This document shows, one piece after another, positions 1 through 29,140 of a DNA stretch of 29,140 nt. The first letter of the stretch is position 1; every line of letters starts with the position of its first letter. This DNA is from a virus, in the IMG/VR virus record IMGVR_UViG_3300045922_000875, positions 1 to 29,140 of that record. One strand, 5' to 3'. Made by a program: the position numbers and the translations under genes. The notes under the pieces are model-generated. The model had not been told where the DNA came from. It did no database searches and saw nothing but the letters and a program-made list of their open reading frames with translations.

Positions 1-741
1 TATGTTTGTGCCAACAAAATTATCAACCAAGTTGTTCTGTAAATCTGCAAGTGTGAGATCGCTTGATGCAGTTTGAACCACAGGAATATTTGCATTAGTT
101 GCCGATGCTAGAACGATGAAAGTCTGACCTTTTCCATCACCAATCCATGCTGAATTAGGAGTAAGCACAGCGTAATCTTCAATCACATACACGCCGGCGG
201 GAAAATATAGTGCTCTCTTAACCCAACCATCTATTGTGGTATTGTCATCAAGAGTATTGGAAACGTCAATTGCTGCACGGCGGATAGCAAATGTTTCTTT
301 TTGTATGGCCAATGGATCATCAACAGTCAATGCGGTTCGTAGATCTGCAACTGTTGCAAAATCCAAAAAGCCATTACCAAGTGCGCCATATGATTTTACC
401 GAAACAATCTCATCTAATCGTTCTTGCAAATGTCTAATAACTCGTTGTGAGTTTAACGCAAGAGGAGACGCTGTGCCTGCCATGGCGCCATTGGGTTGAC
501 GATATCGATATGTGTAATTCAACAACTGCTCAACATTTGGCGAAAATTCAGTTAGAATTTGCGTGTTTGCAAACGGAAATTGGTTGTTTATTGCACGGTT
601 TTGAGCTTGTGGAAAATTGGGTGTGCCAATGAACACTTCTGAAGTATCCAAGCTCAGTCCAATTTCCGCTTCAGCAAGATTGGGCAATGAGTTTTTGGCA
701 CCGCGGCGATGAACGATCTCTGATATCTGAATAACTGGCAT
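1..741 (-). CDS. Tail-fibre / tropism-type virion protein, 3' end outside window
   Basis: This ORF is open from an ATG at 741 to the window edge (247 codons), so the C-terminus is missing. The N-terminus has a stretch containing RRGAKNSLPNLAEAEIGLSL and then DTSEVFIGTP. This matches the pattern of phage fibre heads and Mtd-like N-terminal domains (L-P-x-L-x-x-G-E-x-G-x-x-x-D-T-x-x-x-x-I-G). Around residues 115-190 come VKSYGALGNG and ALYFPAGVYVI, which resemble the opening of pectate-lyase-type beta-helix domains in tail spikes. The role is therefore probably receptor binding or a structural fibre at the particle surface. A Shine-Dalgarno AGAGGA lies just upstream of the ATG, and a late promoter box lies at 757-764, so this is a late gene starting its own transcript. 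The family is inferred from pattern; I cannot say which fibre it is. Confidence 0.75.
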   Translation of the reverse strand, partial: MPVIQISEIVHRRGAKNSLPNLAEAEIGLSLDTSEVFIGTPNFPQAQNRAINNQFPFANTQILTEFSPNVEQLLNYTYRYRQPNGAMAGTASPLALNSQRVIRHLQERLDEIVSVKSYGALGNGFLDFATVADLRTALTVDDPLAIQKETFAIRRAAIDVSNTLDDNTTIDGWVKRALYFPAGVYVIEDYAVLTPNSAWIGDGKGQTFIVLASATNANIPVVQTASSDLTLADLQNNLVDNFVGTNI

Positions 742-756
742 ATAATGTCCTCTTGA

Positions 757-764
757 TATTTATT
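757..764 (-). promoter_or_regulatory. T4-type late promoter box (AATAAATA)
   Basis: On the minus strand the box reads AATAAATA, one base from the T4 late consensus TATAAATA. It lies 15 bases upstream of the ATG at 741, with a Shine-Dalgarno in between. It would drive the fibre-type gene separately from the exonuclease operon. Confidence 0.6.
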
Positions 765-805
765 AATTTTGTTTGTAAAAAATATCGAACTAATCAAGTG
801 ACTGT

Positions 806-827
806 AAAAATACCAGTTAAATAACTG
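806..827 (-). terminator. Weak intrinsic terminator after exonuclease operon
   Basis: On the minus strand CAGTT-ATTT-AACTG forms a 5-bp stem with a 4-base loop, followed after GGTA by five T residues. It sits 42 bases past the exonuclease stop codon. The stem is short and AU-rich, so termination would be partial at best. The remainder of the gap 742-869 holds only the late promoter and no credible ORF. Confidence 0.35.
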
Positions 828-869
828 CCAAAAAACTATGGATTGTCGGCATGGCTGGACTAGAATTTG

Positions 870-1547
870 TTATTGAGAAACTGTAGACCAGTAAGTGTCT
901 AAACGTTCTACCCACATCTTAGAGTATTTGTCAAACTCTCTGCCTTCAATGGTCCAGCTCTGTACACCGTCTTCTCGGTTGGTCATCAAAATAATAAATT
1001 TGCGTATGTTGGTTCCGTATTGAATATTATGAGCCAAGCAGTAAGCAGAAGCTTGCAAAAAATAATCAACAACGTGTTCAGTTTTTTTGTTCTTTTTTGA
1101 AGTTTTGAAATCTATTATTGCTGGTGTGCCGTTATAAAGTCCCACACAATCAGCAGTGCCGGCATATAATTCGGGATAAAATAACGGGGCTTCCAGTCCC
1201 CATACTTCAGTTAACAACGCCAAATGCGATTGAATTACTCTATCGCTCATATCACGCGCCATAACATGTATTTGGTTAGTGCCTTTTGGCCTAGGTTCGT
1301 TGCTTATAAAGCACTCCAAATGCTTGTGAACCAATGTTCCCAAATTAGCAGCTTCGGTTGTTTGTCGAGCTGCTTCATCTTCACCGATACGCTTGCGCCA
1401 ATTCATCAATGCTGTTTTGTCACCTGTTGCAGCCAACACCGTAGTTACAGACGGCACTGTGCCAGATGGGGTATCATAATATCTACCAATTTGTTTTGTA
1501 ACTCGTTGTAAAGGAACGTAGTCAAAAATTGGGTTTATTTTCGGCAT
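870..1547 (-). CDS. PD-(D/E)XK exonuclease, Cas4/RecB-like
   Basis: This 225-aa protein has the full motif set of RecB-type single-domain nucleases. GTLVH (residues 70-74) carries the motif I histidine. TADCVG supplies the first metal-binding aspartate (about D133). IIDFKTS contains the D-x-K pair (D146, K148), and QASAY matches the QxxxY motif (Q165, Y169). Such enzymes are metal-dependent DNA exonucleases; in T4-like phages they probably process DNA ends for recombination or recycle host DNA. Its ATG lies 13 bases inside the end of the preceding small ORF, so translation is probably coupled. It is the last gene of the operon that starts near 6345. The fold assignment is strong; the precise substrate is unknown. 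Confidence 0.85.
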   Translation of the reverse strand: MPKINPIFDYVPLQRVTKQIGRYYDTPSGTVPSVTTVLAATGDKTALMNWRKRIGEDEAARQTTEAANLGTLVHKHLECFISNEPRPKGTNQIHVMARDMSDRVIQSHLALLTEVWGLEAPLFYPELYAGTADCVGLYNGTPAIIDFKTSKKNKKTEHVVDYFLQASAYCLAHNIQYGTNIRKFIILMTNREDGVQSWTIEGREFDKYSKMWVERLDTYWSTVSQ

Positions 1548-1732
1548 TCCAGCAGTATAATATTTTGTTCACGAATATGTCTACTTACGATTTCCAAAAT
1601 TGTTCGATGATTTTGTTGTGTTTGCAAGCAGGTTTCTGTTGTTGCTAACACAATAGATTGAGTTCTCTGAAAGTTTTGCTCCCAGAGCAGTGCAATATCA
1701 TAATCCGATTCTAGTAAATGACTGAGCTTCAT
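1535..1732 (-). CDS. Small protein with capsid-targeting-like N-terminus
   Basis: This 65-aa protein matches no family I recognise. It begins MKLSHLLESDYD: a short amphipathic stretch ending in L-L-E followed by S. That resembles the T4 capsid-targeting peptides cut by prohead protease gp21 after I/L-x-E. The rest is predicted helical and rich in Q, T, E and I. Its ATG overlaps the stop of the preceding gene (ATGA at 1729-1732), and its own end overlaps the exonuclease start, which supports real translation. A role as a packaged internal head protein is only an inference from the N-terminus. Confidence 0.65.
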   Translation of the reverse strand: MKLSHLLESDYDIALLWEQNFQRTQSIVLATTETCLQTQQNHRTILEIVSRHIREQNIILLECRK

Positions 1733-3054
1733 TTCAATCCTGAAAGTTTTTTCAATCTTAAAATATCTGATTCCATAACATTTTTTGTTTTGCTTCTGTT
1801 ATCATCAATCAAACCGTTCAAATTTGCATATTTGTGAATATTTGATAGCCACTTTTCATCGCGATTAGATTTCAAAAAGTTTTTCAATGTGACACTAGGA
1901 TTATTCACGTACTTTATATTCTTAGATGCATAATCATTCACTTCTTTAGGCAGTGGCTTGCCATACAAATTGCCAGTGATTGAGCGGAATGGATCCGTTT
2001 TGAATTTCAACTCGCCGACCTTTTTATCTCCAAGTTTTATATCAAAAGTGTAATCTACTTCATTGGATTGATCTGAAAGTGATTCAAAATTATCAATCAT
2101 TTCCAGTTCTAAGTCATTGATATCAAAGTTTTCTATGTTTTCATTTACTCCATACTTTGATGCCATCGCAGCGTATTTGTCCTGTTTGTTAACCACAGGT
2201 GATGCCTTTGAAAGGTATGGTTTCAGCAAAGATTGTAAACGCGCCACTGGCATGCCAACATTGCCAGCAATATCTTCAATTTTTTGACCAGCGCGAAGCA
2301 TTTTCACTGCCTTGTTTAAAGCGATTTCAGTGGGAGAAATATCATCAACACTACGGGGACTCCAATCACGGAAAGCATTTGCTTCGTTCATTTCTAAAAC
2401 TCTAGAACCCAAAACCTTCACGTTGCCTTCTTGTTTGTCCAACCACTGTTCAAAATCAGCTTGATTTTTAAAAGTTCGACGCCATTGTTTAGATTTTACG
2501 CCCATCACACCATATGCTTCCAATGGCTTGTTTTCGTCTTCTTCGCTCATCATTCTCATACGTGGATCAAAAAGTTCATTACCATAATCAGTGCCTGAAT
2601 TAAATTCTTGTGTCATTAGTGGCGTTTGATACAAATCATACTCAGAAGATTCTTTCACTTCTTTGGGTGCGGTTTGCAAAACTTCTTTTTCTGCTTGCTT
2701 GACGCTCTTTTCTTCTGGTTCTTCTGCACCATTGGTGTCATCGTATTCCTGCTTTTCTTTTTCTATATTTTTGTTTAACTCTTTGGGAGTTTCAGCATCG
2801 TACATTTGTTTACGTTCACGACGAGCATTTAAATCTTCCAAGTCAGACATTTTGCGATTTAGTGTTTTCAAAAACTTCAATTCAGTAACTTTGGCATGCA
2901 CTGTCATATCCGCAGTGTATTTGCCGTAATCAGTGCTCATTGGTTCTCCCCGATATTGACCATATTCTCCCGTGGGAATATCCAATGGCTTGTTGACGTT
3001 TAGTTCGTCAGTGGCCTCCATGAATTTTCTCATCTCATTAATTTTTTTCACCAC
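1729..3054 (-). CDS. Unknown phage protein with HTH-like segment and RLxxLxGL tail
   Basis: This 441-aa protein is highly charged. Residues ~85-135 are a K/E-rich, low-complexity, probably coiled or disordered stretch. Around residues 250-285 there is a helix-turn-helix-like segment (GQKIEDIAGNVGMPVARLQS). The extreme C-terminus reads ILRLKKLSGLK, a short motif like one inside the 7870-9072 protein. The start is uncertain. GTG at 3054 or 3051 is preceded by a good GGGAG, while ATG at 3033 gives MRKFMEATDE. It overlaps the preceding gene by 7 bases and the next by 4. I do not recognise the family; position and composition suggest a head-internal or morphogenesis protein, but this is weak. Confidence 0.75.
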   Translation of the reverse strand: MVKKINEMRKFMEATDELNVNKPLDIPTGEYGQYRGEPMSTDYGKYTADMTVHAKVTELKFLKTLNRKMSDLEDLNARRERKQMYDAETPKELNKNIEKEKQEYDDTNGAEEPEEKSVKQAEKEVLQTAPKEVKESSEYDLYQTPLMTQEFNSGTDYGNELFDPRMRMMSEEDENKPLEAYGVMGVKSKQWRRTFKNQADFEQWLDKQEGNVKVLGSRVLEMNEANAFRDWSPRSVDDISPTEIALNKAVKMLRAGQKIEDIAGNVGMPVARLQSLLKPYLSKASPVVNKQDKYAAMASKYGVNENIENFDINDLELEMIDNFESLSDQSNEVDYTFDIKLGDKKVGELKFKTDPFRSITGNLYGKPLPKEVNDYASKNIKYVNNPSVTLKNFLKSNRDEKWLSNIHKYANLNGLIDDNRSKTKNVMESDILRLKKLSGLK

Positions 3055-3662
3055 TGTAACTCCCAGAAAAATGTGTTTTGTGTTTGCGGATTGGTCTTGC
3101 GAACGATGGAATATTGTAAGTTTTTGAAATTTTGTATAACTTGATTCATTTGATCGTCCAATATTCGGTTAGGCGCTAGATTTTTCCAACTCAAGTAGTA
3201 TAGTTCACTTTGTGTTTGTTGTCGAACCGAGGCAGTTCCAGTGCCTGTAGTATTTATATCTACAATATTAGTGCCAGCTACTGCATCGGCTTCAGTTAAG
3301 CAAATGCTAAACTCAGTGGGAGATACCACTCGTGCATAATAAAACAAATTTTGGCTGATGGGGCTGGGTAGTGTGCCTGTGCTTTGAAATCTCACCGGCA
3401 CGCCTGTAGTTAACCCATGCGAAGTAACTGTGGTAATCTCATTAGTAGTCAAATTCACTGATTGTATTTGACTGGGCAAAAATTGTTGAGTGTTTGTCAT
3501 AAAAGTGTTTTCAACAATCACACTCAAATTCCCGGCATCCACCGCAGTTAATATAGCAAATTCCAAATCACGTATTTCATTAAAAATTACCAAATTCTTT
3601 CTTGCACCCATACGGGCTTCTAGACCAGTTGGAAAAAATCCTAAAGATCCGCCGCAGCTCAT
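3048..3662 (-). CDS. Probable virion structural protein
   Basis: This 204-aa protein starts MSCGGSLGFF with an AGAGG Shine-Dalgarno. The middle (about residues 70-140) is a beta-rich module with ITTVTSHGLTTG and later FSICLTEADAVAG. This kind of T/S/G/V-rich repeat is common in phage tail and fibre-associated proteins. The N-terminal 50 residues and C-terminal 50 residues look helical. It sits in a late operon, with an ATGA overlap to the gene before it. No enzymatic motif is visible. Tail- or fibre-associated is my best guess. Confidence 0.7.
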   Translation of the reverse strand: MSCGGSLGFFPTGLEARMGARKNLVIFNEIRDLEFAILTAVDAGNLSVIVENTFMTNTQQFLPSQIQSVNLTTNEITTVTSHGLTTGVPVRFQSTGTLPSPISQNLFYYARVVSPTEFSICLTEADAVAGTNIVDINTTGTGTASVRQQTQSELYYLSWKNLAPNRILDDQMNQVIQNFKNLQYSIVRKTNPQTQNTFFWELQW

Positions 3663-4060
3663 TTTTGCCTCTTCTTTATGGCTCGATTGGCCATTTTAGA
3701 AACTTTTTCTTTGTTTTTTTCGGGATTAGACTTTTTATCACGCACATTTAATGCACTTTTCAGAACAATCTTGTTGCCTCTAACATCTACTTCTTTAACA
3801 ACTTCAGTCAAGCTTTCAATAATTTCAATAAATAAAGCTTGATTGGCTTTGAGATCAATGCCCGGAACTGTAATAGATTTCAAAAATTTGTCAAATGGCA
3901 CATTTGGACTGCCTCCTGCTGTAGCTTGATAACTTAGCAATGCATCTAAAATAGCAGTTTTCAATTGACCTACCATAGCAGATTGTTCCGCTTCCAATAA
4001 TCGAACCAGAGACTTTACTACCGTCCAGTCAGTTGACTTATGTAACTCTTTCAAAAACAT
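3659..4060 (-). CDS. Unknown late-operon protein, basic C-terminus
   Basis: This 133-aa protein is mostly helical at the N-terminus and has a strongly basic tail (about residues 108-133, ending AIKKRQK). It begins MFLKELHKSTDW, and a further L-L-E-A lies at residues 21-24. The start codon overlaps the upstream stop as TAATG with no Shine-Dalgarno, so it depends on translational coupling. I do not recognise a family. The basic tail could bind nucleic acid or the acidic interior of a capsid, but nothing in the sequence proves either. Confidence 0.65.
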   Translation of the reverse strand: MFLKELHKSTDWTVVKSLVRLLEAEQSAMVGQLKTAILDALLSYQATAGGSPNVPFDKFLKSITVPGIDLKANQALFIEIIESLTEVVKEVDVRGNKIVLKSALNVRDKKSNPEKNKEKVSKMANRAIKKRQK

Positions 4061-4587
4061 TATTTTATTTTCATTTGCAAGGATCTTAAATCTATAACAC
4101 CTTCTCGATGCATTTCGTGCAATGCCGATTTTAGATGTTTGGTTAAAATTGTTTGATCTGCCAATACAATTTTTACTGACTCAGTCAAACTCAGTCCCGA
4201 CTCCAACCCGTGTTCGATTATCAAACGAGCATTTTCTTTAGAGCTTTCTGACTCGTGTAATGTATCCACCAACCAAACTCTTTGTATTCTGCGCTTGTTC
4301 TTTTTGATCCATTGATCTCGTTCTTCAACGCTGTCAAATCCTTCAACCACAGTATCAGTTGTACTTTCGCCCACGACTGCAAACTTTTTAGCCAGTTGAT
4401 CTTGCATAGCAGCAGGCAAACGACTTAGTCGTTTGGTCATTTGATCGATTTCTTGTTTCACTGCTGGTGTTGAAGTCAAACGATTTATTTTTTGTTGCTC
4501 GCGTTTTTCTGCTGGGGTTAGTGGCTTAGTAGCTGCACCTAAAGTAGTTAACACTACACTTTTAGCTAATTTTTCAGTATCAACCAT
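4060..4587 (-). CDS. Unknown late-operon protein
   Basis: I place the start at ATG 4587 (MVDTEKLAKS). The purine-rich AGGTGGAG lies 9 bases upstream of it, but directly abuts the other candidate, ATG 4596. The 175-aa product is helical and charged. Residues ~40-70 are K/R/Q-rich, and later segments include EERDQWIKKNKRRIQ and SLTESVKIVLADQ. No catalytic motif is apparent. It overlaps the end of the 493-aa gene upstream by 8 bases and ends in a TAATG overlap with the next gene. Function unknown. Confidence 0.65.
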   Translation of the reverse strand: MVDTEKLAKSVVLTTLGAATKPLTPAEKREQQKINRLTSTPAVKQEIDQMTKRLSRLPAAMQDQLAKKFAVVGESTTDTVVEGFDSVEERDQWIKKNKRRIQRVWLVDTLHESESSKENARLIIEHGLESGLSLTESVKIVLADQTILTKHLKSALHEMHREGVIDLRSLQMKIK

Positions 4588-6061
4588 TGTTGTCATCTCC
4601 ACCAGGTATTGTATGCTTGCCAGGATCCAAACGCAATGTGTTTTTCAACCACGAATTCCAATACGCTTTTACTTGATTTTTTTGCCAGGACGGGCACAGT
4701 TTCATGGTTTCTGCTATTTGCTTTTGAGTTTTTTGACCATGTATCTTAAAAGATTGTTCGTCGCTCCATGACCAAAGAGGATCGTATGACTCAATTAGCT
4801 TTTTGGCTTTTGATGCAAACTCAGCTGACTCGCCAAATTGCTTCCAAGCAGTAGCATATAGAACCCGTTCCCAGTCCTTGCCGTATCGCTTTTTAAAAGC
4901 TTCTTTGTTGTTTTTGATAAAATCCTCAGCTTTTTTACCCGGTGGTGCTTTTTCTTTTACTTTTACGGATTCTTGAATCTCGGTGTTTTGAAAAAATGCT
5001 GGCCCAAACTTTTTTCTTCCCAACATTACTGCCAATACTGTAGCGTTTTCAACACCTCGATCTTCCAAGCTCTTTACCAAATCGGCAAATGCTTGATATT
5101 GTTTTAACATGCTGTCGCCTTGCGATTGCATGTGTTTTTGGTCATAATATTGACATTCTCGTTGCAAGTCTTCCAGTGTGTATTCTTTGCCGTCTACATC
5201 AAACTTATCGCCGGGCTTTTTTCCCAGTGCTTTGGCTTGTTGAACCGCAGCAGCAAATGCATTGCCTTCATCAATTGCACTTGCGGATTCAGCGTGCTGA
5301 CTTAACTTTTTTTTTTGATTAGCCGACTCGTTAGTGCCTTTTATCTTCGACAATGCAACTACTTCCAGTTTGCCGTTAACATTTACGATAACATCTTGTG
5401 CTGAATTCTTGCGAACAATTTTACCAACATGACGCTTACCGTTGTCATCAACAAATGCAACCATTTTACCAACTGCTAGATTGTGATTTTCCAAAACTTT
5501 TTTAACAGATTTGAATCCTTCTTCCTTCTTTTCTCGACCAAGTGGTTCTTTATCAGGTCCAGATGCTGCGTCAGCAACATCGAAGTTGTCAGAAACAACA
5601 TCGTCTCTGTTTTCCACATCGTCCACTGTGTTTTCTTTTGAAGACACACCTGAATCTGGGGAAACTGTTTCAAATGGTTTGCCTTCCAAATTCAAAATTT
5701 GATTGCCAAGTTTATCTTTTGCTTGCTTGATTGCTTCAAGTATTACATTGAATGCTTCAGTTGCGGCTTTGGAAAAATCTTCCGACTTTTGAATTCCAAA
5801 AATTCCACGCATTTGGTCCACAAGAGGCAGAATATCTTCTGCATTCATGCGAGCCACGCTCTCTGCCATTTTTTGCAACCGATCTAAAATATGCTTAACA
5901 GCCAAAATAATTTCAGCTTGTTCTAGTTCATTTTCTAACAAAATAGAAAGAGTTTGAGCTTGCTCATTCATACGTTGCTGAACACGTTTGGCTCGAATTG
6001 TTTGATCTAGTTTGCGCATTCTTTCTGTCAAATGCTTGATTTGTTTTTGTTTCAAGCTCAT
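4580..6061 (-). CDS. Multi-module phage protein with YATAWK domain
   Basis: This 493-aa protein is a mosaic. Residues 1-120 are coiled-coil-like, and 130-180 are acidic and disordered. Residues ~195-240 form an SH3/KOW-like beta segment (VGKMVAFVDDNGKRHVGKIV). Residues ~264-300 contain KKPGDKFDVDGKEYTLEDLQ, and ~371-410 contain KAPPGKKAEDF followed by WERVLYATAWK. The last two are short modules I have seen in unrelated proteins of marine T4-like phages; that is recollection, not a search. There is no enzymatic signature, so a virion or head-internal role is plausible. Its ATG overlaps the previous stop as ATGA. Confidence 0.75.
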   Translation of the reverse strand: MSLKQKQIKHLTERMRKLDQTIRAKRVQQRMNEQAQTLSILLENELEQAEIILAVKHILDRLQKMAESVARMNAEDILPLVDQMRGIFGIQKSEDFSKAATEAFNVILEAIKQAKDKLGNQILNLEGKPFETVSPDSGVSSKENTVDDVENRDDVVSDNFDVADAASGPDKEPLGREKKEEGFKSVKKVLENHNLAVGKMVAFVDDNGKRHVGKIVRKNSAQDVIVNVNGKLEVVALSKIKGTNESANQKKKLSQHAESASAIDEGNAFAAAVQQAKALGKKPGDKFDVDGKEYTLEDLQRECQYYDQKHMQSQGDSMLKQYQAFADLVKSLEDRGVENATVLAVMLGRKKFGPAFFQNTEIQESVKVKEKAPPGKKAEDFIKNNKEAFKKRYGKDWERVLYATAWKQFGESAEFASKAKKLIESYDPLWSWSDEQSFKIHGQKTQKQIAETMKLCPSWQKNQVKAYWNSWLKNTLRLDPGKHTIPGGDDNNG

Positions 6062-6345
6062 TTTGCTCTCCTGGATTTCATTGTTCTTTTGGGGGCGATT
6101 TCTCTTAATACTATTCGAATTGCTTCCGAAAGCAAAAATGCTTTAGTGTAATCCAAACTTTTTTCTGACTCTGACAAATTGTTATTCTTTTTATAATTCA
6201 ATTTAAATTCTTCACAATAACGAAAAGTTTCCAATAATGCACGAGGATTGGAAAAATCTAATTTCAATCCAAATCGATTTTGCAAAACTGACGATATTTT
6301 GGATAATTTTTGCACTGGATCCTTTTCAAAGTCAACAATATTCAT
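6058..6345 (-). CDS. Conserved T4-like phage hypothetical protein
   Basis: This 95-aa helical protein starts MNIVDFEKDP and ends in a basic tail after FLLSEAIRIVLREIAPKR. The segments RFGLKLDFSNPRALLETF and ISEAxRxxLREIAPKR resemble a conserved small hypothetical protein of marine T4-like phages (recalled, not searched). It is the first gene of the 870-6345 operon. Its leader contains a GGGTGAT Shine-Dalgarno and a late promoter box at 6373-6380. Function unknown. Confidence 0.75.
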   Translation of the reverse strand: MNIVDFEKDPVQKLSKISSVLQNRFGLKLDFSNPRALLETFRYCEEFKLNYKKNNNLSESEKSLDYTKAFLLSEAIRIVLREIAPKRTMKSRRAK

Positions 6346-6372
6346 GTATCACCCAATATAAATCTATATGCT

Positions 6373-6380
6373 ATTTAGCG
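6373..6380 (-). promoter_or_regulatory. Late promoter-like box (GCTAAATA)
   Basis: On the minus strand this reads GCTAAATA, a variant of the T4 late box. The same eight bases occur in front of the 9072 gene. The predicted start near 6367 leaves a leader of about 20 bases containing GGGTGAT before the ATG at 6345. It would drive the operon down to the exonuclease. Confidence 0.5.
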
Positions 6381-6393
6381 ATTTATTACAAAA

Positions 6394-6720
6394 TCAGATA
6401 GAAAAACTCTTGCCGCAACCGCAAGAATTAGATGCTGCACTAACTTTTAATCCAAAACCAGACCTCATTAACGAACGTTCGTACACTAATCTTGCTGGTC
6501 CAATAAATTCTAAATCATCTGGGTGTACACAAACCAACTCATCAACAACAATATCTTCTTGATTTTGCTTGGCAACCCAATCAAACGTCACTTCAAATCC
6601 CGAACAGCCTCCTGCACCAATAATGATTTTCAACAAGCCGGGGCTGGCTTGTTTCATACTCGCTAGCTGCGAAACTGCAGAATCGTCAATCAACAGTGTT
6701 TGAGAATTTTTCAAGCTCAT
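6394..6720 (-). CDS. A-type iron-sulfur cluster carrier (IscA/HesB/ErpA family)
   Basis: This 108-aa protein has the three conserved cysteines of A-type carriers: GAGGCSGFE (C39) and SCGCGKSF (C100, C102). Length and motif spacing match the family closely. These proteins hold and deliver [Fe-S] clusters to apoproteins in the cytosol. It is an auxiliary-metabolism-type gene in a phage. It might support host metabolism, a phage Fe-S enzyme, or load metal into a virion protein; the sequence does not decide. Its ATG lies 35 bases inside the end of the preceding gene. Because the domain starts within the first ten residues, the overlap appears real. It is the last gene of the 6394-9072 operon. Confidence 0.93.
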   Translation of the reverse strand: MSLKNSQTLLIDDSAVSQLASMKQASPGLLKIIIGAGGCSGFEVTFDWVAKQNQEDIVVDELVCVHPDDLEFIGPARLVYERSLMRSGFGLKVSAASNSCGCGKSFSI

Positions 6721-7342
6721 TTTTTGTTTCTATTGCAATATTTCGTGCATGCTGATACTTGGCTTCATAAATGTCGCGCTTGGATGTTTTCCCCATCTTA
6801 TCCGCTGCACGGTAAAGCTGCTTGTAGCGAATTGCTTCATTTCTAAATGAAACATACTTTTCTTCCAATTGCAATATTTTTATTATATTGCGATCGTTGA
6901 TCTTTTTACCGGCATTCAAATAATGAACCAGTTGTAATGCTGCTGCACCTACTTGTAAATCTTCTGCAAGTATATCACCATTTTGATGCTGCACTGAGTA
7001 GCTTTTTTTTATGCCGCCGTTTGGTAACTGAGTTTCGCTTACTAATATTTTATATTTTCTGACCTGTAATCCTTGAGGAATTCTGCGAGTTTCCATTGCT
7101 TGAGATAATTCTGGCTGCACGACTGATTCTGCCATTGCATCGCCAAGCGATTTATAAAATTTTGACAAAACATTTTTCATCGCCGCAGTGTCAGGCGACG
7201 GTGGTGTATAAGGTTCAGGACCTGCATCTGGAGCACGCATTTTCACTTGAGATCGTGGCAACGTAGCCGGCCCCCCTGATTCAACATTTGCAAGTGCAGC
7301 ATTCAATGCAGCCATTGCACTGATTTCTTTTGGATCTACCAC
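6686..7342 (-). CDS. Conserved phage hypothetical protein, GTG start
   Basis: This 218-aa protein starts at GTG 7342, six bases after GGAG; an ATG two bases upstream is out of frame and meets TAG at once. The N-terminus is A/P-rich (residues 10-55, probably disordered). Residues ~95-145 look beta-rich (RKYKILVSETQLPNGGIKKS), and the C-terminal 75 residues are helical with many K, E and Y. The arrangement of a beta module followed by LNAGKKINDRNIIKILQLEE resembles a conserved hypothetical of T4-like marine phages (recalled). No catalytic residues can be named. It may be a virion or assembly protein given its late operon. Confidence 0.75.
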   Translation of the reverse strand: MVDPKEISAMAALNAALANVESGGPATLPRSQVKMRAPDAGPEPYTPPSPDTAAMKNVLSKFYKSLGDAMAESVVQPELSQAMETRRIPQGLQVRKYKILVSETQLPNGGIKKSYSVQHQNGDILAEDLQVGAAALQLVHYLNAGKKINDRNIIKILQLEEKYVSFRNEAIRYKQLYRAADKMGKTSKRDIYEAKYQHARNIAIETKNELEKFSNTVD

Positions 7343-7357
7343 ATTGTTCTCCTACAA

Positions 7358-7873
7358 CTAGTTTTTCAAAAGCACCGGAATAACTTGTTCAAAAAATTCC
7401 CCGAGATGCATTACTGCGTCTCGATAATATTCACTATCACACATATTTCTGTTTATTGCATCTCGTACAGTATTGAGATGTTCAATTGCTGCATCAATTT
7501 CTGGAAACAACAGTTTCAATACATGCGTTCTCTCATCAAACTCTTCATCTAACTCTTTTGAATCATCTGTCAAACTACCATTAAAGCCATCATCGCCATT
7601 GTGCAATTCATCCAAGCGATTCTTTAGTTCTGAAATCTGTTCAGCTGGTTGTTTGAACCCAGGAAATTTTCCCAAATATTTGTATGTTATTTCTCCTTCC
7701 GTTAGCTTTTTAGATATAATGCCTCTACTAACTAAATTAAAAGCCAAGATTTGTTCTCTTTCGTTTAACTCGGATTTCTTTGTCCATTCGTTTTTGACTT
7801 TGTTTATCAAACTCATTTCTTCGTTTGATAAAAACACCGCAGGACCTTGAGGCATTTGAAGGAACCAACTCAT
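7358..7873 (-). CDS. Unknown protein, possible winged-helix segment
   Basis: This 171-aa protein starts MSWFLQMPQG, with an ATGA overlap to the 400-aa gene upstream. Residues ~20-70 show helix-helix-strand character like a small winged helix, with LNEREQILAFNLVSRGII and then ITYKYLGKF. The middle is acidic (~95-115, DDGFNGSLTDDSKELDEEFD), and the C-terminus is helical. The winged-helix reading is structural guesswork and there is no family recognition. Late-operon context. Confidence 0.7.
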   Translation of the reverse strand: MSWFLQMPQGPAVFLSNEEMSLINKVKNEWTKKSELNEREQILAFNLVSRGIISKKLTEGEITYKYLGKFPGFKQPAEQISELKNRLDELHNGDDGFNGSLTDDSKELDEEFDERTHVLKLLFPEIDAAIEHLNTVRDAINRNMCDSEYYRDAVMHLGEFFEQVIPVLLKN

Positions 7874-9072
7874 TTTTGTTTGCGGCTCTCACTTACCATT
7901 GCTCGGCCCACTTGCTTAACCGAGTCCACAAAAGAGTTAACGCGCGAGCTAAACATGCGATATTCGCTCATTTTCAAGTCAGCAACCAGTGCCAGTATTT
8001 GATCCAGCATGTCCGATGCACGAGCATATTGCTCGGATGTAACTGGAGAAGACAAAAGAGGAGACGAATTTAGTGGTTTTGGTATATCAGTTGTACCCGT
8101 CGTATCTGTTGCATTTTCTGGTTCCGATGCAATAGGATCAACCATAATTGGATCCATTGTAGCTTGTAAATCAGTTGCCGCAGTGTTAATAGTGGGTATG
8201 TTTGTAATTGAAGACTTTGATGCCGGCAGTTCCATGTCTGTGTTTACTGGACCGGATGCAAGTGGACTGTCTGACTCGGTTCGGATTCCTGCCAGAGTTC
8301 TCAAGCGTTTGATTTCAGGTAAGTCGTTCATTTCTAAGACCTTTTGATTGTTGTGTTTGTTATTTTCATAAATACGAAGTTTGTGTTTGGCTTTTCGATC
8401 CCAATGATCCTTCTTTTTGGCTTTTTCCTGTCTAGACTTTTCAGTTTTGGGGTGGAACAATGGGTTATTCAAAACACCAGCCATGGGATTTATTGGCTTA
8501 GATGGTGGAAGAACTATTTTGATTTTTTCTTTAGATTCGCCAATATTGGATTCTGGGTATTGTGAATCACGTACTGTTTGGTTTTTGCGATTTAATCGTG
8601 TTACAGCTTTACCAATTTTGTAAATTGTTTCTCGATCATCGCATTCCACGCAAATTTTGTATTCATCTATTAACTGAAACTTGATTCGATTATTTTCTAG
8701 CCAATCAAGCAAGGAATCTCTTACTTGCATGTTTTCGCAATGAAGGGCATAATTAAATCCTTCAGCAATCCATTTATTGCTAATGTCCTCGTTTAACGTT
8801 GGATCTACAGGAAAAAACGAAACAGCAGGCTGTTGTGATTCGGAAACTTTTTGTATAATGTTGTTTATGGCTTCAGCATCTTCCTGGTCTAAAGCAAAAC
8901 TTAATTCCAATTGATCGTTCCAATTGGGAAGTTTTTGTATCAATCTTCGAGCGGCATCGATTTCTTTTGATTGTAAGTCTTCTAGCTTTTTACCTGTCAA
9001 AAATCCTGCCAGTGCTTTTTCAACTGATTTATCGTAGTCTTCAAGTTTTTCAAACACTATTTGATTATGCAT
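7870..9072 (-). CDS. Large unknown late protein with basic central region
   Basis: This 400-aa protein opens a late operon. Residues ~1-170 look globular, with a small ferredoxin-like alternation (IDEYKICVECDDRETIYKIG). Residues ~205-255 are very basic (EKAKKKDHWDRKAKHKLRIY) and could bind DNA or RNA. At ~258-275 is LPEIKRLRTLAGI, similar to the C-terminal ILRLKKLSGLK of the 1729-3054 protein. A T/S/P-rich linker follows, then a helical C-terminus. The predicted late transcript begins only about two bases before the ATG, so the mRNA may be nearly leaderless. Function unknown. Confidence 0.75.
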   Translation of the reverse strand: MHNQIVFEKLEDYDKSVEKALAGFLTGKKLEDLQSKEIDAARRLIQKLPNWNDQLELSFALDQEDAEAINNIIQKVSESQQPAVSFFPVDPTLNEDISNKWIAEGFNYALHCENMQVRDSLLDWLENNRIKFQLIDEYKICVECDDRETIYKIGKAVTRLNRKNQTVRDSQYPESNIGESKEKIKIVLPPSKPINPMAGVLNNPLFHPKTEKSRQEKAKKKDHWDRKAKHKLRIYENNKHNNQKVLEMNDLPEIKRLRTLAGIRTESDSPLASGPVNTDMELPASKSSITNIPTINTAATDLQATMDPIMVDPIASEPENATDTTGTTDIPKPLNSSPLLSSPVTSEQYARASDMLDQILALVADLKMSEYRMFSSRVNSFVDSVKQVGRAMVSESRKQK

Positions 9073-9079
9073 AGCTTAG

Positions 9080-9087
9080 TATTTAGC
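9080..9087 (-). promoter_or_regulatory. Late promoter-like box (GCTAAATA)
   Basis: This box is identical to the one at 6373-6380. It ends eight bases before the ATG at 9072. T4 late transcripts start about six bases past the box, so the leader would be almost absent. Confidence 0.5.
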
Positions 9088-9118
9088 AAATAATCAAATG
9101 TTTTAGATTGCTGTCAAC

Positions 9119-9146
9119 AAAAAGCCCCCATTTCTGGGGGCTTTTT
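9119..9146 (-). terminator. Strong bidirectional intrinsic terminator
   Basis: AAAAAGCCCCC and GGGGGCTTTTT form an 11-bp stem with a six-base loop, and T-tracts arise on both strands. It lies 20 bases past the stop of the 9166-9675 gene, closing its single-gene transcript just before the next late promoter. Confidence 0.93.
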
Positions 9147-9165
9147 CACGCAATCTAAGAAATTA

Positions 9166-9675
9166 TCATAGAGTTGAGTTTAGAACGATCGAAACGTTAG
9201 TTGTGTTTGGCAATGTGCTCTTTGCAAAACCAGAGATTCCGTCCAATGCGTCTTCTAGATCGTTTGGATCCCAAGCTTCAGTGTGTTCAATTGCGAACTT
9301 GAATGTATAAACATTCACTGGTGTGCCTGAAGGCAGAGAGCCTGTTACAGGTAGATCAGGAACTGGTGCCAATTCTACTTCTGGATCAGGGACTCCGCCA
9401 ACGATTATTGGCTGAGCATTGTTAGAAATAGTTTCGATCAACTTGTTGAAACGAATCTGCACATCACGTGCTGCATTGTAAGCAGCAACAGTGTTGTAAA
9501 CTGTGCCGTTGATGTCTGTGTAAGGTAGAACAGGATCATCAATGTAGTCTGCGCTGTTAGCTTCTGCGACTATGCCGTTTGGAGTAATATCCAAAGTTGT
9601 ACGAAGCGTGAAAAAATCTAAATTTCCAGTTAGGAACTCACCCGAGTTCGAAAAACCATTTACTTTTTGTACCAT
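9166..9675 (-). CDS. Small virion structural protein, monocistronic late gene
   Basis: This 169-aa protein begins MVQKVNGFSNSGEFLTGNLD. Its latter part has VNVYTFKFAIEHTEAWDPND followed by a beta-type C-terminus. The opening GFSNSGEFLTG and the T-F-x-F-A-x-E-H-x-x-A-W pattern resemble a small abundant structural protein of T4-like cyanophages (recalled, not searched). It is the only gene between its own late promoter and a strong terminator. It has a good AAAGGA Shine-Dalgarno and a 5' stem-loop, all signs of high independent expression. Its exact place in the virion is not known to me. Confidence 0.8.
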   Translation of the reverse strand: MVQKVNGFSNSGEFLTGNLDFFTLRTTLDITPNGIVAEANSADYIDDPVLPYTDINGTVYNTVAAYNAARDVQIRFNKLIETISNNAQPIIVGGVPDPEVELAPVPDLPVTGSLPSGTPVNVYTFKFAIEHTEAWDPNDLEDALDGISGFAKSTLPNTTNVSIVLNSTL

Positions 9676-9697
9676 AGTTTTATCCTTTTAAAATCAA

Positions 9698-9715
9698 GAT
9701 GCCAACTGCGGCATC
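9698..9715 (-). promoter_or_regulatory. 5'-terminal stem-loop of late transcript
   Basis: GATGCC and GGCATC pair perfectly around a six-base loop. On the minus strand the stem starts about two bases after the predicted transcription start from the box at 9723-9730 and ends well before the Shine-Dalgarno. A stabilising 5' hairpin is the likely role. Confidence 0.6.
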
Positions 9716-9722
9716 GTAAATC

Positions 9723-9730
9723 TATTTATT
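9723..9730 (-). promoter_or_regulatory. Late promoter box (AATAAATA)
   Basis: On the minus strand AATAAATA matches seven of eight bases of the T4 late consensus. It drives the structural gene 9166-9675 with a leader of about 40 bases. The adjacent gap to 9783 holds no ORF, only AT-rich sequence and a weak 5-bp inverted repeat (9758-9773). Confidence 0.7.
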
Positions 9731-9782
9731 AAAAAATCAAAAAATTATTGTCAAATGTGTTTATAGACAAACAATTTACAAA

Positions 9783-10877
9783 TTACAATGATCGTTTGAT
9801 TACAGGCTGTTTTTTGATTTTTTTAAGCGCAGGTTTGTTGGAATATATTGAACGCCAATCACCATCAGGATCAAAGCCGCCGTTTACAGAAGCAATTGAT
9901 CCAGCAGTTGTAGTTTCGTAAAAACTCTGTATGCCCTCTCGACACCATAGTTCATACCAAGTCTGTGGATCTTTGCCCATATGTTGCTCAAAAAATCTAT
10001 AAGCATCAACTTTTAGTATGCCATATTCGTTCGCTACTTCAACTACTATATCGTCAATTTCAGCAGAGGCTGGACCCAAGTAGCCATTCTTGCCCAAATG
10101 GCTTTTGATTCGCTTGACAATAGTTTCAGTAACTTTATAACTGTGATCTTCACTCTCTTTGAGTTTAGAGTATGCCCAACTACCAACTGCGGCACCAGCT
10201 AATGCGGATAAAAACCCAAATGCACGTGATCTAGAAACTGGCTGCGATTGTTCTTTACCAGTTTCGGCATTTATATGAGTTTTTAACTCCAATTGCTGAT
10301 GTTGAGCCAAATCATCAAAACGATGGATTATGTCACCAGTGGATGCGCGAGCACGTAATGCTTGAATCACGCGAGTAAATGCCAATTGTTTCTTATATTG
10401 ATCTAGTAATTGCCAATTTTGAACCAAACGACGAACATTCTTATAATCAGCACTGGTTATAGCCAAATGCTGTTCCAATGAATATAAGAATCGTGAGTTT
10501 CTAGACTCTGTCCATTTTGACAAGGTTTTTGATGTTAACCAATTTTGAACTTCTTGTGCCACTGGCCCAAATTTCTTAGCTAAAGAAACAACAGCGTCAA
10601 TTGAGCGCAACTTCTCAAATTTGTTCTCATCGCCAAACACAGCAATCAATGCACCCAAATCAGTTTTTGTGGTTTGTGATTGCAAGTCGCGGCGTGCTTG
10701 AGCAAAATAGCTGCGAAGAAACTGTGAGTTTGGTTGTTCGTTGCTCATAATCTCAAGAGCAAGAACATATAGAAAAATCAAGTCTAATATTTCGCGTAAA
10801 GAATAGCGGCGATAGGATCGGTCAAACGGCAGTAACCGACTTTCTTGTATTTTTGGAAGTGATTTTAGGAACTCCAT
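9783..10877 (-). CDS. Unknown protein with one membrane-type segment
   Basis: This 364-aa protein begins MEFLKSLPKIQESRLLPFD. The I-Q-E followed by S matches the I/L-x-E cleavage pattern of T4 prohead protease targets. The N-terminal two thirds is helical. Around residues 221-240 there is a Gly/Ala-rich hydrophobic stretch (FGFLSALAGAAVGSWAY), long enough to span a membrane. After it comes a soluble part with LGKNGYLGPASAEIDDIVVE and a basic end (KKIKKQPVIKRSL). A packaged and ejected protein that contacts the host membrane would fit, but this is inference. It follows the nucleotidyltransferase gene by four bases and is the last gene of its operon. Confidence 0.75.
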   Translation of the reverse strand: MEFLKSLPKIQESRLLPFDRSYRRYSLREILDLIFLYVLALEIMSNEQPNSQFLRSYFAQARRDLQSQTTKTDLGALIAVFGDENKFEKLRSIDAVVSLAKKFGPVAQEVQNWLTSKTLSKWTESRNSRFLYSLEQHLAITSADYKNVRRLVQNWQLLDQYKKQLAFTRVIQALRARASTGDIIHRFDDLAQHQQLELKTHINAETGKEQSQPVSRSRAFGFLSALAGAAVGSWAYSKLKESEDHSYKVTETIVKRIKSHLGKNGYLGPASAEIDDIVVEVANEYGILKVDAYRFFEQHMGKDPQTWYELWCREGIQSFYETTTAGSIASVNGGFDPDGDWRSIYSNKPALKKIKKQPVIKRSL

Positions 10878-10881
10878 ATGC

Positions 10882-11697
10882 TTACTTATTTAAATGACGA
10901 CTTACTGATTCGGGCCAATCTAAGTTGCGATGATCGTATGATACATCCTTCTCAAAATTTGCAAAAATTTGATCAGCAAGATGAGGAAGGTATTTTTCAA
11001 TTGCTGCAATAACTGTCTCAGCACTTTCCAAGTCGTTAGCCGATGCCGATTTTCCAAACAATGTTTGTGCAATCTCAGTTGGATTTTTGATATTCTTTAT
11101 GATTTTTTCAGTTTTTTTTGCCTGGTTTTTCTTTTGAATACGCTTGCGTAAGCTCAATCCATCTCTGGGAGAAAATACATATCCCACAGTTTCAATATAA
11201 TCGCCATGATCAGTTGTTTGACGTTGTGCAATTGCAACATTTGCCAAGAGTAAATTTCGATATTTTCCTGGCAATTTAGAATTAGCTGAACTATAGTAGT
11301 ATGTGCGATTCCAATCTGTGTCACCTGAAAAAAAGTCCACCTGTGTATAACCAGTGCGTCGACGCTTCTGTTGTTGTGCATCATATTGATCCCGACTTGG
11401 ATCGTAATTTTGAATGGGAAAATTCAAATGCACGGTGTTGCCTGTTTTTTTAACTGCATCAGCACCATAAATGCTCTGTAACATACGAAAAAGATCTGCT
11501 GGTTCCCAATCAATTGCAATGTCAATATCGCCTGAAAACTGTTTTTTACCAGTAGTGCCAAGTAGATTTTGTTTTAACCCCGTTAGACCCGTTTGCTGTT
11601 CTAATTTGGCGAGTGTGGGTGCAACTTCGTCGCGATGGATACTTCCGGTATTGGGAAATACATTCCCCCCTTCCAACAATAGATCACGAATCAGCAT
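10882..11697 (-). CDS. Pol-beta-type nucleotidyltransferase
   Basis: This 271-aa protein carries the nucleotidyltransferase signature LGTTGKK followed by SGDIDIAID. The GD-x-D pair gives metal ligands D57 and D59, and YTQVDFF supplies a likely third aspartate (D121). Family members transfer a nucleotide to RNA, protein or a small molecule; the substrate cannot be read here. The N-terminus MLIRDLLLEGGNVF ends a short hydrophobic stretch in L-L-E followed by G, like a prohead-protease target. The residues after 165 are helical and basic (RKRIQKKNQAKKTEKIIKN). It overlaps the ligase-type gene by 14 bases, and the two probably act in one pathway such as RNA end repair. Confidence 0.85.
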   Translation of the reverse strand: MLIRDLLLEGGNVFPNTGSIHRDEVAPTLAKLEQQTGLTGLKQNLLGTTGKKQFSGDIDIAIDWEPADLFRMLQSIYGADAVKKTGNTVHLNFPIQNYDPSRDQYDAQQQKRRRTGYTQVDFFSGDTDWNRTYYYSSANSKLPGKYRNLLLANVAIAQRQTTDHGDYIETVGYVFSPRDGLSLRKRIQKKNQAKKTEKIIKNIKNPTEIAQTLFGKSASANDLESAETVIAAIEKYLPHLADQIFANFEKDVSYDHRNLDWPESVSRHLNK

Positions 11698-13120
11698 TTA
11701 AATACTCTGGCTTCACAAGCAATGACACCAACTGTGCTGGGGTTTTGGCAGTTTGAACCGCTTGCTTGACTGCGGCAATTTCAGCAAACAAAGTAGCAAA
11801 GCTCTGTTTGGTTTTTTCATCAATAGCGCCGTCATATTTTAAAGAATATTGTTTAGATCCAACAGTAACATTTTTAGTTAGTTTTTGCTTGTTTTTTTCA
11901 TACCAATCCAAAATGCGCTGCGCCACTTTTTGAGTTTTGTCCAATTGCAACAACCAAGAGTTGCGAACATCCTCTAATTTTATCCCTTTGCTCAGAGCTG
12001 CAAGTCTTTCTTCAGGAGAGTTGCCTAACTCTTGCACATAACGCCGAGCCAAACTGGTAGCTACTTGGGGATGACCAATTTCTTCAGCCATAGTCAAATA
12101 TGTTTTACCTAGCAATGATCTCAATCGGCTTGCCCCGGTTGACTTCAATAGATTTCGCATGCCCCAATTGAATTTGTTAAACATTGTAAACACATTCTTG
12201 TCAACAAGTTTAAACAATGTGTTGGTTTTAGGGTCGCGAAATACCAATCCTTCAATCCACCCGCCATCTTTAACATCAGGCCCGAATGCACTGGAAACGT
12301 TACGAACTAGCGAATCCAAAAGCTGATCTTTAATGTCCAACTTAAACGAATCAAACTGTTTGATTAATTCGGCTTTTTTTCTTTTTAAGTCAGGTAACAC
12401 CAATGCCCATTTGTCTTTGTGAACTCTATCCGGGCGTTTGTTTAGTGGAAGACTTATAACCTCAACATTGGAAAAATCCATAATTCCACTTGGCGCTGTT
12501 AAAAACCGTTCTAACTCATCCAGTTTGTATTCTAATACTTTTGAGGAAAATGCGCGTGAAACTAGTTTGGGATCAACCGATGGCACTTTTACAAATCGCC
12601 AAGTGTAGGATGCATTTGTTTTTGATATTGTTTTACCATCCACAGTATATGGCACATTTTTCAATGCAACAGAAACTGTTTTACCATCCAGCAATGCATG
12701 CAATTCCTCAATATTCGGAGAACCAGCAACAGCTCTTAAAAAAACAATTTGATTTATATCGCCTGAGTACGGAACTGTGTTTGGCAGTGCGCCAAATAAA
12801 ATTTCACATTCAACTAAGTCACCCAAAGTCATTACATTGGCTTTGCGAATACGCGGGGCCACTTTTTCCAATGCCAAATGTGCTGCTTTGAAACCCACTT
12901 CCCAAAAATTATTACCAAAGTCGTCAACGGAATAAAACTGCTTACCACCTTTGCCTTCTCGAGAAGTATAAAAATTACCTGTACCGTCAAACCCAAAAGA
13001 TAAATTAGCTCCATCTAGCTTTTCGGTAACAATCATTTCATTGCCAAATCTCACTGCTCGCAAGAACTCGTCAACTGCCAAGTCTTCAATGTGCGATATA
13101 CCGTCCATTAATAACTGCAT
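11684..13120 (-). CDS. Polynucleotide ligase-superfamily protein (RNA/DNA ligase-like)
   Basis: This 478-aa protein has the covalent nucleotidyltransferase motifs. EKLDGANLSF is motif I (K-x-D-G, lysine about K34), LVECEILFG resembles motif III, IEGLVFRD is motif IV (about 289-296), and LFKLVDK is motif V (about 303-309). Such enzymes attach AMP to the lysine and join nucleic-acid ends. The region after 310 is helical, unlike the OB domain of standard DNA ligases, so an RNA ligase-like enzyme is more likely. I use ATG 13120; TTG codons just upstream are also in frame. It is coupled to the nucleotidyltransferase downstream. The substrate (tRNA, DNA nicks or other) is unknown. Confidence 0.85.
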   Translation of the reverse strand: MQLLMDGISHIEDLAVDEFLRAVRFGNEMIVTEKLDGANLSFGFDGTGNFYTSREGKGGKQFYSVDDFGNNFWEVGFKAAHLALEKVAPRIRKANVMTLGDLVECEILFGALPNTVPYSGDINQIVFLRAVAGSPNIEELHALLDGKTVSVALKNVPYTVDGKTISKTNASYTWRFVKVPSVDPKLVSRAFSSKVLEYKLDELERFLTAPSGIMDFSNVEVISLPLNKRPDRVHKDKWALVLPDLKRKKAELIKQFDSFKLDIKDQLLDSLVRNVSSAFGPDVKDGGWIEGLVFRDPKTNTLFKLVDKNVFTMFNKFNWGMRNLLKSTGASRLRSLLGKTYLTMAEEIGHPQVATSLARRYVQELGNSPEERLAALSKGIKLEDVRNSWLLQLDKTQKVAQRILDWYEKNKQKLTKNVTVGSKQYSLKYDGAIDEKTKQSFATLFAEIAAVKQAVQTAKTPAQLVSLLVKPEYLNADS

Positions 13121-13132
13121 CAACAATCTCGC

Positions 13133-13828
13133 TTATTTGCCATGTGTTGTGTAAACAATTGTTTCAGTTGTAGTGTTTTTTAATACTCGATCTAAAAGTT
13201 GATTTAAAAACTCGGGATTCTTTTCCAATTGCTTTTGCAATTTTGCAAAATTAGTGTCCGATATGATTGTGTTTTTTAAGGCTTTTAAAACATCTTCATC
13301 GTCTGTGTCTGATGCATTAAATTTCATTCTACTGCCGTATCGCTTGCCACTTTGCAAATATTTGAATTCTTCTCGTGCAATCTGTGCAAGTAGTCCTTCC
13401 GTTTCGGCTTTGGTTAAATTGCGAGGCTCTTTTTCAACAATATCAACTATGTTTTTTCCACCAATATTCAAACGACTGATAATGCTTTCAGGCATTTGAT
13501 ATGTGTCTTCCAACCATTCCAAAAAATCTTCAGCTGACGGGGTGTCAGGATTAATACCAGCACCGGCTGCATATTTTTTCCACCATTTGTTGGCTTTTAA
13601 TTTCAAATTTGCACCGGCTACTTTTCCAGCCGTTGCGGAAATACCAGTTGCAGTATTTTTTACAGCCGAGCTTGCTTTTTTCAAAATATCTGCAAATGAA
13701 ATTTCTTTTAGCACTGAGTTAATGTGTGATTCGGTTAGGCCTCGTTCGCGTAGCAGCAAGCGCATGCCTCGCTCAGACAATAGCGGACGATTTCGTCGAT
13801 TCCAAATTTCAACTAATCGTTCACTCAT
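13133..13828 (-). CDS. Unknown helical protein
   Basis: This 231-aa protein starts MSERLVEIWNRRNRPLL and has an R/E/L-rich N-terminal helix. An A/G/K-rich stretch follows (residues ~50-90, including TATGISATAGKVAGANLKLK). The middle resembles a small helical domain (DFLEWLEDTYQMPESIISRL), and the C-terminus is helical. It overlaps the preceding gene by 8 bases. I recognise no family. It lies directly upstream of the ligase-type gene in one operon, so a shared process or simply shared timing is possible. Confidence 0.7.
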   Translation of the reverse strand: MSERLVEIWNRRNRPLLSERGMRLLLRERGLTESHINSVLKEISFADILKKASSAVKNTATGISATAGKVAGANLKLKANKWWKKYAAGAGINPDTPSAEDFLEWLEDTYQMPESIISRLNIGGKNIVDIVEKEPRNLTKAETEGLLAQIAREEFKYLQSGKRYGSRMKFNASDTDDEDVLKALKNTIISDTNFAKLQKQLEKNPEFLNQLLDRVLKNTTTETIVYTTHGK

Positions 13829-14087
13829 CTTGTTCTCGCTTGTTTATGTTTTTTAATTTGTTGGAAAATCTACGTGGTTCTTGACTTTTAATTGCTACTA
13901 GAAACTTTCGCGTTAAGTCTTCAGCTTCGTCTCGTGAATAGTTTTCATTCAATAATTTAATAAAATTTATAGCCGACACAATAATATGTGTTGCTCGTTG
14001 TTCAACTATTTTGTCTTTGTTTCGTTCTGGTATGAACTCAAATAACTCATCAATGATTTTTTTAGTGGAATTTGACACACCTGCCAT
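13821..14087 (-). CDS. Small unknown protein
   Basis: I place the start at ATG 14087, which overlaps the upstream TGA as TGATG; a GTG at 14090 is also in frame. The 88-aa product is helical, with a segment IIDELFEFIPERNKDKIVEQ and a basic C-terminus (SNKLKNINKREQDE). No family recognised. The overlapping junctions on both sides support that it is a real, coupled gene. Confidence 0.65.
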   Translation of the reverse strand: MAGVSNSTKKIIDELFEFIPERNKDKIVEQRATHIIVSAINFIKLLNENYSRDEAEDLTRKFLVAIKSQEPRRFSNKLKNINKREQDE

Positions 14088-14377
14088 CACAATTGTCCTA
14101 AAATTTGTTCAAGTTCATAACTGATTTGATAACGAATATTTTCCTCAATAGCCGATGTATCATCATTGCCGTCACTGCGAAAATCTCTTAATTTCTCCAC
14201 ATATTCAAGTAATTTACTTTTTATGTGTGAATTTGCTTGTTCTATTAACTTATTATTTACTACAGTAGCTTCAAGCAAAGTTTGATCCTCTGTATCCATC
14301 GAAGCAGTGTGTGTTATGTCATGACATTCATCTATGATTTTCAGTGCAGCAATTATATCGCGGTTGTTTGAACTCAT
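14087..14377 (-). CDS. Small acidic helical protein, first of its operon
   Basis: This 96-aa acidic protein (MSSNNRDIIAALKIIDECHD onwards) is helical with coiled-coil character in its second half. A late promoter box at 14404-14411 precedes it, with a leader of about 20 bases that lacks a good Shine-Dalgarno and can form a 5' hairpin. I recognise no family. Confidence 0.65.
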   Translation of the reverse strand: MSSNNRDIIAALKIIDECHDITHTASMDTEDQTLLEATVVNNKLIEQANSHIKSKLLEYVEKLRDFRSDGNDDTSAIEENIRYQISYELEQILGQL

Positions 14378-14385
14378 AATTTGTT

Positions 14386-14403
14386 GTTACTCTATATAGC
14401 AAC
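14386..14403 (-). promoter_or_regulatory. Possible 5'-terminal stem-loop of late transcript
   Basis: On the minus strand GTTGCT-ATATAG-AGTAAC can form a 6-bp stem with one G-U pair, starting immediately after the promoter box. It is weaker than the hairpins at 9698 and 29030. Confidence 0.35.
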
Positions 14404-14411
14404 TATTTATT
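14404..14411 (-). promoter_or_regulatory. Late promoter box (AATAAATA)
   Basis: AATAAATA on the minus strand lies between the gp41 stop and the ATG at 14377. It would start the 14377-9783 late operon independently of the primase-helicase genes. Confidence 0.65.
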
Positions 14412-14415
14412 AAAA

Positions 14416-15837
14416 TCATGATTTAATTTTATTCATTAATGCTAGAAGTTTGGTTTGAGTAGTTACAGATTCCGGTTTTTCTGCGGAATTAAGTGAGGAT
14501 TGTAATGAATTTGCTGAGTCTGTTCTAGTAGATACACGTTTGAGTCTTAAATCAGAAATAGTAGTGCCCGTGCTTTTTGGTGATTCCTCTATTCGTGCAT
14601 TTTCGTCATAACCCTCCAGGTCCGAAATGCGCATCGATTCCATATTAAATGCCAATAACACTTTTGAACCAACACCAGATGAGCTTCTAGTTTTCAAAAA
14701 CTGTACTTTGTATTCACCACGTTGTTTCATTGTATCGCTTGTGGAAATAGCGATAACATTGTCCGCAGTGTTGATTTTAGAAATACCACCAGCAATCATC
14801 GATTGATCATATTCTGTTTCTTGTACTGCGGAACGATTGAGCTGAGATGCTGAAACACATAATAGACTCAATTCGACTGCTAATGCCCGCAATTCTTCAG
14901 TAACAAACTTGTCCTTCACAAACAAATCCGATGGATTAATTCTGGTATTATTTGGATACAACAGATCCAAATAGTCAATCACTATTGCATCAGGTTTAAC
15001 ACCTGTTTGTATTTCAAATTCTTTCAAATAAGCTTTGATTCCGTTGGAAGTTGTGCCAGGTGGCAAATATTTTATCTGTAGTCTCCCCATGCGCTTGGCT
15101 TCCATTTTAATCTTCAATTCTACAGTATCCAAATTCTTAAACAGTTCTCGTGTGGATATATGAGTTAGCATGGAGTCAATACGCATGGCTGTTAGCAACT
15201 CCGATAATTCAGCTGTGATGTAAATTACATTCAACCCCATTTGCACCCAGTTAAGAGATATGTTTTGGAGGAACAGCGACTTGCCTGTACCAGAATTGCC
15301 AGCAAACAGGGTGATTTCTCCCCGATTTACCCCACCGTATAACTTTTGATCAATGCTTTTCCATCCTGTAGACACCATGTTGTTCTTATCACGCAACTTC
15401 AGCAGTCGCGTTTTGGGATCAGAAAAATATTCTGTTCCCAAATCATTTTGTAGAGATATTAACAGTGCATCTTTTAAATCTTTTTCCAAAGTGCCATATT
15501 CACCGTTAGTAAGCAAATCAGGTGCCGAATGTATTACATTCTCAATGGCCTTGTGTCGGCAATATTCTTCAACTTCTTTTAAAAACGCTTTGATTTTGTT
15601 TTCATCCAATTGGTCATATTGTTCAAACGTTGTGCCAAATTTGGCATTTACTTCTGCATGCAGCGGCACAGTTCGATGTTCTTGCACATATTCCAACAAG
15701 TGTTTAACTGGTTTTTTGAGCTTGCCATCAAAAAAATTTGGACTTAAAATTGCCTGGCATCGCGCAAACGCTTCACTAGAACTCAGCATGAAAGAAATCA
15801 AATATTCTTGAAACTTTATATTATACTCTTGAGTCAT
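14416..15837 (-). CDS. 41: Replicative DNA helicase, T4 gp41 / DnaB-like
   Basis: This 473-aa protein, close to the T4 gp41 length of 475, is a hexameric 5'-3' replicative helicase that unwinds DNA ahead of the fork and partners the primase. Residues 1-150 are the helical N-terminal domain. The RecA-like motor has Walker A GNSGTGKS (180-187), Walker B DAIVIDYLDLL, and the DnaB-type SASQLNRSA segment. The C-terminus from ~400 is S/T-rich and less conserved. It follows the primase gene by three bases, giving a primosome operon. No helicase loader (gp59) is recognised in this window. Confidence 0.95.
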   Translation of the reverse strand: MTQEYNIKFQEYLISFMLSSSEAFARCQAILSPNFFDGKLKKPVKHLLEYVQEHRTVPLHAEVNAKFGTTFEQYDQLDENKIKAFLKEVEEYCRHKAIENVIHSAPDLLTNGEYGTLEKDLKDALLISLQNDLGTEYFSDPKTRLLKLRDKNNMVSTGWKSIDQKLYGGVNRGEITLFAGNSGTGKSLFLQNISLNWVQMGLNVIYITAELSELLTAMRIDSMLTHISTRELFKNLDTVELKIKMEAKRMGRLQIKYLPPGTTSNGIKAYLKEFEIQTGVKPDAIVIDYLDLLYPNNTRINPSDLFVKDKFVTEELRALAVELSLLCVSASQLNRSAVQETEYDQSMIAGGISKINTADNVIAISTSDTMKQRGEYKVQFLKTRSSSGVGSKVLLAFNMESMRISDLEGYDENARIEESPKSTGTTISDLRLKRVSTRTDSANSLQSSLNSAEKPESVTTQTKLLALMNKIKS

Positions 15838-15840
15838 AAA

Positions 15841-16866
15841 TTATCCTTGAAATTTTTTCATTAAATTAACAATCGCTAGTTTATTGTTTGTAGCAGATTC
15901 CAAAATACTTTGCAAGGTGTATATGGATCCATATTTTTTTACTGCGTCAGCAACATCTTTGATGCCGTCTTCCCAATAATCATAAGAAGGAATTGACACA
16001 TGCCATCCCAATGCTATTGCTTGTTCGATCAATGTTTTAGAGCCGCGGTCACGGTCAGGAACAACAATGGGGGTTTTTCCCGAGTCCATTATCCATTTTG
16101 CTTGCTCAGTTGATATGGAATTTTTCAATATTGCCACGCCATCTATGCCAATTGCATCAAATGGACCTTCAACCACACACACAAACTTTCTTAGTGGCTT
16201 GTTCAAGCAATCTGCATTATACAATACATTTACATTGTTTGCAGTTTCTTTAACATATTTCACACCCGGCACAATGGATCGTGCAATATAACCAATAGTT
16301 TGCTTTTTATAAACAATTGGCAAACACACACGTTGATTAAATGTCCATTCCCCAGAAATAGGAGTCCAAAACATTGCGTGATCTGATATGTTGAGTTCTC
16401 GTCCTTGAACATAACGATCCACTGCTTGCCATTCGGGCGTGGGATTTTTACGCCAAAATGCAAAACTTTTGGAACCAATTGGAAGCGCAACATCATCAAA
16501 TTCTAAAACGAACTCTGGTTCCGATTGCACCTGTGAACTGAAGTTATCCTTATCACTTGCTATTTGCCAACATTTAAATGCTATTTTTTTAATTTCGTCA
16601 GAATCAAACCCCAACCATTGCAAAAATTGTTTGTTTTTCCCTGACAACTGCCGTCCTTGTTCCCATGCTGTTCTAAATCCACAATTAAAACAATTATAAG
16701 AAAAACCACTCGAAGTGAAAAGCACATTGCCTCGGCCACGGGTGTCGACTCTCTCCCCGCGATGGTGGCAACAAACTGCATTAAACCCTTGCCAACCTTT
16801 AGCATGCTGTTTTGTTCGTGGCAGTCTGCTTTTTATTATGTCTAGCACCCAACCAGCATCGCTCAT
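15841..16866 (-). CDS. 61: DNA primase, T4 gp61-like
   Basis: This 341-aa protein, equal to the typical gp61 size, makes RNA primers at the fork with gp41. The N-terminus has a zinc-binding module (VCCHHRG, then YNCFNCGF). The TOPRIM domain shows VVEGPFDAIGIDG (catalytic glutamate) and IVVPDRDRGS (D-x-D). The start has no Shine-Dalgarno. Upstream on the minus strand are a TTGACT hexamer and an AT-rich TTATATAG ending two bases before the ATG. Together they may be a host-type early promoter giving a nearly leaderless mRNA. gp41 follows directly. Confidence 0.94.
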   Translation of the reverse strand: MSDAGWVLDIIKSRLPRTKQHAKGWQGFNAVCCHHRGERVDTRGRGNVLFTSSGFSYNCFNCGFRTAWEQGRQLSGKNKQFLQWLGFDSDEIKKIAFKCWQIASDKDNFSSQVQSEPEFVLEFDDVALPIGSKSFAFWRKNPTPEWQAVDRYVQGRELNISDHAMFWTPISGEWTFNQRVCLPIVYKKQTIGYIARSIVPGVKYVKETANNVNVLYNADCLNKPLRKFVCVVEGPFDAIGIDGVAILKNSISTEQAKWIMDSGKTPIVVPDRDRGSKTLIEQAIALGWHVSIPSYDYWEDGIKDVADAVKKYGSIYTLQSILESATNNKLAIVNLMKKFQG

Positions 16867-16900
16867 ACTATATAATTAAGCGCAATTGCAAAAAAGTCAA
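16867..16900 (-). promoter_or_regulatory. Possible sigma70-type early promoter for primase-helicase
   Basis: On the minus strand TTGACT (16900-16895) is followed after about 17 bases by AATTAT, or after 19-20 bases by TTATAT/TATATA. The next bases are the ATG of the primase. The match is imperfect and overlaps the end of the preceding gene. Confidence 0.3.
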
Positions 16901-17697
16901 TTTTTAAACAAAACCTTGGTGAAAAAACCTTCGTTAATTGGATCATTCTCGTAAACAAATCGAATCCAAGAATAATTGCCTTCAATATTAAACCAATCAA
17001 TGCCTGTGAATCCGGAATAAATTTTCTTCTCAATTTCAATCCAGCTTTCAAATGCATCCGGCGGAACCGATTCCAATGTGCCCTGTATGGTAAAAGTTCC
17101 AATCCAATTTTCCAAATATACTGCTGCTGTCATCAATCCATCCGTTAGGTCCAATAGTGCATCACCACGCAAAGCGGATGAAACATACACTGTGGTTATG
17201 GGCTGATTGTTAATCATTACTGGCAAAAACGCAGATGCTAACAGCTGAATAGAAGGTTTGGGAGGTGGAAGTGCGCCATCCTTTAGTTCAAAAAATCCGC
17301 GTGCTCGTTGATCCATGTCAGTGTAAAGCAATGTTTCGTTGCCATCTTCGTTGATCATCAACACAGTGTAACGATAGTAGCCAATTTCAAAATCTTGTAC
17401 TTCGCCTGGGGTGATTCTAGCCAATGCTTGACCTTTATATGGATCAAGGATCTGCATGGGCTTTTGTAGCACAATTTCATTGTTGAAATCATTAACTACA
17501 GTCAGCAACAATTTCTTACCCAATAATGGTATTGGCTTGCGATCCAAGTTACGAATTAAAAAATCCATCTCATTGGTTACGCCTTTATAAAGTTTAAAGT
17601 CAACATCGTTTGGATTCATATTTCTGTTCGGCGCTCCTCGATTGCTTTGAACCAACCATACTTGAATGGGGTTGTAATATAGATAAATGTCTACCAT
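16897..17697 (-). CDS. Probable virion structural protein
   Basis: I prefer ATG 17697 (MVDIYLYYNPIQVWL, 266 aa); ATG 17721 would add eight residues and also lacks a Shine-Dalgarno. The protein is beta-rich with aromatic-hydrophobic alternation, including YYRYTVLMINEDGNETLLYT, a proline patch GALPPPKPS, and VYLENWIGTFTIQGTLES. There are no enzymatic motifs. Such composition is typical of baseplate, neck or fibre-associated proteins of T4-like phages, so it is probably structural even though it precedes the primase. It is divergent from the plus-strand gene at 17754. Confidence 0.7.
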   Translation of the reverse strand: MVDIYLYYNPIQVWLVQSNRGAPNRNMNPNDVDFKLYKGVTNEMDFLIRNLDRKPIPLLGKKLLLTVVNDFNNEIVLQKPMQILDPYKGQALARITPGEVQDFEIGYYRYTVLMINEDGNETLLYTDMDQRARGFFELKDGALPPPKPSIQLLASAFLPVMINNQPITTVYVSSALRGDALLDLTDGLMTAAVYLENWIGTFTIQGTLESVPPDAFESWIEIEKKIYSGFTGIDWFNIEGNYSWIRFVYENDPINEGFFTKVLFKN

Positions 17698-17722
17698 TTT
17701 TTTATTTACCGAATTTATCATC

Positions 17723-17730
17723 TATAAATA
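17723..17730 (+). promoter_or_regulatory. Late promoter box (TATAAATA), plus strand
   Basis: This is a perfect match to the T4 late consensus on the plus strand, 24 bases before the ATG at 17754. It strongly supports that the short plus-strand ORF is a real, late-expressed gene. Confidence 0.8.
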
Positions 17731-17753
17731 TCAAAAAATCAAAATTAGAAAAA

Positions 17754-18140
17754 ATGTCAAATATAAACACATCCGAACTGCAAAATATAGCCAAGGAGTA
17801 TCCTTTTTTAAGCTTTTGCACATATTCCACACAAGAATACTTGGGCATTATTCAAAACTCCGACAACCAAATTGTTTCAATGTATGTTTACAACCTCATC
17901 CCCACTAAAGAGTTGCGAAAGAAATTTTTAAAGCTTGGCGACGAATGGTGGTGGAACTCTGCAAGAACTTGCCCAATTAATTTGTTCTTAAAAACAGATT
18001 TTGTCCCGTTTAAATCCTATTTGCGGACCTTCAATAAGAAAGAATTCCACATCTTGCTTGGACCTTGCATGAGCATATCAGATAACTTAAGCAAGCGAGT
18101 CAAACGTAAACAAATAACATTAGTTAAGAACATTCTATAG
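17754..18140 (+). CDS. Conserved T4-like phage hypothetical protein, plus strand
   Basis: The frame is open from 17610, but the ATG at 17754 is the only start downstream of the late promoter box. It gives 128 aa beginning MSNINTSELQNIAKEYPFLS. The segments YLGIIQNSDNQIVSMY, LGDEWWWNSARTCPINLFL and HILLGP resemble a conserved hypothetical of marine T4-like phages (recalled). No catalytic motif is seen. It runs against the direction of nearly all neighbours and overlaps the 3' end of the convergent DnaE-like gene by 17 bases. Late transcription here would produce RNA antisense to that gene's end. Confidence 0.8.
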   Translation: MSNINTSELQNIAKEYPFLSFCTYSTQEYLGIIQNSDNQIVSMYVYNLIPTKELRKKFLKLGDEWWWNSARTCPINLFLKTDFVPFKSYLRTFNKKEFHILLGPCMSISDNLSKRVKRKQITLVKNIL

Positions 18141-18690
18141 ATTGTGATGCTAACAAATTCAACTGAACCACAATAGATGTTGCATACGCAATCGCATGAG
18201 ATTTTTTAAAATAATATTTCTCTGTTGGAATCCAAATTTCTGCTTCAATTGTTTGCCAAGACTTGCCGATTAAATGTCTTTTGCCTGGACGCAACAATGC
18301 AATAAACATCGCCAGCTGTTCAATTGAACTGGGCAAATGCATTTGCAACAAATCATAATGTGCATTTATGTGCGCCAGTTGTTCCACAATCTCACGATAT
18401 GACAGCAAATTCCAATTTGGTTCAGTAGTTAATAATTCAACCAAATGCTGTTCAGATTTCACTCCAGTATAAATGGAATTATTTAAAAAATCAAACTTTT
18501 GCCAACCCAGCTGTTCTGCTTGCTCAAAATCAAAAGCAGAAATTCCCGAATCATCCTGAGGAATCTGTTGAAAGTATACGCCAACCAAATGCTTTGTTAA
18601 ATTTCCGTCACGCAGCATTGATGCTGGAACACACTGAATCAGCTGCAGAAGATTATCTCGATCTTGTAGGTCTATATCAACATCAGGCAT
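18124..18690 (-). CDS. Miniature C-family DNA polymerase (DnaE)-like protein
   Basis: This 188-aa protein holds five signatures of bacterial DnaE in the correct order. MPDVDIDLQDRD matches P-D-F-D-x-D-F with the palm aspartates (D5, D7). TKHLVGVYF (33-40) parallels H-A-x-G-V-V. WQKFDFLNN parallels the third-aspartate motif K-F-D-F-L-G (D67). ALLRPGKR (131-138) parallels A-L-x-R-P-G. YYFKKSHAIAYA (159-170) parallels F-N-K-S-H-x-x-A-Y. Real DnaE needs several hundred residues for the same span, so most of the fingers and linking parts are missing. Whether it polymerises is unknown; a nucleotide- or template-binding relic with a regulatory role is equally possible. I recall similar proteins in other T4-like phages, usually unannotated. 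ATG follows GGGGTT by eight bases. Confidence 0.75.
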   Translation of the reverse strand: MPDVDIDLQDRDNLLQLIQCVPASMLRDGNLTKHLVGVYFQQIPQDDSGISAFDFEQAEQLGWQKFDFLNNSIYTGVKSEQHLVELLTTEPNWNLLSYREIVEQLAHINAHYDLLQMHLPSSIEQLAMFIALLRPGKRHLIGKSWQTIEAEIWIPTEKYYFKKSHAIAYATSIVVQLNLLASQSIECS

Positions 18691-18696
18691 TTTTGT

Positions 18697-19146
18697 TCAA
18701 CCCCGAACAAGTTTAATAACATTATTTGTCATATCGGGCTTGAAATTTAACATAGCCGAAGTAGCACGCCAAGTATAATAAACGTTTTCATCGAACAAGT
18801 AAATTTGAATTTCAAAAATCTTTGATGATGTAGCTTGTTCTAAAGAAAGAGAAAAAAATACCAAAATCAAATATAATGTAAAGGTGGCAGGATGCGCTTC
18901 GTTAACTTTATCATCTTCATCTAATTTCAGCCACTTGTTTATGGCTTGTAGTAGTAAAACCTGATAATGCCCTGGTGTCAATTGACTCCATTTATCAAAT
19001 TTCCAGTTTGATATGTCGCCTAATTCAACTAACAATTGATCATTGGATTCCCAATGAACTGAATAATGCTTTAAATCTTCATCAACAAAAAAGATATCAG
19101 AAAAACAGTTGGTGTTGATATTTTGAATATTAACGCGCAAGCTCAT
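18697..19146 (-). CDS. Unknown phage protein
   Basis: This 149-aa protein (MSLRVNIQNINTNCFSDIFF onwards) has mixed alpha/beta character with a hydrophobic helix around FTLYLILVFFSLSLEQ. That segment could be buried or membrane-associated. The ATGA overlap with the coiled-coil gene upstream and the seven-base step to the DnaE-like gene show an operon. No family recognised. Confidence 0.7.
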   Translation of the reverse strand: MSLRVNIQNINTNCFSDIFFVDEDLKHYSVHWESNDQLLVELGDISNWKFDKWSQLTPGHYQVLLLQAINKWLKLDEDDKVNEAHPATFTLYLILVFFSLSLEQATSSKIFEIQIYLFDENVYYTWRATSAMLNFKPDMTNNVIKLVRG

Positions 19147-19463
19147 AGATAAGGATTGTTGTTTCGAATTGTATTAATTTCTCTTGCCATTTCGCCCAAA
19201 CCGTCAATTGTTTGGTTGTGTGAATTAGCTAGTTTTTTAACGTAGTTTTTTAAAGAATTAACAGTTTGGTTGAGCTCTTGTATGCGTTTTTCCAACAAAT
19301 GCACGTACGTGGAATTGGCCAAATACATAATCTTACCATCTATTTCCACAACATACTGGTGTTGTCCAGACAATTTCAATCCAGAAAGTTTTTGATAGGT
19401 TTTAGCCGGAGCTTTGGGTTGCTCGTCGCTGCCGTACATTAAATCCAAAAGTTCTTGATCCAT
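19143..19463 (-). CDS. Small coiled-coil protein
   Basis: This 106-aa protein has an N-terminal half with KLSGLKLSGQHQYVVEIDGK and IMYLANSTYVHLLEKRI. The C-terminal half is a heptad-type coiled coil (LNQTVNSLKNYVKKLANSHN). A short 'VxIDGKxYxMAxxxYVxxLE' beta element followed by a coiled coil is something I recall from marine T4-like phages, of unknown role. A perfect late box lies five bases before the ATG, so a late transcript would start at the ATG itself. The alternative start ATG 19439 has no Shine-Dalgarno. Confidence 0.7.
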   Translation of the reverse strand: MDQELLDLMYGSDEQPKAPAKTYQKLSGLKLSGQHQYVVEIDGKIMYLANSTYVHLLEKRIQELNQTVNSLKNYVKKLANSHNQTIDGLGEMAREINTIRNNNPYL

Positions 19464-19468
19464 GTCTG

Positions 19469-19476
19469 TATTTATA
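19469..19476 (-). promoter_or_regulatory. Late promoter box (TATAAATA) abutting a start codon
   Basis: This is a perfect TATAAATA on the minus strand, located within the end of the upstream zinc-finger gene and only five bases from the ATG at 19463. Transcription would begin at or near the A of the ATG. Confidence 0.55.
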
Positions 19477-20149
19477 ACCCCGAATCTTCAAGAATTTTCT
19501 TCAATTCTTTTATTTCAACAGATCGCAACGCTATTTTGCGATTCCAAAGATCCACATTTAAAAAATCTTCCAATGCTTTGTAATGCATTGGATTGAGAGA
19601 AACTACCCATTTCATGCCAATGCTGCTGCAGAATAAAAACCAAGGACTCATTCGTCCCATTTTGAATTGATGAATTATATTGTTGGGATGCTCTGATACA
19701 AAAAACCCTGTCATAGGCATTTGGTTATATTCGGACCATTTTTCCAAATATTCAATGGATCGAATAATGCCCGATTCAGGACTTTCTTTTAAAATAAAAG
19801 TTTTGTTGAACTTTTCTAAATTATAATCTTTGGTCCAATTGTCTATGGGGATTTGGTTTTCAATCAAATAATCCAAATATTGTCTCGATGCTGAAATTTG
19901 ATTTTCGATAACATAATCAGCCCATTTTAAAAAAGCATTGTAGTATCTGCTTTTAATAAATGCCCAAATGTCTCGTTTTTGACCAGGCAAGCAGCGAGTA
20001 TAATAAGTGTCAAATGCCATAAATGCCAACACTGAATTTCTATGATCCTTTTGCAACCAGCGGCGGCGAGTTTCACACGCATGCTTCATCAAAGTTCGTT
20101 CTTGTCGAAACGAATGCCCGCAAAATTCACATCGAAACATATTCGTCAT
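19472..20149 (-). CDS. Conserved T4-like phage protein with N-terminal C2H2 zinc finger
   Basis: This 225-aa protein starts with a zinc-finger unit FRCEFCGHSFRQERTLMKHAC (C-x2-C, then H and C), followed by RRRW. The rest is helical and aromatic, including AFIKSRYYNAFLKWADYVIE and FKMGRMSPWFLF. This architecture (finger, R-R-R-W, then I-K-S-x-Y-Y-x-A-F) resembles a conserved protein of marine T4-like phages with no known role (recalled). The finger suggests nucleic-acid or protein binding. ATG 20149 overlaps the preceding gene by 23 bases; ATG 20140 is an alternative. Confidence 0.82.
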   Translation of the reverse strand: MTNMFRCEFCGHSFRQERTLMKHACETRRRWLQKDHRNSVLAFMAFDTYYTRCLPGQKRDIWAFIKSRYYNAFLKWADYVIENQISASRQYLDYLIENQIPIDNWTKDYNLEKFNKTFILKESPESGIIRSIEYLEKWSEYNQMPMTGFFVSEHPNNIIHQFKMGRMSPWFLFCSSIGMKWVVSLNPMHYKALEDFLNVDLWNRKIALRSVEIKELKKILEDSGL

Positions 20150-20726
20150 ATTCCTCTAAACAATCTTTCAACCGATCTTTACTGTTGTCGCCTTGTTTCA
20201 ATATCAATTGTTGTATTCCAGTTTTTCCATTAATACGAGCCCATAATTTTCTCTCGTTAAAAGAGCTCAGTGGCAATATCTCCAATATTAATTTATCTAA
20301 CTTGCTGGAAACTCGTTTGGGAAAGGGGATCCATTTGTGTGTTTGCCGAGAACCATCTGATATAATCGCCAATAGCTTCCATACTAATTTACCGTGTCCT
20401 TCGTCCCCAATTAAAGGGATGTCGTGGAACCCCAAATTTACAATGCCGTTTACTAGCTCTATGTGAACCAAATAGTCTGCAAATTTCATTGATTGCGGAT
20501 TGGAAAACCATTTCATAATCACAAACAAACTGCGAATTACTTCCTTGTATTCATCCTCAGTTAATTTTTCTAAATAATCTAAATCTCGTCGACGAAGTGC
20601 TTCCAGAACTTGCCAAATATTGTATTTTTCTTTTTTGACTTCAAGATCGTCATCAACAAAAGGTTGTCCAATGTTTTCAAATAAGTCATCAATAATTTCA
20701 GGTTTGAATTCTTTTTTCTTGGCCAT
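20127..20726 (-). CDS. Conserved phage hypothetical protein
   Basis: I start at ATG 20726 (MAKKKEFKPE, 199 aa); the upstream extension is in frame but lies in the divergent intergenic region. Motifs such as LEALRRRDLDYLEKLTEDEY, VIMKWFSN, LVHIELVNGIVNLGF and THKWIPFPKR resemble a helical hypothetical family found in T4-like and some other phages (recalled). It might be replication-linked, but it does not match gp62 in sequence. There is no Shine-Dalgarno; an AT-rich TATATATAT tract precedes the ATG. Confidence 0.78.
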   Translation of the reverse strand: MAKKKEFKPEIIDDLFENIGQPFVDDDLEVKKEKYNIWQVLEALRRRDLDYLEKLTEDEYKEVIRSLFVIMKWFSNPQSMKFADYLVHIELVNGIVNLGFHDIPLIGDEGHGKLVWKLLAIISDGSRQTHKWIPFPKRVSSKLDKLILEILPLSSFNERKLWARINGKTGIQQLILKQGDNSKDRLKDCLEEYDEYVSM

Positions 20727-20761
20727 ATTGATATATATATAGCACAAACTGGGTGCAATTT

Positions 20762-20769
20762 TATAAATA
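20762..20769 (+). promoter_or_regulatory. Late promoter box (TATAAATA), plus strand
   Basis: This is a perfect late consensus on the plus strand, about 40 bases upstream of the structural gene at 20810. The leader includes a small hairpin and AAGGAG seven bases before the ATG. Confidence 0.85.
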
Positions 20770-20777
20770 AAAATGCA

Positions 20778-20792
20778 CTTCTTAACGAGAAG
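20778..20792 (+). promoter_or_regulatory. 5'-terminal stem-loop of late transcript
   Basis: CTTCT-TAACG-AGAAG forms a 5-bp stem a few bases after the predicted transcription start and upstream of the Shine-Dalgarno. Position mirrors the hairpins at 9698 and 29030. Confidence 0.45.
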
Positions 20793-20809
20793 AAACAAGG
20801 AGAATCATT

Positions 20810-21661
20810 ATGGGAAGACCACTATCTGATAAATTTTGGAGAATACCATCAAGTCCTGGTTATTATTTAGGATTTGATGAAGCTTGGATTCCGGGCGAGA
20901 ATGGGCCCACACCGCAAGCAGATATCATAAAACAATCTGGAACTAGAAAATACATTGTAAAAAACACCTCTACTCAAAACGAAGGCGTCGTCTCTCTAGT
21001 AAATACTCCAATTACGGGCAAGGGACAAGCATATAAAATGGTATTTCCTTGGACCAATGTGGGGTCGGGCGCAACAATCGCGTCCTTTACTTTTAGGTTA
21101 GTTTTTGCATCTATAGTATCCGGTGGAACAGGATACTCAGTTGGGCAAACTTTAACTGTAGTTGGTGGAACAGGGACGAGTGCAACTCTAACGATTACTT
21201 CGGTGTCTTCTTTAGGTACGATAACAGGAGTCACAATCAATAACATAGGAAATTACACTGTAATACCACCAAATCTAACAGCTAATCCTGTTACTAACAG
21301 CGGCTCTGGATCGGGCGCTACTTTGAAGTTGGTTATGGGTGTGAATTCTGCTGTAGCAGGGACTGTCGGAACCGGATATGCATCAAGCGGAGCTATGGCG
21401 ATTGTTTCTGGAAGTGGCGGGGAAGGTGCTATACTGTTTGGGGTACCATTCGGTGGCGTCATAAACTCTTGGCAAGTGTACGGCGCTGGATTTGGATTTA
21501 CTGGAACAGCAGTCACGGCACAAATTTTCGGAATCGGGGCAGTAGAGTATGCCAGAACAATACTTGCAAATCGTGTTAAAACTTGGCAAGGCAATTCATA
21601 CGTTTGGTCAAAAAAGCTTGTAGCCACTAAATTTGGTGATGCGATTCTTATAACCACTTAA
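20810..21661 (+). CDS. Gly/Thr-rich virion structural protein (tail or fibre-associated)
   Basis: This 283-aa protein begins MGRPLSDKFWRIPSSPGYYL. Residues ~100-215 are Gly/Thr/Ser-rich beta repeats (SGGTGYSVGQTLTVVGGTG; SGSGSGATLKL). The C-terminus has EYARTILANRVKTWQGNSY. MGRPL-type starts and G-G-x-G-Y-x-V-G-x-x-L-T-V repeats are common in T4-like cyanophage structural proteins (recalled). It has its own late promoter, a strong AAGGAG ribosome site and an intrinsic terminator. It is therefore a self-contained plus-strand unit inserted among minus-strand replication genes. Confidence 0.85.
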   Translation: MGRPLSDKFWRIPSSPGYYLGFDEAWIPGENGPTPQADIIKQSGTRKYIVKNTSTQNEGVVSLVNTPITGKGQAYKMVFPWTNVGSGATIASFTFRLVFASIVSGGTGYSVGQTLTVVGGTGTSATLTITSVSSLGTITGVTINNIGNYTVIPPNLTANPVTNSGSGSGATLKLVMGVNSAVAGTVGTGYASSGAMAIVSGSGGEGAILFGVPFGGVINSWQVYGAGFGFTGTAVTAQIFGIGAVEYARTILANRVKTWQGNSYVWSKKLVATKFGDAILITT

Positions 21662-21682
21662 TTTATAGTTGGATTTCACTAG

Positions 21683-21706
21683 AAAGGGAGGCAATCGCCT
21701 CCTTTT
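21683..21706 (+). terminator. Intrinsic terminator
   Basis: GGAGGC-AATC-GCCTCC forms a GC-rich 6-bp stem, extended by flanking AAAG/TTTT pairing, and is followed by a T run. It lies 22 bases after the stop of the plus-strand structural gene. The A-tract on the other side could also terminate minus-strand transcription from 21764. Confidence 0.88.
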
Positions 21707-21763
21707 CCTATCATAATTTGACTATGTACTGAAAATTTATCAAAATACCAAAATAATCAAATA

Positions 21764-22297
21764 TCAATACAGTGATTTCCAATTAAACCCATTTTGTATT
21801 TCTATTGCCTGTGTTTCCATCCAATCCGAATATGGATCGGCAAACGGAACATATTTAAATTGTATAAAATGAACCAGTTCGTGTGCAAGAGAATCAATTT
21901 CTGCTGATGGTGCTAATAATATTCGATTTAAAAACCGGTCATAATGATTTATAGTTTGTCTTGATGTATCCAATGCTATACCCAAAGACTTCTTTAATTC
22001 CTCGGGGGTTGCGTCAAAAGAAGCAAGCACTGTTGGTAAAGAAACATTGAGATCAATTCGACTCTTATAACGGTCATATGTGAGCTTATTGTATTCCTCA
22101 ACAACTTTCAAAAAGACTTTACGCTGTAAGGTATAGTCATTAAATAATCTAGGATGCTTTAAAGTTCTATCTAGTAAAGGGAGAGCAGCATGCGCTCCTT
22201 TACACATAGGACAAACCAACGACGTTGTCGCTATAGCAGCAGCCCCTTTCATAAAATTTCTACGATTAATCGATTCTAAAATTTCATATAATCTCAT
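21764..22297 (-). CDS. Tat-signal-like HExxH metallopeptidase-type protein
   Basis: This 177-aa protein has NRRNFMKGAAAIATTSLV at residues 11-28, a close match to a twin-arginine signal (R-R-x-F-x-K plus hydrophobic core), then CPMCKGAHA. Near the C-terminus LAHELVHFIQF gives the zinc-binding H-E-x-x-H, and METQAIEIQ supplies a plausible third-ligand glutamate as in gluzincins. A Tat-exported or virion-packaged peptidase is possible. The first eight residues, MRLYEILE followed by S, also resemble a prohead-protease target peptide and would precede the Tat-like motif. A late box sits nine bases before the ATG. Proteolytic activity is not proven. Confidence 0.75.
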   Translation of the reverse strand: MRLYEILESINRRNFMKGAAAIATTSLVCPMCKGAHAALPLLDRTLKHPRLFNDYTLQRKVFLKVVEEYNKLTYDRYKSRIDLNVSLPTVLASFDATPEELKKSLGIALDTSRQTINHYDRFLNRILLAPSAEIDSLAHELVHFIQFKYVPFADPYSDWMETQAIEIQNGFNWKSLY

Positions 22298-22305
22298 AGT
22301 ATCAA

Positions 22306-22313
22306 TATTTATG
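22306..22313 (-). promoter_or_regulatory. Late promoter box (CATAAATA)
   Basis: CATAAATA on the minus strand ends nine bases before the ATG at 22297 and overlaps the stop region of the preceding gene. The predicted leader is about three bases. Confidence 0.5.
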
Positions 22314-22809
22314 ATAATTTTGAAATATCTAAAATATCTGGAAGTTTGTTCACTTCATGAACAAAAAATGCACACAATGGATTTTCTCCCATTGAAAGTG
22401 GTACTGCTAACAAATGCCCGTGTTTGAGTTTGGGAAAATACCACTTTATATCTGGATAAATGTTAATCAACTCAATTTTAGCAAAGTCAATCATATAACC
22501 CGTTATGGGATTAAACACAAATGCTGAAAAATCTCTATCATTCAAATGTTTTATAGGCAGTATTTCCACCTCGCCTAACTCTTTTTCCCCAATTACCAAA
22601 CTCCAATCCAAAGGCATCTGGATGATATGAGGTCCGATTTTCAATTCAGCAGCAGGCATTGAAAAACTTTCTAAGAAAATCAATGGTATAAATATATAGT
22701 CTACTTGATTCTTATTCGAATAGTCCAGCACGCAGTATCTAAAATCTTCAACCTCATCTGGCACAGTATTCATTTCAAACGAGCGATTATTTGTTAGTAA
22801 AATTCTCAT
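22309..22809 (-). CDS. Conserved phage hypothetical protein
   Basis: This 166-aa alpha/beta protein contains DFRYCVLDYSNK, FIPLIFLESF, MPLDWSLVIGEKELG and IYPDIKWYFPKLKHGHLLAV. I recall similar sequences as conserved hypotheticals in T4-like phages, without known function. AAAGAGAT lies 6-8 bases before the ATG. There is a 64-base gap to UvsW, with a perfect short inverted repeat at 22840-22854. Confidence 0.78.
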   Translation of the reverse strand: MRILLTNNRSFEMNTVPDEVEDFRYCVLDYSNKNQVDYIFIPLIFLESFSMPAAELKIGPHIIQMPLDWSLVIGEKELGEVEILPIKHLNDRDFSAFVFNPITGYMIDFAKIELINIYPDIKWYFPKLKHGHLLAVPLSMGENPLCAFFVHEVNKLPDILDISKLS

Positions 22810-22839
22810 TGTATCTCTTTCAAAAATATAGTAAATATT

Positions 22840-22854
22840 AACTTATATTAAGTT
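22840..22854. repeat. Inverted repeat between UvsW and next gene
   Basis: AACTTA-TAT-TAAGTT is a perfect 6-bp palindromic stem with a three-base loop. It lies 19 bases after the UvsW stop. There is no T-tract, so it may be an RNA processing or protein-binding site rather than a terminator. Confidence 0.4.
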
Positions 22855-22873
22855 GAATGTCTAAATCAAAATA

Positions 22874-24334
22874 TTACCAGTCAACTTTTGTTATTTTAAA
22901 AGTGTATTGTGCGTCTTTATAATATTTTTTTCGAGCAGACAAATGCCGTGACGAATATTTGGTTGTTGCACATATATCATAAACTTTTAAATAATCTTTG
23001 TCTTTTGCGCGGCGGATACCTCGTCCAATACTTTGTATGGTTCTCACAAAACTTTTGCCAGGTTCAAACAAAAACAAATTGTAGATTCGGGGAACGTTAA
23101 TACCCACCGCTGCCACGCCAGACGTTGCCAAAATAACATTGTTGTTGGTTTCGTTAATGTTATCATAATGTTCACGACGAACGGTTGTATCAACTGCACC
23201 CGAAATAAAAACTGAGTCAGGTATTTGACTTTGCAAATACTTCCCTGTCTCAATGTTGTTAAACAATACTAAAGTGTTACCCGTTTTTGATACCTCAACA
23301 ATTTTTTTAGCAACCCAATCTAAACGAGATTTCTCTTTGTTTAGATATGCACTTTCGTCCTGCCAACTTTTAAATGCGCGATTTTCTTTCAATTGTATTA
23401 CTTCAATATCTAAATTAGCCAATATGCCCGCATCTTGCAATTCTTTAGCTGCCAAACGAGACACAACTGGCCCAATACTCACATATAAATGAAAAGCGTC
23501 AAAGTCTTCTTTTGGCACAGTGCCAGTTAAACCCCAGCGCACAGGAACACGAGAAAATGGACCAGTCAACAGTGTTTTGAGTTCAGTGCCTTTTGCTGAA
23601 TGGCTTTCGTCAACAATAACACATACAACATCACTAAGCCATTCACAAATGCTTTCTTCATCTTTGTTTGATTGACTTTTTTTGCTCTTTTTTGAAAAAA
23701 TACTCAAGCTTTGCCAAGTAGCAATGGTATGAGTGCGATTATATTCTTTTCTATTTCCATAAAACACCCCTACATCCAATCCTAAATTTTTGTAGTCACT
23801 TTCCGTTTGCTCAACCAATTGCTTGTTGGGAACAATAACAATTGTTCGTCCATATGGCTCACAAAAATATGAAAGAGCTGCGGTGATAAGAGTTTTGCCG
23901 GCTCCAGTTGCAACCTCCTGTATGGATTGCGGATTATCTAAAAATTTGTTGATTACTTCTACCTGATAATCACGTAAAATAATAGGCTCACCTTCAGCTG
24001 GGTGTCCTTTTGGCCAAACTCGATTTGCAAACACTAATTGGTCAATTTTTTCAAATTGCAAATCAAATTCAGTGCGTCGGTCATCCAATTCAATTTCGTA
24101 TCCAGCATCTTGCACTATGGGCAACAGCTGATCTAGCAAGTTCAAATAAGTGGATCCGCCAATTGTTGCAAAGCTCACAGTGCCATCCCATCTGCCCATT
24201 TTAAATGAAGGCAAATGAAATGCATATGGAACAGTGAATTTTAATTTGTTGACTATTTTTCGTCGAGTTACAGGATCTAAGCCTTCAAATTTCACATTTA
24301 CTTCATCAAGAATTTTTAGCTGACATGTTTTCAT
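22874..24334 (-). CDS. uvsW: UvsW-type RNA/DNA helicase
   Basis: This 486-aa protein, close to T4 UvsW at 503, is an SF2 helicase that unwinds branched DNA and R-loops and drives the switch to recombination-dependent replication. It shows a Q-like LRDYQ (120-124), Walker A ATGAGKT (142-148), motif II VDESHSAKG (D-E-S-H at 242-245), motif III-like GLTGTVPK, and motif VI QSIGRGIRR (434-442). The N-terminal ~110 residues are the substrate-binding domain. It overlaps the unknown gene upstream as ATGA. Gene order UvsW, two ORFs, UvsY mirrors T4. Confidence 0.95.
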   Translation of the reverse strand: MKTCQLKILDEVNVKFEGLDPVTRRKIVNKLKFTVPYAFHLPSFKMGRWDGTVSFATIGGSTYLNLLDQLLPIVQDAGYEIELDDRRTEFDLQFEKIDQLVFANRVWPKGHPAEGEPIILRDYQVEVINKFLDNPQSIQEVATGAGKTLITAALSYFCEPYGRTIVIVPNKQLVEQTESDYKNLGLDVGVFYGNRKEYNRTHTIATWQSLSIFSKKSKKSQSNKDEESICEWLSDVVCVIVDESHSAKGTELKTLLTGPFSRVPVRWGLTGTVPKEDFDAFHLYVSIGPVVSRLAAKELQDAGILANLDIEVIQLKENRAFKSWQDESAYLNKEKSRLDWVAKKIVEVSKTGNTLVLFNNIETGKYLQSQIPDSVFISGAVDTTVRREHYDNINETNNNVILATSGVAAVGINVPRIYNLFLFEPGKSFVRTIQSIGRGIRRAKDKDYLKVYDICATTKYSSRHLSARKKYYKDAQYTFKITKVDW

Positions 24335-25101
24335 AATTCTACCAAAGGTTCTATACCAAGAAATTTAATAAAAAAAGGTGTATAATTTTGCTCGTTAGGC
24401 CCTATAAATCTCAAAGGACCCGAGCCAAAAGACCATGAAAAAAATTGATTCATAGCTTCTTGCGAGTCCAACAACATCAATTTTTGCATGGGTTCAGTCA
24501 ATTGATATTTGACATTTTGGTTTATTTGGTCGGGTAATGAAAATACGTCATCAAAAATCACAATACCCAAATGTTGCACAAGCTTAGATACTATTGAAAT
24601 TTCTGTTGAAAAATTTGCATGAAATCCAAAAACAATCAGCATGTCTGGCTGATATTCATCTAACAATTGAGCCAGTGACTGTTTTTTTGATATCATTATC
24701 AACACTTCTGTTTCAGGTGTGTTTTCATTAAATGAGATCGCTGAAGCAGACAATTCCAAATATTTTGCAATATAGTTAACTAGCTGTTGTTTGCGGGATG
24801 AATAAGTCAAATGTAAATGATATTGGTATGATATCAATATCTTTTTTATACCCCGTTCGCGCTTGTAACGACCATACAGCTCAAATGCCTTGCTACAATC
24901 ATCAAATGCAGCAGCACCCAACAAAATACGGCCATGTCGCAGCTTTATTCGTTCGTATATTTTTTGCATGTGAGACAACCGCTGAAATTCCTCAGCAAGT
25001 TCATCAATTGCTGATGGATATTTTTCTATCCCCGACAATTTACAAAACAGTTGCAGATCATATGCTTTGGATGGAGTTAACTTTACTTCAAAGCGTTTCA
25101 T
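24331..25101 (-). CDS. Unknown recombination-cluster protein
   Basis: I start at ATG 25101 (MKRFEVKLTPSKAYDLQLFC, 256 aa), with AGGAA just upstream; an upstream frame extension is inside the neighbouring gene. The protein is alpha/beta with Rossmann-like alternation in ~85-190 (ISYQYHLHLTYSSRKQQ; PDMLIVFGFHANFS; HLGIVIFDDVFSLP). There are no Walker or nuclease motifs. It overlaps the HARP-like gene by 14 bases and UvsW by 4, so all three are co-translated. Given location between UvsY and UvsW a recombination or repair role is likely, but the function is not recognisable. Confidence 0.72.
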   Translation of the reverse strand: MKRFEVKLTPSKAYDLQLFCKLSGIEKYPSAIDELAEEFQRLSHMQKIYERIKLRHGRILLGAAAFDDCSKAFELYGRYKRERGIKKILISYQYHLHLTYSSRKQQLVNYIAKYLELSASAISFNENTPETEVLIMISKKQSLAQLLDEYQPDMLIVFGFHANFSTEISIVSKLVQHLGIVIFDDVFSLPDQINQNVKYQLTEPMQKLMLLDSQEAMNQFFSWSFGSGPLRFIGPNEQNYTPFFIKFLGIEPLVEL

Positions 25102-25780
25102 ATTTTTCCTGCCAAGAATACAATAATAAATTTTCCAACACTTGGTTGCCCACAACGGTAATACCTAAACTTGTTGAGTTTTGTTGAATATCTGCACCAT
25201 GGGTGTTTGATGTATATATCATATATTCTAATATGCTTTTGGAAAAGTTATCAAGTTCAAATTTATGCTTCTTTAAAAACTTGGGAAAAGTCTCATAGTC
25301 TTTTTTGGCTTTTAGCAAAATTATCCAAAATTTATAGTCCGAATTCCATTTACATTCGGATACTGATGCTTGTAGATCGTGTTTGACCGTGGGATTGAAA
25401 TTGAATCTAACTGCAAACCTCGAGTTTCCCAAATATCTAACTTCTCTGGGAATTGCAATACTTTTGTAAAGAGGAGTTCGATATACCGGTGCGTCAACCA
25501 ACTGCATCAATGCTGTTTCGTCAACACCAGATGCAATTACAAATTCCAAATGCTTGTTTACAATCTTCCAAAACAATTGACTTTGTCGTTCGCTCAATCC
25601 TTTACCTTCAGCTATTTTATAGCCAATATCAGTTAAAAACTCGACATCATATGGTATTTTAATTGCAACATTTCGTGGTGTACCATTTGTTGGCGTATAT
25701 CTGAAAGTTTGATAGAGTACGTTTGCTATGTGTTGAATCAAATCTTCAACTGTTTTAGGGGAAATAATCATTTTACTCAT
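25088..25780 (-). CDS. HARP-like module protein, possible fork or annealing factor
   Basis: This 230-aa protein has an N-terminal helical half with AEGKGLSERQSQLFWKIVN (a G-x-x-L-S-x-x-Q element). At ~118-153 is NSRFAVRFNFNPTVKHDL followed by KWNSDYKFW. The latter fits the HARP pattern (F-x-V-x-F-x-Y-x-P ... W-x-x-x-x-K-x-W) found before the helicase motor of SMARCAL1-type annealing helicases. No motor is attached here. UvsW is encoded two genes downstream, so it may supply DNA binding or branch recognition in trans. The HARP reading is pattern-based. Starts at 25780 or 25771 are possible. Confidence 0.7.
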   Translation of the reverse strand: MSKMIISPKTVEDLIQHIANVLYQTFRYTPTNGTPRNVAIKIPYDVEFLTDIGYKIAEGKGLSERQSQLFWKIVNKHLEFVIASGVDETALMQLVDAPVYRTPLYKSIAIPREVRYLGNSRFAVRFNFNPTVKHDLQASVSECKWNSDYKFWIILLKAKKDYETFPKFLKKHKFELDNFSKSILEYMIYTSNTHGADIQQNSTSLGITVVGNQVLENLLLYSWQEKYETL

Positions 25781-25810
25781 ATCAAATAATACAACAACAA
25801 ATTGCGTTTG

Positions 25811-26338
25811 TCAATCATCCGTATCAGATTCGGGCAAACTATAATCTCTGGCTTTTGGAACATAAATAGGTTTAATAATAACGTCTTCTAAGCCAGCTGT
25901 TCTCAATTTAGTAATATTGGAAATTTGATAGGCTTTGATATCCAATGCTTTGTGAATCGCTAAAAATTGATTGCGCAACAACGCAAACCGATTTATCAAA
26001 TGAGCAAAATTTATTACATCTGGTTCAGCATCGGCATAACGTTCGGCATCTTTAGATGACAATTGCTTGTTGTAACCTTCTAAGTAATGCTTGAATGCCT
26101 TGGATTTAGCTTGCTTAAACTTAATAGTTAAAAACTCTAAAATAGATTCAATTTCTTGTAGCTGCCGGTATCGCAGTTCAACAATACCTGGTAGCGAGGA
26201 GCTTTCTTGCTCTAAGCTACCAGATATATTGATTTCTTTTCGAGCCTGCTCTAGCTCTTTTTCAAAAAAAGAAATTGCATCCAACAATGGATTTGAAAAA
26301 TCCACAGCAGATGCAATTTCATTGTACCATTCACTCAT
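25811..26338 (-). CDS. uvsY: UvsY-type recombination mediator
   Basis: I use ATG 26338 (MSEWYNEIASAVDFSN, 175 aa); an in-frame TTG six bases upstream is less likely. The core LEQARKEINISGSLEQ, PGIVELRYRQLQEIESIL, FKHYLEGYNKQLSSKDAERY and ISNITKLRTAGLEDV fits the UvsY family of T4-like phages as I know it. UvsY binds single-stranded DNA and loads UvsX onto gp32-coated strands. It is slightly longer than T4 UvsY (137 aa) because of both ends. It lies two genes from UvsX. Confidence 0.9.
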   Translation of the reverse strand: MSEWYNEIASAVDFSNPLLDAISFFEKELEQARKEINISGSLEQESSSLPGIVELRYRQLQEIESILEFLTIKFKQAKSKAFKHYLEGYNKQLSSKDAERYADAEPDVINFAHLINRFALLRNQFLAIHKALDIKAYQISNITKLRTAGLEDVIIKPIYVPKARDYSLPESDTDD

Positions 26339-26340
26339 TG

Positions 26341-26589
26341 TCAATCATCGTATGAATATTCTTCGTCTAGGTCTTCGTCAGAATCGTTTCGTTCCAAATG
26401 CTCTCTTAAAGCTTCGTCTAAACTACGATCATGTCCTTGCAAACCCAATTCTTCTAAATCCCAACCATGATCTATAAAAATCGAAACAAATCGATCTGCT
26501 ACTTCTTGCCGTTTGTTGGCAGGTAATGCTTCTTTTATTGTATCCCACAGTTCTAATACAAAATTTGTTTCGCTATCCGCGTCCCTCAT
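26341..26589 (-). CDS. Small acidic protein between UvsX and UvsY
   Basis: I start at ATG 26589 (MRDADSETNFVLELWDTIKE, 82 aa); AGGAGA eight bases upstream fixes it, and an in-frame TTG further upstream is unlikely. The second half is very acidic (ERNDSDEDLDEEYSYDD). Acidic tails in T4 replication proteins often mediate contacts with DNA-binding partners, but that is inference. The UvsY start follows its stop by two bases. No family recognised. Confidence 0.75.
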   Translation of the reverse strand: MRDADSETNFVLELWDTIKEALPANKRQEVADRFVSIFIDHGWDLEELGLQGHDRSLDEALREHLERNDSDEDLDEEYSYDD

Positions 26590-26628
26590 CGCTTGTTCTC
26601 CTAAAAAATACAATTAATTATACAATTA

Positions 26629-27708
26629 TTAGTGTTCTGTTGTTTCATCACTTGATGAAATGTTTTCAGATTCCGCAAACTTTGCATTTTTCCAAACTGC
26701 CATTACTCGATCCAAACAGTTGTCCTCATTCTTTTCCCACTGCTTGCGGAAATATTTCAACACAGTGCCATCTGGCATTGTATAGGTGAGTTTGTTCCCA
26801 TCCTTTTTCAAGCTGCCTTTACTTTCAAACAAGTCAACAAGACCAGAGAAAGGGTCCATTCCTGATTCCCAAGGAATTTTAATTTCCACTGTTTCAAAAG
26901 GCTTGTTGTAACGAGTTTTCATAACTCGACACTGCGCACGAATACCGTTGACTTCAGATGTTTTGTTTCCGTCAGTATCTTCTTTTAACTTGAGCTTGCG
27001 CATTGCAACAACAATAGAGGATGCATAGATGAAGCCTTGGCCGCCTGAGATCACGTCATCTGGATTGAACATGTCCTGTGATGCATAAGAGTGGTTGGTA
27101 ACAACCAATCCAACTTCATATTCACCAAACATATTCACGCAGTTTCGAACCAATGCAGTTAATGCTTTGGGCTTGCGGCCCATGTCTCCCTTAAGCTCAC
27201 CGGCTTCGAACTGACTTACGTCAGTTTGAGTCAACAACATACCAAGAGAATCAATTACAAACAACACTTTGGGTCGATCGCTTGGTATTACTGTATCATA
27301 CTGCTGTTTGTAATCTTTCATAAAATCAGATATGGTTTTGGCTACATCATCAATCATTGCCATATTCAACTTCAAAAGTTTTTTCTCGGATGTATCTACA
27401 CCAAGCGGATGCAACCAAGTTTCATCCAATGCATTTTCAGTATCAATCAGCACAACATAAATTCCCTGTTGTTGTGCATTTCGAATCAAGTTGCCCGAAC
27501 AAATAAATGACTTGCCAGATCCCGACTGCCCGGCAAACATAGTTACTTTTCCAAGCGGAACTCCCTTAGTAAAGTCACCCGAAATTGCATAGTTTAGTGC
27601 ATAATTTCCTGTGTCAATCCAAGTAGTGGGATCGTGAAATCCAATAGAAATACCGGGAATTGCTTTAGTTAAATCTTTTCTAAATTTTGAAATATCAAAA
27701 GGTCTCAT
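26629..27708 (-). CDS. uvsX: UvsX recombinase (RecA/RadA family)
   Basis: This 359-aa strand-exchange recombinase matches T4 UvsX (391 aa) in layout. It has Walker A GQSGSGKS (60-67), Walker B VLFVIDSLGMLL (D153), VVTNHSYASQD, and VISGGQGFIYASS in the L2/ATP-cap region. It forms filaments on single-stranded DNA with UvsY and gp32 and catalyses invasion for recombination-dependent replication. The C-terminus is Ser/Glu-rich (SENISSSDETTEH), typical of a regulatory acidic tail. A GGGAG Shine-Dalgarno precedes the ATG. Confidence 0.96.
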   Translation of the reverse strand: MRPFDISKFRKDLTKAIPGISIGFHDPTTWIDTGNYALNYAISGDFTKGVPLGKVTMFAGQSGSGKSFICSGNLIRNAQQQGIYVVLIDTENALDETWLHPLGVDTSEKKLLKLNMAMIDDVAKTISDFMKDYKQQYDTVIPSDRPKVLFVIDSLGMLLTQTDVSQFEAGELKGDMGRKPKALTALVRNCVNMFGEYEVGLVVTNHSYASQDMFNPDDVISGGQGFIYASSIVVAMRKLKLKEDTDGNKTSEVNGIRAQCRVMKTRYNKPFETVEIKIPWESGMDPFSGLVDLFESKGSLKKDGNKLTYTMPDGTVLKYFRKQWEKNEDNCLDRVMAVWKNAKFAESENISSSDETTEH

Positions 27709-27745
27709 GTTTTATCTCCCAAAAAAGTCAAATGTGCTTGTATAA

Positions 27746-27874
27746 TTATGTTGTTCTATAAAAATCAATAAAACTAACTAAACGCTTCAACGGGGATGCC
27801 TTAGGCATTTCTACCTCTGGTCTTAATTCCTCTCGACGTCTGTAATCGGCTAATTCGGTCCGATGCAAATCCAT
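27746..27874 (-). CDS. Small 42-aa ORF between gp32 and UvsX
   Basis: ATG 27874 begins MDLHRTELADYRRREELRPE, then VEMPKASPLKRLVSFIDFYR and TT, stop at 27746. The charged and aromatic make-up looks like a protein rather than noise, and it fills the gap between two core genes in the same direction. It lacks a clear Shine-Dalgarno at the ATG; AAAGG lies upstream of an in-frame TTG at 27886. No family recognised. Confidence 0.5.
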   Translation of the reverse strand: MDLHRTELADYRRREELRPEVEMPKASPLKRLVSFIDFYRTT

Positions 27875-27951
27875 AAAGATCGTCAAGACCTTTAAGTAAA
27901 ATGTTCATTCTTGATAACCTTTTGCATTGCAATACAAGCACACTTGAAAAG

Positions 27952-28995
27952 TCACTGCTTTTTACGCTGACGAATCATTTCAAGAATCTTAGCGGCGTCG
28001 GGAGCTTTTTCTCCCGACGAAGCAGTATTAGGAGAGGTTGTGACTTTTGGTGTTGCAACTTCTATTTCAGACTCATTGTCACTGTCGGTCTGAGCAGAAT
28101 CGTTTTCATCCTTAGCAACTTGCTTGCGAAGTCTGGCAAGAGCTTCGGTTGGTTTTGCGTCAGCAATCTTAGTTGCATTTAATGGTTCTCCGTCGTCAGA
28201 TACAGTCCCACCGCCCATGCCCATGGGCTTGTAGAATTTGCCCCAACGAGCGGGGTCATACGCTTCGCCGTCAACAGACGCTCGAAACATATCTTTAATT
28301 ACTTCCAATTCTTCACTGGAAGGTTCTTTTGGCAAGAACTGTTTTAGATCGCTCAACCCAAAACGTTCAATTGCTGCACGTTCATTGGCAGTCAAAGCAC
28401 GTGACTTTAACACAAACTTTGAAGTAGCATAGTCAGCATATTGTCCTTTTTTAGTTTTTTGCAAACGGAAATCTCTACCGTTGTCAAAATCCACTACCAA
28501 GTCTTCCATATCAGGATCCATCAATGAATTCTTAACAATTTCATAAATGGAAGGGTTGATGATAAAGCGTCGAATTGGATTTTCTGGGAGATCTTTTTCT
28601 TCCAAACCATCTTTTACTACAAATCCCTGGAAAATATAGCTTTTCTTTTTCCAGTATAAACGCGCAGTTTCAATCATTGATGGATCCTTCCACCAAGGAC
28701 GAGTTTCTGTCAAAATTGGGCAAGGCTTACCATACATTTCCATGCATGGCACTTGCACTACGGTTGGCTTGTCGTGTTCACCAACAATGCCAGCAAATGG
28801 CAGTTTGATGATCAAACGCTCGACCCAGAAGAATGTATTGTTGGGATTGCCGTCCGGCAAAAATCTAATTTCTGAGGAGCTGTTATCTGGAAGATTCCAA
28901 AAAGGGTAAACTGCTTTATCCCCGGATGAGTTACGTTGTTCGTTTTTTTGCTGCTGAGATTGCAGCTTGCGACGAATTTCTTCTAATGATGCCAT
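27952..28995 (-). CDS. 32: gp32 single-stranded DNA-binding protein
   Basis: This 347-aa protein coats single-stranded DNA and coordinates replication, recombination and repair. The N-terminus MASLEEIRRKLQSQQQ is the basic cooperativity (LAST-like) domain. The core follows with AVYPFWNLPDNSSSEIRFL, LIIKLPFAGIVGEHDK and VQVPCMEMYGKPCPIL. The C-terminus is acidic (DENDSAQTDSDNESEIE), the protein-interaction tail. T4 gp32 binds zinc with one His and three Cys. Here H74, C84 and C92 are visible, but no fourth ligand is evident after C92 (C-P-I-L rather than C-P-x-C). AAAGGG precedes the ATG. Confidence 0.93.
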   Translation of the reverse strand: MASLEEIRRKLQSQQQKNEQRNSSGDKAVYPFWNLPDNSSSEIRFLPDGNPNNTFFWVERLIIKLPFAGIVGEHDKPTVVQVPCMEMYGKPCPILTETRPWWKDPSMIETARLYWKKKSYIFQGFVVKDGLEEKDLPENPIRRFIINPSIYEIVKNSLMDPDMEDLVVDFDNGRDFRLQKTKKGQYADYATSKFVLKSRALTANERAAIERFGLSDLKQFLPKEPSSEELEVIKDMFRASVDGEAYDPARWGKFYKPMGMGGGTVSDDGEPLNATKIADAKPTEALARLRKQVAKDENDSAQTDSDNESEIEVATPKVTTSPNTASSGEKAPDAAKILEMIRQRKKQ

Positions 28996-29029
28996 AATAT
29001 GTCCCTTTCAAGTGCCTATATATGTCAAA

Positions 29030-29049
29030 CACATTGCATTAGCAATGTG
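29030..29049 (-). promoter_or_regulatory. gp32 mRNA 5' stem-loop
   Basis: CACATTGC and GCAATGTG pair perfectly (8 bp) around a four-base loop, starting about two bases after the predicted late transcription start. T4 gene 32 mRNA is known for a structured leader used in autoregulation and stability. This hairpin occupies the same end of the transcript; a pseudoknot partner was not identified. Confidence 0.6.
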
Positions 29050-29056
29050 CTATTAT

Positions 29057-29064
29057 TATTTATA
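29057..29064 (-). promoter_or_regulatory. Late promoter box (TATAAATA) of gp32
   Basis: This is a perfect late consensus on the minus strand, about 60 bases before the gp32 ATG. In T4, gene 32 is also transcribed late as well as from middle promoters. Confidence 0.75.
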
Positions 29065-29102
29065 GACTCACTCAAAGTCAACATGTTTTTAAAGACAAAT
29101 TT

Positions 29103-29138
29103 TTATTCGGGCATTTCCCAATTAGAACGGTTATACCA
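29103..29138 (-). CDS. C-terminal end of upstream gene, partial
   Basis: The minus-strand frame reads WYNRSNWEMPE and then TAA at 29103-29105, 39 bases before the gp32 promoter box. It looks like a protein C-terminus in the operon direction. In T4, gene 59 precedes gene 32, but this tail is not recognisably gp59. The 5' end is outside the window. Confidence 0.4.
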   Translation of the reverse strand, partial: WYNRSNWEMPE

Positions 29139-29140
29139 GT

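What the first reader, a model, noticed from the sequence alone, without database searches (positions are those of the whole stretch)
18124..18690. A 188-residue protein carrying five DnaE polymerase motifs in order
The sequence shows P-D-V-D-I-D, K-H-x-x-G-V, K-F-D-F-L, L-x-R-P-G and F-x-K-S-H-A-x-A-Y, spaced over fewer than 170 residues. In bacterial DnaE these elements span several hundred residues of palm and fingers, and the three catalytic aspartates correspond to D5, D7 and D67 here. T4-like phages use a family-B polymerase (gp43), so a shrunken C-family palm is unexpected. It may be a minimal polymerase, a decoy or regulator of host Pol III, or a relic with nucleotide binding. I recall unannotated relatives in other T4-like phages, so the family may be widespread but undescribed.
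Basis: partly seen in the sequence, partly recalled or inferred. Interest (0 to 1): 0.82.

Follow-up and report, generated by a model that had tools for sequence, protein, structure and literature searches.

The report
Half of a split mini DNA polymerase
This small phage gene encodes the catalytic half of a stripped-down bacterial-type DNA polymerase whose other half lies in a separate, distant gene in every related giant phage tested in full; the split enzyme was predicted from genomes in 2021 but, as far as I could find, has never been tested in the laboratory.

Summary
The ORF (18690-18124, minus strand, 188 aa) carries the five DnaE motifs in order, far beyond chance. It belongs to a large jumbo-phage family (PHROG 11778). 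All motifs are invariant in 17 cultured-phage and 49 metagenomic sequences compared, including the residues matching E. coli D401, D403, D405, D555, K553 and the steric-gate H760. The predicted fold matches only Pol III alpha.

It is not a complete polymerase. All 11 cultured relatives searched in full encode a second ~175-aa protein (PHROG 11127), usually tens of kb away. It carries the GxGRGS nucleotide-binding part of the palm and stops where this protein starts (E. coli residues 393 | 399). Joined, the two align colinearly with DnaE. PHP, most of the thumb, much of the fingers, OB and clamp-binding parts are missing. The phages also encode a T4-type family-B polymerase.

Iyer et al. 2021 (PMC7824862) already described this split minimal Pol III alpha, so the window is a new member of a known, experimentally untested family. 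Most likely it is one subunit of an active two-chain accessory polymerase; its exact job is inference. The partner gene lies outside this 29-kb fragment.

The parts
18124..18690 (-). C-terminal half ('B') of the split minimal Pol III alpha: Mg2+-binding palm strands plus reduced fingers, 188 aa
   Evidence: PHROG 11778 E=1.2e-64; AF2 pLDDT 90.6; Foldseek top 13 PDB hits all Pol III alpha; hhalign to DnaE
18670..18684 (-). D-x-D-x-D, residues 3-7 (E. coli D401/D403/D405): metal-binding catalytic Asp pair plus the DnaE-type Asp
   Evidence: invariant in 17/17 and 49/49 rows; strand E4-8 in the model
18580..18591 (-). H34-x-x-G37 (E. coli H511/G514)
   Evidence: invariant in both alignments
18484..18498 (-). 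K65-x-D67-x-L69 (E. coli K553/D555/L557): third catalytic Asp
   Evidence: invariant in both alignments; strand E66-70 in the model
18280..18291 (-). R134-P135-x-K137 (E. coli R639/P640 'RPG')
   Evidence: invariant; aligned to DnaE by hhalign
18184..18210 (-). F-K-K-S-H165-A-x-x-Y169 at the start of the O helix; H165 aligns with steric-gate H760 of E. coli DnaE
   Evidence: H165 and Y169 invariant; helix 163-187; H760 role from PMC8485763
17754..18140 (+). Convergent small gene (PHROG 11637, unknown) whose end overlaps the end of B; found next to B in nearly all annotated relatives
   Evidence: positions
14416..17721 (-). Conserved downstream block: phage structural-type protein (PHROG 14467), DNA primase, DnaB/gp41-type helicase
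   Evidence: same order
22874..28995 (-). Upstream replication/recombination genes: UvsW-type helicase, UvsX recombinase, gp32-type SSB

Best explanation
The gene encodes the metal-binding half of a two-chain, minimal C-family (Pol III alpha/DnaE-type) DNA polymerase. The other half, a ~175-aa protein with the GxGRGS nucleotide-binding part of the palm, is a separate gene. The two chains meet without covalent linkage at the loop just before the catalytic D-x-D-x-D strand and rebuild one active site. They probably use two-metal chemistry to add dNTPs, with H165 as sugar gate. With no PHP, OB or clamp-binding domain and very small thumb and fingers, the enzyme should have low processivity. It most likely works as an accessory polymerase beside the phage's family-B replicase, for repair, recombination-linked gap filling or primer extension near the primase-helicase. 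Shown: homology, split point, co-occurrence, conserved active-site residues, intact family-B polymerase. Inferred: assembly, catalysis and role.
For: (1) Ten of ten jumbo phages tested carry both halves and a family-B polymerase, and Slickus01 does too. (2) The partner stops at the split in all 10 phage sequences and, with rare short tails, in nearly all IMG/VR copies. (3) Concatenated halves align to DnaE end to end in order (global probability 99.7, E 5e-26); B alone scores 61.9 against a maximum of 26.4 in 30 column-shuffled controls. (4) Catalytic residues are invariant in B and GRGS in the partner. (5) Both predicted folds match Pol III alpha only. (6) dN/dS median 0.13 in 8 pairs. (7) B sits beside primase-helicase, and the partner a few genes from the clamp loader in GAP32. 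(8) Same reading in Iyer et al. 2021.
Against: No experiment exists. The partner gene is not in the 29-kb window, so its presence in this phage is inferred from relatives. One 359-kb contig (G005) has the partner and a family-B polymerase but no detectable B. The fingers segment that holds E. coli R709 is missing, so activity may be weak. S164, next to the steric gate, is replaced by P or A in many relatives. No model of the A-B complex could be made.
Confidence: 0.72

Rival explanations
1. A non-catalytic scaffold: the two-chain palm still forms and binds nucleotide or primer-template DNA, but acts as an architectural or regulatory subunit of the family-B replisome (clamp or primase contact) without synthesising DNA.
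For: Loss of most of the thumb, of the fingers segment with R709 and of OB and clamp-binding parts; an intact family-B polymerase is present in the cultured genomes.
Against: Strict invariance of all metal-binding Asp, K65 and H165 and of GRGS in the partner is more than a scaffold needs.
Confidence: 0.15
2. A decoy or regulator of host Pol III that mimics part of the host alpha subunit to trap beta clamp, tau or epsilon, or to poison the host holoenzyme.
For: The host replicase is a C-family enzyme; the proteins are small.
Against: The parts of DnaE that contact clamp, tau and epsilon (PHP, OB, CTD) are exactly those absent; what is kept is the active site. The genes lie in the phage's own replication block and are conserved across phages of very different hosts.
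Confidence: 0.05
3. B works alone as a minimal nucleotidyltransferase, and the partner is unrelated to it.
For: B keeps all three catalytic Asp and folds confidently on its own.
Against: The GRGS palm element is conserved in the DnaE set compared here and is supplied by a co-occurring gene that ends exactly where B begins.
Confidence: 0.05

Closest known systems
Split minimal Pol III alpha of 'group 2.2' jumbo phages (Iyer et al. 2021, PMC7824862); PHROG 11778 + PHROG 11127
   Same: Two separate, distant genes: N-terminal nucleotide-binding half and C-terminal Mg2+/template half, beside a family-B polymerase. The window protein is a full-length member of the C-terminal half (53.8% identical to the Agrobacterium phage Atu_ph07 copy).
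   Different: The partner could not be looked for in the window's own genome (29-kb fragment).
Bacterial DnaE (E. coli Pol III alpha)
   Same: Same palm fold, same ordered catalytic and steric-gate residues, colinear alignment.
   Different: 1160 aa in one chain with PHP, full thumb and fingers, OB and clamp-binding parts. Here two chains of about 175-190 aa with only palm and reduced fingers. D5-H34 spans 29 residues against 108, and R134-H165 31 against 121.
Full-length DnaE-like polymerases of Streptomyces, Mycobacterium and Pseudomonas (Pbunavirus) phages (PHROG 405)
   Same: Phage-borne C-family polymerases.
   Different: Single chains of about 1000-1200 aa, much closer to bacterial DnaE. 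The Streptomyces phage Yasdnil record with such an enzyme had no family-B polymerase match.
Intein-split DnaE of cyanobacteria
   Same: DnaE encoded by two genes.
   Different: Those halves carry split inteins and are spliced into one chain. Here neither half has extra sequence at the break, and the break is at another place (the place of the cyanobacterial break is from my own knowledge).

Membership tests
Split minimal Pol III alpha, C-terminal half (PHROG 11778) | Profile match over the full length | tested here: met
   E=1.2e-64, residues 3-183
Split minimal Pol III alpha, C-terminal half (PHROG 11778) | Syntenic place upstream of structural protein, primase and DnaB helicase | tested here: met
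Split minimal Pol III alpha, C-terminal half (PHROG 11778) | Partner half (GxGRGS protein, PHROG 11127) encoded elsewhere in the genome | tested here: inconclusive
   Met in 11/11 cultured relatives. Not in the 29-kb window, but in relatives it lies 11-224 kb from B, mostly beyond what this fragment covers
Split minimal Pol III alpha, C-terminal half (PHROG 11778) | Family-B polymerase in the same genome | tested here: inconclusive
   Met in 11/11 cultured relatives; the own genome is a fragment
C-family DNA polymerase (DnaE) | Catalytic Asp matching E. coli D401, D403, D555 | tested here: met
   D3, D5, D67; invariant in both alignments
C-family DNA polymerase (DnaE) | Extra Asp D405 typical of DnaE groups (PMC3919608) | tested here: met
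   D7, invariant
C-family DNA polymerase (DnaE) | Pol III alpha palm fold | tested here: met
   Foldseek top 13 all Pol III alpha, best E 7.6e-4, next unrelated hit probability 0.03
C-family DNA polymerase (DnaE) | GxGRGS palm motif in the same chain | tested here: not met
   Absent from the 188-aa chain; supplied in trans by the partner in relatives
C-family DNA polymerase (DnaE) | Curated Pfam cut-off for PF07733 | tested here: not met
   10.6 bits against 23.9; profile-profile comparison needed
C-family DNA polymerase (DnaE) | DNA polymerase activity | not testable with these tools
   needs biochemistry

The most novel reading that the evidence does not exclude
The two-chain protein is the smallest known working C-family polymerase (about 365 residues in all, without PHP, full thumb or clamp-binding parts). 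It forms a dedicated second phage polymerase working with the family-B replicase, a division of labour not shown in any virus as far as I know, and single-chain PHP-less relatives in other giant phages represent an unsplit stage.
Probability: 0.35. Interest if true: 0.75.

Novelty: new member of a known kind. Interest (0 to 1): 0.42.

Why it matters
If the pair is active it would define the minimum of a C-family polymerase and show a phage running a bacterial-type polymerase beside a T4-type one. It is directly testable: two genes of about 0.5 kb, a known split point, known catalytic and steric-gate residues, and cultured relatives (GAP32, RaK2, PA5oct, Atu_ph07). The idea itself has been in print since 2021.

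Tried and rejected
A direct single-sequence search against the PDB gave only a chance hit to a dynein chain. Pfam alone missed it (10.6 bits). Single-sequence search of viral contigs found nothing; the profile search found hundreds. A weak phage hit to Citrobacter phage Merlin is the antisense of uvsX and was rejected. Intein or trans-splicing was considered: the partner has a stop codon at the split and B its own start, with no extra sequence, so rejected. The 563-575-aa GRGS-like ORF found near B in two marine contigs is not the partner but a single-chain DnaE. The relic reading was rejected on invariance and dN/dS. The distance between the Asp side chains could not be measured because no coordinates are returned.

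Full report
What is there. The finding lies on the minus strand, 18690 to 18124, an ATG-started ORF of 188 codons; the plus strand there is closed. The five DnaE-like motifs are present in order at residues 3, 34, 65, 131 and 163. In 300,000 shuffles of the same composition none showed four or more of them in any order. The same patterns occur in E. coli DnaE at 401, 511, 553, 636 and 758. D3 and D5 therefore match the catalytic D401 and D403, D7 matches D405, and D67 matches D555. The literature gives D401, D403 and D555 as the metal-binding residues and D405 as an additional Asp absolutely conserved in DnaE groups (PMC3919608).

Family. The protein is a full-length member of PHROG 11778 (E=1.2e-64). 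tblastn finds it at 37-54% identity over 80% or more of its length in 61 phage records: Agrobacterium phage Atu_ph07, Sinorhizobium phage Phosso, Pseudomonas PA5oct and Paride, Klebsiella RaK2, Cronobacter GAP32, Pectobacterium CBB, Escherichia PBECO4, Vibrio 2.275.O, Salicola SCTP-2, Xanthomonas XacN1, Stenotrophomonas CM1 and others; Alishewanella phage Slickus01 matches over 77% of the length. In an alignment of 17 sequences (window plus cultured phages) and one of 49 (window plus metagenomic contigs), D3, D5, D7, H34, G37, K65, D67, L69, R134, P135, K137, H165 and Y169 are all invariant. Eight pairs of suitable divergence give dN/dS 0.05-0.23, median 0.13. This is a conserved, functioning gene.

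The other half. Searching ten relatives for the Pfam model of the Pol III alpha NTPase domain (PF07733) found, in all ten, a second small ORF scoring above the curated cut-off, always over positions about 16-96 of the model. These proteins (about 170-190 aa, PHROG 11127) end in G-x-G-R-G-S followed by a conserved stretch of about 30 residues, E-F-[LF] and, within a few residues, the stop; metagenomic copies end at the same place apart from occasional short tails. A profile of them matches E. coli DnaE residues 209-393. B starts at the residue matching 399-401. So the DnaE palm is cut in the loop between the GRGS helix region and the catalytic strand. Joined in silico, the pairs from ten phages align to DnaE in one colinear path (global mode probability 99.7, E 5e-26); B alone scores 61.9 against a maximum of 26.4 for 30 column-shuffled controls.

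Fold. AlphaFold2 with family alignments gives confident models for both halves (B pLDDT 90.6; partner 93.3). Foldseek against the PDB returns Pol III alpha entries as the top 13 hits for B (E from 7.6e-4; next hit probability 0.03) and as the top 12 for the partner (probability 0.63-1.00, E from 4.4e-3). D3-D7 lie at or next to one strand (4-8) and D67 on another (66-70). The distance between the aspartates could not be measured because coordinates are not returned.

What is missing. Spacing in B against E. coli: D5-H34 29 against 108 residues (most of the thumb gone), H34-K65 31 against 42, D67-R134 67 against 84, R134-H165 31 against 121 (a large part of the fingers gone, including the segment with R709). 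PHP, OB and clamp-binding regions have no counterpart in either chain. H165 falls on H760, identified by structural modelling as the steric gate in the O helix (PMC8485763). This argues that discrimination for dNTPs was kept.

Context. In the window, B sits between a block with UvsW-type helicase, UvsX and gp32-type SSB and a block with a structural-type protein, primase and DnaB helicase. The local order is conserved in relatives (in Phosso with one extra gene). The partner lies 11-224 kb from B in cultured relatives, for example 34 kb in RaK2 and GAP32 and 182 kb in Atu_ph07, and in GAP32 a few genes before the gp44-type clamp loader. All ten relatives, and Slickus01, carry a family-B polymerase, with the SLYP motif in all ten and DTDS in nine of the ten held loci. 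Of seven metagenomic contigs over 200 kb chosen for the partner, six also hold B; G005 does not.

Mechanism. The best-supported reading is that the two chains associate and rebuild one C-family active site. The conserved chemistry argues for catalysis; the lack of clamp-binding and DNA-gripping parts argues for short synthesis; the presence of an intact family-B replicase and the position of the genes argue for an accessory job in repair, recombination-linked gap filling or primer extension. The first statement is strongly supported, catalysis moderately, the exact role weakly. A non-catalytic scaffold is the main rival. A decoy for host Pol III is unlikely because the host-contact parts are what was lost.

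Known or new. Iyer et al. [quoted passage not shown] Earlier genome papers had noticed the N-terminal half alone (CBB_328, PMC5259590; Atu_ph07 gp316, PMC6102473; that these are the N-terminal half is my reading of size and Pfam match), and 52% of one group of marine jumbo phages carry PF07733 (PMC9123017). I found no experimental study in the held library. The window is therefore a new member of a described but untested kind. Points I did not find in the passages read: the exact split point, conservation of the steric-gate His and the D405 equivalent, the correction of the catalytic numbering, and single-chain PHP-less DnaE proteins of 563-575 aa in other giant-phage sequences.

Noticed in passing
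L089:15133-16821, L095:16124-17812, L217:15001-16725: Single-chain DnaE-like proteins of 563-574 aa without a PHP domain. Two marine contigs carry one about 5 kb from the mini B gene; the 484-kb phage LR756508 carries one with a family-B polymerase and no split pair. Possible unsplit stage or parallel acquisition.
   Followed up: partly
L001:15073-15567 (Atu_ph07 FDI40_gp074): The annotated start lies about 27 codons downstream of the likely start, so the database protein lacks the catalytic D-x-D-x-D.
   Followed up: yes
L010 (GAP32_282) and similar records: Several records call B a 'putative membrane protein'; probably the long O helix near the C-terminus mistaken for a transmembrane segment.
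   Followed up: no
window 17754-18140, + strand: Small convergent gene of PHROG 11637 (unknown function) overlapping the end of B by 17 bases; kept next to B in nearly all relatives examined.
   Followed up: partly
window 11684-13126, - strand: Likely RNA/DNA ligase (EKLDGANLSF motif; PF09414 E=2e-5, just under the cut-off).
   Followed up: partly
window 10882-11697, - strand: Protein with a nucleotidyltransferase-like LGTTGKKQFSGDIDIAID stretch next to the ligase-like gene; no Pfam or PHROG match.
   Followed up: partly
window 6394-6720, - strand: A-type iron-sulphur carrier-like protein (PF01521, just under the cut-off).
   Followed up: no
window 870-1547, - strand: PD-(D/E)XK nuclease family protein (PF12705 above the cut-off).
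   Followed up: no
G005 (contig of L139, 359 kb): Large contig with the partner half and a family-B polymerase but no detectable B; a gap in the contig or real loss.
   Followed up: no
L024 and L027 (Atu_ph07, PA5oct); W11 = Slickus01 record: The family-B polymerase itself seems to be split over two ORFs in Atu_ph07, PA5oct and Slickus01.
   Followed up: no
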